Part shown: positions 1 to 52,129 of the stretch, piece by piece
Position numbering within the stretch: the first letter of the stretch is position 1
Layout: each line of letters starts with the position of its first letter
Assembly: GCA_028824555.1 (NCBI GenBank)
Contig: JAPPDJ010000150.1
Span: forward strand, 1 to 52,129
Direction: 5' to 3'
Source: Gammaproteobacteria bacterium
GTDB taxonomy: Bacteria > Pseudomonadota > Gammaproteobacteria > Pseudomonadales > Azotimanducaceae
DNA: 52,129 bases
Position numbers and translations under genes: made by a program
Notes under the pieces: generated by a model
Seen by the model: only the letters and a program-made list of their open reading frames with translations
Database searches by the model: none
What the model was told of the DNA's origin: nothing

Positions 1-48
1 CACAGCGGCGTCTCGTCGCCCTCGCTACGCGCATTCATGAATAATCCG

Positions 49-90
49 GGCTAGGAGCTGTCGGGTGCGGAGCATTCCCGACTCTGCGCC
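49..90. repeat. CTAGGAG-type intergenic hairpin
   Basis: The stretch begins with GGCTAGGAGCTG and contains 6-bp arms GTCGGG (60-65) and CCCGAC (77-82). The CTAGGAG start is shared with hairpins near 1102 and 45156. It lies just past the 3' end of the TauD-family gene and could serve as its terminator, but no T-run follows. Confidence 0.4.
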
Positions 91-104
91 GGGCATTCGC
101 CTGC

Positions 105-911
105 CTATAGGCCGTCGAACCTCGGCGCGTCTCCGGCCACCGTCACGCGCCACATGCGGCGCACTTCGCCCTCGGGCCGGTTCAGCACCGGATAGTGCTG
201 GGCGGCACGGTTGTCCCACATCACCACATCCCCCGGCCGCCACCGATGCACGTAGCAGAACTCCGGCCGGTGGGCGTGGTTGGTCAGGTAGTTGAGCAGG
301 CCCGCGCTCTCCTCCGTACTCATGTGCTCGAACCTGCGGGTGAACTCCCAATTGAGGAACAGCGCCGTGCGCCCCGTCTCCGGGTGCGTCCGCAGTGCCG
401 GATGCACTGCGTCCTCCTCCGGCCGCCGGTGGGAACTCGCGTCGTGAACCGCGCGCAAGTTGGCGAGCACGCGCTTCATGCCATCCGAGAGGGTCTCGAA
501 GGCAAGATATTGATTGGCGAAGGCGGTCTCGCCGCCCCGACTCGGCAGTTCTTGCGCGGCAAGAATGGAGATGGCGGGCGGAGTCGCGTCAAACGTTGCA
601 TCCGAATGCCAGCGACCGGTCCGGAGTCCACTCGGCATGTTGATCGGCAGCACATAGGGATGGCTCTGAATCCCCGGCCCATGCGGGAACAGGTACAAGT
701 CGCCAAACCGCCGTGCAAAGGCAAGCTGGTCATCGGCGCTTAAGTGCTGGCGCGGAAACACGAGCACCAGATACTCAAGAAAGGCGGCATGCACCTTGGC
801 GAAGGCGCCATCGTCGAGGTGCGCCAAATCCACTTCCACCTCAGCCCCAATAGTGCCGGCGAGCGGCGTGACGACCACCTCGCTTGCCATTTGCGAAAGC
901 GCTTCCGCCAT
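105..911 (-). CDS. TauD/TfdA-family Fe(II)/2-oxoglutarate dioxygenase
   Basis: A 268-residue non-haem iron dioxygenase that couples 2-oxoglutarate decarboxylation to hydroxylation of a small substrate such as a sulfonate or aryloxyacid. The HxD iron ligands are visible in WHSD (about H102, D104), the distal His in AAQHYPVLN (about H239), and the 2-oxoglutarate-binding Arg in RRMWRVTV. The N-terminus (VTPLAGTIGAEVEVDL) is typical of TauD. The frame stays open to 1070, but the upstream 53 codons look non-coding; the ATG at 911 follows an AGAGG at correct spacing, and the ATG at 890 is an alternative. The gene stands alone, so the substrate cannot be inferred. Confidence 0.85.
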   Translation of the reverse strand: MAEALSQMASEVVVTPLAGTIGAEVEVDLAHLDDGAFAKVHAAFLEYLVLVFPRQHLSADDQLAFARRFGDLYLFPHGPGIQSHPYVLPINMPSGLRTGRWHSDATFDATPPAISILAAQELPSRGGETAFANQYLAFETLSDGMKRVLANLRAVHDASSHRRPEEDAVHPALRTHPETGRTALFLNWEFTRRFEHMSTEESAGLLNYLTNHAHRPEFCYVHRWRPGDVVMWDNRAAQHYPVLNRPEGEVRRMWRVTVAGDAPRFDGL

Positions 912-1101
912 GAGTGCCTCTACATCAGCCAGAGCCGAGAGCAACCTACGATGTGCGTTGCCCGGGCGCAACCCCGTGCCCGTGCAGGGATGGGTCTGGC
1001 GTGTTCCTTCAAAGAGCGTCAGCGCCACAAGAACCGTTGCCTTCGGACAACGCTTCTTGCCCCAGCCCAAGCCGTCCTATCACCCTGTCGCCATTCGGCC
1101 G

Positions 1102-1149
1102 GCTAGGAGCTTGCGCCGTAGAAAGCCACGTAGTGGCATTCTGCGGCGC
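1102..1149. repeat. CTAGGAG-type hairpin repeat
   Basis: CTAGGAGCTTGCGCCGTAGA is followed by GCCAC-GTA-GTGGC and a near-complementary returning arm ending GCGGCGC, giving a stem of about 17 bp with two mismatches. The first 20 nt closely match the start of the hairpin near 45156. The rest of the 912-1239 gap holds further short GC-rich inverted repeats (for example around 1203-1215) and no gene that I can support. Confidence 0.6.
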
Positions 1150-1239
1150 GAGGTCGTAGGGAGGTGGGGGCTGGGGCCAGACGCCGAGCGCTAGCGAGGG
1201 GTTTGGCGGCGCTTGCGCCGTCCGAAGTCCGACAGGCTG

Positions 1240-1929
1240 CTACGGCGCGGGGATGGTGAGGCGGCAGAGCAGGGTGTTGTGGGTCTCGAGGTCCGCCGTC
1301 CAGATGAGTCGCGCCTCCTGCCGCCATTGGATGCGGTCGTAGCCGCCCTTGGGGCGCACGGTGGCTGGCGAGAACTCCCTGGCGTGGGGCCAGGCGCTGT
1401 CGTCGAAGTCTGGCGACATCCATCCTTCCGGACCGGAGCTCGCGCGGAACTCGCATGGCGCCACGCCCGGCCGCGGGTCCGACTCTTCCTCGCAAGCGCG
1501 GTCGAGAGGCGCTTCGTGGACGGTGAGGCAGCGCCAGCTCGTGTCTGATGCCGCGATCAGTTGCCCGCTCGCCGGGTCCGTGAACTGGGCGATGAAGCCG
1601 CCGTCGCCCATCTGCTGATTGTTCGCCCCGATGTACTCGAGGCCGGTGTCGTTCTCCTTGAAATCCTTGGCGACGAGATTGACCTGCAGCGGGTAATCGC
1701 CATTGAAGACGAAGGACTCGGCGTTGAACGAGCGCTCGGTCGTGATGGGCGTCGAGTCTTCGACAATCAGGCGCTCGCCGAGGTAGAGGGCAAACCAGTT
1801 GTCGGCCCATATCTCGCCGTGAATGGACACTCCCCCCGGCGAGTCGATGGCGGTCGGCTCGATCGGCGCATCGCCGCAGCCGCCCAGGGCCACGACGCCA
1901 AGGAGTGCAAACCTGTGCCGCAACGCCAT
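1240..1929 (-). CDS. Putative lipoprotein of unknown function
   Basis: A 229-residue protein. Starting at the ATG at 1929 gives MALRHRFALLGVVALGGCGD, a short lipoprotein signal with lipobox LGGC, so Cys18 or so is probably lipidated. The frame is open to 1977 but the extra 16 residues would bury the signal. The C-terminal third contains a DDSAW motif followed by PKGGYD, IWTADLE and NTLLCR, a pattern I associate with jelly-roll domains appended to secreted proteins of marine proteobacteria (recollection, not a search). Four cysteines after the lipobox (in WRCLT, ACEEE, PCEFR and LLCR) could form disulfides. The gene is an orphan next to the Bat operon, about 120 bp beyond its end. No function is assigned. 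Confidence 0.65.
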   Translation of the reverse strand: MALRHRFALLGVVALGGCGDAPIEPTAIDSPGGVSIHGEIWADNWFALYLGERLIVEDSTPITTERSFNAESFVFNGDYPLQVNLVAKDFKENDTGLEYIGANNQQMGDGGFIAQFTDPASGQLIAASDTSWRCLTVHEAPLDRACEEESDPRPGVAPCEFRASSGPEGWMSPDFDDSAWPHAREFSPATVRPKGGYDRIQWRQEARLIWTADLETHNTLLCRLTIPAP

Positions 1930-2049
1930 GCGGTGCCCTTCCGTCCAGTGGATGGATGGATCGTAGCGCACCGCCACTGTGGGTAGCGGGGAACCTTGCT
2001 CCTTCCCGGCGCGTCAGCCATCCATCCGGCGTACGGGGGCGGCGTCAGC

Positions 2050-4737
2050 TCACCTCTCTTGGCGGAGGCTCTCGATGCTTGCCGAGGTGACCCAGCCGTC
2101 TGCGCCGTCTGCAAGTGCAATGCGGCTCCAGCCTTCACGACGTTCGAGGATCGTCAGCTCGGTTCCGGCCGGCAAGGGCGTGGGCAGGAGTGCCGGTGCA
2201 CCGCGGCTGTCGGCGGTGTGCAGGGTCGTCTCAACGGTGGTGACCACGGCTTGGCTCGCGGGACTCGGCGTCAGGACAGCCAATGCCGTGACCACCGCGC
2301 ACAGCACCACACAGGCTGCGCCGCCCCCGCGCCTGGCGCGTCGCCCCGAACCGGGCCAAGGCGCCAGCAGCAAGATGCCGATGGCAAACAGCGCGCCGCC
2401 CAACAGGAGCTGCGCCGATGGCGAGAGCAGGCCGCGCCAGAACAGCAGCGAGTCGATGGCGGTGGCAGTCTGGGGACGCGGCAGCCAGTCCGGCAACGAG
2501 GACCGCAGCGTGGCTAGGTTGCGGGTTGCGCGGTCGTGCCCCGGTGCGAGCACGAGGGCACGTCGGTAGGCCAGCACTGCCGTGCCTGTGTCGCCGGCGC
2601 CAATGGCGGCGTTGCCCCAATCGGCCAGGAGTTCGGGCGCGGACGGATGTGCTTGCGCCAGTTGCCCATAGTGACGTTGGGCCTCGGCGAAGCGTTGCTG
2701 ACGCGCTGCCGGTGCCGACTCGTCGAGCGCGGCGGCATAGGCAGCTCGCGCTGTAGCCAGGTTGTCCGATCCATCCAACGTCGCGGCATGTGACTCCGCC
2801 GGCGACGGGAGGTCCCTTGCGCTCGCGCGCCCTAGCGGGCGCGTTGGAAGTTCCGCTAGCGCGGAACTTCTGGCCGCCCAAGCTGATGGCTCCGGCGCCA
2901 GGCCAGCGACCGACGCAACCACGACAAGAACCGCCGCGGCGGTCGCTTTCCCGGCCCAGCGCTGCGCCACGGCGCGGACCCCATCGGCGGTGGCACTGTC
3001 GATGGGTCGGCGGCCAGCGACGGGATCGAACGCCTCGGTTTCGAGGCGCGCGAGTTCGTCCGGCCGCTCGTCGCCGTGACCGGTGAGGCGGGCGAGCGTG
3101 CGCATGGCGTTGGTTGCTGCCGGTGCTCCTTCGCGAGCGGCGCCGGCGGCGGCGAGCGCCTGTTCCACCCGCGCGAGTGCGGCCCGGACTTCGCGGCGAT
3201 GCCGGCGAGCCCCTCCGGTTCCTTCCAGCCAAAATCTCGAGCCCAGAACCAGCAACGGCAGTGCATAGAGCAGCGTCAGGGCCACCGCAAATGCCGTGCT
3301 GGACCAGACCGGCGTGAGCGTGTGCGCGGGGTCGCTCAAGGTCATGTCGGCGCCGGTCGTGACCTGTGGCGTTAGTGCCGGTGCGCCTGGGGCAGGCGAC
3401 GCTGCCGGGGCGGCGGTTGGCGCACTACTGGTAGCAACATCGGTCACGCCCACGACTTCCCCGGCACCCACCGACAGTGCCACCGGCCGGCTCCGCGCCG
3501 TGCGATATTCGCCAGCCACGGGATCGAACCAAGAGAAGGCGATGGCGGGGATTTCCCCCACACCCTCGGCCATCACGCGCACCGTGGCATCGAAGGTTTT
3601 CGTGCTGGCATCGACCTGACCGACGTCCGGTGGTTCCAGCACCGTGAACTGCTCCGCCGGCAGGCCGGCATCGTGCAGGTTGGGTAGGCTCAGCCCGTCC
3701 AAGGCGCCGTCGCCGCCGATGCGGATGGTGAGTTCTATGGGTTCGCCGGCGCCCACAACCGTGCGACTGGCGGTCACGTCAATCGCATAGCCGGTGCCGA
3801 TGGCGTTGACGAAGGTGGGTGGGCGCGCCGTCTCCGGCAAGGCCCGCACCACCAGCCGCTGCCGTTTGCCCTCCGCCAGAGCGAGCTGCGTGCGGGCGCG
3901 GCGAAAGCCGAAGGCGTCGCGGGTGGTTCCCACCTGCACCCGGGCTGCGACGCGGACGGGGCCGATGTCGAGTGCGCCGGGTTTGAGCGCGGTGATGCGC
4001 GCCGGAAAGGCCAGCCGGGTGAAGGTCTCGCCGCCCTCGGTTACCTGATCCTGCAGCGCCGGGAGTTGCACCGTGCCGCTGCGTGTTGGGAACGGGAACG
4101 TGCGTCCTCCCCCTGCGCCGGGCGCAACCTGCACCGCTTCGAGGTCGAACAGGGGCACGGCGAAGTCGAACTGCTCCACGTCACGCCGCAAGAGCCACTC
4201 GATCGTGACGTCGAATGTCTCCCCCGGCCAAACGGGGCGTTCCGGCAGCTTCAGCGCCAGGCGCATGTCCGTGGAAATCGCGAGTTCCTGAGCGGTGAAC
4301 TTGGCTGCCTGGGTGACGGCCGCGACGCCGTTCTGCTCGACGGTGAGCGACGGAATGTCGTATTGCCCTGGCGATGCCGCCAGCACCCGCCAGCGATAAA
4401 CGAAGGTGACCTCGCGCCAGTCGGAGCGGCGACCATTGACGATCTCGATGCGCGTCGAGACGTTGGGCGAGACACCAAGATAGGTGGACTCGGCACCGGC
4501 GATGACGAGTTCCGGCGGCGCCGGCGCCGGTTCCTCCTCGAAGCCCTTGGCCGAGAGGGCCAGCACAAATGGCAAGCCGGCGTGGATTTGATCGCCCTCG
4601 GCGGAGAGCTCTGCTGTGGCAGCACTGGCGGGCGCGGCCGCGAGGGAACCAACCGCGAGCACAAGGAAGCTCGCCAGGAGGCTGCGCCGAGGAAGGCTTC
4701 GGCAGCCGTTCGAGAAGAACACGGCCCGACGCCTCAC
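2050..4737 (-). CDS. BatD-BatE fusion protein (oxygen-tolerance domain + TPR + SH3)
   Basis: An 895-residue membrane protein joining two proteins that are separate in classical Bat operons. Residues 1-40 are a signal peptide. About 42-430 are the BatD-type beta-rich periplasmic region (LALKLPERPVWPGETFDVTIEW). About 478-505 is a membrane helix. A cytosolic segment and a second helix (about 595-612) follow, then BatE-type TPRs (about 655-745), two further helices and a C-terminal SH3-like domain (TELTILERREGWSRIALADG). Bat proteins are linked to stress and oxygen tolerance and act with MoxR AAA+ ATPases. The ATG overlaps the stop of the preceding gene by 4 nt. Codons 623-638 are encoded by an intergenic-type repeat. 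This is the last gene of the operon. Confidence 0.85.
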   Translation of the reverse strand: MRRRAVFFSNGCRSLPRRSLLASFLVLAVGSLAAAPASAATAELSAEGDQIHAGLPFVLALSAKGFEEEPAPAPPELVIAGAESTYLGVSPNVSTRIEIVNGRRSDWREVTFVYRWRVLAASPGQYDIPSLTVEQNGVAAVTQAAKFTAQELAISTDMRLALKLPERPVWPGETFDVTIEWLLRRDVEQFDFAVPLFDLEAVQVAPGAGGGRTFPFPTRSGTVQLPALQDQVTEGGETFTRLAFPARITALKPGALDIGPVRVAARVQVGTTRDAFGFRRARTQLALAEGKRQRLVVRALPETARPPTFVNAIGTGYAIDVTASRTVVGAGEPIELTIRIGGDGALDGLSLPNLHDAGLPAEQFTVLEPPDVGQVDASTKTFDATVRVMAEGVGEIPAIAFSWFDPVAGEYRTARSRPVALSVGAGEVVGVTDVATSSAPTAAPAASPAPGAPALTPQVTTGADMTLSDPAHTLTPVWSSTAFAVALTLLYALPLLVLGSRFWLEGTGGARRHRREVRAALARVEQALAAAGAAREGAPAATNAMRTLARLTGHGDERPDELARLETEAFDPVAGRRPIDSATADGVRAVAQRWAGKATAAAVLVVVASVAGLAPEPSAWAARSSALAELPTRPLGRASARDLPSPAESHAATLDGSDNLATARAAYAAALDESAPAARQQRFAEAQRHYGQLAQAHPSAPELLADWGNAAIGAGDTGTAVLAYRRALVLAPGHDRATRNLATLRSSLPDWLPRPQTATAIDSLLFWRGLLSPSAQLLLGGALFAIGILLLAPWPGSGRRARRGGGAACVVLCAVVTALAVLTPSPASQAVVTTVETTLHTADSRGAPALLPTPLPAGTELTILERREGWSRIALADGADGWVTSASIESLRQER
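2825..2870. repeat. Two-hairpin repeat module inside the coding sequence
   Basis: Read on the minus strand, arms GAAGTTCCGC and GCGGAACTTC enclose the loop GCTA, then CCAAC leads to GCGCCC and GGGCGC, again with loop GCTA. The layout and linker match the intergenic copies at 17818, 41996 and 45229. It is in frame and encodes RSSALAELPTRPLGRA between a membrane helix and the TPR domain of the BatD-BatE fusion. Confidence 0.8.
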
Positions 4738-7220
4738 CAGTCCTTCTCCACCGGGTCGGGCGATGCGTTGGTCAGGCGGCGGCGTTGGCGTTCGGCGTCG
4801 CGGTCGCGGATGGCCTGCAGGCGCTTGAGGGCCTGACGGCGGGACATCTGCTCGTCGTCCTCCGATTGCTGGTCTTGGGCTCGCGAATCTTGGTCTTGCT
4901 GGTTTTCGCCTTGGTTCGGCGGCTGAAGGAGGGCGATGGCGGCGGCAATGTGGTCCATGGCGTCAAGCTGGTCTGCGAGCGCCGGTTCCCAATCGGCGCT
5001 GGCGGCGTCGCCGAGCACGACGGAGGCACTGTGCATGAATCCGGCGGCTTGTCGCACCTCCTCGGCCGCTTCGGCGAAGGGTGGTGGCGCGGCGCCAGCT
5101 TGGCCGGGGTTGGGGGTGGAAGAGGTCGCATTGGCCTCGTCAGCCAACGCAGCCGCGATGGCGTCGGCGGTTGCCGCATGGCTGCCCTGCCGTGTGGCAA
5201 TTGCACCGGGCGGCGGCTCGCCATCGGCTGAAGGAGCCTCACTGGCCGCGGGCTCTTCACTGGCCGCGGGCGCTTCACTAGCCGCAGGCGCTGCCACCTC
5301 CGCGTCCTTGCGCTCGAACTGTACGGTAGCGGCGCGGTCGTGGGTCTCTGCCTGCTCCATGCCGAGTTCGCGAAGGTGTTCGACGATGGTGTAGTACAGG
5401 CGACGAAGCTGCGCGATGTGCGTTCGCGCCTCATCGGCGGGCGCATGAACTTCGCTTCGGGCTTGACGGCATGGCTCGCTCGCGCTTTGCGCGCTGCTGC
5501 AACGACTGAGAGCATCGGCCTCGGCGATCGCCCGTTCCTCGAAGCGCTGCAAAGCGTCCTGTGCGGAGGCGGTCAGTTGCCGCGCAACCTCGGCTCGCTG
5601 ACGTTCCGGCGGCGGCTCCTCGGTGTCACCGGCGTCGCCGTCGCCAGTGGCTTCGAGTTCCTCCGCGAGCAGGCTGTCGAGCCTTGCGAGCCGGTCCTCG
5701 TTGGCTGCGGCAATGCGCAGTAGCCGAGCGCCCGAATCCTCCATTTGCTGCGGGTCGCTCTCGGGATCGAGCAAGGCCGTCGCCTCCGTCTGTTCCGCAT
5801 GGGCGAGTTCAATGAGTTCGCGAACGCCGGCGAAGCGTTCAATCGCTCTCGACAACGCCTGCAGCGCGGCCACCTGCTCCTCCAAGGCGCTGGCAGGCTC
5901 GTTCCGCTCGAGCGCCCGGTTGGCGCTGCGCATGGCTTCGACCGCTTCGGTGAGCGGCGGCGTCGCCTCCTTGGCGGCTGCAATCAGGCGTGCTGCTTCC
6001 GGGTCGTGGGCGCCATGGGCTGGCGGCGGTGTAGATGCGGCGCTCTCGAACCGCGCGAGCACCTCCACACTGCGGACGAGGGCGTCTTCTTGTCGGTCGC
6101 CCAGATGGTCTGCGGTGAGCCACCCCGGCGGGCCAGCGGAGTTCGCGTCTTCGTTGGCCTCGAGCCGGATGCCGGCTTGGGTGAAGTTCGCGAGCCGGCT
6201 GGTGTCTGCGGCCAGGGACAGTTCGTCTCCAGCCACGGCCTTCAGCACCGTTACCGGGTGCAAGAGTTGCTCATAGGCACGCTTAAGTTCGCCGAGCGCG
6301 GCATCGGCACGGCGGTGCGCCCGTTCGCCTTCGCTCCTGCGCAAGCGACGGCGGCTGTCGCTGATCGATTGCCGGGCGCGGTTTACATAGCTTTCGAGCC
6401 CCACGAGCTGGACGGCGCGAACGGTCTGTTCCGGTGAGCGCTCCGCCTCGTCAATCGAGTCGAGCAGGGCGCGTTCCTCGCCGGCGAGGTCCGCGACGTC
6501 CCCCGTGTCCGCCAGCAGCGTCCGCGCTTGCGTGGCCAATGGATCGAAGTCGGGCCGCGGGGCAGCACCGGCTTCGGGTGCGTCGGCAAGCAGGCGGCGC
6601 AACCGGTCGCGCAGGTTCCGCTGGTCGTCGATGGCGCGTTCGAGGCGCTGTTCGAGGCCCCGGCCCTGATTGAGCTGGTCTGCGAGTTGCTGAATCCGGC
6701 GCTGCACGAGTTCGAGGTTGACCCGCGCATCGTCGTCGTCTTCGGCGGCGCCCCGCACCGCGTCGGCGAACCAAGCTGCGCTGTCGCGATAGATGCCGAT
6801 GGCGCGCTCCGGCTCCTCTGCCGCCGCATCGGCTTGGGCGGCAAGGGCAAGGCCGAGATTGAAAGCGGCCCGATAGCGAAGCTCCGCATCGGCGCCGGCA
6901 TCGTCGCGGGCGGAGAGAAAGGCGTCGGCCGCCGCACCCGGGTCACCGCCAGCGAGGCGCTCGCGACCGACGTTGTAGCGCTGGCGGGGGGTCAATGGGG
7001 CAAGGTCGTCCTGCTCTTGCGGGGCGCTGTCGGTGGCCTCGGACGTTACCGCGTCGACGCCGTTGGTCTCGTTGGCGTCGGCTGCCTCTTGGCCGCCCGC
7101 CTGGTTGCTTGCGAGCGTCAGAAGGCAAAGGAGCATTGCTAGGCACGGCCCGATTGCCTCGCGAAGGGAACGGGGCTCGGCGCTGTTGTTCGGTTTGGCC
7201 ATCGGCGAAGCTTGCGTCAA
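4734..7220 (-). CDS. BatC-like TPR/coiled-coil protein
   Basis: An 828-residue alanine- and glutamate-rich protein in the BatC position, between two VWA genes and the BatD-BatE fusion. An N-terminal hydrophobic stretch (about 25-43, AMLLCLLTLA) suggests export or membrane anchoring. Residues about 75-200 look TPR-like (RQRYNVGRERLAGGDPGAAA, AAFNLGLALA). The rest is long helical or coiled-coil sequence (RRIQQLADQLNQ, EQRLERAI). Low-complexity linkers follow, and the tail is charged and glutamine-rich. Classical BatC is far shorter, so the assignment rests on position and TPR character. It overlaps both neighbours by 4 nt, so translation is probably coupled. It may scaffold a periplasmic complex of the VWA proteins (inference). 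Confidence 0.7.
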   Translation of the reverse strand: MTQASPMAKPNNSAEPRSLREAIGPCLAMLLCLLTLASNQAGGQEAADANETNGVDAVTSEATDSAPQEQDDLAPLTPRQRYNVGRERLAGGDPGAAADAFLSARDDAGADAELRYRAAFNLGLALAAQADAAAEEPERAIGIYRDSAAWFADAVRGAAEDDDDARVNLELVQRRIQQLADQLNQGRGLEQRLERAIDDQRNLRDRLRRLLADAPEAGAAPRPDFDPLATQARTLLADTGDVADLAGEERALLDSIDEAERSPEQTVRAVQLVGLESYVNRARQSISDSRRRLRRSEGERAHRRADAALGELKRAYEQLLHPVTVLKAVAGDELSLAADTSRLANFTQAGIRLEANEDANSAGPPGWLTADHLGDRQEDALVRSVEVLARFESAASTPPPAHGAHDPEAARLIAAAKEATPPLTEAVEAMRSANRALERNEPASALEEQVAALQALSRAIERFAGVRELIELAHAEQTEATALLDPESDPQQMEDSGARLLRIAAANEDRLARLDSLLAEELEATGDGDAGDTEEPPPERQRAEVARQLTASAQDALQRFEERAIAEADALSRCSSAQSASEPCRQARSEVHAPADEARTHIAQLRRLYYTIVEHLRELGMEQAETHDRAATVQFERKDAEVAAPAASEAPAASEEPAASEAPSADGEPPPGAIATRQGSHAATADAIAAALADEANATSSTPNPGQAGAAPPPFAEAAEEVRQAAGFMHSASVVLGDAASADWEPALADQLDAMDHIAAAIALLQPPNQGENQQDQDSRAQDQQSEDDEQMSRRQALKRLQAIRDRDAERQRRRLTNASPDPVEKDW
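5240..5293. repeat. Three tandem 18-bp units in coding DNA
   Basis: Three consecutive 18-bp units (CACTGGCCGCGGGCTCTT and two variants with 1 and 4 differences) encode three copies of AASExP in a flexible linker of the BatC-like protein. The linker length probably varies by replication slippage. Confidence 0.85.
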
Positions 7221-8329
7221 TTCCGCGGGCGCGATGCGCCACCCACGGCCGGGGCCTCAATCTCTTTCGACTCCCACTCACGTCGGGAGTGGTGGGAAGG
7301 AATGGCCTTGCGTCGGCGGCTGGTTGCGAGCCAGACGGCGAGGGTGAGGCAAGCCAAAGCACCCAAGACGAACCAGCGGAAGTGCTCGATGGGGCTGCGG
7401 CGGAGCACTCGCGCCGATGTATCGGACACCAAGGGCTCCACGTGGGTTTCGATGATTGCATCTAGGTCCACGGCGGACGTTCCGGCCGGCACGTAGACGC
7501 CTTCGCTTTCGAGCGCGATGCGACGCAAGAGGTCGCCATCGAGCCTTGACTGCACCACCTGGCCGTCGGCGTCGCGCAGCGTGGTGCGGGCACCTGTTTC
7601 GGGGTCGGTCAAGGTGATGGGGCTGCCGGTCTCGCTGCCGAAGCCGATGGCGACGATGCGGATGCCTGCGGCCACGGCTTCGCGCAAGGCGTCCAGCGGC
7701 AGCGAGTCGTGATCTTCGCCGTCGGTAATCAGCAGCAGCACGCGCGGCACGCCGCGATTGGCACCGAAGGCTGCAGTGGCACGGCGGATCGCGTCGCCGA
7801 TGCGGGTACCGCCGCGGCCGGCGGACTCCGTGTCCACGTTGCGCAGCACGAGGCGGAAGTAGCCGTAGTCGGAAGTGAGTGGCGTCATCACGCTGGCGCG
7901 TCCGGCGAAGGCGACGAGCCCCACGCGGTGCCCCGTCACACGATCTACGAACTCGGCGATTTCCGCTCGCGCCCGCGCCAGGCGGTTCGGCGCGGCGTCC
8001 TCGGCCAACATGCTGCGCGACACGTCGAGCGCCACCATGATGTCGGCGCGCAGGGGGCGGGACGAGAGGGTTTCGGTGCCGCCTGGCGTCTGCGGGCGCA
8101 TGAGCGCGACGATGCCGAACAGCATGGTCGCGAGCACCAGAGCGAGACGTGCATAGCGGCGTCCGGCGCTGGCTTGCTGCACCAGGGCAGGGTGCATGGG
8201 CTGAGCGACGAAGCCGCGGAAGGCGTCGCGGCCGCGCAGTTCGAGCCAAGCGAGCAGCAGCGTGAGCGCAAGCGCGGGCCATACCAGATGTACCCACATG
8301 GGGGCCGCGAATGTCACCGCCCCCGTCAT
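7217..8329 (-). CDS. BatB-like VWA-domain membrane protein
   Basis: A 370-residue protein with two N-terminal membrane segments, a von Willebrand factor A domain (about 75-270) and a C-terminal helix (about 320-340) before a basic tail. The metal-ion-dependent adhesion site is intact: DVSRS at the first strand, a conserved Thr in GRGGTRIGDA and Asp in LLLITDGED. The frame is open to 8365, but the ATG at 8329 forms an ATGA overlap with the upstream batA stop, as at the other operon junctions, so I chose it. In Bat systems two VWA proteins form an inner-membrane complex served by MoxR. The last codons overlap the start of the batC-like gene by 4 nt. Confidence 0.9.
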   Translation of the reverse strand: MTGAVTFAAPMWVHLVWPALALTLLLAWLELRGRDAFRGFVAQPMHPALVQQASAGRRYARLALVLATMLFGIVALMRPQTPGGTETLSSRPLRADIMVALDVSRSMLAEDAAPNRLARARAEIAEFVDRVTGHRVGLVAFAGRASVMTPLTSDYGYFRLVLRNVDTESAGRGGTRIGDAIRRATAAFGANRGVPRVLLLITDGEDHDSLPLDALREAVAAGIRIVAIGFGSETGSPITLTDPETGARTTLRDADGQVVQSRLDGDLLRRIALESEGVYVPAGTSAVDLDAIIETHVEPLVSDTSARVLRRSPIEHFRWFVLGALACLTLAVWLATSRRRKAIPSHHSRREWESKEIEAPAVGGASRPRN

Positions 8330-9345
8330 GGCGACCTCGCAAAGACGCTCGCGCGCAGAAGCCACGCCAGCGCCGCCAGCAACAGCCCGGCCGCCAAGGG
8401 AAGTCCGTAGTACTCGTCGAACTGTCGCATCCGGTCCTCGACGATGCGCGTGCGCTCGAGGCCATCGATCTCGGCATAGACACCCTCGAGCGCGTCGGCG
8501 TCGGTGGCGCGGAAGTGGCGCCCGCCCGTGCGCTCCGCCACTTCGGCAAGCGTTGCCTCGTCCACCTCCACCGGCATTTGCCGCAGCACCATGCGGCCGG
8601 TGAACGGGTCCTGCACGCGGATGGGTGCGAGGCCCTCGCTGCCGGCGGCAATGGTGTACACGCGAATGCCCTGGCTGCGCGCCAGCTCGGCGGCACCCGC
8701 CGGGGTTTCGACGCCGGCGTTGCTCACCCCGTCTGTGAGCAGCACGGCGATGCGCGAACGGGCCGGGGACTCTCGCAGCCGTTCTACCGCGAGGCCCAAC
8801 GCGTCGCCGATGGCGGTGCCGTCCTCGCCGCGCACGCGGGCGAAGTCAAGGTCGCGAGCCGCGGCGGCAAGGTTCTCGTGGTCGAGGGTGAGTGGTGCTG
8901 CCGTGTCGGCGTAGGCGGCGAAGCCCACGAGACCAATAGCGTCGTCCGGGCGGCCGCGCAGCTCGTCGCCACCGAGCACGAAGCGCTCGAACACGTCCTT
9001 AACCACATCGAGCCGGGTTCGCTCCGGGTCCAGGTCCAGCGCCTGCATGGATGTGGAGCGGTCCACCACCATCATGATGGCGATGCCCTCGCGTTGAATG
9101 CGGCTGAATTGCTCGCCGATGCGGGGCCCCATTGCTGCGATCACCAAGGCCACGAAAGCGACGGCCAGCAGCGCGTCGGGCAGAAAGGCGAGCCGTACGC
9201 GCAGGCCCCGGCTGCGCACCGGCACGATCTGCACCGACGAGAAGACGACCACGCCGCCGCCGCGTCGCGCCAGCAGATACAGGAGCGGCACCAGCAGCAG
9301 GAAGAGGCCAAGTGCCGGGTCGCGGAACTCCAGCGCGCCGATCAC
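8326..9345 (-). CDS. BatA-like VWA-domain membrane protein
   Basis: A 339-residue VWA protein and paralogue of its downstream neighbour. Two N-terminal helices (LGLFLLLVPLLYLLAR and LLAVAFVALVIAAMG) precede the VWA domain, and one helix (LAAGLLLAALAWLL) lies near the C-terminus. The MIDAS motif is DRSTSM, with the Thr in GEDGTAIGDA and Asp in VLLTDG. It overlaps the upstream lipoprotein gene by 4 nt and batB by 4 nt. The family role is stress or oxygen tolerance together with MoxR, and the precise ligand is unknown. It was assigned as BatA because it precedes BatB in transcription order; the two names could be swapped. Confidence 0.9.
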   Translation of the reverse strand: MIGALEFRDPALGLFLLLVPLLYLLARRGGGVVVFSSVQIVPVRSRGLRVRLAFLPDALLAVAFVALVIAAMGPRIGEQFSRIQREGIAIMMVVDRSTSMQALDLDPERTRLDVVKDVFERFVLGGDELRGRPDDAIGLVGFAAYADTAAPLTLDHENLAAAARDLDFARVRGEDGTAIGDALGLAVERLRESPARSRIAVLLTDGVSNAGVETPAGAAELARSQGIRVYTIAAGSEGLAPIRVQDPFTGRMVLRQMPVEVDEATLAEVAERTGGRHFRATDADALEGVYAEIDGLERTRIVEDRMRQFDEYYGLPLAAGLLLAALAWLLRASVFARSP

Positions 9346-10372
9346 GCCGCCACCGCTTGTTCTGGTGATGGCGCCGCCACCGCATCCCGCGTTTCCGCGA
9401 GAAACCGACGCGCTGCCTCCAAGGCTTTCCGGGACTCTTCCGCACCAGGTCTGTGGGCGGCGAATTTCACTTGGTCGCAGCGAGCGAGGAAGTCGGCGAG
9501 CAGGTCGCGATGGCTGCGGGAGAACTCCACATTCCGCCCTGCTTCGCGCAAGAACTCCTCGGTGGTGAGCTCAGGGGCTCGCACGGCGAGCCGTTCCTCG
9601 ATGTAGCGACGAACGATGTCGGAGAGCTCCACGTACCAGGGGCCGGCCGCGGCATCGTCTGGCACGCCCTGCAACTCCAACCGTTCGAGGCGCTGCATGG
9701 CGCGCTCGAAGGCCGTCTCGCGCTCGCGCAGGGTTGTCATGGCGCGGCGACGGCTCCACAGCCAAATGCCGAGAGCTGCCAGGCCCGCAACCCCGATGGC
9801 CGTACCCGTGCCCCAGAACGCGACGCCCGGGCCGGGCTCTTCGAGCGGAGCACGCATGGGCAGCAGCGTGTCCACCACCGTTCCGTCCGGGAGTACCGAC
9901 TCGATGGTGAACGGCAGTTCTTCGGTGAGGAGTTCCCTCGTCTGCGCTTCGGCGACGCCGCCACGTTCGTCCGTGTACTCGATGCGCAGGCGCGGGATGC
10001 GGTGGCGGCCGCTTAGTGGCGCCTCGAGCGTATAGCGCTGCGACGCCGTGCTCGCGCCGTCGCTTGCCACTTCCTCGCGCGGCGTGAAGTCGATGATGGC
10101 GAAGCGACCGAGGGCGTCGCCGAAGGCGGGCATTTCGACCGCGACCGAGGCCTCGGCAGTCACCGTGAGTGTGAGCAGGAGACTGTCACCCAATCGGGGC
10201 GTGGCGGGCGATAGCGTCACGGTGGCCTTGACGGGCCCTTCTTCGGTCACGATCGTCAAAGGTTCCTCTTGCTCGACCGCTGTTGAGTCGCCCTCAGACT
10301 CGTCCGACTGGCAGCCGCTCGCGACCAGAAGCGTCGCAAACAAGATTGCAGCGGGGGCCCGTTGTGGCGCCC

Positions 10373-10376
<4 letters not shown>
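9342..10376 (-). CDS. Lipoprotein with BatD-like N-terminus and DUF4381-like C-terminus
   Basis: A 344-residue protein that begins with a lipoprotein signal (lipobox ASGC, Cys about 22). A beta-rich periplasmic region (about 45-165) resembles the first domain of BatD proteins (LSPATPRLGDSLLLTLTVTAEA). One membrane helix follows (VAFWGTGTAIGVAGLAALGIWLW, about 185-207). The cytosolic tail has the DUF4381-type pattern: IVRRYIEERLAVRAPELTTEEFL, then CDQVKFA. In other Bat/MoxR operons DUF4381 sits between the DUF58 and VWA genes, as here. It overlaps both neighbours by 4 nt. A link between the lipid-anchored beta domain and the cytosolic ATPase system is plausible but inferred. Confidence 0.8.
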
Positions 10377-11365
<989 letters not shown>

Positions 11366-11394
11366 TGGTCTATCCGGATTCGGGCTCTAGTGTC

Positions 11395-11411
11395 GTGTCA
11401 CGGCGTGACAC
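11395..11411. repeat. Intercistronic hairpin between moxR and DUF58 gene
   Basis: Arms GTGTCAC and GTGACAC around the loop GGC form a perfect 7-bp hairpin, followed directly by the moxR stop codon region. It could tune the ratio of MoxR to downstream products or protect a processed mRNA end. No T-run is present, so it is not a convincing terminator. Confidence 0.5.
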
Positions 11412-12418
11412 TACGGCACTTCGACGTGGGCGAGGATGGTGTCGACGATGTCGTCGGAACTCCTGCCTTCGGCCTCCGCCTCATAGGTGACGGCGACGCG
11501 GTGCCGCAGCACGTCCGGCGCTACCGTCTTGACATCGTGCGGACTGGTGTAGCCGCGACCCGCCAGCAAAGCGTGCGATTTCGCCAGCTTCACCAAGTTG
11601 AGCGAGGCACGCACCGAGGCGCCGAACTCGATCAGATTGGCTAGCTCGGCGAGCCCGGATGCCGCCGGTTCGCGGGTTGCGGCCACCAAGTCCACCGCAT
11701 AGCGCTTCACCTTGTCGTCCACGAACACGCGCCGTGCCACGTCCCGAGCGGTGAGGATCTCGCTCGCCGCCATCACGCTGCCCGCCTGCGGCAAGCGACC
11801 GGCGCCGGCCATGCGGTCGATCACCCGCACCTCGTCGTCGCGGCTGAGATAGCCCACCTTGAGCTTCATCATGAAGCGGTCGAGCTGCGCTTCGGGCAGG
11901 GGATAGGTGCCTTCCTGCTCGATGGGGTTTTGCGTCGCCATCACGAGGAACGGCTCTTCGAGTCCGAAGGTCTCCTCGCCGAGAGTCACTTGCCGCTCCT
12001 GCATGGCCTCGAGCAGCGCTGCCTGCACCTTGGCCGGGGCGCGGTTGATCTCGTCGGCCAGAACCAGGTTGCCGAACACCGGCCCCTTGCGCACCGAATA
12101 GCTGCCTTCCCGGGGATTGAATATCTGCGTGCCGGTGACATCGCCCGGCAGCATGTCCGGCGTGAACTGGATGCGGGAGAACGTGCAGTCCAAGGTGTCG
12201 GCAAGCGTGCTGACGGTGAGGGTCTTGGCAAGGCCCGGCACGCCTTCGAGCAGAACGTGACCGTCGGCCAAGAGCGCAAGCAGCAGGCGCGCCAGGAGCT
12301 CGTCCTGACCCACGAGCACCTTGCCCACCTCCGCCTTGACGGCGTCGAAGCGCTCCTGAACGGCGGTGACTTCAGCGGCAAGGTCGGTCGTGGCTGGCGA
12401 GGATTGTGTCTGTTCCAT
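11411..12418 (-). CDS. MoxR-family AAA+ ATPase
   Basis: A 335-residue AAA+ chaperone-like ATPase. Walker A is GVPGLAKT (59-66) and Walker B is LVLADEIN (118-125), followed by the MoxR signature RAPAKVQAALLEAMQERQVT. A sensor-1 Asn lies in VMATQNPIEQEGTYPLPEAQ and the arginine-finger region follows in LDRFMMK. MoxR proteins act on VWA-domain partners, which are encoded immediately downstream (batA, batB). It is the first gene of the seven-gene operon and lies 92 bp downstream of the degQ-like gene on the same strand. That gap contains GC-rich inverted repeats (around 12462-12500), so separate transcription is possible. Confidence 0.95.
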   Translation of the reverse strand: MEQTQSSPATTDLAAEVTAVQERFDAVKAEVGKVLVGQDELLARLLLALLADGHVLLEGVPGLAKTLTVSTLADTLDCTFSRIQFTPDMLPGDVTGTQIFNPREGSYSVRKGPVFGNLVLADEINRAPAKVQAALLEAMQERQVTLGEETFGLEEPFLVMATQNPIEQEGTYPLPEAQLDRFMMKLKVGYLSRDDEVRVIDRMAGAGRLPQAGSVMAASEILTARDVARRVFVDDKVKRYAVDLVAATREPAASGLAELANLIEFGASVRASLNLVKLAKSHALLAGRGYTSPHDVKTVAPDVLRHRVAVTYEAEAEGRSSDDIVDTILAHVEVP

Positions 12419-12510
12419 GTTGTGGTCTTTAAGGTTCCTTGTTTGAGACGACTTGTATGAGGCGGCGGCCCGCCGTGGTGGTCGCTGCGACCGAACAGAG
12501 GCGTAAGCGG

Positions 12511-13908
12511 TCAGCGAATCGTGATGAAGAGGCGGCTCTCGCCCCGCTGCACACGCAGTGCCAGCAAGCCGCCCTCTTCTGCGGTCACGGCGTCAAACTC
12601 CTCCACCGACCCCACCGCCCGGCGGTTCACCGACAGCACCACGTCGCCTTCCCGGAGCCCAGAACGCCAGGCGAGGGAGTTGCGGTCGATGCTGCCCACC
12701 TCCACGCCGCTGATTGTGCCGAACTGTTCATGGTCACCCGTGAGATTGCGGAATTCCACGCCCTCTAGCTTGGGCGAAGACGAGGCGCCGGCGATGGTCT
12801 GGCGCTCCGGTTCGCCGATGGTGGCCTTGATGCGGAGCTCTTCCTCGCCGTCGCGCAGAACGCCCAGCGTGACATCATCGCCGGCGCGCATGAGGCCCAC
12901 GCGATTGCGCAGTTCCGCCGATGTCGCAAGGTCGTCGCCGTCGAGCGAGGTGATGATGTCGCCTTCCTGGATGCCAGCCTCCTGCGCGGCGCTCTGTTCG
13001 ACGACCCGCGCTACCCAGGCGCCGGTCACGTCGTCCGCCAGATCGAGGGCCTCGCGCAGTTCCGGTGTCACGTCCTCGATCATCACGCCCAAGAGGCCGC
13101 GGCGCACCTCGCCGAATTCGATGAGCTGGTCCACCACGCCGCGAACGATGTGCACAGGCACCGCGAAGCCGATGCCAACGTTGAACCCATCCCCGGCTCC
13201 GCCCCCGGAAGGCGCGAATATGGCCGTGTTGATGCCGACGAGGCGTCCGTCGAGGTCCACCAGCGCGCCGCCGGAGTTGCCGGGGTTGATGGATGCATCG
13301 GTCTGGATGAAGTCCTCGTAGCCTTGCCGGATAAGCCCGGTGCGCCCGAGCGCGCTGACGATGCCGGCGGTGACGGTGTGCTCCAGCCGAAACGGGTTGC
13401 CGATGGCAATGACGAAATCTCCCACCTCGAGCGACTCGGCTTCGGCCAAAGGCAATTGGGTGAGCTCTTCCGCCTCGATGCTGAGCAGCGCCACGTCCGT
13501 GCCCGGATCGCTGCCGACGAGTTCCGCATCGAACGAGCGGCCGTCCTTCAGGCTCACCCGGATTCGATCGGAGTTGCGCACGAGATGCTGATTGGTGACC
13601 ACCAACCCTTCACCGGCATCGATGATGACGCCAGAGCCGACGTTTTGGGCTCGCCGCGTCATCTGCTGGGGTGCGTCTTGCGGAATGTTGAAAAAGCGCC
13701 GAAAGCGCGGGTCGTTGAACCAGGGGTTGCGCACTTCCCGCGAACTTTCGACGGAGATGTTGACCACCGCTGGTGCCACGTCGCGTAACACCGGCGCAAA
13801 CGTGAGCTTGCCGTCATGACCGAGCGCCGGTAGGGCCAGCAGCGTTGCGGCGAGTGCCCAAAGGGCGAGCGTTCGCCTGGGCACGAGCATTCTCTGAATA
13901 CCGTTCAT
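12511..13908 (-). CDS. DegQ/HtrA-type periplasmic serine protease
   Basis: A 465-residue trypsin-like protease and chaperone of the periplasm. A signal peptide occupies residues 1-30 (ALAATLLALPALG). The catalytic triad is His108 (TNQHLV), Asp138 (GTDVALL) and Ser212 (NPGNSGGAL). Two PDZ domains follow (about 265-360 and 375-460). The frame is open far upstream to 14991, but that part is antisense to the selenoprotein gene. The ATG at 13908 has a GGGAGA Shine-Dalgarno sequence at correct spacing and yields the signal peptide. It is divergent from the selenoprotein gene and has a plausible sigma70 promoter upstream. Length and domain order fit DegP, DegQ or MucD; I cannot decide which from sequence alone. 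Confidence 0.93.
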   Translation of the reverse strand: MNGIQRMLVPRRTLALWALAATLLALPALGHDGKLTFAPVLRDVAPAVVNISVESSREVRNPWFNDPRFRRFFNIPQDAPQQMTRRAQNVGSGVIIDAGEGLVVTNQHLVRNSDRIRVSLKDGRSFDAELVGSDPGTDVALLSIEAEELTQLPLAEAESLEVGDFVIAIGNPFRLEHTVTAGIVSALGRTGLIRQGYEDFIQTDASINPGNSGGALVDLDGRLVGINTAIFAPSGGGAGDGFNVGIGFAVPVHIVRGVVDQLIEFGEVRRGLLGVMIEDVTPELREALDLADDVTGAWVARVVEQSAAQEAGIQEGDIITSLDGDDLATSAELRNRVGLMRAGDDVTLGVLRDGEEELRIKATIGEPERQTIAGASSSPKLEGVEFRNLTGDHEQFGTISGVEVGSIDRNSLAWRSGLREGDVVLSVNRRAVGSVEEFDAVTAEEGGLLALRVQRGESRLFITIR

Positions 13909-13931
13909 GCATCTCCCTCTTGCGTGCGCGA

Positions 13932-13959
13932 ATTCTGACGCAACGGACTCTCTGTGCAA
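13932..13959 (-). promoter_or_regulatory. Candidate sigma70 promoter for the degQ-like gene
   Basis: On the minus strand TTGCAC (13959-13954) and CAGAAT (13937-13932) are separated by 16 nt, about 24 bp upstream of the chosen ATG. This is pattern recognition only; I saw no clear sigma-E motif in the divergent gap. Confidence 0.35.
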
Positions 13960-14085
13960 CGATGCACCACGACGTTGGAACGTCACGGCCACCGCGCACT
14001 CTCTTTGGCAGTCAAACGTGGGGGCCATTGCGCCCGATTTCAACCGAGCGGAGGTAGCGCGGGAAGGCTGGCCGTCAACGCTGCT

Positions 14086-14961
14086 ATGCTCGACGGCGTG
14101 AACCGCCAGCCTGTCCCCTACATGGAGCGTTCGCGCCTCTACTACGAGGCGCAGGGCTTCACCCGCGCCTACACCTGGGCGCAGTTTGACGACGCGCCGT
14201 TCTCTCCCATGCCCAAGCCCTTGGCGGAGTCGAAGCTGGTTCTGATCACGACGGCGGCGCTGTATGACCGGGAAGCATCGGACCCGCGCTACGTGGCCTC
14301 CGCACCGCTGGTGCCCCCACCCGAACGCCTCTATGCGAATGACCTCTCCTGGGACAAGGACGCGACCCACATGGAGGATCGCGGCAGCTACTTCCCGGTG
14401 GCTCCGCTCTTGGCCGCCTGCGAGGATGGTCGCGTTGGTGACTTGGCCGAGCGCTTCCACTGCGTCCCGACGGACTACAGCAAGCGCCGCACGCGCGAGG
14501 TGGATGCCCCGGAGATCCTCAAGCGCTGTCGCGAAGACGCCGCCGACGTCGCGTTGCTCGTGCCGGTCTGACCCGTGTGCCACCAGACCGTGAGTCTGGT
14601 CGCGCGGCATCTTGAAGCGAACGGCATCCCCACCGTGGTTCTCGGCTCCGCCCTCGACATCGTCGAACACTGCGGCGTCGCCCGCTTCGCCTTCGTCGAC
14701 TTTCCCCTCGGCAACCCCTGCGGCAAGCCGGGCGACGTGGCCATGCAGGCAAGCATCGTCGACTCCGCGCTGGCACTTTTCGACTCCGCCCAAGAGCCCC
14801 GAACCACCGTTCCCCTGCCGTGGCGATGGCACCACGACGAATGGCGCGAACGCTACATGCAGGTATCGCCGGAGAACCTCGCAGAACTCCGCCGCAAAGG
14901 CGACGAGCGCCGCGCCGAACGCCAAGCCTTGCGCGACGCTGGCCGGGTAAGGCAGGAGTAA
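14086..14961 (+). CDS. Selenoprotein related to glycine/betaine/sarcosine reductase component B (UGA = Sec)
   Basis: The frame runs from about 14086 to 14961 with one in-frame TGA at 14569-14571, read here as selenocysteine 162 of 291. The flanking residues are VPV-U-PVCHQT, a UxxC redox motif. The sequence after the TGA (SLVARHLEANGIPTVV, DIVEHCGV, DFPLGNPCGKP) continues the same family, whose other proteobacterial members, as I recall, carry Cys or Sec at this position. A SECIS-like hairpin starts 10 nt after the TGA. The start is uncertain: ATG 14086, GTG 14098 and ATG 14122 are possible and none has a good Shine-Dalgarno. The family is related to the substrate-handling component of glycine reductase, but the aerobic function is unknown. 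An LLM oxidoreductase and an amidohydrolase follow on the same strand. No sel genes or tRNA-Sec are in the window. Confidence 0.85.
14582..14600 (+). promoter_or_regulatory. SECIS-like hairpin immediately 3' of the in-frame TGA
   Basis: Arms ACCAGAC (14582-14588) and GTCTGGT (14594-14600) form a perfect 7-bp stem closing the pentaloop CGTGA. The loop begins 17 nt after the TGA, and its second base is G. Both match the bacterial SECIS rule as I recall it: an apical loop roughly 16-37 nt downstream with G in the first two loop positions. The hairpin lies in coding sequence and would bind SelB. Confidence 0.8.
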
Positions 14962-14962
14962 C

Positions 14963-14979
14963 GGCTCTGCGAAAGAGCC
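14963..14979 (+). terminator. Short hairpin after the selenoprotein gene
   Basis: GGCTCT and AGAGCC flank the loop GCGAA directly after the TAA. The stem is short and no T-run follows, so it is at best a weak attenuator or an mRNA-end stabiliser. Confidence 0.3.
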
Positions 14980-15006
14980 CTCGAGAGTCACTTAAGGCAT
15001 TTCCGG

Positions 15007-15035
15007 TTGACATCCCCACCGCTTTCCGTCACGTT
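15007..15035 (+). promoter_or_regulatory. Possible promoter upstream of the LLM oxidoreductase gene
   Basis: A perfect TTGACA lies at 15007-15012, but the hexamer 17 nt downstream (CACGTT) is a poor -10 element. It may allow transcription of the oxidoreductase and amidohydrolase genes apart from the selenoprotein gene. Confidence 0.25.
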
Positions 15036-15064
15036 GCCAGGTTGAACTTGGGGAAGGGGAATCC

Positions 15065-15985
15065 ATGAAGTTCGGCGTTCAGGTCAATTGCTATCGCACC
15101 ACTTGGGACGACATCAGTCGCTCCATCGAAACCATGGAGGCGGGGCGCTGGAACAGCCTTTGGTTCGCCGACCATTTCCTTCCGCCAGGGCGCCGGGAAG
15201 ACGAGCACCTCACCGCGTTCGAGGGCTACACCATCCTCGCCGTGGCCGCCGGCATGACCGAGAAGCTCGAACTTGGCCACCTCGTCCTCGGCAACACCTA
15301 CCGCAATCCCGCCCTCGTGGCGAAGATGGCCGCCACCCTCGACCAAGCCTCCAGGGGCCGCTTCGTCCTTGCCCTCGGCGCGGCCTGGTTCAAGCGCGAG
15401 CATGAGGCGTTCGGCTGGACGTTCCCCTCGATGAAGGAACGTCAGGATCGCTTTCAGGAAGCCTGCGAACTGATCCGCATGATGTTCACCGCCGACGGAC
15501 CGGTGGACTACAACGGCAAGTACTACCAGCTCGATCAGGCGCCCCTCTCCCCCGGCTGCTACCAGAAGCCGCACACGCCCATCATGGTGGGCGGCACCGG
15601 CGAGCGCCGCACCCTGCGTACCCTCGCCATGTTCGGCGACGTGTTCAACCTCGACGGCTGGGCCGGGCAGGGCATGTCGATGGAAATCTACCGCCACAAG
15701 ATGAACGTGCTCGACAAGCACTGCGCCGATGTGGGCAGGGATCCGGCCGAAATCAAGAAAACGCTTCTGATGCCGCTCCTCATCACTGAGGACAAGGAGC
15801 GGATCGAGCGGTTCGAAAAGGCTCTCGGCAAGGGCTCCATGGCGGGACCGAAGAACCAGGTGATCGACCGCATCGGCGAGTTCGAGCGCGAGGGCGTCGC
15901 CGAGATCATGTTCGGTGGCATCCGCACCGGCGACGTTGCGAGCTATCAGCGGGTGGAAGAGGAGATTGTGGCGGCGTTCGGCTAA
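15065..15985 (+). CDS. LLM-class (luciferase-like) flavin-dependent oxidoreductase
   Basis: A 306-residue bacterial-luciferase-fold TIM barrel of the type annotated as F420- or FMN-dependent monooxygenase. Visible family features are the N-terminal strand MKFGVQVNCY, SLWFADHFLPPG, LGHLVLGNTYRNPALVAKMAATLDQASRGR and the C-terminal GP..QVIDRIGEFEREGVAEIMFGG. AAGGGGAA lies upstream of the ATG at correct spacing. It is followed after 71 bp by an amidohydrolase gene and preceded by the selenoprotein gene, which suggests a shared pathway for an N-containing substrate (inference). Whether it uses F420 or FMN cannot be read from the sequence; Gammaproteobacteria more often use FMN. Confidence 0.9.
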   Translation: MKFGVQVNCYRTTWDDISRSIETMEAGRWNSLWFADHFLPPGRREDEHLTAFEGYTILAVAAGMTEKLELGHLVLGNTYRNPALVAKMAATLDQASRGRFVLALGAAWFKREHEAFGWTFPSMKERQDRFQEACELIRMMFTADGPVDYNGKYYQLDQAPLSPGCYQKPHTPIMVGGTGERRTLRTLAMFGDVFNLDGWAGQGMSMEIYRHKMNVLDKHCADVGRDPAEIKKTLLMPLLITEDKERIERFEKALGKGSMAGPKNQVIDRIGEFEREGVAEIMFGGIRTGDVASYQRVEEEIVAAFG

Positions 15986-16056
15986 AGGGCACCACGTAAC
16001 AGACGTTTCAAGTTCAGGCTGCGCCGAGGCGGGGCCGACAAGCATGGAGAGCCACA

Positions 16057-17697
16057 ATGGCACATGACATCGTGATCCGAGGCGGCGAGATCGTGGACGG
16101 CACCGGCGCCGAGGCCACGCCCGGCGATGTTGCCATCGACGACGGTCGCATCTCCGCCGTTGGCAAGGTGGACGCCAAGGGCCGGCAGGAAATCGACGCC
16201 GCCGGCAACCTCGTGTCCCCAGGCTTCGTCGATCTGCACACCCACCTCGACGCCCAGATCGGCTGGGACCCGCAGATGACGCCGGTGAGCTGGCATGGCG
16301 TTACCACGGCGCTGCTCGGCAACTGCGGCGTCACCTTCGCGCCCTGCAAGCCGCAGGATGTCGAACTACTCGCGGCGATGATGGAAACCGTCGAGGACAT
16401 CCCCAAGAACGCCATCCTCACCGGCCTTCCTTGGGACTGGGAAGGCTACGGCGGCTATCTCGACGCCATCGAACGCCTGAATCCCGCCCTCAACGTGGCG
16501 GGCATGGTCGGCCACTGCGCGGTGCGCTTCTATGTCATGGGCGAGCGCGCGGTGGAGGAACAAGCGACCTCGGAAGAGCGCAAGATGATGGCGGACGTGG
16601 TGGCCGACTCCATCGACCGCGGTGCCGTGGGCTTCTCCACCAACCGCTACCCGCCGCACAAGCTGCCGGACGGACGCTCGATTCCAGGCACCTTTGCAGA
16701 CCCCGAAGAACTCGTGGAAATCGCCAAGGCGGTCGGCCCCCGCAACGGCCTCATGCAGGCCGTGGGCGCCAACTTCGACGTGCTGAAGGCGATGGCGAGC
16801 ACCAGCCGTGGCCGCATCCTGTTCAGCTACGGCACGGGCCCGCAGGAAGGTTCCGGCAACGAGCAGGCGAAACACCTTGCGCAGCTTGCCGAACACGGCG
16901 ACTTCACTGCCATTACCCAAGTGCGCGGGTCCGGCTTCATGTTCGGCCTGCAATCGAACCTGCCGGTACAGGGCGAGACTTGGGACGCGTTGCGGAAAAT
17001 GGACCTCGCGGGTCGCCTAGCGGCGATTCGCGATGAGGACACCGCCGCGAAGCTGGTCCGTGAAGGCAGGGCGCAGAAGACCCGCTTCCCCCTTGCACAG
17101 GTGTTCTACCTCGGCGACGGCGAGACGCCGGACTATGCCGCCGGCCCCGAAATGAGCGCCGAAGCGCTGGCATCCGCCGCCGGCGAGCATTGGGTGGAGA
17201 CGTTCCTGCGCCTGTCCCGCGAAACCGACGGCAAGGCCCTCTTCAACCTGCGCATGTTCAACCAAAGCCTGAAGGAACTCGGCGACCTCTTCCGCAGCGA
17301 CCATATCTTCCCAAGCCTGGGCGACGCCGGCGCGCACGTGTCGCAGATCATGGACGCCGGCTGGCCGAGCTTCGTGCTCTCGCACTGGATTCGGGACACC
17401 GGCCTCTACAGCATGGGCGAAGGCATCCGCCGCCTGACGTCCGGCCCCGCTCGTGTGCTGGGCCTCAAGGACCGCGGCACCCTGGCCCCGGGAATGCGCG
17501 CCGACATCAACGTCTTCGACCCGACCGAGGTGGCGGAACTGCAGCCGGAGCTCGTCCACGACTTCCCCGGCGGCGCCCCCCGCTACATCCAACGCTCGAA
17601 GGGCTACAAGACGACGCTCGTCAACGGCGCTGTAACGCTGGTGGATGGCGAGCACACAGGCGAACGGGCCGGCGAGGTGTTGCGCCACGCCGGCTGA
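16057..17697 (+). CDS. N-acyl-D-amino-acid deacylase-like amidohydrolase
   Basis: A 546-residue metal-dependent amidohydrolase of the D-aminoacylase/dihydroorotase superfamily. The HxH metal ligands are His61 and His63 (GFVDLHTHLD), and a conserved Cys region GNCGVTFAPC (Cys90, Cys97) fits the D-aminoacylase metal centre. SLGDAGAHV (about 424-432) carries the catalytic Asp region. The tail (GTLAPGMRADINVFDP, TLVNGAVTLVDGEHTGERAGEVLR) is the small beta domain typical of the family. Length and motifs match proteins annotated EC 3.5.1.81, but substrate prediction in this family is unreliable. No membrane or signal segment is seen. It is the last gene of the plus-strand group and is followed by a palindromic repeat. 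Confidence 0.88.
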   Translation: MAHDIVIRGGEIVDGTGAEATPGDVAIDDGRISAVGKVDAKGRQEIDAAGNLVSPGFVDLHTHLDAQIGWDPQMTPVSWHGVTTALLGNCGVTFAPCKPQDVELLAAMMETVEDIPKNAILTGLPWDWEGYGGYLDAIERLNPALNVAGMVGHCAVRFYVMGERAVEEQATSEERKMMADVVADSIDRGAVGFSTNRYPPHKLPDGRSIPGTFADPEELVEIAKAVGPRNGLMQAVGANFDVLKAMASTSRGRILFSYGTGPQEGSGNEQAKHLAQLAEHGDFTAITQVRGSGFMFGLQSNLPVQGETWDALRKMDLAGRLAAIRDEDTAAKLVREGRAQKTRFPLAQVFYLGDGETPDYAAGPEMSAEALASAAGEHWVETFLRLSRETDGKALFNLRMFNQSLKELGDLFRSDHIFPSLGDAGAHVSQIMDAGWPSFVLSHWIRDTGLYSMGEGIRRLTSGPARVLGLKDRGTLAPGMRADINVFDPTEVAELQPELVHDFPGGAPRYIQRSKGYKTTLVNGAVTLVDGEHTGERAGEVLRHAG

Positions 17698-17758
17698 CTG
17701 AGCTCCCTTCGGACGTCGGCCTGCAAGGAATCGAGCAGGCCGCGCCGGCACGGGCCTT

Positions 17759-17883
17759 GTAGGGGCGGGGCTTGTCCCCGCCCGTCTTGAACGCACCGAG
17801 GAAACCGTCGAAGCAAAGCAGTTCGCGCAAGCGAACTGCAACTCGCGCGCGCCAGGGCGCGCCGGGACAAGCCCGTCCCCTAC
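17759..17883. repeat. 125-bp composite palindromic repeat
   Basis: The element starts GTAGGGGCGGGGCTTGTCCC and ends with the inverted form GGGACAAGCCCGTCCCCTAC. Inside are GCAGTTCGC and GCGAACTGC arms with a GCAA loop (17818-17839) and a second GC-rich hairpin (about 17845-17862). Its length and internal order are identical to the element at 41935-42059. It sits between convergent genes and may end transcription from both sides. The flanks (17698-17758, 17884-17960) hold no recognisable gene. Confidence 0.85.
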
Positions 17884-17960
17884 GAAGAAAGCGGCTAGGG
17901 ACCATAGGGTTGCGTGGCTTTCTCCATGGAAGGACTTCCTGCCCTCTAGGTTAGTCGCCG

Positions 17961-18569
17961 TCAGTTGTCCCTTGGGGCGAGCAACCTCGCCAGCCAATGG
18001 TCGAGGCTGGTAAAGCGGCCGCCGCCCGTGAAAAACAGCGACAGCAGCATCACGAAGTACATGGCGGCGAACTCGATGCCGTTGTTGAGGATCGTCACGC
18101 TGCCGCGGCCCGTGAGCCAGCGATAGTCGCCGTGCTCGCGCAGGATGGAGCGGATTTCGGCCTTGCGCTCGGCGGCTTCCATCACCCGGTCGTTCGATAG
18201 CCAACTGCTTGCATCGGAGATGGCGAGCCAGCCGTTCTCCCAATGCACCGCAAAGGCAGCGACCAGCATCGTCACCATGAGCGGAATCGCCACGAGCCTC
18301 GTGGCGAGACCAACGAGCAGCAGGATGCCACCGACGAACTCCGCGCCGATGACGAGCACGACCATGAGTTCCGGCAGCGGCAGGCCCAGCGAGCCTTCAA
18401 ACCAGCGCACCGTGCCCTCGAAGCCCGTCAGCTTCGTCCATCCGGCCTGAATCATCACGGGGGCGAGAATCAGGCGCAGCAGCAGCGGCGCGACGCCATC
18501 AAGGGGCCTCGCGATGTGGAGGGCACGGTCGTATTGCTCGCGAAGTGCATTCACTAGCCGGTTCATCAT
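17961..18569 (-). CDS. DoxX-family membrane protein
   Basis: A 202-residue integral membrane protein with four predicted helices: RLILAPVMIQAGWTKL, LMVVLVIGAEFVGGILLLVGLATRL, IPLMVTMLVAAFAVHW and a final helix near AAMYFVMLLSLFFTGG. The pattern is that of DoxX/DoxD-like proteins, which are linked to quinone-dependent oxidoreductases or redox stress; no specific reaction can be assigned. A hydrophilic insert of about 40 residues (about 120-160, rich in Arg and Glu) between helices 3 and 4 is larger than in short DoxX proteins. It is a single gene, convergent with the repeat at 17759-17883. The start gives MMNRLVNALREQYD. Confidence 0.85.
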   Translation of the reverse strand: MMNRLVNALREQYDRALHIARPLDGVAPLLLRLILAPVMIQAGWTKLTGFEGTVRWFEGSLGLPLPELMVVLVIGAEFVGGILLLVGLATRLVAIPLMVTMLVAAFAVHWENGWLAISDASSWLSNDRVMEAAERKAEIRSILREHGDYRWLTGRGSVTILNNGIEFAAMYFVMLLSLFFTGGGRFTSLDHWLARLLAPRDN

Positions 18570-18691
18570 CCTTCCAGTCCGGTAGCCGTTTGTGGGCCAA
18601 TTCTAGTAGGCGCCAATTCCTGCCCCACAGGACCGATTGCCCGTCGGACCTCGGTCGCGTCGACGACGGCACGTGGGCCGCGCTGGCGGAT

Positions 18692-18790
18692 GGAGGGCGG
18701 GACGCCCTCCCTCCAAAGAGGCCGTCACTTGGCGCCACGGACGTTCTGGAGGGAGGGCGTCCCGCCCTCCGTCGCGCCCTCTAGGGCGCG
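18692..18790. repeat. Perfect 23-bp inverted repeat plus adjoining hairpin
   Basis: The arms at 18692-18714 (starting GGAGGGCGGGACG) and 18748-18770 are exact reverse complements, 33 nt apart. At 18773-18790 a further hairpin has arms CGCGCCC and GGGCGCG and loop TCTA, like the second hairpin of the two-hairpin module. The whole 18570-18914 gap is made of such repeats and contains no supported gene. Confidence 0.85.
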
Positions 18791-18914
18791 CATCAGCCCT
18801 CGAACATCGCCGCCAAGGCCCTGACGGGCGCGGAGCGTCCTGGGCCCTCGCGCCGTCACTCCCGCCCGGAGTCGGGGTACGCTGCAACGGCAAAGCAATC
18901 GTCAGGAGCTGCAA

Positions 18915-19892
18915 GTGAACCCGAACCCCGGTGCCGTCGCCGAGCTTCTCGCCGCCGTCTATGGCCACGAGGTGGATTCGTCTGTCACCTATCCGACGGG
19001 CGTCGCATTCTCCGGCCGGCTCCGCCTGGCCGCAGGCCAAACGGCCGAGGGCGAGTCGCCAACGGATGTGGCAGCCAAGATTGCCCAAATCGCCGAGCCG
19101 TTGTTGCGCGAGCCAGGAACCGTGCCGGACGCGGCACCTTGCCTCGCTCTCGCCTGCTTCGCCGATGAACTCTTCGCCGTCACCGGCGTCCCGCAGCACC
19201 GCGACTTCCTGCTCCACCAGGCCGACCGTTTCGTTGCCGACCCCGACGTGCGCGTCGAGGATTTCTTCTTCGCCGGCACGCTGCTCGGCCGCGCCTACGC
19301 CCTCACAGGCGAGGCGTCCTACCGTGACCAACTCGTGAATTTCCTCCGCTCCATCGACACCCGCCAGCCGAATGGCCTCTATTGGCACTGCCACGCTTCA
19401 CCGTGGCATTGGGGCCGCGGCAACGCCTTCGCCGCCTTGGGCTTCGCCGAAGCCCTCTCCTGCCTGCACCCCGAAGCGGACGTGGACGACCTTCTCGCCA
19501 CCCACGTTGAACACCTAACCACCCTGGCGCAGCACCAGGACGAGACCGGCCTCTGGCGCCAACTCATCGACGACCCGAGCACCTACCTCGAACACAGCGC
19601 CACCACCATGATCGGCTACTCCGTCGCCCGCGGCCTACGCCGAGGCTGGCTGCCCCAAGACCCTTGGCGGGAGGTGGTGAACCGAGCGTGGCAAAGCGCC
19701 GCAGAGCGCATCGGCGCCGGCGGCGAACTCGAGCAGGTGTGCGTCGGCACCGGCCCCCTGCAATCGAGACAAGCCTACGTCGAACGCCCCTTCAACACGG
19801 GCGTCGATGCCCGTGGCGGCGCAATGGCCCTGTGGTTCGCGGTGGAGATGCTTCGGCTGCACGAGGAAGGGGCAGCGGCCGCCGGAAGCTAG
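18915..19892 (+). CDS. GH105/GH88-like (alpha/alpha)6 glycoside hydrolase family protein
   Basis: A 325-residue soluble protein resembling unsaturated glucuronyl or rhamnogalacturonyl hydrolases. Recognisable stretches are the DDFFFAGTLLGRAYALTG-like helix pair, the HASPWHWGRGNAFAALGFAEAL active-site segment (the family has W-x-R-G-N-x-W/F) and YLEHSATTMIGYSVARGLRRGWL. Such enzymes hydrate the double bond of unsaturated uronic acids left by lyases. No polysaccharide lyase is nearby, so the substrate is open. A GTG start at 18915 is preceded by AGGAG at good spacing. No signal peptide is seen, so it is probably cytosolic. Some sequence features also fit cellobiose-epimerase-type barrels. Confidence 0.75.
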   Translation: MNPNPGAVAELLAAVYGHEVDSSVTYPTGVAFSGRLRLAAGQTAEGESPTDVAAKIAQIAEPLLREPGTVPDAAPCLALACFADELFAVTGVPQHRDFLLHQADRFVADPDVRVEDFFFAGTLLGRAYALTGEASYRDQLVNFLRSIDTRQPNGLYWHCHASPWHWGRGNAFAALGFAEALSCLHPEADVDDLLATHVEHLTTLAQHQDETGLWRQLIDDPSTYLEHSATTMIGYSVARGLRRGWLPQDPWREVVNRAWQSAAERIGAGGELEQVCVGTGPLQSRQAYVERPFNTGVDARGGAMALWFAVEMLRLHEEGAAAAGS

Positions 19893-19990
19893 CGCGTCCT
19901 TTCGGCAGTTGCTTCGCACCTACTGGGCCTCCGGTTCGCGCTCGCCGGAGTGATACGCTTACGCAACCGCAGGCACCGTGCGGCGAGACC

Positions 19991-20071
19991 GTAGGGGCGA
20001 CCCTTGTGGTCGCCCGTGTCGACAGAGGCAAACCGTTCTGGAACGCGGGCGAGGACAAGCCTCGCCCCTAC
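19991..20071. repeat. GTAGGGGCG-ended inverted repeat
   Basis: It starts GTAGGGGCGACCCTTGTGGT and ends CGAGGACAAGCCTCGCCCCTAC. The ends match those of the 17759 and 41935 elements, but the internal two-hairpin module is missing. It fills much of the 19893-20114 gap, which contains no gene. Confidence 0.8.
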
Positions 20072-20114
20072 GGAGGCTCTCGCTGAAGCGTCGCGCAAGG
20101 CAGCAACCGAGCAC

Positions 20115-21332
20115 ATGAACGCCCAAGTCGAAACCCACGAGACCGTGGTCCGCATTCCGCGAGCAGCTTCCCATCACACAATTCTGGTCGCCCCGGACGG
20201 CAACTTCCTGGGAGTTGACCATGGCCAACTGACGACCGTGGCCACCGGAGACGACCGCGTGATGTGGCTGGCCGAAGATGCTGGCTCGTACCGACACGCA
20301 ACAAACGGCCAGCGCGTGCAGGCGAGCGCAATCCCCGGCACCGACGGCGTGCATTTGCACACGAAGGACGGCGTTCTCGATGCAAGTGGCAGCCCCGCGA
20401 CGTCCGCCGCCACATTCACCCCAAGCCACGGCCCGGAACAACTGCCCTCCGAGTCCCTCGCGTTCTTCCGCGCTAACGGCTGGGTATGCCTGACCTCCAT
20501 CCTCGCGCCTGAGACCGTCGATGCCTTGCAGCGCCTCGCCGGCACCGATGGTCACGAACGCGGGAGCAACCAACCGCACGGCCATGTCCCAGCGGCGCTG
20601 AGCGCGGACTCGGCGGTCGCCAGAACCGCCGCCGAACCCGTATCCCTCTGGCTCATCCGCGCCTACATGCGAACCATGGAAATCCGCCTCGGGCACACAC
20701 CCGCTCTGATCGTCCTGCATCCCGACGACGGCAAGCGCAATGTGCAGGGCTGGCATTCCGACTTCCCCTACCACTGGGGCATAGACGTGCCAGGGGTCGT
20801 TCCAACGCCCACCGGCGCCACCGTGCTCGGCGTGCAGCGCAACGTCTGCGTCTCCGAGTTCACCCGCGAACGCGGCGCCACGGCGTTCAAGCTGGGCTCC
20901 CACGCCAAAGACCACGGCCCGCCCGAGGAATGGGGCACAGCGGCTACCCAGCGCACCCCCGGCCACCGCGCTGAACACGGCCTCCCCTACAACGGACCAG
21001 ATGCCGACGTGATCGAGGCCCCAGCCGGCAGCATCATCCTTTACGACGCGCGCACCTGGCACCGCGCCGGCGTCAACCGCACGCCGCACAGCCGCGCGGC
21101 GATGCTCCAAGCCATGACACCCATGTACATCATGCCCAAGAGCGACACCAGCGCCGCCTACAAGGACTTCCTCACAAGCCCGGCCCACGCCGAGCTATCG
21201 GCGCGTGAACGCGCGGAAATGCAAAGCCTCATGCTGCACACATTCAACGGCCCAAGCCAACAAGCCATCACCCCGGACCAGGAACTCACGGAACTCGCGC
21301 GCTCCCCAAGCAGTTCCTCCGGGTCCTACTGA
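20115..21332 (+). CDS. Phytanoyl-CoA dioxygenase (PhyH)-family protein
   Basis: A 405-residue Fe(II)/2-oxoglutarate oxygenase. The HxD motif is in GWHSDFPYHWG (about His213, Asp215), the distal His in ARTWHRAGVN (about 316), and an Arg follows in TPHSRAAMLQ. The N-terminal 110 residues (HHTILVAPDGNFLGVDHGQL, DRVMWLAEDAGSYRHATNG) lie outside the oxygenase fold and look like a beta-trefoil or actin-crosslinking type repeat. The frame is open to 20004, but the upstream part is a palindromic repeat, so I chose the ATG at 20115; no strong ribosome site is seen. It is coupled to the kinase-like gene 17 nt downstream. Confidence 0.85.
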   Translation: MNAQVETHETVVRIPRAASHHTILVAPDGNFLGVDHGQLTTVATGDDRVMWLAEDAGSYRHATNGQRVQASAIPGTDGVHLHTKDGVLDASGSPATSAATFTPSHGPEQLPSESLAFFRANGWVCLTSILAPETVDALQRLAGTDGHERGSNQPHGHVPAALSADSAVARTAAEPVSLWLIRAYMRTMEIRLGHTPALIVLHPDDGKRNVQGWHSDFPYHWGIDVPGVVPTPTGATVLGVQRNVCVSEFTRERGATAFKLGSHAKDHGPPEEWGTAATQRTPGHRAEHGLPYNGPDADVIEAPAGSIILYDARTWHRAGVNRTPHSRAAMLQAMTPMYIMPKSDTSAAYKDFLTSPAHAELSARERAEMQSLMLHTFNGPSQQAITPDQELTELARSPSSSSGSY

Positions 21333-21349
21333 ACTACGCGGAGGAGCGC

Positions 21350-22201
21350 GTGGCCGACGTGGCGGACGCCGGACAGCCTGCTCCGACGTTGCCGCAAGGC
21401 AACAAGAGCGTCGTCACGTCGACGGCAGACGGCTTGGGCATTCGTAAGGCGTACAACGAAAACGGCAATCCGCACGCGAAGTACGTCCGAGAGGTGGGCT
21501 TCTATCGCCATTACGGCGACTCGCCGCTGATCCCGGACCTCCTTGAGTGCCTGCCGCAGGAACCGGCCATCGTTATCACGAAGGCTCCGGGCGTGCCCTG
21601 TTCGGCAGTCCGACTGAGCGCAAGCGAGCGTTGTCGGCTGTCCGAAGACTATGTGCACAAAGTCATGGACCTGCTATCCGTCGGCGGCGACTTGAACGCC
21701 TTGAAGGCGAGCCATTTCTTGGATGTTGGAGCGCAGGATCAGCGCGCCGAGGTCCTCGCGGCACTCGATCGCTACCCGACAGACTCGCGGTTGTCGGAGC
21801 GAATCCTTCACCGCCTGAGAAGCGCAGCGCAGGAGGTCGTCATCTCGAAGGAAATGCTGATAAAGCTCGATTGGAATGCGTCCAACGTCTTCATCAACGA
21901 CGGCGCCATCAGCCAGTTCATCGACTTTGAGCAGTCGTTCGTCGGCACGAGTGAGATGCTCGCCGGCATCCTCCTTCACAACCCGCTCTGGCACGCACGA
22001 TCCGTGTTCGAAGTACTACGGCGGCGCGGCTTCCTCTCGCAGCCGGTTGCGAACATGGCGACGTGGGTCCACTTCTCCTTTGCCGCGGTTCTGGCGGATT
22101 CCCGGGCACGGACCGGCACCGCTTGGGACACGCGCCGCTTGCAGTCCGCGTACCGGCGCCATGTCGTGGATCGCCTGAATGACCTCGGACTGGAGACGTA
22201 A
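21350..22201 (+). CDS. Aminoglycoside phosphotransferase-like (APH/ChoK) kinase-fold protein
   Basis: A 283-residue protein with a kinase-like fold. The catalytic loop reads IKLDWNASNVFI (Asp and Asn of the HGDxxxxN motif kept, His-Gly replaced) and is followed by FIDFEQSFVGTS, the DFE/DxD metal-binding segment. GNKSVVTSTADGLGIRKAYNENG fits the N-lobe. Family members phosphorylate small molecules such as aminoglycosides, choline or fructosamines; the substrate here is unknown. The GTG start at 21350 lies just after GGAGGAG and 17 nt after the PhyH stop, so the two genes form an operon. A joint oxidation and phosphorylation role on one metabolite is inferred. Confidence 0.72.
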   Translation: MADVADAGQPAPTLPQGNKSVVTSTADGLGIRKAYNENGNPHAKYVREVGFYRHYGDSPLIPDLLECLPQEPAIVITKAPGVPCSAVRLSASERCRLSEDYVHKVMDLLSVGGDLNALKASHFLDVGAQDQRAEVLAALDRYPTDSRLSERILHRLRSAAQEVVISKEMLIKLDWNASNVFINDGAISQFIDFEQSFVGTSEMLAGILLHNPLWHARSVFEVLRRRGFLSQPVANMATWVHFSFAAVLADSRARTGTAWDTRRLQSAYRRHVVDRLNDLGLET

Positions 22202-22342
22202 GAAGGGCTGATTCAGTCCGTGTCGCCAGCCTCGCTAGCCCCGCGACCGCCGGCGCGCTCGAATCGCCCTTCCGGCGCCCCGCGTCGCGGCACTTCTGGC
22301 AGATTTCTGCGTCGCTGAAACTGCAAACGCATCGGGTGTTGC

Positions 22343-23267
22343 CTACGGGTGTGTGAAATCGGGCGAGAGCCGAAGGAGGAAGTCTGTTTCGTCCCGGCAA
22401 GACAACGCCGCTCCGACTGCTTCGTCCACGGACCTGTCTCCGAGAGCCGCAAGGGTTTCCTGAGAGAGCGCAAGGTCGCGGTGGGCGAAGACGCGCCGGA
22501 CAGCAGCGTCGCGTACAGGGCGTCCCACGGCATCGGACACGGGCCCTTCGCTCGGCGCGGTTCCCTCCCGATCACCGAGCGCCTTGCCCACGCGAGCCAC
22601 CGCCGCAAGCGTACGGCGGGAGAATGAACCTTCGTTCATGGCCCTATGGATTTCGTGCGCCTGCCATCCGGGGAACGCCCGGCTCACGTCCGACTGCCGC
22701 CAGCCCGCGGCTTGGCGCAAGTAGATGGTGAGGCCCGTCGTTCGAGCGCCAGGTCGCCTTGCATTGCCGGTTTCCGGCACCTCGATCCACGCCTCCGGGA
22801 ACCCCCAATCGAAGTAAAGCGAGAGCTTGCCACCCCGAGAGTCGGTGGAGTGATCCCAGCACGACATCTGGCAGGTGTCCGCCAAGCAACTCGATGGCTG
22901 CCCCTTGAGGGCGGGTGGCCGCCGGATGCAGGAACACTGTCTGATCAGCCTGCAAGATCCGCCAACGCTCACCATCACCATCACGCAAGAGAAGATCGCA
23001 GGTGCCGAAGGTCTCGATTGGCGAACCACGAACTGCTCCGATCAACGCGCAAAGTTGCGCCAATGCCTGCGCCGGTCGTTCGTGGTAGGTCGTGGTGGGT
23101 TCGCAAACCATCGCCGTCTCGGTGTCGCGATCCCAATACTCGATCCTGCCTTCGTAGCTCGCGATCTCGGAACGGGGAATCCGCTTCGGATGGCAGCCGG
23201 GGAACTCCAGACCATCGGCGTTCTCTTGAGGATCCTGCATGGATGCGGGGGGAAGAGGTCGATTCAT
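22343..23267 (-). pseudogene. Uma2-family endonuclease-like gene with an internal frameshift
   Basis: Two overlapping frames together make one Uma2 (DUF820) protein. The 5' part, from the ATG at 23267 (GAGG ribosome site), reads to LPDVVLG near 22857. The 3' part continues in another frame as DHSTDSRGGKLSLYFDWGFPEAWIEVPE. The family pattern is PDVVLEVDxSTD, so about 5 nt appear to be missing at 22855-22857. Uma2 proteins have the PD-(D/E)xK nuclease fold and are common in mobile or selfish contexts. The tail after about 22780 is a longer, Arg- and Ala-rich extension. Either a true pseudogene or an assembly error is possible. Confidence 0.75.
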
Positions 23268-23529
23268 CGGTTGTCCTCGGCTGAACGGATTGCCCCACCC
23301 TTGAGCCGATTCTGCCATACGCCCCAAGGGGCGCGCGCCAAGTCAAAAAACGACAAAAACGCGCGACCGGTCGCAGGCCCAACAATGGCCCGCGCGGTGC
23401 CGTGTGCGCGCGGTGCCGTGTGTATGTGCAGCTTGCGTTTCAGCCGCGTCGTGGTGGAGGGTGGCTTGTCAGCCTTGGGCGAAGTTTGGCGTCATCTTGT
23501 GTTGGTACGTTCGACCGCTTGGTCTGCGT
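23268..23529. other. Intergenic region without recognisable genes
   Basis: A 262-bp gap between the broken Uma2 gene and the monooxygenase gene. It contains CAAAAAACGACAAAAACGCG, a small A-rich patch, and the short direct repeat GCGCGGTGCCGTGTG at about 23393 and 23408. No coding region, RNA gene or clear promoter was recognised. Confidence 0.5.
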
Positions 23530-25179
23530 CTACTCGCGTCCTCCTGGTGCCAGCGCGAACCCCTCGTAGTCATTCGCCGCCACCGCGTCGCATTTCTCCA
23601 CATACGGCGGGAAGCCGATGAGGGGCATGAAGACCTGCGGTTTGCCGGGGATGTTCTTGCCGAGGTACCAGGAGTTGCAGGTGGGGTAGAGGGTTAGGTC
23701 GGCGACGGCGTTGACGTGGTCGACCCAGTCGTCCTCTGCGGGGGGCGTTGCCTCGATGGTGGCGATGCCCTTGTCGCGCAGGTAGGTGAGGCAGTCGTGA
23801 ATCCACACGACGTGCTGCTCGATGGAGGTGATCATGTTGGTGAGGACCGAGGGGCTGCCTGGGCCGGAGATCATGAAGAGGTTGGGGAAGCCGACGGTGG
23901 ATAGGCCGAGGTAGGTTCGTGGGCCGGCGGCCCACTTGTCGTCCAGGGTTTGGCCGCCCCGTCCGCGCACATCAATGTTGAGCAGTGCGCCGGTCATGGC
24001 ATCGAAGCCGGTGGCGAAGATGAGGCTGTCGAGTTCGTACTCTTGGCCTCCCGTCACTACGCCCTTGGGCGTGATGCGTTCGACGGGGTTGTCGCGCACG
24101 TTCACGAGGCTCACGTTGTCGCGGTTGTAGGTCTCGAAATAGTTGGTGTCGAGGCACGGGCGCTTGCAGCCGATCACGTTGTCCGGTGAGAGGAGCTCTG
24201 CCGTCTTGGGGTCGCCCACGATTTCGCGGATGCGTTCGCGTACGAACCCGGCTGCGGTCTGGTTGGCTTCGCGGTTCGATAGGAGGTCGGCGTAGGCACC
24301 GAGGAACGTGAAGCCGCCGCGTTCCCAGCGTTCTTCATAATTCGAACGCCGCACTTCGGCGTCGTCCTCGAGCGCCGTGCCGTCATTGCTTGGCATCATG
24401 GAGCCGAAGCCGGCCGGCATTCGATAGTTGCGTTCGCGCAGGCCCGCGTAGTCGGCCTTGATCTCAGCCACTCGGTTCGGGTCTAGCGGTTCGTTTCGGG
24501 CCGGGATCGAGTAGTTGGGCGTGCGCTGGAACACGGTGAGGTGCGTTGCCTGGGCGGCAATGACGGGGATGGCCTGGATGGCGGAGGAACCCGTGCCGAT
24601 GATGCCCACGCGCTTGCCGGTGAAGTCCACCGGCTCGTGCGGCCAACGGCCCGTGTGGTAGGTCTCGCCGGCGAAGCTGTCGCGGCCGGGGAAGTCGGGC
24701 AGGTTGGCGGAGGAGAGGCAACCCGTCGCCATGATGCAGAACTGCGCGGAGACGACATCGCCTTTGTCGGTCTCGACGCGCCAGCGCTTGGCTTCCTCAT
24801 CGAAGTGGGCATTCGTGACGCGGGTGTTGAAGGAGATGTCGCGGCGCAGATCAAATCGGTCCGCCACGTGATTGGCGTAGCGGAGGATCTCCGGTTGCCC
24901 GGAGTAGCGCTCCGTCCACTCCCATTCCTGCTGCAGCTCCTCGGAGAAGCCGTAGGAATACTCCATGCTCTCGACATCGCAGCGGGCGCCCGGGTAGCGG
25001 TTCCAATACCAAGTGCCGCCCACGCCATCGCCCGTCTCGAAGACGCGAACCCGGAAACCGGCGTTGCGCAGGCGATGCAGCATGTACATGCCGGCGAACC
25101 CGGCACCCACGATTACCGCGTCGAAATGCTGTTCCTCTTGCGCCCCCGGCGCGGCCCTCGTCACCTCTGACACCGTCAA
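23530..25179 (-). CDS. Flavin-containing monooxygenase, Baeyer-Villiger type
   Basis: A protein of about 549 residues with two Rossmann motifs, VIVGAGFAG for FAD and [11 protein letters not shown] for NADPH. Between them is the Baeyer-Villiger fingerprint [33 protein letters not shown] is the second conserved block of cyclohexanone-monooxygenase-like enzymes. These enzymes insert oxygen next to carbonyls or oxidise heteroatoms with NADPH and O2. The frame opens with a TTG at 25197; a TTG at 25179 preceded by GGGAG looks the better start, and GTG 25173 is also possible. It is a monocistronic gene 54 bp from the HIT-family gene upstream on the same side. The substrate is unknown. Confidence 0.93.
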
Positions 25180-25233
25180 GATTGCTCCCAAGGTCAAACG
25201 GCGCGCATTCTACGCAAGACGAGCCGGGTTCGA

Positions 25234-25638
25234 TCAGGGGAAATGCGAGCCGAGGCGCTGCCGCCAATCCTCGACGGTGGCGAGGTCCGGGCTCTCGACC
25301 GGCCCCGCATTCCAAACCGGCCCTGGCCACGCGTCGTCGGTCTCGTAGCGGCCGATCACGTGAATGTGCAACTGCGGCACCTGATTGCCAAGCGCGGCCA
25401 CGTTGAGCTTGTCGACGCGGAACTCGGCGCTCAGGGCATTCGAGACACGCACGATCTCGTCGAACGCCTGCAAGGCGTCCTCCCGAGGCAGGTCGTGGTA
25501 ATCGCGGAGATTAGCCCGCCGGGGCACGAGGATGGTCCACGGGAACCGATGGTCACGCATGAGCAGCAGCGTGCAGAGATCAAGTTCCGCGACGGGCAGA
25601 GTGTCTGCGGCCAAGCGCTCGTGAAGGGTGAACTCCAT
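25234..25638 (-). CDS. HIT-family (histidine triad) protein
   Basis: A 134-residue member of the HIT superfamily, nucleotide hydrolases and transferases of the Fhit/HINT type. The triad is visible as QLHIHVIGR, which keeps H-x-H and has Ile-Gly-Arg instead of the third His, as in a subgroup of proteobacterial HIT proteins. Upstream features are [18 protein letters not shown] and [10 protein letters not shown]. The frame is open to 25785, but the extra part runs through a palindromic repeat, so the ATG at 25638 (MEFTLHERL) is chosen. It is on the same strand as the monooxygenase gene, 54 bp apart, so cotranscription is possible. Confidence 0.88.
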
Positions 25639-25686
25639 CGGCAGATTGTGCCACGAACGGTTGCCCGGCAAATGGAGTCGCCTCCG

Positions 25687-25758
25687 GTAGGGACAGGCTT
25701 GTACCGTGCGGAATCTGTCGCAGCGCCCAGAACGGGATGGACCAAGCCCGTCCGCTAC
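25687..25758. repeat. GTAGGGACAGGCTTG-type inverted repeat
   Basis: The element starts GTAGGGACAGGCTTGTACC and ends GACCAAGCCCGTCCGCTAC, imperfect inverted copies about 35 nt apart. It is a diverged relative of the GTAGGGGCG elements, placed immediately 5' of the HIT gene. Confidence 0.7.
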
Positions 25759-25827
25759 AGCCCATCCAAGTTCCTTCGGCGTCAAGGGCGGCGAATATCC
25801 CTTCCCAGAGCGACACCAATCAAAACC

Positions 25828-25927
25828 CGGTCAAATGTTCGGCTTGAACATAACCCAATGTTGTATAAGGGAATAGTTTTTCGCATGTGCCGGAAAACCA
25901 GCAAAATGGCCAAACCGATCAAATGTT
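25828..25927. repeat. AT-rich patch bounded by direct repeats
   Basis: CGGTCAAATGTT (25828-25839) and CGATCAAATGTT (25916-25927) flank a segment clearly richer in A and T than the rest of the window, with TTGTATAAGGGAATAGTTTT inside. A small inverted repeat GTTC-GGCTT-GAAC overlaps the left copy. It may be an old promoter or operator region or the scar of a lost element. Confidence 0.45.
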
Positions 25928-25954
25928 GACGCGTCGCGAACGAGGGCATCAAGC

Positions 25955-26296
25955 TCAATACGGCACGTAGCCAGATGACGAGGGTCTCGACGTCTTCGCT
26001 GGCCACAGGCCGCTTCTCTCGGGCGCAGTGGGTCGGCCACCCGGATCAGCTCCCCGTCGAGCGCCAACCGGATGATTTGCGACACCTGCGCCGCGTTGCG
26101 CTTGTCCACGCCTAGTCGGACGCGCAGGGTGGCATTCCGCATCCGCTCGCCACGCAGGTAGGTTAGCCCGTTGGGGTACATCGAGGAGGGCGGGGTCCGC
26201 GTCGATCTTGGCGGCGATGGCGATGTGGGTCTGGCGCCGAATCTCGTCGAGCCGGTCGTGGTCGTTGTCCCAGTTGTGTTTGGTCGCTCGGGGCAT
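25955..26296 (-). pseudogene. Decayed small gene in several frames (AlbA_2/helicase C-terminal-like remnants)
   Basis: A good N-terminal frame starts at 26296 (MPRATKHNWDNDHDRLDEIR, then AAKIDADPALLDVPQ). Coding resemblance then moves to another frame with RVRLGVDKRNAAQVSQIIR and DGELIRVADP. The end moves to a third frame, YVPY followed by TGA where the family-like ending YVPYWA would need TGG. The middle and end resemble the winged-helix tail of AlbA_2/Schlafen-type ATP-binding proteins (recollection). The N-terminal piece may come from a different gene. No intact product is expected. Confidence 0.4.
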
Positions 26297-26390
26297 AGGA
26301 CGATCATAGCTGCTCGCCCTAGGCGCCAGTGCGGTCCCCAAGGCACTTGCGCGGCCGCCGAGTGCCGGCTCGTCCGATACAGAGCGGTGG

Positions 26391-26590
26391 TCATTCGGGC
26401 GGACGCTGGTCGAGGAATTCGCGTGGCGACAGGATTCCGCGCCACGGGCTGGGCGGGAAATGCTCGAGATTGCCGGTCACGAGATACGGGGCCACCGCTG
26501 CGCGGGCGACTTCAGAGGAACGGCTCGTCGTCTGGGTCGTCCAGTCGGACGGGCAGCGGCGCGGGCACGAGTCCGTCGGTTCGTTCAGTG
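26391..26590 (-). pseudogene. PIN-domain (VapC-like) toxin remnant, truncated and frameshifted
   Basis: The 3' part reads EVARAAVAPYLVTGNLEHFP, then GILSPREFLDQ, the end of a PIN-domain ribonuclease. Just upstream, in another frame, lies LVPAPLPVRLDDPDDEPFL, the preceding part with the acidic DDEPFL motif. One extra T near 26527 separates the frames. Upstream homology stops exactly at a palindromic repeat (26593). The N-terminal half with the first catalytic Asp is absent, so no toxin is made, and no antitoxin gene was seen. Confidence 0.6.
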
Positions 26591-26592
26591 CG

Positions 26593-26617
26593 GGCGGGGA
26601 CAAGCCCCGCCCCTACG
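26593..26617. repeat. Single GGGCGGGGACAAGCCCC palindrome
   Basis: A one-hairpin copy of the GTAGGGGCG family, ending CCCGCCCCTAC. It marks the truncated 5' border of the PIN-domain remnant. Confidence 0.75.
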
Positions 26618-26668
26618 GGGGGCACTTGCGCGCCTTGGCGGGTGCTTCGGCAGTTGGGTTCCTGGCGG

Positions 26669-27409
26669 CTAGCTGGCGGGGCTTTCGTGGCGGTGTTGGC
26701 CGGCGAGTTGTGCGATCACTCTGTCGTAGAACTTGCAAAGGCGCGGGTAGTCGATGGGGGGTGGGTGGTGGGCTGTGAGGTGGTGTTCTAGGGCGTCGAG
26801 GATTTCGTGCCAGCCGGCGGTGACGCCGGGGTTCCATGCCTTGGCGGGGCCACCGGGAAAGTCGCGGACGGATTCGAGGGTCATGCGGTCTTCGACGGTG
26901 AGGAGCATTCGCGTGCTGCCGCCTTCGCCGGCAACGGGCTCGATGGCGAAGCGCCAGAAGGCACCGTCGGTGCTGTCGAAGCGGATGGCGTGTTGGGGGT
27001 GGTACTCGCCCAGGGTGCCGGTCATGGGCGGCTGTGAGCGGAACGCGTAGGCGGCGCCGGTGTTCGGCTCGAAGGTCACGGGCAGGAGCCAAATCTCGAT
27101 CTCTTCGGGATGCGAAAGCGCGTGCCATAGGCGCTCTGAGGTGACGGGGAACTCGCGGTTGATGCGGAAGGTGCCTATGTCGTCGAAAGTGCCGAGACGA
27201 GGGACGAAATCGACAAGGGCGGACCAGCTATTGAACCCGTACTCGCGTGCTAGGACCAGTTGGATGTTCTGGAGACCGAGGTTGGGTGCGTCCAGGAAGT
27301 AGGCTGCGACGCGTTCCCCGGCGTGGGACTCGCCTCGTTGCCAATCCCGAAGCAGGGATTTCGCCTGCTTGCGCAGGTTCTCGATGTTGGGGCCGTGGGG
27401 TGCGGGCAT
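26669..27409 (-). CDS. SRPBCC/AHSA1-family protein with a short helical N-terminal lead
   Basis: A 246-residue protein. Residues 1-75 (NIENLRKQAKSLLRDWQRGE, LVLAREYGFNSWSALVDFV) match the helical lead often seen in front of ankyrin-type or SRPBCC proteins in proteobacteria. Residues 85-225 are an AHSA1-like START/Bet v1 fold (FPVTSERLWHALSHPEEIEIWLLP, then GGPAKAWNPGVTAGWHEILDALEHHL). Such domains bind hydrophobic ligands; no enzymatic role is assigned. GGAGG upstream of the ATG at 27409 decides the start; the open frame to 27880 is antisense to the neighbouring DUF3604 gene end. It is a single gene. Confidence 0.8.
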   Translation of the reverse strand: MPAPHGPNIENLRKQAKSLLRDWQRGESHAGERVAAYFLDAPNLGLQNIQLVLAREYGFNSWSALVDFVPRLGTFDDIGTFRINREFPVTSERLWHALSHPEEIEIWLLPVTFEPNTGAAYAFRSQPPMTGTLGEYHPQHAIRFDSTDGAFWRFAIEPVAGEGGSTRMLLTVEDRMTLESVRDFPGGPAKAWNPGVTAGWHEILDALEHHLTAHHPPPIDYPRLCKFYDRVIAQLAGQHRHESPAS

Positions 27410-27606
27410 GGTCAACCTCCTTGGCGGTCGGCATCCGCGAACCGGCCGCGACAAGAAGGTCGCTGTCGAAATGGCGGAGGGGCTTGGCCCTTCCCGCGGA
27501 TCAGGCGCGTTCCGCCCGGACGCGCGCGGGCACGATGCCACAGGGCCGGTGGAGGCTGCAACGCCGATGGTCGGTTCCCGTGTTCGGCGCTTGCTGGGGC
27601 CAGGAG

Positions 27607-27697
27607 CGGAGGCGTCTCGCCCTCCCTTGCGTGCCGAAGGCGCGCTTTTTCTTATGCGCCAAGCATTGCGTGCGTAGGGAGGGGACGCCTCCCTCCA
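27607..27697. repeat. GGAGG-type imperfect inverted repeat
   Basis: GGAGGCGTCTCGCCCTCCCT on the left and GTAGGGAGGGGACGCCTCCC on the right are imperfect inverted copies about 45 nt apart, with an internal inverted repeat near GAAGGCGCGC. The gap 27410-27716 otherwise shows no gene. It is related to the perfect element at 18692. Confidence 0.7.
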
Positions 27698-27716
27698 AGG
27701 CCTTGCCCCCCGAGGA

Positions 27717-30635
27717 TCAGCGTTTTGGAAAGCCGCCCACCCAGATGGGGCTGGACCAGGCCATGGCGTCGTTGGCTTGGGTGACGCGGATGAAATACCA
27801 GTCGCCGTGGCGGGTGCCTTGGTCGGTGAACTCGAACGCCACGTCCATTGCGCCTTCGGTGCGGGCGCGCCGGAGCCCAACTCGGTCGGTGTACTCGCCG
27901 AACGGAATCTCTGCCGTGGCTTGGCCGCGGCTGGCGTCGCGCAGCGAGAGTACGACCGTGCCTGGCGGGGTCGTTTGGTGACGGCGGAGGATGGGTGGGC
28001 CGCCGCCGAACTCTGTGGCTTCCTTGAGGCTCAGGGTTATCTGCCCGATGCGCTTTACGTCGGCCAGGGTGAGGAGCAGGGAGCTGGGGCCGCCTCGAGT
28101 GTGGGTGGCGAAGCGAACGGTGGTGGCGTCCACGAGTTCCACTTTCTGGATGTTTGCGTTGTGGAGGTCCTGGCCGGTGGCATCGACGATGGTTGCGCCT
28201 TCCACGGTGAGTTCGCCGCGCCAGCCGCGCCAGCCGCGGGGGTTGTCGCCGGGATGCATGGGGGTGGAGTCGGAGTGGAAGACGAGTTGGTATCGGCCGT
28301 CCTTGGGCGGGCCCGGCTCCGGCGGAAACTCGCGGCGGTCGATTTCGCGGTCGTTTTTCACCAGCACGATGCTGTCGATGGGGGCGGTGCCGATGACCCG
28401 GCCGCGCACTAAGCGATGCTCGGCGAACTCGGCCCGCTGGCCCATGCCGGTGCCGTTCACCGACACGTCCAGAATGATGCGGTCGCCGGTGGTGGCGTAG
28501 GTGTAGAGGTTCTTCATCGCGTCGAACAAGGCGTCGGTGGTGCGCTCGGTCGCGAGCAGCGCGCCGAGGCCGCCGCGCTGGGACAGCGAGCCTCCCTTGG
28601 GCGCGCTGTAGCCGGGCTGGCTGAGATGGTTGTCGCTGGCGGCGATGAAGCCCACTTGGTGGCCGTGGTTCAGGTACATGCGGCCGAACCACTCGAAGCT
28701 GCCGTGCTGCGACATGATCTCCACCAGCGGCTCGAGTTCGGGGTCGTTCTGGCGGTAGTCGCCGGACTGGTGGGCGTGCGGGATCACGACTACGTCACGG
28801 GGGTCGTGGTGGGTGCGCAGGCCCTGGTATAGGCGTGAGAGAGTGCCGTATTCCTGCGCCGGGATGCGCGGGCCTTGGAAAGGGCGTCGAAACAGGACGT
28901 TGTGGTGGCCGCCTTGGGGGCCGCGGATGGTCCATTCGTAGCCGACGAAGGCGACGAAGTGCCCGTCCCGGCTGGAGTTCTGCACGATGTCATTGAGCAC
29001 GTTCCACTCGTGGTCGTCCATCCAGATGTCGTGTTCAGAGTGGGTGACATAGTCGAGCCGGGCGTCTTCCCGCGCCCACTCCATGAACCGCTGCGGCGTG
29101 CCCACGCCTTCGGCGAAGCCGGAGTGGCCGTGGGTGTCGCCCCAGTAGATGCGCCGCTCGGGCGCTTCCTGCACGAGGATGGGATTGGCGACTCCGCGGA
29201 TGGCGCCGTCGGCGGAGCGGAAGGAAAACCGATACACGCCAGGTTGGCCCAAGGTGATGCCCGAAACGACGCGGATGGCGCTTCGGTCGCGTGGTCGGAA
29301 GGGGTGCTTCCAGCGCGGTGGCGGGTCCTCCTCCAAGCCATCGCGGTGCATCACGATTCGATTGCCGCCGACTGGAGCTACGTGCTGGTCGATGATGACG
29401 GCGGGATTGTCCTCGAGGGGTGGAGCGGTGTCGCCGGCCTCGCGGGCCGTGTGGACAAAGGTGGGGTGCCCGAAGGGCTCGCCGTTGAAGTGCACACCGT
29501 CGACGAGGTCGGCCGGCAACGGCTCATTCAGCATGTAGGTGGTCGTCCAGCGAAGCGGTACGCGTTCCTCTCCCGGCTCCGACGTGGGATAACCGAGCTC
29601 TTGCAGCATGCGGTCATGGTTCGCTTGCTCCTCATCGGTGCGGGGCCTGGCGGTCTGGTGGATTGCCCCGAAAAGATCGCCGTTAAGCCGAATCTCCCAC
29701 CATTCGGGAATGGGCTCGCGGGCGCGGTTGTAGAAGCGGTCTTCGGCGCGAATGTGCAGGTCGAAGGGTTCGCCAGCGGCTACCACCGAAGGGGCGAAAC
29801 CGTGCAGTGCGGCTACCGCCGTGCCGCCGATGGCGGTGGGCTGGATCGGCAGGCTCACGAGCAAGCCCGAGCCGTCGAAGTCCACGTACAGAGGCAAGGG
29901 CATGCGGTCGCTGCTGAAGTCGGGAAGCAGGATGCCAGCGCCGCCGCCACTGGTGTCGCCATAGGTGATCGTCACGGTATCGCCGGGTGCGAGCCGTCCG
30001 GAGACGACGCGGAACATCAGGTTGTCGATGCCGCCCCGGAAGCCGCCGTGCATCCCGGACATGAGCGCGCCGTGACGGGCGAAGGCGACTCGTGGATTCG
30101 ACGAGGCGATGGTGACGTGGTTGTCGGCAGCGGGGTCGTCGGTTTGGAAGTGGCCGAAGCTCGCCATGAAATGGCGCGCCACGACGATGCCGCCGCCGGG
30201 CTCCACCGCTTTGGACCCGACGGTCCAGGTCTGGCGAATGGTGGCGTGGGTGCCCGCCTCAAACGGGCCCGTGTCTGCGACCAGGGTGCCGCGGGCGCTG
30301 GGCTCGTCGTCGATCAGGGTGAACTCGGCGATGAAATGATCGAGATTCCTCATGCCGCCTTCGCTGGCGCCGTAGGAGAGCACTTGCGACACGGTCTGGG
30401 TGGCATTCACCGGCACGTAGTCGCCGGTTAGGGAGTAGGCATTGATCCACGCCCAGAGGGTTTGCGCCCGGTCGCGGGCATTGGCGGCGTGCGTCGGCGC
30501 CTGCCCGAGGTCGGCCTTCAGCGCTTCCACCTGCGCCCGGAGGTCGTCGTCGAGATGGTCGGCTGGCGCGTCGTCCTGCGCGGCCGCGGCAGTGAGGCCA
30601 ACCAACACGCAAGCTGCAAGGAGGCATCGAGGCAT
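27717..30635 (-). CDS. Secreted DUF3604-family protein
   Basis: A 972-residue exported protein. The ATG at 30635 gives a signal peptide (CLLAACVLVGLTAAAA); a GTG at 30698 would bury it. The C-terminal two thirds match DUF3604, a PHP-like metal-dependent fold: IYWGDTHGHSGFAEG at about residue 497, DYVTHSEHDIWMDD, GYEWTIRGPQGGHHNV, VVVIPHAHQSG and GFIAASDNH. The many conserved His and Asp residues suggest a hydrolase or phosphoesterase, but the reaction is not known to me. The first 450 residues are beta-rich and probably interact with ligand or cell surface. DUF3604 is widespread in marine Gammaproteobacteria. The gene is monocistronic and divergent from the DUF2066 gene. Confidence 0.88.
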   Translation of the reverse strand: MPRCLLAACVLVGLTAAAAQDDAPADHLDDDLRAQVEALKADLGQAPTHAANARDRAQTLWAWINAYSLTGDYVPVNATQTVSQVLSYGASEGGMRNLDHFIAEFTLIDDEPSARGTLVADTGPFEAGTHATIRQTWTVGSKAVEPGGGIVVARHFMASFGHFQTDDPAADNHVTIASSNPRVAFARHGALMSGMHGGFRGGIDNLMFRVVSGRLAPGDTVTITYGDTSGGGAGILLPDFSSDRMPLPLYVDFDGSGLLVSLPIQPTAIGGTAVAALHGFAPSVVAAGEPFDLHIRAEDRFYNRAREPIPEWWEIRLNGDLFGAIHQTARPRTDEEQANHDRMLQELGYPTSEPGEERVPLRWTTTYMLNEPLPADLVDGVHFNGEPFGHPTFVHTAREAGDTAPPLEDNPAVIIDQHVAPVGGNRIVMHRDGLEEDPPPRWKHPFRPRDRSAIRVVSGITLGQPGVYRFSFRSADGAIRGVANPILVQEAPERRIYWGDTHGHSGFAEGVGTPQRFMEWAREDARLDYVTHSEHDIWMDDHEWNVLNDIVQNSSRDGHFVAFVGYEWTIRGPQGGHHNVLFRRPFQGPRIPAQEYGTLSRLYQGLRTHHDPRDVVVIPHAHQSGDYRQNDPELEPLVEIMSQHGSFEWFGRMYLNHGHQVGFIAASDNHLSQPGYSAPKGGSLSQRGGLGALLATERTTDALFDAMKNLYTYATTGDRIILDVSVNGTGMGQRAEFAEHRLVRGRVIGTAPIDSIVLVKNDREIDRREFPPEPGPPKDGRYQLVFHSDSTPMHPGDNPRGWRGWRGELTVEGATIVDATGQDLHNANIQKVELVDATTVRFATHTRGGPSSLLLTLADVKRIGQITLSLKEATEFGGGPPILRRHQTTPPGTVVLSLRDASRGQATAEIPFGEYTDRVGLRRARTEGAMDVAFEFTDQGTRHGDWYFIRVTQANDAMAWSSPIWVGGFPKR

Positions 30636-30841
30636 CGGCACTGCCGGCGTTCTCTTACGTGGACGCGAGGATTGTATGTCGGCAACCGTGAACGGCACCT
30701 GAACGGTGAGACGTTAGCAGGCTTTGGAGGGTTGGTGTACCTGCGTCCATGACCAATCCGGGGCAACGGGGCCGCGGAACGGGTACCGGGCGTTGGTTTT
30801 CAGTAGAATTCGCGCCCGCGCTCCACACACGACTTTCCGCC

Positions 30842-31948
30842 ATGAAACTCGCTCCGATGGCATCGCTTGCGTGTCTCGCCGTCGCCGTGGGGCTGTGGCC
30901 GGCTTCCGCCCGGGCGGATGTTGTGGAGTGGCTCTACGACGTTGATGTGCCGGTCGTCGCGACAACGTCGGGCGAGGTGGATCCGCGTCGGGCAGCCGGG
31001 AGAGCGTTGCGGGAGTTGCTGGTGCGCATGACCGGTATCAAGCCGTTGCCAAACACCGCGGCCGTGCGCGGCGCGATTGCCAATCCAGACCGCTACTACG
31101 CCCAGTACGGCTTTGTGACGCGCGAGGCGCAGCCGGCGCTTGAAGACGACTCCGGGGTCGATGCCACCGAGACGCGCCTTGCGGTGCGCTTCGACACCTC
31201 GGCCGTGCTCGACCTGCTCCGCTCTGCCGAACTGCCGATATGGGGCCAAGACCGCCCCCGGGTGCTGATTTGGCTGGTGTTGGATCGCCGTGACGCGAGG
31301 CGCGAGGTTGCTTCCGCCACATCCGGCGACATCCCCGCAAAGCTGCACGAGGCAGCTCGTCAGCGCGGCCTGCTGGTGGAACTGCCGCTCTTGGATCTGC
31401 CCGATCAGCAGCTTGCTCCCGCCGACCTCTGGGGCGGATTCGGGGCTCGCATAGACACGGCTTCACGGCGCTACGACCCAGACGTGCTGGTCGTCGCGCG
31501 CTTGCACGAGGGGCGCGAAGGCGCATGGACCGTGGATTGGCGCTTGCGTGATCCAGGCGATCGCGCAAGCGAGGCAAGGGATCTGTCCTACGCGGCCGAC
31601 GAAACCGAGTCACTGCGCTGGGCCATCGACCGCACCGCCGACGAACTCGGCCGCCGTCTGGCCGTGACCGGAACTTCGACGGACATCATGCAGCTCGTTG
31701 TCACCGGCGCCGACACGCCTCCCGCATACGGTGCCGTGCTGCGCTATCTCGCATCGCGGGAGTATCTGGAGCAAGTCGAGGTGGTCGGCTGGACCGGCAC
31801 GTCGCTCGAACTCGCCCTGCACGCCCGCACCGACGCCAGCCGAGTGCGCGGGCTTTTGTCTCTGGGCGGCATGTTTGCCACGGGTGACTCGGTAGCCCTC
31901 GGCACAGGCCAACCCTTGGCGCACATGGTTTGGCAGGGCGCTCGATGA
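30842..31948 (+). CDS. DUF2066 domain protein, exported
   Basis: A 368-residue gammaproteobacterial protein of unknown function. The ATG at 30842 gives a signal peptide (LACLAVAVGLWPASARA), and the mature protein begins DVVEWLYDVDVPV. Family-typical stretches are ALRELLVRMTGIKPLP, YYAQYGFVTRE and LPIWGQDRPRVLIWLVL. In this and many Gammaproteobacteria the gene precedes a CDP-alcohol phosphatidyltransferase gene and hda. It is joined to the next gene by an ATGA overlap. The frame is open upstream to 30749, but that region overlaps the divergent promoter area; TAGAAT at 30804 could be a -10 element. Confidence 0.85.
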   Translation: MKLAPMASLACLAVAVGLWPASARADVVEWLYDVDVPVVATTSGEVDPRRAAGRALRELLVRMTGIKPLPNTAAVRGAIANPDRYYAQYGFVTREAQPALEDDSGVDATETRLAVRFDTSAVLDLLRSAELPIWGQDRPRVLIWLVLDRRDARREVASATSGDIPAKLHEAARQRGLLVELPLLDLPDQQLAPADLWGGFGARIDTASRRYDPDVLVVARLHEGREGAWTVDWRLRDPGDRASEARDLSYAADETESLRWAIDRTADELGRRLAVTGTSTDIMQLVVTGADTPPAYGAVLRYLASREYLEQVEVVGWTGTSLELALHARTDASRVRGLLSLGGMFATGDSVALGTGQPLAHMVWQGAR

Positions 31949-32520
31949 TTCGCCAACTGCCGAACCTCATCACCATCGCCCGACTGGTGCTGGTGCCACC
32001 AGCGGGCTGGCTGCTTTGGCATCAGGACTACGGTGTGGCACTCGTGGTCATTGCCGTGGCGGGACTGTCGGACTTCATCGACGGCGAGCTGGCACGGCGC
32101 TTCGACTGGCGCAGCCGCTTTGGCGAATTCGCCGACCCGCTCGCGGACAAGCTGCTGGTGTCCGTGGTGTTTGTGGTGTTGGTATTGCAGCAGCACATAC
32201 CGATCTGGTTGGTTGTGGTGGTCGTGCTGCGCGATGCGGTGATCCTCGGCGGCGCTGCCGCCTACCGGCTGTTGTTCCACGACATCGAGATTTCGCCCAC
32301 GTTCGTGAGCAAGGCCAACACGGCGGTGCAGGTGGTGCTGCCGATTCTGGTGTTGGTGACGCTGCTCGACATCCCCACCTTGTCGGGGCTCGTGGCCGCG
32401 ATCGTGGATCCTTGGCTGTTCGGCATCGCTGCCGCGTTTGCCATTTGGTCTGGCCTCGACTATGTGATCAGCTGGAGCCGGCGGGCCATCGACGGCATGC
32501 AGGAGCGGGGGGCGCCATGA
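31945..32520 (+). CDS. CDP-alcohol phosphatidyltransferase family protein
   Basis: A 191-residue inner-membrane enzyme with about six helices. The diagnostic motif is complete: Asp43, Asp46, Gly47, Ala50, Arg51, Gly60, Asp64 and Asp68 in DFIDGELAR...GEFADPLADK. The family transfers a phosphoalcohol from CDP-diacylglycerol or a CDP-alcohol, as in phosphatidylglycerophosphate or cardiolipin synthesis. The copy next to hda in Gammaproteobacteria is usually a PgsA paralogue, and its exact substrate is unsettled. Start and stop overlap both neighbours by ATGA, so translation of the whole cluster is coupled. Confidence 0.93.
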   Translation: MIRQLPNLITIARLVLVPPAGWLLWHQDYGVALVVIAVAGLSDFIDGELARRFDWRSRFGEFADPLADKLLVSVVFVVLVLQQHIPIWLVVVVVLRDAVILGGAAAYRLLFHDIEISPTFVSKANTAVQVVLPILVLVTLLDIPTLSGLVAAIVDPWLFGIAAAFAIWSGLDYVISWSRRAIDGMQERGAP

Positions 32521-33218
32521 CTGCCCGGTTGGCGTCCGCATCGGCGCCCAAGCACCAGCTTGCGCTGCGCTTCCCGCTTCGGCCCCGGAGCCGCTTCGAA
32601 CACTTCGTGGTTGGCGCCAACTCCGCGCCGGTGGAACGCCTGCGTGCGCCGGCCGCGAGATTCGAGTGCCTTTGGCTGTTCGGTTCGTCCGGGGTGGGCA
32701 AAACCCACCTGTTGCAGGCGACCTGCCACGCGGTGGCGGACGCCGCCTATCTGCCGGCGCGTCGTATCCCGGCGGATGAGGCGTCCCTCAAACGCTATGC
32801 ACGCTTCCGAGCAACGCTCGTGGACGACGTGGAGGCCTGGCTCGGCCATGCCGCCACTGAGCGCGAGCTGTACAGCCTCTACAACGAGCTCGCTCGAGCC
32901 GAGGCGCGGCTGGTGTTCACGGCCTCCCGCTCCCCCCGCGAGTGCGACTTCGCCTTGCCCGACTTGGCGTCGCGGCTTTGCGCGGCCGAATGCTACGAAG
33001 TCGCGCGCCTGTCCGACGAAGACAAGCTGCCACTCCTCATCAACGCCGCCCAGGATCGGGGCCTCAGACTGTCCGAGGATGTGGTGCGTTTCCTCCTGAC
33101 CAGGGTCAGCCGGGACCAGAAAGGCCTGCTCGACACGCTGAACCGTCTCGACCACGCCTCGCTGACGCGAAAGCGTGGCCTCACGGTGCCGTTCGTGAAA
33201 GAGGTGTTGGGGCTGTGA
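32517..33218 (+). CDS. hda: Hda-like DnaA regulatory inactivator
   Basis: A 233-residue AAA+ protein homologous to domain III of DnaA. Walker A is GSSGVGKT (56-63), and an N-terminal clamp-binding-like segment QLALRFPL (14-21) precedes it. DDVEAWLG is the Walker B region, and TASRSPRECDFALPDLASRL fits sensor 1 and the arginine-finger area. Together with the sliding clamp, Hda stimulates ATP hydrolysis on DnaA and so limits re-initiation. The ATG at 32517 overlaps the previous stop. The open frame reaches back to 32016, but that part is shadow. The stop overlaps the following GTG by 4 nt. Confidence 0.92.
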   Translation: MTARLASASAPKHQLALRFPLRPRSRFEHFVVGANSAPVERLRAPAARFECLWLFGSSGVGKTHLLQATCHAVADAAYLPARRIPADEASLKRYARFRATLVDDVEAWLGHAATERELYSLYNELARAEARLVFTASRSPRECDFALPDLASRLCAAECYEVARLSDEDKLPLLINAAQDRGLRLSEDVVRFLLTRVSRDQKGLLDTLNRLDHASLTRKRGLTVPFVKEVLGL

Positions 33219-34309
33219 AGCCGAGTGCCGACGCGCGTCCCTTGCGCTGCGTGGTGGTGACCGGCGGCGGCACCGCCGGCCACACCGTGCCCACCTTGCC
33301 GGTGATCGAGCATCTCTTGGCGCAAGGCTGCGAGGTGCACTTCGTGGGTTCCCATTCGGGCCTGGAGGAGCGCTTGGTCAAGCCGCTTGGCGTGACTTAT
33401 CACGGCGTCAGCACCGGCAAGCTGCGGCGCTATTTCTCGCTCGCCAACCTAACGGATCTGGCGCGCATCCCGCTCGGCGTCGTGCAGGCGTGGTTTCTGC
33501 TCGGGCGCATCGGCCCGCAGGTGGTGTTCGCCAAGGGCGGCTTCGTGTCGTTTGCGGCCGCGGTGGCTGGCTGGCTGCGCGGCGTGCCGCTGGTGACGCA
33601 CGAATCCGACCTGACGCCGGGCCTTGCCAACCGATTGGTGGCGCCGCTGGCGCAAACCGTTTGCGTGAACTTCGACGAAACTGCCGGTGCCCTCGCGCGC
33701 ACGGTCGCCACCGGAACGCCCCTGCGGCAGGCACTCGCCTGCGGCGACGCCGCGCGGGGGCGGGCGCTGCTTGGAATCGCGACCGACAAGCCCGTAATGC
33801 TGGTGGTGGGTGGCAGTCTCGGCGCCACGGCGCTGAACGAAGTGCTGCGCGAGACCCTCGATGCGCTGCTGCCGCGCTTCGTGGTGGTTCATGTCTGCGG
33901 CCCCGGACGGCTCGATCCGTCGCTTGAGGGGCGCGAGGGCTATGTACAGCGCGAGTACATCGACGAGGGCTGGGGCGATGTCATCGCCACGGCGGACTTC
34001 GTCGTCTCTCGCGCCGGCGCCAATGCGCTGTATGAATGGCTGGCGCTCGGCAAGCCCCATCTGCTGGTGCCGCTGCCGCGCAGTGTAAGCCGCGGCGACC
34101 AGATCGAGAACGCGGAATACGCCCGCAAGCGAGGATTGAGCCTCGTCATCGAGCAGGAGAAGCTGACGCCGGCAAGTCTCATCGACGGTGTCGGGTGCCT
34201 TGCCGACGCGTTGCCGGCGTGGCGCGAGCGGCTGGCCGGCTTTGGCCGTCGCGACAGCGCCCAACTCATCGTCGCCGAACTCGAACGCGCCGCCGCGACC
34301 CGAAACTGA
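33215..34309 (+). CDS. MurG-family UDP-GlcNAc glycosyltransferase of Firmicutes type
   Basis: A 364-residue GT-B enzyme that would add GlcNAc to lipid I or a similar lipid-linked sugar. The GTG at 33215 overlaps the hda stop. Motifs are TGGGTAGHT, STGKLRRYFSLANL, FAKGGFVSF, THESDLTPGLANRL, VVGGSLGATALNEVL and SRGDQIENAEYARK. These match MurG from streptococci and relatives as I recall it, not the E. coli form (GGTGGH, HEQN, QQYWNA). A second, canonical murG in the division cluster elsewhere in the genome is likely, so this copy may act on another acceptor or be a transferred paralogue. It lies in the DUF2066-hda operon, which usually ends without it. Confidence 0.85.
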   Translation: MKPSADARPLRCVVVTGGGTAGHTVPTLPVIEHLLAQGCEVHFVGSHSGLEERLVKPLGVTYHGVSTGKLRRYFSLANLTDLARIPLGVVQAWFLLGRIGPQVVFAKGGFVSFAAAVAGWLRGVPLVTHESDLTPGLANRLVAPLAQTVCVNFDETAGALARTVATGTPLRQALACGDAARGRALLGIATDKPVMLVVGGSLGATALNEVLRETLDALLPRFVVVHVCGPGRLDPSLEGREGYVQREYIDEGWGDVIATADFVVSRAGANALYEWLALGKPHLLVPLPRSVSRGDQIENAEYARKRGLSLVIEQEKLTPASLIDGVGCLADALPAWRERLAGFGRRDSAQLIVAELERAAATRN

Positions 34310-34349
34310 CCCAATCGCTCCCCTTTGCGAGGAGGAACAAGGACCAAGC

Positions 34350-35528
34350 ATGTACCGTGTCAAGACATTCAACCAGATCGCCGCCCAGGGACTCGCCCGA
34401 TTCCCGGAAGGCGCCTTCGATGTGGGCCCGGACACCTCCGAGCCGCACGCCATCCTGCTGCGCAGCCACAGGCTCGTCGGCAACGACATCGGCGCGGATG
34501 TGCGTGCCGTGGCGCGCGCCGGTGTCGGCTACAACAACGTGCCCGTGGACGAATGCACGCGGCAGGGCGTCGTGGTGTTCAACACGCCGGGCGCGAACGC
34601 GAACTCGGTCAAGGAACTCGTGCTGACGGCACTGCTGCTGTCCTCCCGCGATGTGCTTGGCGGCATCTCGTTCGTCGGCAGCCTCGGCAACGTCCACGAC
34701 GAAGCCGAGTTGCATGCCGAGGTCGAGACACAGAAGAAGCGATTCAAGGGACACGAGCTGAAGGACCGCACTTTGGGAATCGTGGGCCTTGGCGCCGTGG
34801 GCTCGCTGGTGGCAAGTGCCGCGCTAGACCTCGGCATGAACGTGCTCGGCTACGACCCGGCGCTGTCTGTCGATGCAGCCTGGCGCTTGCCGAGCACGGT
34901 GCGGCGCATGGAGGGCACGGGGCCCCTGTTCGCCCGCTCCGACTACGTCACGTTGCACGCCCCGGCGTTGCCGGAAAACCGCGGCATGATCGATGCGACG
35001 AGCTTGGCGGGCTTCCGCCAAGGCTCGGTCCTGCTCAACTTCGCCCGGCAGGAGCTCGTGGACGAGGCCGCAGTGGCCGAGGCACTCGCGAGCGGACGCC
35101 TCTCGAGCTACTTCGGCGATTTCCCGAGCGTGGCCCTGCGCGAGTCTCCCAACGTCTTTGCCACGCCTCACCTGGGCGCGAGCACGACGGAGGCGGAGGA
35201 GAACTGCGCGGTGATGGCTGTCGACCAGCTCCGCGACTTCCTGCTCTACGGCAACATCGTCAACTCGGTGAACTTCCCGCAGGTGGCGCTGGACCCCGCC
35301 GGCGGGCACCGCATCGGCATCACGAACGTCAACCACCCCGGCATGTTGGGACAACTCACCGCCGTGCTGGCGGACGCCAACATCAACGTCATCGACATGA
35401 TCAACAAGAGCCAGGACGACGTGGCCTACAACCTCATTGACCTCGACACGCCGCCCGACGCAGCCCTCATCGCGAGCCTAGAGGGCATCGAGGATGTCAT
35501 GAACGTTCGGGTGTTCGATCCGGTGTAG
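34350..35528 (+). CDS. serA: D-3-phosphoglycerate dehydrogenase with C-terminal ACT domain
   Basis: A 392-residue NAD-dependent 2-hydroxyacid dehydrogenase, the first step of serine synthesis. The Rossmann motif is GIVGLGAVGSLVASAAL (about 147-163). Catalytic features are Arg in NFARQELVDEA (the usual NxARG has Gln here in place of Gly), Glu in RESPNVF and His in ATPHLGAS. A C-terminal ACT domain (NHPGMLGQLTAVLADANINVIDM) may sense serine. The ATG at 34350 is preceded by GGAGG and AAGGA; the frame upstream overlaps the previous gene. Its 3' end overlaps the convergent mnmC gene by 32 nt. The gap of 40 nt after the murG-like gene suggests cotranscription. Confidence 0.9.
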   Translation: MYRVKTFNQIAAQGLARFPEGAFDVGPDTSEPHAILLRSHRLVGNDIGADVRAVARAGVGYNNVPVDECTRQGVVVFNTPGANANSVKELVLTALLLSSRDVLGGISFVGSLGNVHDEAELHAEVETQKKRFKGHELKDRTLGIVGLGAVGSLVASAALDLGMNVLGYDPALSVDAAWRLPSTVRRMEGTGPLFARSDYVTLHAPALPENRGMIDATSLAGFRQGSVLLNFARQELVDEAAVAEALASGRLSSYFGDFPSVALRESPNVFATPHLGASTTEAEENCAVMAVDQLRDFLLYGNIVNSVNFPQVALDPAGGHRIGITNVNHPGMLGQLTAVLADANINVIDMINKSQDDVAYNLIDLDTPPDAALIASLEGIEDVMNVRVFDPV

Positions 35529-37293
35529 CCGCTTCCACTGTGCCGTTGCGAAACGGGTTGGGACGTCGTCGCTGGCGTTCGCGGAAGCGGTCCGGGGAGA
35601 GGAGTGCGAGCATCTCGATGTCGGCGGGGGCGGCTTCGCCGACGATTTGGCTGGCGATGCACTCGGCGGCAAAGGGTGCCGTGACGGTGCCGTGCGAGCC
35701 GTGGCCCAGGCTGAACCAGACGCGTTCTTGGCTAGCGTCGCGGCCGACGATGGGAAGGCGATCGGATGTGACCGCCCGGATGCCGCGAAAGCTGGCGACG
35801 GCGGCATCTGGCACCGTCTTGGTCCAATCGGCAAGGCGCTTGGCGTTGGCGAGTTCGGCATCGCCGGCAGGCCACGGGCGGTATTCGTAGGTTGCGCCGA
35901 CCCAAAGGCCATTGGCACCCGGCACCAACGAGCCGCGGCCCACGAGCGGTAGCGTGGGCATGTGGGGAACGCGGAAGAGGTCCATCTGGCCGCCGATGCC
36001 GGTTAGCTCCAGATACCCGAACTCGCCCCGCTGCGCGCCGGTGGCCAGCACTGTCGTCACGCCCTCCTCGGACACCTCGTCCCCTGCAATTCGCGGGTGC
36101 TCGAGCAATGCGCGCACGCACTCGCCGGCGTTCACGGTGAGCGCCGAGGGAGTGTGCAGCGCTACGTCGGGTACGGGTATGTCGGCGAGCCTCGACGCCT
36201 CTTCTGCAGACAAAAGGCGCACCCAATCCTTCGGCATGGCGCCGGCAACTCGGTGCAGCCTTGCGGCGTTTGCGTTGGCCCCCGCCACCTGCAGCATGCC
36301 GGTTTGGCGAGTTCCGCGCAGCACCTTCAACCGCTCGGACGAGTAGGCGAACGCTTGTGCCCGGAGTCGCGCTTGTGCAGTGGTGCCGGCGAGGAGTCGT
36401 CCATGCAGCACCGCCGCGGGAACGCGAGACGCGCCGGCGGCGATGCCGGCGGGGTCCACCAGCGCTGCCTCCACGCCCTTTTCCGCCAACGCCCGCGCCG
36501 CGCACGCGCCGGCGAGGCCAGCGCCGAGTACGTTGACGCGTTCCGGTGCGGCAAACCCAATGCCAGCGCCGCGAAACACTGCGGCGGTGGAATGTCGCTT
36601 GTGCGGGCGCTGATCGACGCGTCGGGTCTCGAATCCCGCCGCCTCAAGATCGCGCCGTACCTGCCCGGCTGCCGTGAAGGTGGTGACCGTGGCGCCAGCC
36701 CCTGAACTCCGCGCCATGCTGTGGAAGAGTTCGGCGCGCCACATGGCCGGGTTGCGGGTCGGGGCGAACCCATCGAGAAACCAGGCATCGACCCCGCATC
36801 GCTGCTGGCGGGCGAAGTCTTCGAGTCCCGGGGCCGCATCGCCATGCCAGACCGAGAGCTGGATTCGGCCTCCAGCAAAATGGCGTCGATGCCACCCGGC
36901 CAACGCCGGCGGCCAAGCATCGAGCAGTAGGGCGGCTAGCGGGTAGTCGCGCCGCCACTCTGCCAGCGCCTGCTCGGCATCGTCGCGACGCAAGGGATGG
37001 CGCTCGAAGGAAACGAAATGCAGGCGGCGAGTCTTGGCGACTTGGGCGGTGACGAGGAAGTTGAGACCGGTGCCGAAGCCAAGCTCTGCCACGGTGAAGA
37101 GCTCCGCCCCGCGGGCCCGCGTTTCGATGGCCGCCGGGCCGAGGAAGACTCGGAGCGTCTCCGCCGGACCGTCCGCATCGAAGTAGATGTCCTCGAAGAC
37201 GGGCGAGACGGGCCGTCCGCCATCGAATTCGATGGCAGCAGGTTCTATGGCGAGAGCTTGGGACTCCGTTGCGCTTGCCTGAGGGCCCGCCAT
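35497..37293 (-). CDS. mnmC: MnmC-type bifunctional tRNA 5-methylaminomethyl-2-thiouridine enzyme
   Basis: A 598-residue fusion. Residues 1-255 are the SAM-dependent methyltransferase half (PVFEDIYFDADGPAETLRVFL, ELGFGTGLNFL, VDAWFLDGFAPTRNPAMW, TFTAAGQVRRDL). Residues 265-590 are the FAD oxidoreductase half (NVLGAGLAGACAARALAEKG). The enzyme finishes the mnm5s2U modification at the wobble base of tRNAs for Lys, Glu and Gln. The order MTase-FAD equals that of E. coli MnmC, which is somewhat longer. The ATG at 37293 gives the normal N-terminus; the frame open to 37815 is antisense to the rhodanese gene. It lies 11 nt downstream of that gene and converges on serA. Confidence 0.92.
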   Translation of the reverse strand: MAGPQASATESQALAIEPAAIEFDGGRPVSPVFEDIYFDADGPAETLRVFLGPAAIETRARGAELFTVAELGFGTGLNFLVTAQVAKTRRLHFVSFERHPLRRDDAEQALAEWRRDYPLAALLLDAWPPALAGWHRRHFAGGRIQLSVWHGDAAPGLEDFARQQRCGVDAWFLDGFAPTRNPAMWRAELFHSMARSSGAGATVTTFTAAGQVRRDLEAAGFETRRVDQRPHKRHSTAAVFRGAGIGFAAPERVNVLGAGLAGACAARALAEKGVEAALVDPAGIAAGASRVPAAVLHGRLLAGTTAQARLRAQAFAYSSERLKVLRGTRQTGMLQVAGANANAARLHRVAGAMPKDWVRLLSAEEASRLADIPVPDVALHTPSALTVNAGECVRALLEHPRIAGDEVSEEGVTTVLATGAQRGEFGYLELTGIGGQMDLFRVPHMPTLPLVGRGSLVPGANGLWVGATYEYRPWPAGDAELANAKRLADWTKTVPDAAVASFRGIRAVTSDRLPIVGRDASQERVWFSLGHGSHGTVTAPFAAECIASQIVGEAAPADIEMLALLSPDRFRERQRRRPNPFRNGTVEAATPDRTPERS

Positions 37294-37304
37294 TGAGTCA
37301 GGGG

Positions 37305-38126
37305 CTAACCAGCGGGCGTGCCAACTTCCACCCCGCGGTTCGGCTCCTGCAGCCACTCGCTCCAAGAGCCCGGATACAGCGCCGGTTCCTCGTGCCCGGC
37401 CAGGAGCATGGCAAGGATGTTGTGGGTGGCGGTGACGCCGGAGCCGCAGTAGCTCACCACATCCGCCTCGGCAAGGGACGCAAAGCGGTCGCCACCGCGA
37501 CGAAACCTGCCGCGTTCGTCGAGGTTCTCCGAGCACGGAAACGAAAGCGCGCCCGGAATGTGGCCGGCCACGGGATCGATGGGTTCTTCCTTGCCGGCGT
37601 ATCGCTCCGATGCGCGAGCGTCGATGAGCGTGAGGTCGGGGCTGCGGGCGATGGCGTCGGCATCGACCGTTCTGGTGAGCGGCGTTCGGGGCGCGAAGTT
37701 CGTTGGCTGCGCTTCCGGCACCCTGGAGGTCAGTGCGCCGCCGTGCTCCAGCCACGCCGCGAGACCCCCGTCGAGGACTGCCACCGCTGCGTGCCCCAGC
37801 CAGCGCGCCAGCCACCAGAACCGGCAGGCGAACATGCCCCCGGCGTCGTCATAGGCGATGAACTGGGAGTCCGTCGTCGCCCCCCAGGCACGGAACCTCG
37901 CCACCAGTTGGTCGCGGTCCGGCAGCGGATGACGGCCTCGAACGCCGGGCGGCGCTGCCAAATCGCGATCGAGGTCGGCGAACCGGGCGCCTGGAATGTG
38001 TCCGCCGGCATAGGCGGCGGAGCCGTACTCGGCATCGGTGAGGGAGTGGCGGCAGTCGAAGCAGATCCAGCGCGGATCACCGGCATGCATCGCCAGCGTT
38101 TGGGCATCGATGAGCGTGCCTGACAT
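37305..38126 (-). CDS. Two-domain sulfurtransferase (rhodanese, SseA type)
   Basis: A 273-residue protein with an inactive N-terminal rhodanese domain (about 1-130) and a catalytic C-terminal domain. The persulfide Cys is in YCGSGVTATHN. The CGSGVT loop is typical of 3-mercaptopyruvate sulfurtransferases, and CDCRHSL/HIPGARFADLDRDL is the conserved start. It moves sulfur from 3-mercaptopyruvate or thiosulfate to an acceptor. It is followed 11 nt later by mnmC, so the two are probably one transcript; a functional link through tRNA thiolation is only a guess. No signal peptide is seen. Confidence 0.93.
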   Translation of the reverse strand: MSGTLIDAQTLAMHAGDPRWICFDCRHSLTDAEYGSAAYAGGHIPGARFADLDRDLAAPPGVRGRHPLPDRDQLVARFRAWGATTDSQFIAYDDAGGMFACRFWWLARWLGHAAVAVLDGGLAAWLEHGGALTSRVPEAQPTNFAPRTPLTRTVDADAIARSPDLTLIDARASERYAGKEEPIDPVAGHIPGALSFPCSENLDERGRFRRGGDRFASLAEADVVSYCGSGVTATHNILAMLLAGHEEPALYPGSWSEWLQEPNRGVEVGTPAG

Positions 38127-38233
38127 GCGACGATCTTAACGCTTGTCTTCCCTTCAAAGGCCCGGCTGTCGCGGAAGTGGGGCAGGATGGCCTCCTTGCG
38201 ATGCGCGATGTTTCAAGGCGGAAACGCTGGCTT

Positions 38234-38252
38234 TCAAACGGATACGGTTTGA
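38234..38252. promoter_or_regulatory. Palindrome upstream of the desaturase gene (candidate operator)
   Basis: Arms TCAAAC (38234-38239) and GTTTGA (38247-38252) flank the 7-nt spacer GGATACG, about 130 bp upstream of the desaturase start. The size and symmetry suit a small dimeric repressor, but it does not match a fatty-acid regulator site that I can name. The 38127-38383 gap has no other recognisable feature. Confidence 0.3.
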
Positions 38253-38383
38253 GCATAAAGCGTCCTTGCAATTCGCCTTGCACCTGTGACAATGCGGCTT
38301 GGGTTCGGGCGATCGTCCGGCGAGACCGCAAGGCTTACATCAGGCGTTCTGGGCGAACGCCAAACCAAGGGGAGAATCTTGAG

Positions 38384-39568
38384 TTGAACGTGCTCGACTG
38401 GTGGTACGGTGCCATCGGCTTGTCCATTCCGGCGGCCATCCTGTTCACCTTGGCGATGACGCACGTGACCATCGTCGCGGTCACCGTCTATCTGCACCGG
38501 TGTTCGGCGCATCGGGCCTTGGACTTGCACCCCGCCTTGCAGGTCTTCTTTCGGGTCTGGCTTTGGCTCACCACCGGGATGGTCACCAAGGAATGGACGG
38601 CCATCCATCGCAAGCACCACGCCACCTGCGAGACCGACGACGATCCGCACAGCCCGCAGATCAGCGGCCTTGGCGAAATCCTGTTCAAGGGCACCGAGTA
38701 CTACCGCGCCGCCAACACCCCCGAGACGCTGGCGAAGTATGGCAAGGGCACGCCCGACGACTGGCTTGAGCGCAACGTCTTCAGCCGCTTCAGCACCACC
38801 GGCGTCGTGCTCATGCTGCTGCTTGACATCGTGCTGTTCGGCACTGTGGGCATCGTCGTCTGGGCCGTGCAGATGATGTGGATTCCGTTTTTCGGTGCCG
38901 GGGTGATCAACGGCGTCGGCCACTACGTCGGCTACCGCAACTTCGAGTGCCCGGATGCGGCGCGCAACATCGTCCCGTGGGGGCTCGTCATCGGCGGTGA
39001 GGAACTGCACAACAACCACCACACCTACCCCAATTCGGCGCGCTTCTCCGCGAAGCCGTGGGAGATCGACCTCGGCTGGATGTACATCAAGCTCTTCGCC
39101 ATGCTGGGTCTGGCCAAGCCCCTGTATACAGGGCCGGTGGCGGAGTGTGTCGAAGGCAAGTCGCACATCGACATGGACACGGCTTGGGCCGTCGTCAACG
39201 ACCGCTTCCGCATCATGGCGCGCTACGCCGAGACGGTGGTGAAGCCGCTCGCGGAAGTGGAAATCGGCCGCGGCGACGCGGCTGCGCGCCGGATGGTGCG
39301 ACGCGCCCGCAACGTGCTCTGTCGCGCCGAACGGATCATCCGGGACCGCGACCGTCGCGATATCGACGCCATCACCGAGTCGAGCGCGGTGCTGAAGACG
39401 ATCTACGAAAAGCGGCTCGAACTCACTGAACTGTGGAACCGCCGCAACGGCGAAGAACTGCTGCAAGGGTTCGGCAAGTGGTGCGTCGAGGCGGAAGCCA
39501 CGGGCATCAAGGCGCTGAGGGATTTCGTCGTTTACCTCCGCTCTTACTCAGTGCCGATGCGGGCGTAA
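38384..39568 (+). CDS. Acyl-CoA/phospholipid delta-9 fatty acid desaturase
   Basis: A 394-residue di-iron membrane desaturase introducing a cis double bond into acyl chains. All three histidine boxes are present: HRCSAH (38-43), HRKHH (75-79) and HNNHH, preceded by GGEEL. Four hydrophobic stretches flank them. The C-terminal 130 residues are a charged helical extension (RRARNVLCRAERIIRDRDRRD) as in Pseudomonas DesA-type enzymes. The likely start is TTG 38384 after GGGGAG; GTG 38390 is possible, and the frame upstream to 38177 lacks coding character. It lies between divergent and convergent neighbours, so it is monocistronic and probably oxygen-dependent. Confidence 0.9.
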   Translation: MNVLDWWYGAIGLSIPAAILFTLAMTHVTIVAVTVYLHRCSAHRALDLHPALQVFFRVWLWLTTGMVTKEWTAIHRKHHATCETDDDPHSPQISGLGEILFKGTEYYRAANTPETLAKYGKGTPDDWLERNVFSRFSTTGVVLMLLLDIVLFGTVGIVVWAVQMMWIPFFGAGVINGVGHYVGYRNFECPDAARNIVPWGLVIGGEELHNNHHTYPNSARFSAKPWEIDLGWMYIKLFAMLGLAKPLYTGPVAECVEGKSHIDMDTAWAVVNDRFRIMARYAETVVKPLAEVEIGRGDAAARRMVRRARNVLCRAERIIRDRDRRDIDAITESSAVLKTIYEKRLELTELWNRRNGEELLQGFGKWCVEAEATGIKALRDFVVYLRSYSVPMRA

Positions 39569-39611
39569 GCGCCACCTTCCCTCAAGGCTCCCCGAACTCC
39601 GGAGGAGCGCG

Positions 39612-41321
39612 TCACATGCGCTCGACCGTCTCGATGCCGAGCAGGCCCAGGCCCGTGCGGATGCCATCAGCCGTGCTCCGGCACAGCAGCAGCCTTGAAT
39701 TGCGCGCCGGGCCTTCCTCCAGCACCGGGCAGTTCTCGTAGAAGCGCATGAAGGCGGAGGCGAGATCGTAGAGCCAGGCGCAGAGGAAGTGCGGCATGGC
39801 CTGGGCGGCCACCTGCTCTAGCGTTTCCTGCCGGCGGGCGAGCGTCAGCGCCAGCACGTGTTCTTCAGGTGTGTCGACGGTTGGCGTGCCCGTCAGGGAT
39901 GCGGGATTAACGCCGCCGCGGCGGAACAGGCTCTGGATGCGGGCGTAGGCGTATTGCAGGTAAGGCGCCGTGTTGCCGTCGAAGGACAGCATGGCCTGCC
40001 AGTCGAACACGTAGTCGCTGGTGCGGTTCTTCGAGAGATCCGCGTACTTGATGGCACCTATGCCAACGACCCGGGCGACGTCCTCGCGCTCGGTCGAGCT
40101 TAGGTGAGGGCTTTTGTCGGCGACGACGTGCCGGGCTCGTTGCACAGACTCGTCAAGCAAGTCGGTGAGCCGGAGTACATTGCCGTGACGCGTGGCGAAA
40201 GGACGCCCACCCGGACCTTGCATCAATCCGACCGCGTGATGTTCGAGGGACGCGTCGCCCTCATAGCCGACCGCGCGGCACACAGCGAATAGCTGGCGGA
40301 AGTGCAGGCCCTGCCGCGCATCTACGATATAGAGCACACGCTTGGCGTGCAGTGCGCCAACTCGGTAGCGGACGGCCGCCAAGTCGGTTGAGTGATAGAG
40401 GAAGGCGCCGTCCGACTTGCGCACGATGACGGGCGTCACCTTCCCATCTCGTCCGCGAAACTCGTCCAGGAAGACGCAAAGTGCCCCATCGTCTTCGGTG
40501 ATGAGGCCGGCTTCATCGAGCTCGTTGACCACGGTCTCAAGGTCATCGTTGTAGGCGCTCTCGCCCCGCACGTGCTCCGGGCGCAGGCTCACGCCCAGCA
40601 GGTCATAGACCTCCTGGCAGTGCGACATCGATATATCGATGTAGCGACGCCAGATGTCGCGCACGGTGGGATCGCCTTGCTGCAGCATGGTCACCACGTC
40701 TCGGGCCCGTTCGGCAAAGGCGGTGTCATCTGCGAATCGCCGACGCGCCTCCTGGTAGAAGCGCTCGAGATCTGCAAGCTGCTCCTGGTCGCCGCCATCT
40801 CCTTGGTCCATGTCGCGCAGGTGCGCCACCAACATGCCGAAGCCGGTGCCCCAGTCGCCGACATGGTTCTGCCGCGTGACCTCGTAGCCGAGGGCCTCCA
40901 GCGTGCGTGCCAGGGCATCGCCAATGATGGTGCTGCGAAGATGGCCGACGTGCATCTCTTTGGCGAGGTTGGGATGTGAATAGTCGATGACGATGCGCTG
41001 GCCGGCGCCGGCTGGCGCTATGCCTGCATCTTCGGCAAGAACCTCGCCCAGGAACGTATCCGCCAGCGTGAAGCTGATGAAGCCAGGCCCGGTAACCGAG
41101 CAGGTGGCGATGCCGTGCAGGGGCATCGCGTCCACGGCGCGCTGCGCCAACTCGCGGGGGTTGATCTTCATGCGCTTCGCGGCACCCAGCGCGCCGTTGG
41201 CTTGGTAGTCGCCGAATTCCGGGCGCGTGGCTGGCCCGACGATGGCCGCGGTTCCGGGCTGGCAGCCAGCGGCTTCGAGTGCCGCCTCGGCCTTTGCGTT
41301 CAGTAACTCCCGGACGTTCAC
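39612..41321 (-). CDS. argS: Arginyl-tRNA synthetase
   Basis: A 569-residue class I synthetase. The N-terminal Add-1 domain (1-110) recognises the tRNA D-loop. The HIGH motif appears as HVGH in NLAKEMHVGHLRS (about 120-132), with DYSHPN just before it. The KMSKS loop is degenerate (FATRHGNVLRLTDL), as is normal for many ArgRS. The C-terminal anticodon-binding domain (about 440-569) ends LGLLGIETVERM, the usual ArgRS ending. Length and order match the E. coli enzyme. The cold-shock-domain gene lies 3 nt upstream on the same strand, so argS is translated first and that gene follows it on the transcript. Confidence 0.97.
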   Translation of the reverse strand: MNVRELLNAKAEAALEAAGCQPGTAAIVGPATRPEFGDYQANGALGAAKRMKINPRELAQRAVDAMPLHGIATCSVTGPGFISFTLADTFLGEVLAEDAGIAPAGAGQRIVIDYSHPNLAKEMHVGHLRSTIIGDALARTLEALGYEVTRQNHVGDWGTGFGMLVAHLRDMDQGDGGDQEQLADLERFYQEARRRFADDTAFAERARDVVTMLQQGDPTVRDIWRRYIDISMSHCQEVYDLLGVSLRPEHVRGESAYNDDLETVVNELDEAGLITEDDGALCVFLDEFRGRDGKVTPVIVRKSDGAFLYHSTDLAAVRYRVGALHAKRVLYIVDARQGLHFRQLFAVCRAVGYEGDASLEHHAVGLMQGPGGRPFATRHGNVLRLTDLLDESVQRARHVVADKSPHLSSTEREDVARVVGIGAIKYADLSKNRTSDYVFDWQAMLSFDGNTAPYLQYAYARIQSLFRRGGVNPASLTGTPTVDTPEEHVLALTLARRQETLEQVAAQAMPHFLCAWLYDLASAFMRFYENCPVLEEGPARNSRLLLCRSTADGIRTGLGLLGIETVERM

Positions 41322-41324
41322 GGG

Positions 41325-41795
41325 TCAGTCGCCAGTGACATCCTCCGCCTGCCAGCCCTTGGGGCTATCCACCGCCACGAAGCTGACGTTTTGGCCATCC
41401 CTGAGGCCCGGCCGGCGATCGCCACCCGCCGCGCGGATGGAACGATAGTGGACGAAGATCTCGCCGCCCGAGTCGCGGATGATGAAGCCGAAGCCCTTGC
41501 TGCGATTGAACCACTTGACGGTACCGGTCTCGCGCTCTGCATCGGGCGGAATGTCTGGTGAGAAGGACCTGCGTCGGTCTGGTTCGGCGCGGCGACGGCG
41601 GCCGGCGGTGGCTGCGGCCGCAACGGCTGTGGCACGGGCACGGAACCGCACCGCCACCAAGCCGGTGCCACTGGCAGCGAGCCAGACAAGGACAAGCAGG
41701 GCAAGGACATTTTCGGCCAGAAACGACGCGTAAATGGCGGTGGCGGCGGCGGCAAACAGCGCCCCGACGACGAGGGCAACGAGAGTAGGCTTCAT
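41325..41795 (-). CDS. Membrane-anchored cold-shock-domain protein
   Basis: A 156-residue protein. Two hydrophobic segments at the N-terminus (LVALVVGALFAAAATAIYAS and LALLVLVWLAASGTGLVAV) are followed by a basic linker and a cold-shock domain at the C-terminus (about 90-156). GTVKWFNRSKGFGFI carries RNP1 and EIFVHYRSI carries RNP2, so RNA binding is expected. The anchor puts the domain at the cytosolic face of the membrane. The start at 41795 is chosen because it begins the first helix; the frame is open to 41906. In transcription order it precedes argS, with 3 nt between the two genes. Confidence 0.85.
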   Translation of the reverse strand: MKPTLVALVVGALFAAAATAIYASFLAENVLALLVLVWLAASGTGLVAVRFRARATAVAAAATAGRRRRAEPDRRRSFSPDIPPDAERETGTVKWFNRSKGFGFIIRDSGGEIFVHYRSIRAAGGDRRPGLRDGQNVSFVAVDSPKGWQAEDVTGD

Positions 41796-41934
41796 GGCGG
41801 TGGATCGCGCAACGCAAAGGCGGCGCATCATACTCTCAACGCGGCGGACGTTGGGGCACATGTACCCCCTTTGACGATGGGCCGTCGGAGGGAAGGCATT
41901 CTGCATTCCCTAGCGCCGGCAGGCGCCCGTCCTC

Positions 41935-42059
41935 GTAGGGGCGAGGCTTATCCTCGCCCGGGTTTGGTCACCCAAAGAAAAGGTCTCGCTTCACAGCAGT
42001 TCGCGCAAGCGAACTGCCAACGCGCCCGCAAGGGCGCGCGACCACAAGGGTCGCCCTAC
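41935..42059. repeat. 125-bp composite palindromic repeat
   Basis: It begins GTAGGGGCGAGGCTTATCCT and ends CCACAAGGGTCGCCCTAC. Internally GCAGTTCGC and GCGAACTGC (41996-42017, loop GCAA) and CGCGCCC and GGGCGCG (42021-42038, loop GCAA) form two hairpins. Length and layout equal the 17759 element. Its last bases provide the TAG stop of the cyclophilin gene. Confidence 0.85.
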
Positions 42060-42649
42060 GGTGTGCGTTCGGCCTTCAACACCATGACATGCGCAAGCGG
42101 CACATCCGCCATGCCGCTCCGGGTACCTGTGTCGGTCAGCTCGATGTCTTCCGCCACGTCGAACCCGGCCACGAGTTCGCCGAACACCGTATAGCCCGGG
42201 CCCTCGTCCGTGGCGTCGAGATAATGGTTGTCCACCATGTTGATGTAGAACTGCGCGCCGGCGGAGTTCGGGTCTGCATGGCGCGCCATGGCCACGCTCC
42301 AGCGACGGTTGGCGAGGCCATTGCTGGATTCGTTCACCACCTGCCGGGGCGGCGTGCGGTATTCGAGCGCCCCGTCGTAGCCGCCGGTCTGGATCATGAA
42401 GCCGGCGATGACGCGATGGAACACGAGACCCTCGTAGAAGCCGGACTCCACGAGATCGAGGAAGTTGGCGACGCTGGCGGGGGCCTTGTCCGGAAAGAGC
42501 TCGATGATGAGTTCGCCGGCGGTAGTGGTGAGCGTGACGCGAGGCGGTGCTTCTTGGCCCGTCGCCTCGGCCTTTGCGGCGGCATTCGCAAGACCCATCG
42601 CCACCACCAGCGATCCGCCGAGGGCACGGACAACAGCACGTCGATTCAC
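42056..42649 (-). CDS. Periplasmic cyclophilin-type peptidyl-prolyl isomerase
   Basis: A 197-residue enzyme that interconverts cis and trans peptidyl-proline bonds. A signal peptide occupies residues 1-28 (MNRRAVVRALGGSLVVAMGLANAAAKA; the paired Arg could also suit Tat export). The cyclophilin core contains FHRVIAGFMIQTGGY (catalytic Arg; the usual IQGGD loop is altered), ANRRWSVAMARHADPNSAGAQFYIN and YTVFGELVAGFDVAEDI. It resembles PpiA-type enzymes. The ATG overlaps the end of pdxJ by 4 nt. The stop codon lies in the terminus of a palindromic repeat, so the last residues may have been altered by its arrival. Confidence 0.9.
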   Translation of the reverse strand: MNRRAVVRALGGSLVVAMGLANAAAKAEATGQEAPPRVTLTTTAGELIIELFPDKAPASVANFLDLVESGFYEGLVFHRVIAGFMIQTGGYDGALEYRTPPRQVVNESSNGLANRRWSVAMARHADPNSAGAQFYINMVDNHYLDATDEGPGYTVFGELVAGFDVAEDIELTDTGTRSGMADVPLAHVMVLKAERTP

Positions 42650-43434
42650 CTTCCTAGTTCCTTGAGATAGCGGCGCACGGTTTGCTCCATGCCGAACTCG
42701 AGCGCATCGGCGGTGAGCGCGTGGCCGATGGACACCTCCGCAATGTCGCCGATGGCGACGAAGGCGCGGAGGTTCGCTAGATCAAGGTCGTGACCGGCGT
42801 TCACTCCAAGCCCGATGTCCGCAGCATGGCGAGCGGCATCGCCGTAGCGCGACAGCGATGCCTTGGCGGCCGCGGTGTCGAGCCCCGCGGCGTTGACCAC
42901 GTCGGCGTAGGGGCCCGTGTAAAGCTCGATGCGGTCAGCGCCCACATCGCGCGCCCGCTCGATTTGCGCGCGCACGGGGTCCATGAACAGGGACACGCGC
43001 ACGCCCATCGACTTGAGCTCGGCAATGGTCTCGCGCACGCGGGCGAAAGTCGCGGTGCCGGCAAGGTCCCAGCCATGGTCGGAGGTGAGTTGATCGTCCG
43101 CGTCGGGCACCAGCGTGCACTGATCGGGCCGCGCTTGCCGCACCAACGCAAGAAAGCCGGGATAGCCGCCCCGTTCCCCGGCAGCGGGATTGCCCTCGAT
43201 GTTGTATTCGATGCCAGCCGCGGCGCGGACGACCTGCTCCAAGGCCGGAACGTCGTCCGCGCGGATGTGGCGCTGGTCCGGGCGCGGATGCACGGTGATG
43301 CCGTCCACGCCGGCGGCGATCAGCTTGCGGGCGAAATCGCATACGTCCGGTCGCCCTGGGACTCCAGGCTCGAAGCGGGCGTTGCGCAGCCACGCGATCT
43401 TGTTGACGTTGACGGAAAGCGCCGTCATTGCCAC
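42646..43434 (-). CDS. pdxJ: Pyridoxine 5'-phosphate synthase
   Basis: A 262-residue TIM-barrel enzyme that condenses 1-deoxy-xylulose 5-phosphate with 3-amino-2-oxopropyl phosphate to pyridoxine 5'-phosphate. Conserved features are LSVNVNKIAWLRNAR, GITVHPRPDQRHI, EYNIEGNP, CTLVPD, VSLFMDP and GLGVNAGHDL near the C-terminus with AEVSIGHALTADAL. Length fits the family. It sits between a small membrane protein gene (10-nt overlap) and the cyclophilin gene (4-nt overlap) in a compact four-gene operon headed by yciB. In E. coli pdxJ is associated with recO and acpS instead, so this context is lineage-specific. Confidence 0.96.
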   Translation of the reverse strand: MAMTALSVNVNKIAWLRNARFEPGVPGRPDVCDFARKLIAAGVDGITVHPRPDQRHIRADDVPALEQVVRAAAGIEYNIEGNPAAGERGGYPGFLALVRQARPDQCTLVPDADDQLTSDHGWDLAGTATFARVRETIAELKSMGVRVSLFMDPVRAQIERARDVGADRIELYTGPYADVVNAAGLDTAAAKASLSRYGDAARHAADIGLGVNAGHDLDLANLRAFVAIGDIAEVSIGHALTADALEFGMEQTVRRYLKELGR

Positions 43435-43823
43435 GCGTCCCGGCGCTGCGGTCGCGACTTGATGAGCACTCCGAGGACGATGCCGATCAGCATCAGGCCA
43501 CCCCCGATCAGCATCCAGCGAAGCTGGCGATCGTCTTCAAGATCGGCGTTGAGTACCCTGAGCGCCGCGAGTTCGTCCTCGGTGCGCCGCTGCGCGGCCA
43601 CGAGTTCGGCTCGCTCGGCTTCCCATTGCTGTTGTGCAGCTTGCGTGGTGCGGTCCGGAGCCCCTCCCTCCTCAGGCGTTGCGATCTCCCTTGGAACGTC
43701 GACGCGCGGCACCGCCGTGTCCCCTTGGCGAGCATCCTCGGCCTCCTGTGCCCATGTTGGCAGGGCCGCCGCGGTCAGCAGCAAGGCAGCAACACCAAGC
43801 CAGGGGCTCTGGAACCGTCGCAT
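43425..43823 (-). CDS. Small exported coiled-coil membrane protein, YgiM-like tail
   Basis: A 132-residue protein. A signal peptide (GVAALLLTAAALPTWAQ) is followed by a charged region, a coiled coil (AQQQWEAERAELVAAQRRTEDELAALRVL begins near residue 62) and a C-terminal membrane helix (LRWMLIGGGLMLIGIVLGVLI), then a short basic tail. The coiled coil, helix and basic end resemble the C-terminal half of YgiM/TIGR04211 proteins, but the SH3 domain of that family is absent. The ATG at 43823 overlaps the yciB stop by one base (TGATG). The 3' end overlaps pdxJ by 10 nt. Function is unknown. Confidence 0.65.
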   Translation of the reverse strand: MRRFQSPWLGVAALLLTAAALPTWAQEAEDARQGDTAVPRVDVPREIATPEEGGAPDRTTQAAQQQWEAERAELVAAQRRTEDELAALRVLNADLEDDRQLRWMLIGGGLMLIGIVLGVLIKSRPQRRDAWQ

Positions 43824-44395
43824 CAGCCCGGCGGTTCCGTCGCGTTGCCTGCCTCCTCTCGGGAGTCGGCGAACTCGCCGCGCGCTGCAAGCCAGGCGCC
43901 AGACGCCAGCACCAGGATCACCGGGATGGCGATCACGGACGCTAGTCTGTATGTGACCCAAGCCTCTTCGCTGAAGTTGAGCGCCACATAGAGGTTCAGG
44001 CAACCAAAAAGCACGAAGCCGACAGCCCAGATCCAAGTGAAGTCGCGCCAGCCATCCTTCGACAGCTTCATGGCGCCGCCCAAGTTACGCTCGATGAAAT
44101 CGCCCCGCCCCACAAAGCGGCTGCCGATGAGGGCGAGACCCATGATCCAGCCGACGACGGTGGGCTTCCACTGGATGAAAACCGGATTCCTGAGCAGCAG
44201 CGTGGCGGTGCCGATCACCATTGCCAGCCAGAACACGAGCCACATTTGCCCAGTGATGGGCCATTTCCGCAGCCGATAGAACAGAATCTGCACGGCCACT
44301 GCCGCCATGAGCGCACCGGTGGCCGCGTAGATGTCCACCAGAAAATAGACCGCGCCGAACACCACGACGGGCGCGAGTTCAAATGCCTGCTTCAT
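43823..44395 (-). CDS. yciB: YciB/IspZ inner-membrane septation protein
   Basis: A 190-residue integral membrane protein with five or six helices and the family pattern DIYAATGALMAAVAVQILFYRLR, RNPVFIQWKPTVVGWIMGLALIGSRF, KDGWRDFTWIWAVGFVLFGCLNLYVALNFSEEAW. YciB is involved in envelope integrity and cell division. The ATG at 44395 gives the normal start MKQAFELAPVVVFG; the frame is open to 44467. It heads the operon yciB-small protein-pdxJ-cyclophilin and is divergent from the yciO-like gene, a neighbourhood seen in other Gammaproteobacteria. The 44396-44513 gap probably holds both promoters, but I cannot place them. Confidence 0.93.
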   Translation of the reverse strand: MKQAFELAPVVVFGAVYFLVDIYAATGALMAAVAVQILFYRLRKWPITGQMWLVFWLAMVIGTATLLLRNPVFIQWKPTVVGWIMGLALIGSRFVGRGDFIERNLGGAMKLSKDGWRDFTWIWAVGFVLFGCLNLYVALNFSEEAWVTYRLASVIAIPVILVLASGAWLAARGEFADSREEAGNATEPPG

Positions 44396-44513
44396 GTCGG
44401 CGCCGTCGTCTCCTTGCGCGTGTTTCCGGTTTCGACTTGCAAAGGGATGCGTTTTTCGTTCCGGCAAGCGATCATAAGCGAAACCGCATACTTAACAACG
44501 GAGTTGCACCACC

Positions 44514-45125
44514 TTGAGCCAATTCCTCGCCGTCCATCCGGAACATCCGCAGCCCCGATTGGTGAAACGTGCAGCCGAGATTCTGGCCGGCGGCGGCGTC
44601 ATCGCCTACCCCACCGATTCCACCTACGCACTTGCGTGTCAGGTTGGCGACAAGACTGCGGTGGAGCGCATCTGCCGCATCCGCCGGCTTGAGCGGGATC
44701 ACCTGTTCACCCTGGTATGTCACGACCTTTCGCACCTCGCCACCTATGCGCGGGTGGACAACACCAGTTTCCGCTTCATCCGCCATCACATTCCGGGGCC
44801 TTACACGTTCTTGCTGCGTGCAACCCGCGAGGCACCACGCCGGCTGGTGCATCCACGTCGCCGCACCATCGGCCTGCGCGTGCCCGAAAGCGCCATCGTC
44901 CGGGCGCTGATCGAAACCCATCAAGGCCCGCTCATCTCCACTAGCCTGCTGCTTCCGGGCGACGAAGCGCCGCTGACCAATGCCGACAGCATCCGCGAAC
45001 GGCTCGAACGGGACGTGGACGCCATCATCGACGGTGGTCACTGCGGGGTGGTGCCAACGACGGTGGTGGACCTCACCACAGGCGAGGTGAATGTGGTGCG
45101 GGAAGGCCTCGGCGAACTGACGTAG
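44514..45125 (+). CDS. YciO/Sua5/YrdC-family protein (threonylcarbamoyl-AMP synthase fold)
   Basis: A 203-residue single-domain protein. GGVIAYPTDSTYALAC, RIRRLERDHLFTLVCHDLSHLATYA, GPYTFLLRAT and RRTIGLRVPES are the family blocks; the KRxxx motif of true TsaC (KRPxxKP) is RRLERDH here, as in YciO-type proteins. TsaC/Sua5 enzymes make threonylcarbamoyl-AMP for t6A in tRNA; YciO has weaker activity and may act otherwise. The start is TTG 44514 with GGAG upstream. It is monocistronic or cotranscribed with trpS across a 202-bp repeat-filled gap. Confidence 0.88.
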   Translation: MSQFLAVHPEHPQPRLVKRAAEILAGGGVIAYPTDSTYALACQVGDKTAVERICRIRRLERDHLFTLVCHDLSHLATYARVDNTSFRFIRHHIPGPYTFLLRATREAPRRLVHPRRRTIGLRVPESAIVRALIETHQGPLISTSLLLPGDEAPLTNADSIRERLERDVDAIIDGGHCGVVPTTVVDLTTGEVNVVREGLGELT

Positions 45126-45155
45126 GGCGGGACATCCCTGCTTGAACGAAGCGGC

Positions 45156-45196
45156 GCTAGGAGGCTGCGCCGTAGAAACGGCGCGGGCTTCTAGCC
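45156..45196. repeat. CTAGGAG-type hairpin repeat
   Basis: GCTAGGAGGCTGCGCCG and the complementary CGGCGC...CTTCTAGC form a long hairpin with loop TAGAAA. The first 20 nt nearly match the element at 1102. It lies between the yciO-like gene and trpS. Confidence 0.7.
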
Positions 45197-45228
45197 GGAG
45201 GGGTGAGCGAATGCGAACCCGGAGGCCA

Positions 45229-45267
45229 GCAGTTGCGAAGCAACTGCCGACGCGCTCGTAGAGCGCG
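45229..45267. repeat. Two-hairpin repeat module
   Basis: GCAGTTGC and GCAACTGC (45229-45247, loop GAA) are followed by CGCGCTC and GAGCGCG (45251-45267, loop GTA). The arms differ from those at 17818 and 41996 but stay complementary. Confidence 0.8.
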
Positions 45268-45292
45268 CTAGCGCGGTGAAGTCGCTGAGGCA

Positions 45293-45298
45293 TATAAT
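45293..45298 (+). promoter_or_regulatory. Candidate -10 element for trpS
   Basis: A perfect TATAAT lies 29 bp before the TTG start of trpS. The region 17-18 nt upstream (TAGCGC) is a poor -35 hexamer and lies next to the repeat module. Confidence 0.4.
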
Positions 45299-45327
45299 CC
45301 CGCTAACCCGTTAGGCGAACCTCGAAC

Positions 45328-46542
45328 TTGACTAGCACCGACGCCAACCAGCGCGTTTTATCGGGAATGCGCCCAACGGGGCGGATGCACATCGCCAACT
45401 ACCACGGTGCGCTCAAGAACTGGGTGCGCTTACAGCACGAATACGAGTGCTTCTTCTTCGTCGCCGACTTCCACGCCCTCACGACTCACTACCAAGACCC
45501 GCAAGACATCGAGCAAGCCACCTTCGACATGGTGGTGGACTGGCTCGCCGCTGGCCTCAGCCCCTCTGCCTGCACGATGTTCGTGCAGAGCAAGGTGCCC
45601 GAACATGCCGAGCTTCATCTCCTGCTGTCGATGATCACCCCGGTGAGCTGGCTGGAGCGCGTGCCGAGCTACAAGGATCAGCAGGCGAAGCTGAACGACC
45701 GCGACCTCTCCACCTACGGCTTCCTCGGCTACCCCGTGCTGATGAGCACAGACATCCTCATGTACCGCGCCGGCAATGTGCCGGTGGGCGTGGATCAAGC
45801 CGCCCATGTCGAGATCACGCGGGAGATCGCCCGCCGCTTCAATCACATCTTCGGTCGCGAGCCGCAGTTCGAGGAGAACGCCGAGGAAGCGGTGAAGAAG
45901 ATGGGGCGTCGAGCCTCGCGCCTCTACCGCAGCGCGCGTCGCGACTACCTCGAACGCGGGGACGAGGAAGCCCTGGAGCGTGCCCGGGCCTTGCTCGCCG
46001 AGCAGCAGAACCTCTCCATCGGCGACCGCGAGCGACTGTTCGGCTACCTCGAGGGCAGCGGCCGCATCATCCTGCCGGAACCGCAGGTGTTGCTGACCGA
46101 CACGCCCAACGTGCCGGGGCTCGACGGCGAGAAGATGTCCAAGTCCTACGACAACGTGATCCGGATGCGAGAGGCGCCCGACGTGGTGGAGAAGCAGGTT
46201 CTTACCATGCGCACGGACCCCGCCCGGGTACGCCGCGACGATCCGGGCGATCCGGACAGATGCCCGGTGTTCGCCCTGCACGAGGTCTATTCAGACGCCG
46301 AGGTGAAGACGTGGGCAGCGGACGGCTGCCGCACCGCCAGCATCGGCTGCGTCGACTGCAAGCGTCCGCTGATCGACGCCATCAACACGGAGCAGGCACC
46401 GTTCATCGAACGGGCCGAACAGTTCGAGAACAACCCCGATCAGGTGCGAGCGATCTTGCTCGATGGCTCGGAGGAAGCGCGGGATCACGCCCGCCAGACA
46501 TTGGATGAGGTGAAGGCAGCCGTTGGAATCAGCTACCGCTGA
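45328..46542 (+). CDS. trpS: Tryptophanyl-tRNA synthetase
   Basis: A 404-residue class Ic synthetase. The HIGH-like motif is SGMRPTGRMHIANYHGAL (near residue 13), and KMSKS is in GLDGEKMSKSYDN (about 268-280). VPVGVDQAAHVEITREIARRFN is the Trp-binding helix region. Compared with the 334-residue E. coli enzyme there is an insert of about 60 residues before the KMSKS loop, as in long proteobacterial TrpRS. The TTG start at 45328 is the first in-frame start next to the signature. The 3' end overlaps scpA by 20 nt, indicating an operon with scpA and scpB. Confidence 0.96.
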   Translation: MTSTDANQRVLSGMRPTGRMHIANYHGALKNWVRLQHEYECFFFVADFHALTTHYQDPQDIEQATFDMVVDWLAAGLSPSACTMFVQSKVPEHAELHLLLSMITPVSWLERVPSYKDQQAKLNDRDLSTYGFLGYPVLMSTDILMYRAGNVPVGVDQAAHVEITREIARRFNHIFGREPQFEENAEEAVKKMGRRASRLYRSARRDYLERGDEEALERARALLAEQQNLSIGDRERLFGYLEGSGRIILPEPQVLLTDTPNVPGLDGEKMSKSYDNVIRMREAPDVVEKQVLTMRTDPARVRRDDPGDPDRCPVFALHEVYSDAEVKTWAADGCRTASIGCVDCKRPLIDAINTEQAPFIERAEQFENNPDQVRAILLDGSEEARDHARQTLDEVKAAVGISYR

Positions 46543-47440
46543 CGCCGCGGGAACGGCGATGTCCGCTGCCGGTGCGCCCGTCGCGCCGGAGGCGGCAGCC
46601 GCCGCCGAAAACCGGGGCCGGGTGGTGGCCATCGTCCGAGGGCAAGCGCTGACCAAGCTCCCGGAAGATCTCTACATCCCGCCCGATGCGCTGGCGGTGA
46701 TCCTCGAGACCTTCGAGGGTCCGCTAGACCTCTTGCTCTACCTGATCCGCCGCCAGAATCTCGACATTCTGGAGATCAGCGTATCGGCGGTGACCGACCA
46801 GTACATGCGCTACATCGAGCTGATGACGGCGCTCGAACTCGACCTCGCCGGCGAATACCTGTTGATGGCCGCGACGCTCGCGGAGATCAAGGCGCGCTTG
46901 GTGCTGCCGCGGCCGGCAAGTGCCGACGATGAGGAGGAAGACCCCCGCGCCGAACTGGTCCGACGCCTGCGCGAATACGAGCGCTTCAAGGCGGCGGCGC
47001 AGAAGCTCGACGACCTGCCGCGCGTGGAGCGCGACGTGCATCCGGCGCGGGCCGCCCGACCGCGCCTGGTGGCAGAGCGAGCCGAGCCGGACGTGACCCT
47101 CGCCGAACTCCTCGCCGCATTTGCCGACGCGATGCAGAGAGCAGAGCTCCACCGCCACCACGAGATTGCGAGAGAGCCGCTGTCGGTGCGGGAACGCATG
47201 ACCGAAGTCTTGGCTCGCCTTGGCGACGCGTCTTCTTTCGTCGCGCTCACGGGCCTTCTCAATCCCACCGAGGGCCGTTACGGCCTTGTCGTGACCTTCC
47301 TCGCCCTGATGCAACTGCTGCAGGACGGCCTGATCGAACTGGTGCAGTCACGGGCCTATGCCCCCATCCACATCCGCGCCCAAGGACAGACTGAGGAGCG
47401 CCGGGACAGTGCCCTTGTCCCGGCGACAGTCCTGACGTGA
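46523..47440 (+). CDS. scpA: Segregation and condensation protein A
   Basis: A 305-residue kleisin subunit of the SMC-ScpAB condensin complex. The core starts at FEGPLDLLLYLIRRQNLDILEISVSAVTDQYMRYI (about 65-99), followed by AGEYLLMAATLAEIKARLVLPR and the C-terminal winged helix VVTFLALMQLLQDGLIELVQ. The first 50 residues are a disordered Ala-rich extension. TTG 46523 overlaps trpS by 20 nt; ATG 46559 is an alternative start. An SMC gene is not in the window. It is followed after 38 bp by scpB. Confidence 0.93.
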   Translation: MESATADAAGTAMSAAGAPVAPEAAAAAENRGRVVAIVRGQALTKLPEDLYIPPDALAVILETFEGPLDLLLYLIRRQNLDILEISVSAVTDQYMRYIELMTALELDLAGEYLLMAATLAEIKARLVLPRPASADDEEEDPRAELVRRLREYERFKAAAQKLDDLPRVERDVHPARAARPRLVAERAEPDVTLAELLAAFADAMQRAELHRHHEIAREPLSVRERMTEVLARLGDASSFVALTGLLNPTEGRYGLVVTFLALMQLLQDGLIELVQSRAYAPIHIRAQGQTEERRDSALVPATVLT

Positions 47441-47478
47441 CCTGACCAACCCAACCAAATGGAGACACGGACATCGAG

Positions 47479-48132
47479 ATGAACGCCGGCCACATCCGAA
47501 AGGTGCTCGAAGCCGCGCTCTTGGCGGCAGACTCCCCCCTCACCGAGAGTCGCCTCGCAAGCCTCTTCCTGGACGGCGAACTCCCGCCAGACGACCCCAA
47601 GGCGGCCATACGCGCCACCTTGGCGCGCATCGCGGCCGAGAACTCGGAGCGCGGCTTCGAGCTCGTGCAGGTCGCAAGTGGCTGGCGCTTCCAGATTCCG
47701 CAAACCCTCGCGCCGTGGGTGGGAAGGCTGTGGCAGGAACCGCCGCCGCGCTACTCCCGAGCCCTGCTCGAAACGCTGGCGCTCATCGCCTACCGCCAGC
47801 CGGCAACCCGCGGCGACATCGAGTCCGTGCGCGGCGTCGGCGTGAGCGCCAGCATCATGCGCACGCTCCTGGAACGCGGCTGGATTCGCGCCGTCGGCCA
47901 GCGCGACACGCCCGGCCGCCCCACCCTCTACGGCACCACACGCGCCTTCCTCGACTACTTCAACCTTCGCCACCTCGACGAGTTGCCACCGCTCGACGAG
48001 CTGCCGGGCCTCATGGAAGGAACGGCAGAGGGAGAGTTCGCGGCAGTGGAGCAAGCGCTCGCCCAAGAGGAAGACGGCGCCAACGACGCTCCGCTCGAGG
48101 TCGAACCCTTGGCACCCGCCGCCGCCGGCTGA
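47479..48132 (+). CDS. scpB: Segregation and condensation protein B
   Basis: A 217-residue winged-helix dimer that binds ScpA in the SMC complex. Family blocks are VLEAALLAADSPLTESRLASLF, RGFELVQVASGWRFQI, ALLETLALIAYRQPATRGDIESVRGVGVSASIMRTLLERGWI and GRPTLYGTTRAFLDYFNL. The tail after residue 180 is acidic and Ala-rich. It follows scpA in the same operon and is followed by rluB after 108 bp, a very common order in Gammaproteobacteria. Confidence 0.95.
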   Translation: MNAGHIRKVLEAALLAADSPLTESRLASLFLDGELPPDDPKAAIRATLARIAAENSERGFELVQVASGWRFQIPQTLAPWVGRLWQEPPPRYSRALLETLALIAYRQPATRGDIESVRGVGVSASIMRTLLERGWIRAVGQRDTPGRPTLYGTTRAFLDYFNLRHLDELPPLDELPGLMEGTAEGEFAAVEQALAQEEDGANDAPLEVEPLAPAAAG

Positions 48133-48240
48133 GCCGCAAGTAGCTCGGAGTCCTTTCGGGAGGACAACGAGTCTTGCCATAGAGGACGGCGCAGGCTCCT
48201 GGCCTTCGGCCCGAACCTTCCTGTGGCATACACTCGCGTC

Positions 48241-49080
48241 ATGTCCGAGAAGCTGCAAAAGGCGCTCGCGGACCGCGGCCTCGGTTCCCGGCGCGAGATG
48301 GAGCGCTGGATTCAGGCCGGGCGGGTTCGTGTGAACGGCGAGAAGGCGACGATCGGTGCCCGGGTGGCGGCGACCGATCGCATCGTCGTGGATGGCCAAC
48401 TGCTCGGGGATGCGCCTTTCACGCACTGCCGCGTCTTGGTACTCAACAAGCCCGAGGGCGTGATCGTCACCCGCCGCGATCCCAAGGGCCGCCCATCGAT
48501 CTTCGACGACCTGCCCCCGCTCGCCAGTGGCCGCTGGATCACCGTCGGGCGGCTCGACATCAACACCGGTGGGCTCCTGCTCCTGACCAACAGCGGGGCC
48601 CTCGCCAACCGCCTCATGCACCCAAGCACCGGCATCGACCGCGAGTACGCGGTTCGCGTCAACGGCCTCCTCGAGGACGAAGCGCTAGAGCGCCTCCGAA
48701 CCGGCATCGTCACCGACACCCGCGCCGAACGCTTCTCGGACATCCGTTACTACAATGGCACCGGCACCAACCACTGGTACCACGTCGTCCTCATGGAGGG
48801 TCGCAACCACGAAGTCAGGCGCCTCTTCGCCGCGGAGGGCGTCCGAGTTACTCGCTTGAAGCGTGTCCGCTATGGGCCCGTCGCCCTCCCGTCCTGGCTC
48901 AAGCGAGGCCAACGCACCGAGATGAACTCCACCGACACGGCCACCCTGCACCGCCTCCTCGGCCTTCCGCCCCCCAACTCCCGCCGCCGCCCCAACCAAA
49001 CTCGCTCCGTCCTGATCCCGTACCCGTCGCTCGCAACAAAGGCGGCAGACCTCTCGGCTGGAAGTGCGTCACCGGGCTGA
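48241..49080 (+). CDS. rluB: 23S rRNA pseudouridine synthase (RluB type)
   Basis: A 279-residue RsuA/RluB family pseudouridine synthase. An N-terminal S4 RNA-binding domain (SEKLQKALADRGLGSRREME...GRVRVNG, about 1-60) precedes the catalytic domain; the catalytic Asp lies in VGRLDINTGGLLLLT (about residue 105). LMEGRNHEVRRLFAAEGV is the second family motif. RluB modifies U2605 of 23S rRNA in E. coli. The ATG at 48241 gives the normal start. The C-terminus is a basic and Pro-rich tail of about 40 residues. The scpB-rluB gap (48133-48240) holds short inverted repeats but no gene. Confidence 0.93.
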   Translation: MSEKLQKALADRGLGSRREMERWIQAGRVRVNGEKATIGARVAATDRIVVDGQLLGDAPFTHCRVLVLNKPEGVIVTRRDPKGRPSIFDDLPPLASGRWITVGRLDINTGGLLLLTNSGALANRLMHPSTGIDREYAVRVNGLLEDEALERLRTGIVTDTRAERFSDIRYYNGTGTNHWYHVVLMEGRNHEVRRLFAAEGVRVTRLKRVRYGPVALPSWLKRGQRTEMNSTDTATLHRLLGLPPPNSRRRPNQTRSVLIPYPSLATKAADLSAGSASPG

Positions 49081-49140
49081 CGGTCGGTTGCTTTGCTGGC
49101 ATGCTGTTCGGAACACCGGTTGTTTCGGGAGTGGGGTGCT

Positions 49141-50013
49141 TTGGAAGCCACGTCTGGCAGCTCGGCATTGCACGAGGGCGTTGCGGCAGAGCTCGGGTTC
49201 ATTGCGCCCGCGCAAGCCGGCAGTGGGGTGCATCGGGTCGATCTGCGCACGCGGGCGTACGGACTCGGGCGGCTTGAGTGGAGCGAGGTTGCCGTGGAGA
49301 GCGCCCGCGGCGTGACGGGGCTCGGAATCGACAAGAGCGGCTTTGCGCTTCTGCAGAGCCCGAGCGCCGTCACGGACTTCTACGATTGCGGCAGCGTGAT
49401 GGCGACCTATTACGCGGAATGCAAAGCCACGGCGCGGGAACTGACCGGCGCGCGCACTACCTTCACGTTCGACCACATCATCCGTGAGCCTGGCCTGCAG
49501 TACTCGGGTGGCGGCATCGACGGGACGCAGCGCCGCTCCGGCGTCGAGCGGGGTGGTGGCTACATCGGCGGCGTGCATATGGACTACACGGACAACACGA
49601 CCTGGGATCGCTATCTGGCGCTACATGGCGAACGTGTTCCGGAGGATGCCGAGGGCGCTTGCGTGCTCAACTTCTGGCGACCGCTCAGCGCGACGGCAGA
49701 CGACCATCCACTGGCCGTCTGCGACGCGCGCACGGTGCGCGCCGAAGACCTTCAGGAGTCGGTCATCTACGGCTATGGCGCCGAGAACTACAGTTGGCAC
49801 GACATCGGCATCGAGACCTTCAGCGTCGCCCACTCGCACCGCCACCGGTGGTACTACGTTCCCGGCATGACCCCAGAGGAAGTGCTGGTCATCAAGTCCT
49901 ACGACTCCGAAGGGGTGATAGGCCGAGCCTGCCCGCACGCATCGTTCGCCCATCCCAATCGAGGCGGCGAGCCGCGCCGGAGCATCGAACTGCGGGTGCT
50001 CTGTTTCCTGTAG
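49141..50013 (+). CDS. CmcJ/NvfI-family oxygenase-like protein
   Basis: A 290-residue protein of the family named after CmcJ (cephamycin 7-alpha-hydroxylase helper) and fungal NvfI-type 2-oxoglutarate-dependent oxygenases. Visible blocks are TFTFDHIIRE, GGYIGGVHMDYTDNTTWDRYL, ACVLNFWRPLSAT, HPLAVCDARTV, SHRHRWYYVPGMTPEEVLVIKSYDSE and PHASFAHPN. The HMD plus downstream His pattern fits a metal site, H-x-D...H. The substrate is unknown. The start is uncertain: TTG 49141, after GGGAG and GGGG, fits family length best, and TTG 49093 is open upstream. It converges on the glycosyltransferase gene. Confidence 0.8.
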   Translation: MEATSGSSALHEGVAAELGFIAPAQAGSGVHRVDLRTRAYGLGRLEWSEVAVESARGVTGLGIDKSGFALLQSPSAVTDFYDCGSVMATYYAECKATARELTGARTTFTFDHIIREPGLQYSGGGIDGTQRRSGVERGGGYIGGVHMDYTDNTTWDRYLALHGERVPEDAEGACVLNFWRPLSATADDHPLAVCDARTVRAEDLQESVIYGYGAENYSWHDIGIETFSVAHSHRHRWYYVPGMTPEEVLVIKSYDSEGVIGRACPHASFAHPNRGGEPRRSIELRVLCFL

Positions 50014-50023
50014 TCCAGCGGCG

Positions 50024-51136
50024 CTACTTGGCTGTGAGCTCCCGATATACCCGTGCGTAGCGCTCGCCCATCATTTCGCCGGTGAACTCCTGTTCGAATC
50101 GGCTGCGCGCGCGCACACCCATGGCTCGCGCCGTGGCCGGGTCGACATGCAGGCGGTCCATTGCTTCGCGCAGTGCCGGTGGCGATCCAGGAGTGACCAC
50201 GAGCCCCGTCTCGCCATGCAGGTTGACGTAGCTTGTGCCGGTGCCCTGTTCGGTGGAAATCATCGGCCGCCCCTGCATGGCCGCTTCAAGCAACGTGACG
50301 CCAAAGGCTTCGGAACGCATGGCGGACGGGAACACGAGGGCGCGGCAAAGGCTGAGGAGTGCCACCTTGGTTTCGTCGCTGACGCGACCGGCGAAGGTCA
50401 CGTTGTCGAGGCCAAGGCGTGCGGCTTGGCGGCGCAAGGCTGGTCCCTCGGGCCCTTCCCCGGCAATCACGGCGCGAAACGGCGCGCCCTGCATGGCGTC
50501 GAGCAGCACATGCACGCTCTTGTAGTAGCGCAGCACGCCGACATAGAGGAAAAACCCACTGCCGAACTCGGCGCGTGTCGCCGCCAGACGGTCTTCGTCC
50601 ACGCCCGGATAGGAACCGGGTGTGAGACCAATCGGAATGACGTCCACCTTGCTCTTGAGGCGCGCGAGAACCGGTGAGGAGGCGAGATAGTTCGGCGAAG
50701 TGCAGACGATGCGCGCCATCGCGCCGAGGAAACGATTCATCAGCGGTCGATAGACGGGCGCAAGCAGGCGTTGCCGCACGATGTCGGAGTGGTAGGTGAG
50801 CACCGCCGGGCGCCTCACGCCGACGCCGAAATGAAGCATGTCGGCGAACGGCCACGGGAAGTGGTAATGGATCAGATCGGCCGTGCGCACCAAACGGCGC
50901 ATGGCCGCCGGTGCCGCCAAGGACATGGTGCAGGAGGCCACTTCGGCATGGCGGCGCACCCGATGCACCTCGGCTTCCTCGCGTTCGAGCGTGGCCGGCC
51001 GCGCCCCCGGGCTCAGCGCAAGCACCCGGCTCTCGACCCCGCAAGGCTGCGTATTCAGACAGATTTGCCGAATGGTCTCCTCGACGCCCCCTTGGGTGTC
51101 GGGAAAGTAGGTTCGGTAGGCGTGCAGAACGCGCAT
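50024..51136 (-). CDS. Glycosyltransferase family 4 protein
   Basis: A 370-residue GT-B enzyme with the order typical of GT4. The N-terminal glycine-rich loop is TYFPDTQGGVEETIRQI (near residue 9). VLTYHSDIVRQRLLAPVYRPLM follows. The nucleotide-sugar domain has FLYVGVLRYYKSVHVLLDAM, VIAGEGPEGPALRR and the EX7E motif in SEAFGVTLLEAAMQGRPMIS. It probably adds a sugar to a lipid-linked glycan. The ATG at 51136 begins MRVLHAYRTYFPD; the open frame to 51517 is antisense to the next gene. It is divergent from the guanylyltransferase gene, suggesting a surface-polysaccharide locus. Confidence 0.92.
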   Translation of the reverse strand: MRVLHAYRTYFPDTQGGVEETIRQICLNTQPCGVESRVLALSPGARPATLEREEAEVHRVRRHAEVASCTMSLAAPAAMRRLVRTADLIHYHFPWPFADMLHFGVGVRRPAVLTYHSDIVRQRLLAPVYRPLMNRFLGAMARIVCTSPNYLASSPVLARLKSKVDVIPIGLTPGSYPGVDEDRLAATRAEFGSGFFLYVGVLRYYKSVHVLLDAMQGAPFRAVIAGEGPEGPALRRQAARLGLDNVTFAGRVSDETKVALLSLCRALVFPSAMRSEAFGVTLLEAAMQGRPMISTEQGTGTSYVNLHGETGLVVTPGSPPALREAMDRLHVDPATARAMGVRARSRFEQEFTGEMMGERYARVYRELTAK

Positions 51137-51189
51137 GGGCTCAAGGCGGTGAAGCGAGGGCCAAGAATAACCGTCCCGTAGAATGCGCC

Positions 51190-51212
51190 GTTGGCGCGTC
51201 CGCAAGGGCGCT
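51190..51212. repeat. Possible degenerate repeat hairpin
   Basis: GGCGCGTCCGCAAGGGCGC resembles the second hairpin of the two-hairpin module (GCAA loop, GC-rich arms) with a substitution in one arm. It lies in the divergent gap between the glycosyltransferase and guanylyltransferase genes. Confidence 0.35.
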
Positions 51213-51233
51213 TGTGGCGATGTGAACGATCCG

Positions 51234-52129
51234 ATGGCCCCTGCCCTCATTCCCGTGATCCTGGCTGGCGGCGCCGGCGTGCGACTGTGGCCGCTGTCGC
51301 GGGAGTCGCACCCCAAGCCGTTCCTGCGGCTCGTGGGCGATCGCACGTTGTTTCGGCAGGCGCTGGACCGGGTTTGTGCACTTGGCCGGAGCGGGGTCGA
51401 GGCCGAGCCACCATGGGTCGTCTGCAACGAGTTGCACCGATTCCTCGTAGGGCGGGAGTGCGGCGATGCCGCCATGATGCCGGGGCCGATTCTGTTGGAA
51501 CCGCAACCTCGCAACACCGCGCCGGCGGTGGCACTCGCCGCATTGCACGCCGTTCGCGGCGGGGATGATCCGCTGCTGCTGGTGCTGCCGGCAGACCATT
51601 ACATCAGCGACGAGGACGCCTTTGCGGACGCCGTGCACAAGGCGTTGCCGCGCGCTTCGGCGGGTGGTCTCGTGACGTTCGGCGTGACGCCGAACGCTGC
51701 CGAGACGAACTATGGCTACATCCGTGCCGGGGGTTCTGCCACGGAAGCGCGGGAAACGACCGGCCCGCTTGCGGTCACGGAGTTCATCGAGAAGCCGCCA
51801 CGCCAAGAGGCGGAACGCATGCTCGCCGAGGGAACCTATTACTGGAACAGCGGGATGTTCCTGTTCCGCGCAAGCGCCTTCCTGGACGAACTCCGGCGTC
51901 ACCAGCCGGCCTTGGCGCAAGCCTGTGGCGAGGCCATGGGCAGGCCCAGCGAGGACGCCTACCGACATCGCACTGACGGGCCAGAGGTGCACTTCGTCCG
52001 CCCCGGCGCTGCTTTCGAGCGGGCGCCGGCCATCTCCATCGACCACGGCGTGATGGAGCACACCGATCGGGCATGGGTCTTGCCGGTGGATTGCGGCTGG
52101 AGCGATGTCGGTGCCTGGCCGGCGCTGCG
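51234..52129 (+). CDS. manC: Mannose-1-phosphate guanylyltransferase, partial at window end
   Basis: The first 298 codons of a nucleotidyltransferase making GDP-mannose from GTP and mannose 1-phosphate. The signature LAGGAGVRLWPLSRESHPKPFL (usual form GGSGTRLWP, here Ala and Val) starts at residue 10. Further blocks are LEPQPRNTAPAVALAAL, LPADHYISDEDAF, ETNYGYI, VTEFIEKPPRQEAERML and YYWNSGMFLFR. SIDHGVMEHT and DCGWSDVGAW are typical of ManC. The start is ATG 51234 or GTG 51222. The frame is open to the last base, so the C-terminus is outside the window; whether a phosphomannose isomerase domain follows is not visible. Confidence 0.9.
   Translation, partial: MAPALIPVILAGGAGVRLWPLSRESHPKPFLRLVGDRTLFRQALDRVCALGRSGVEAEPPWVVCNELHRFLVGRECGDAAMMPGPILLEPQPRNTAPAVALAALHAVRGGDDPLLLVLPADHYISDEDAFADAVHKALPRASAGGLVTFGVTPNAAETNYGYIRAGGSATEARETTGPLAVTEFIEKPPRQEAERMLAEGTYYWNSGMFLFRASAFLDELRRHQPALAQACGEAMGRPSEDAYRHRTDGPEVHFVRPGAAFERAPAISIDHGVMEHTDRAWVLPVDCGWSDVGAWPAL

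Follow-up and report, generated by a model that had tools for sequence, protein, structure and literature searches.

A gene split by an in-frame TGA in a gammaproteobacterial genome almost certainly encodes a single PrdB-like selenoprotein

The window analyzed here is a stretch of 52,129 nucleotides from the genome assembly of a gammaproteobacterium. On its plus strand one reading frame runs from an ATG at 14086 to a TAA at 14959-14961 (gene coordinates 14086..14961), and the TGA at 14569-14571 is its sole interruption. Reading this TGA as selenocysteine (Sec) results in a protein of 291 residues with the stretch U162-P-V-C-H-Q. The TGA provides the first position of the motif UPVC (residues 162-165), and the codons at 14572..14580 encode the rest of this UxxC redox motif, P163-V164-C165, with the partner Cys at 14578-14580. 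A mechanical list of open reading frames contains two pieces, 13954-14571 (with a GTG start at 13954) and 14575-14961. The second piece, also on the plus strand and starting with GTG, is the spurious frame to be expected from a gene caller that ignores Sec, as stated in the original prediction. This prediction had also described a frame that stays open to 14961 behind the TGA and a TGA located at the U of a UxxC motif; inspection of the sequence confirmed the former, and the latter agrees with the motif U/C-P-x-C of the homologues. The proposed start at 14086 could be retained only in part: the ATG at this position is possible, but the in-frame GTG at 14098 fits the N-termini of the relatives L027 and L028 better by eye, and the gene start is uncertain between these two codons.

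Ten nucleotides after the TGA starts a hairpin resembling a bacterial SECIS element (ACCAGAC-CGTGA-GTCTGGT, 14582..14600, plus strand), which consists of a 7-bp stem (14582-14588 / 14594-14600) and the loop CGTGA (14589-14593) with G at the second loop position, exactly as predicted. The GU of the loop (14590-14591) forms the first two bases of the codon for V169. Downstream of the selenoprotein gene and on the same strand follow a luciferase-like (LLM class) oxidoreductase (15065..15985) and an Amidohydro_3 amidohydrolase (16057..17697). Pieces of an LLM oxidoreductase homologue are also located downstream in the close relative L025, and an Amidohydro_3 homologue is also found near a TGA-containing paralogue on contig C124 of the same genome. 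On the minus strand an ORF of 826 aa (12511-14991 of the window) apparently combines a serine protease, DegQ-like as judged by eye, with the complementary strand of the selenoprotein gene; the portion opposite this gene is in all likelihood a shadow ORF.

To collect relatives, a contig scan yielded 14 loci, a search of the class matched 8 of 369 genomes and a search of the phylum with the 18-row profile A1 matched 16 of 398, the own genome being included in both counts. Alignment A1 was built without L023, L024, L045 and L046, and L031 was excluded from both A1 and A2 owing to its stop. The rows L047, L066 and L067 are repeats of genes of the own genome, and each of these genes was counted once. 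In the resulting 43 homologous rows column 162 is occupied by TGA in 16 rows from 12 genomes and by Cys (TGC or TGT) in 27; no row contains another residue, which supports the predicted selenoprotein. P163 and C165 are invariant and V164 is nearly so in the 18 rows of A1, and L or A is found at residue 164 in divergent paralogues. The Cys forms from the class and phylum genome searches contain no internal stop. Besides the window gene, the own genome (G000) encodes three PrdB-like paralogues, and all four genes contain one in-frame TGA each; these loci are L021, L022, L023 and L024 on contigs C147, C173, C124 and C27. L023 and L024 are divergent and carry U-P-[LA]-C-T-R in place of UPVCHQ. G265 contains one Cys copy and one TGA copy. 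In the Cys form at L031:4001-4852 a TAA interrupts the frame upstream of the motif, and a remnant resembling a SECIS is still present (GU loop, 6/7 pairs); the locus may represent a copy in decay or an error of assembly.

A Cys codon that was mutated or misread to TGA, either in a pseudogene or as a sequencing error, would be only one step away, and relatives do have TGC or TGT at this codon. The same TGA codon, however, occurs in all 16 TGA rows and 12 genomes, among them L030 from a MAG titled Acidimicrobiaceae and both copies in G505, whose genome is a single contig, and four TGA paralogues coexist in the genome of the window. This conservation of the TGA refutes a pseudogene or an error, to which we assign a very small probability. 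The downstream part of the gene is also under purifying selection. Between the window and L025, dN/dS was 0.063 upstream and 0.156 downstream of the TGA; the corresponding values for L026 were 0.116 and 0.090, and those for L028 were 0.138 and 0.101, with dS near 3. The distant L030 gave 0.485 and 0.439, and substitutions against L027 were saturated. Since dN/dS is low on both sides, selection maintains the same frame beyond the TGA as well.

Two separate genes, the first ending at the TGA and the second re-initiating at GTG 14575, are exactly what the mechanical ORF list gives. Nevertheless, a start at 14575 would split the UxxC motif, only 5 of the 16 TGA rows have GTG as the corresponding codon (GTC, GTT, CTC or GCC in the other 11), and the Cys relatives have one open frame across the site, except for L031 with its upstream TAA. 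We therefore consider this arrangement highly improbable.

The original prediction had treated frame continuity, motif position and hairpin as three independent signals. This does not hold for the hairpin, because it is located within the codons of CHQTVSLV and is thus not independent of the motif. Its folding energy was -20.5 kcal/mol over 52 nt (z = -1.92), and 10 of 200 shuffled sequences folded as well; seven pairs were also obtained in 1.2% of 20,000 synonymous-codon draws for the same peptide. Taken alone, the hairpin of the window is only moderately surprising, and the comparative evidence is the strong part. For this comparison we used the 16 TGA rows (A3, 14 distinct) with 500 shuffles and the 27 Cys rows (A4, 24 distinct). 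In A3, 92.9% of the stem cells are paired compared with 72.9% after shuffling, 20 cells are changed on both sides compared with 4.5, and the covariation score is 0.581 compared with 0.152; none of the 500 shuffles reached any of these three values. Sliding the partner register reduced pairing in A3 to 17-34%. Two further measures in A3 were not significant, namely the number of pairs with a double change (4 of 7 versus 2.7, reached by 100/500 shuffles) and the number of further pair types (10 versus 7.5, reached by 35/500). The Cys rows displayed no covariation beyond the shuffles (72.0% paired versus 70.5%, covariation 0.131 versus 0.119). Their pairing is still well above that of slid registers (14-41%), and part of the pairing must therefore come with the shared peptide or ancestry. 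The covariation among the TGA rows is a further point against a mutated or misread Cys codon.

The two forms also differ in the completeness of the stem and in the loop. All seven pairs are formed in 9 of 16 TGA rows and in none of 27 Cys rows; at least six pairs are present in 14/16 TGA rows and six pairs in 9/27 Cys rows, and 7/16 TGA rows have only five or six. GU is found in the loop of all 16 TGA rows and of 5 of the 27 Cys rows. As the loop GU opens codon 169, residue 169 is Val in 16/16 Sec rows and in only 5/27 Cys rows, and judged from these alignments the RNA signal in the loop seems to constrain a residue of the protein. Presumably the hairpin resembles the SECIS of E. coli fdhF in its position just after the UGA and in the GU of the apical loop. 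A search of Rfam with the hairpin of the window found no matching SECIS family.

The genome of the window (4.2 Mb, 182 contigs, 96% complete) contains the machinery for Sec incorporation, and all four components named in the original prediction were found. SelA (467.8 bits) and SelB (382.6 bits) adjoin on C99 and SelD (243.7 bits) is located on C88, all above their cut-offs and without an internal stop. A tRNA-Sec (67.1 bits) lies about 6 kb from SelA/SelB on C99 and was also called by ARAGORN as tRNA-Sec with anticodon TCA. With its cut-off of 47 the tRNA-Sec search does not discriminate sharply: 5 of the 14 control genomes exceed this value, while SelA was found in 2 of the 14, and only scores well above 47 were trusted. 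These results also bear on a genome-wide reassignment of TGA to a standard amino acid, which could explain four genes with an in-frame TGA. Each of the four genes, however, has one TGA only, always at column 162, TGA ends 7 of the 11 ORFs examined in the window, and the stop-free matches to SelA, SelB and SelD belong to a Sec machinery that is present. Such a reassignment is extremely improbable.

From the 11 other genomes with TGA forms, ten were searched for tRNA-Sec and G505 for SelA only. Nine of them (G369, G370, G371, G374, G382, G091, G265, G314 and G361) gave tRNA-Sec scores of 59-76 bits, and G505 contains SelA. In G372, which carries the TGA row L028, no clear tRNA-Sec was detected (best score 41.8 bits), and SelA is represented by no more than a fragment at the end of a contig. 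Among 11 genomes with Cys forms only, a clear tRNA-Sec is present in six (75-82 bits), and the other five reach only 45-48 bits; of another 14 such genomes, 13 gave no SelA match, and G652 has the gene. According to this distribution the Cys form occurs with or without the Sec machinery and the Sec form together with it. In G265 the divergent TGA paralogue directly precedes SelA (identified by Pfam), a SelB homologous to that of the own genome and a tRNA-Sec (C42:10242-10332), and in G361 a related TGA paralogue lies at most 3 kb from a SelA homologue (L073:5325-10221 and L072:7701-12533).

Because the relatives carry either the same UGA with a matching hairpin or Cys, the split gene is almost certainly one selenium-containing enzyme, and the comparative data leave us highly confident that the window gene would encode one selenoprotein of about 290 aa. 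An AlphaFold2 model calculated with 14 sequences and Cys for Sec reached a pLDDT of 85.3 and a pTM of 0.88. It places residue 162 between strand 155-159 and helix 163-178, a position where a redox motif could be expected. A search of solved structures found no clear relative of the protein.

The distribution of Sec and Cys was analyzed on a tree of 42 rows, from which L046 (short) and L063 (same gene as L022) were left out and in which the long-branched rows L023, L045 and L030 are unsurely placed. Five changes between Sec and Cys are required, four of them forced by starred branches. None of 500 label shuffles was as low as five (mean 12.5), a result to which near-copies contribute. The Cys form L053, whose sister in the tree is the Sec form L057, has kept the GU loop with one broken pair, and SelA was not found in its genome, G581. 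L053 looks like a recent change from Sec to Cys with a decaying SECIS.

The original prediction had assigned the protein to the relatives of component B of glycine/betaine/sarcosine reductase. This kinship is detectable but weak: GrdF, GrdH, TIGR01918 and TIGR01917 match with 20-25 bits, all below their cut-offs (22.4 bits versus 65.45 for the GrdB-type TIGR01918). The matches to GrdB, GrdF and GrdH align about residues 97-237 with the end of the profiles, with E values of 7e-6 to 2e-4. In contrast to these proteins, the window protein is about 140 residues shorter and no GrdE family was found in its genome. The best curated match is instead PrdB (TIGR04483) with 72.7 bits and an E value of 2.9e-20 over residues 39-251, which is most of the protein. 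Both proteins have Sec in UxxC, and the window protein comprises 291 residues compared with a profile length of 238. We conclude from the profile match that the window protein is, as far as sequence can tell, a distant relative of PrdB, which is the Sec-containing subunit of D-proline reductase.

This match and the use of UxxC as the motif printed for PrdB in the accessible parts of four publications (PMC1088965, PMC2398784, PMC9312934 and PMC13188914) would be in line with a true PrdB in the narrow sense. The score of 72.7 bits, however, stays far below the cut-off of 300, and PF09338 was not found in the own genome (96% complete) or in any of 21 relatives. We take PF09338 to be the family of the pyruvoyl partner, covering both GrdE and PrdA. 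As a positive control, the same search matched 7 of 192 genomes of another class, that of G381, with a best score of 557 bits; the named controls were silent. Based on the low score and the missing PrdA/GrdE family the protein is probably no proline reductase, and a true D-proline reductase subunit is unlikely; "proline reductase" would thus probably be the wrong name.

The kind of protein is already known, since selenoproteins with UxxC have been filed as PrdB in marine metagenomes since 2005, as far as the consulted sections of these surveys go. The Sargasso Sea survey reports 42 Sec-containing PrdB proteins with UxxC next to a single Cys homologue (PMC1088965), and the Global Ocean Sampling survey 235 Sec and 110 Cys forms of PrdB, with the domain given as pfam07355 (PMC2398784). 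In the corresponding sections of two reviews PrdB is listed (2022, PMC9312934) or described (2026, PMC13188914) as a D-proline reductase subunit. The marine proteins share with the window protein the UxxC motif, the assignment to PrdB and the existence of Cys homologues (PMC1088965, PMC2398784). Unlike the Global Ocean Sampling group as described there, the window protein has no match in Pfam, and pfam07355 was not matched even at an E value of 10. By the published description, the window gene probably belongs to this marine group.

The gene surroundings were read at 38 loci, 16 with Sec and 22 with Cys. Using tblastn with the L079 protein, a class III CoA-transferase was found in 16 of the 38 (L079 itself among them), and PF02515 was confirmed by Pfam in six, L028, L033, L034, L037, L071 and L079. 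In 13 of the 38 loci the CoA-transferase adjoins the gene in the same orientation, at a distance of no more than 300 nt or with an overlap, upstream in L037 and downstream in L029, L032-L036, L074-L077, L079 and L081. Twelve of the 22 Cys loci but only one of the 16 Sec loci have this arrangement, and at the window locus no class III CoA-transferase lies beside the selenoprotein gene. The 13 loci are spread over at least three parts of the tree; as close kin inflate the count, we claim a link and not a rate. A protein with a rhodanese domain is located beside the Cys form in three relatives (L034:2193-3815, L029:89-1753 and L033:2173-3963 on the minus strand), identified by Pfam for L034 only and by blastp for L029 and L033. 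This neighbour hints at sulfur chemistry.

For the selenoprotein itself the following course of events can be envisaged, the details of the reaction being tentative and rather doubtful. SelB with Sec-tRNA(Sec) would read the UGA as Sec upon binding the hairpin with the GU loop. The product would be an alpha/beta reductase related to PrdB/GrdB, in which Sec162 might attack or reduce the substrate and Cys165 might resolve the selenenyl intermediate, presumably with electrons of the thioredoxin type. The reductase would work without a pyruvoyl partner PrdA/GrdE, and for this reason the substrate is probably not D-proline or glycine. From the gene neighbours of the relatives, the best present guess is a substrate linked to CoA-activated carboxylic acids.

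Taken together, we lean slightly towards the view that the marine "PrdB" genes are at least partly no proline reductases. They may instead form a family of stand-alone selenoenzymes with no pyruvoyl partner, with a class III CoA-transferase as gene neighbour in several lineages and with repeated switching between Sec and Cys, in which loss of Sec would free the SECIS stem as well as the Val169 codon, the source of the loop GU. The analysis mends a gene that would be cut apart in annotation, and it yields a collection of Sec and Cys forms together with their genome context. As the partner of proline reductase was found neither in the own genome nor in 21 relatives, it suggests that PrdB, one of the abundant labels among marine selenoproteins, may conceal an enzyme that catalyses a different reaction. 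Through the switches between Sec and Cys, the cost and the benefit of selenium in a single active site become accessible to testing.
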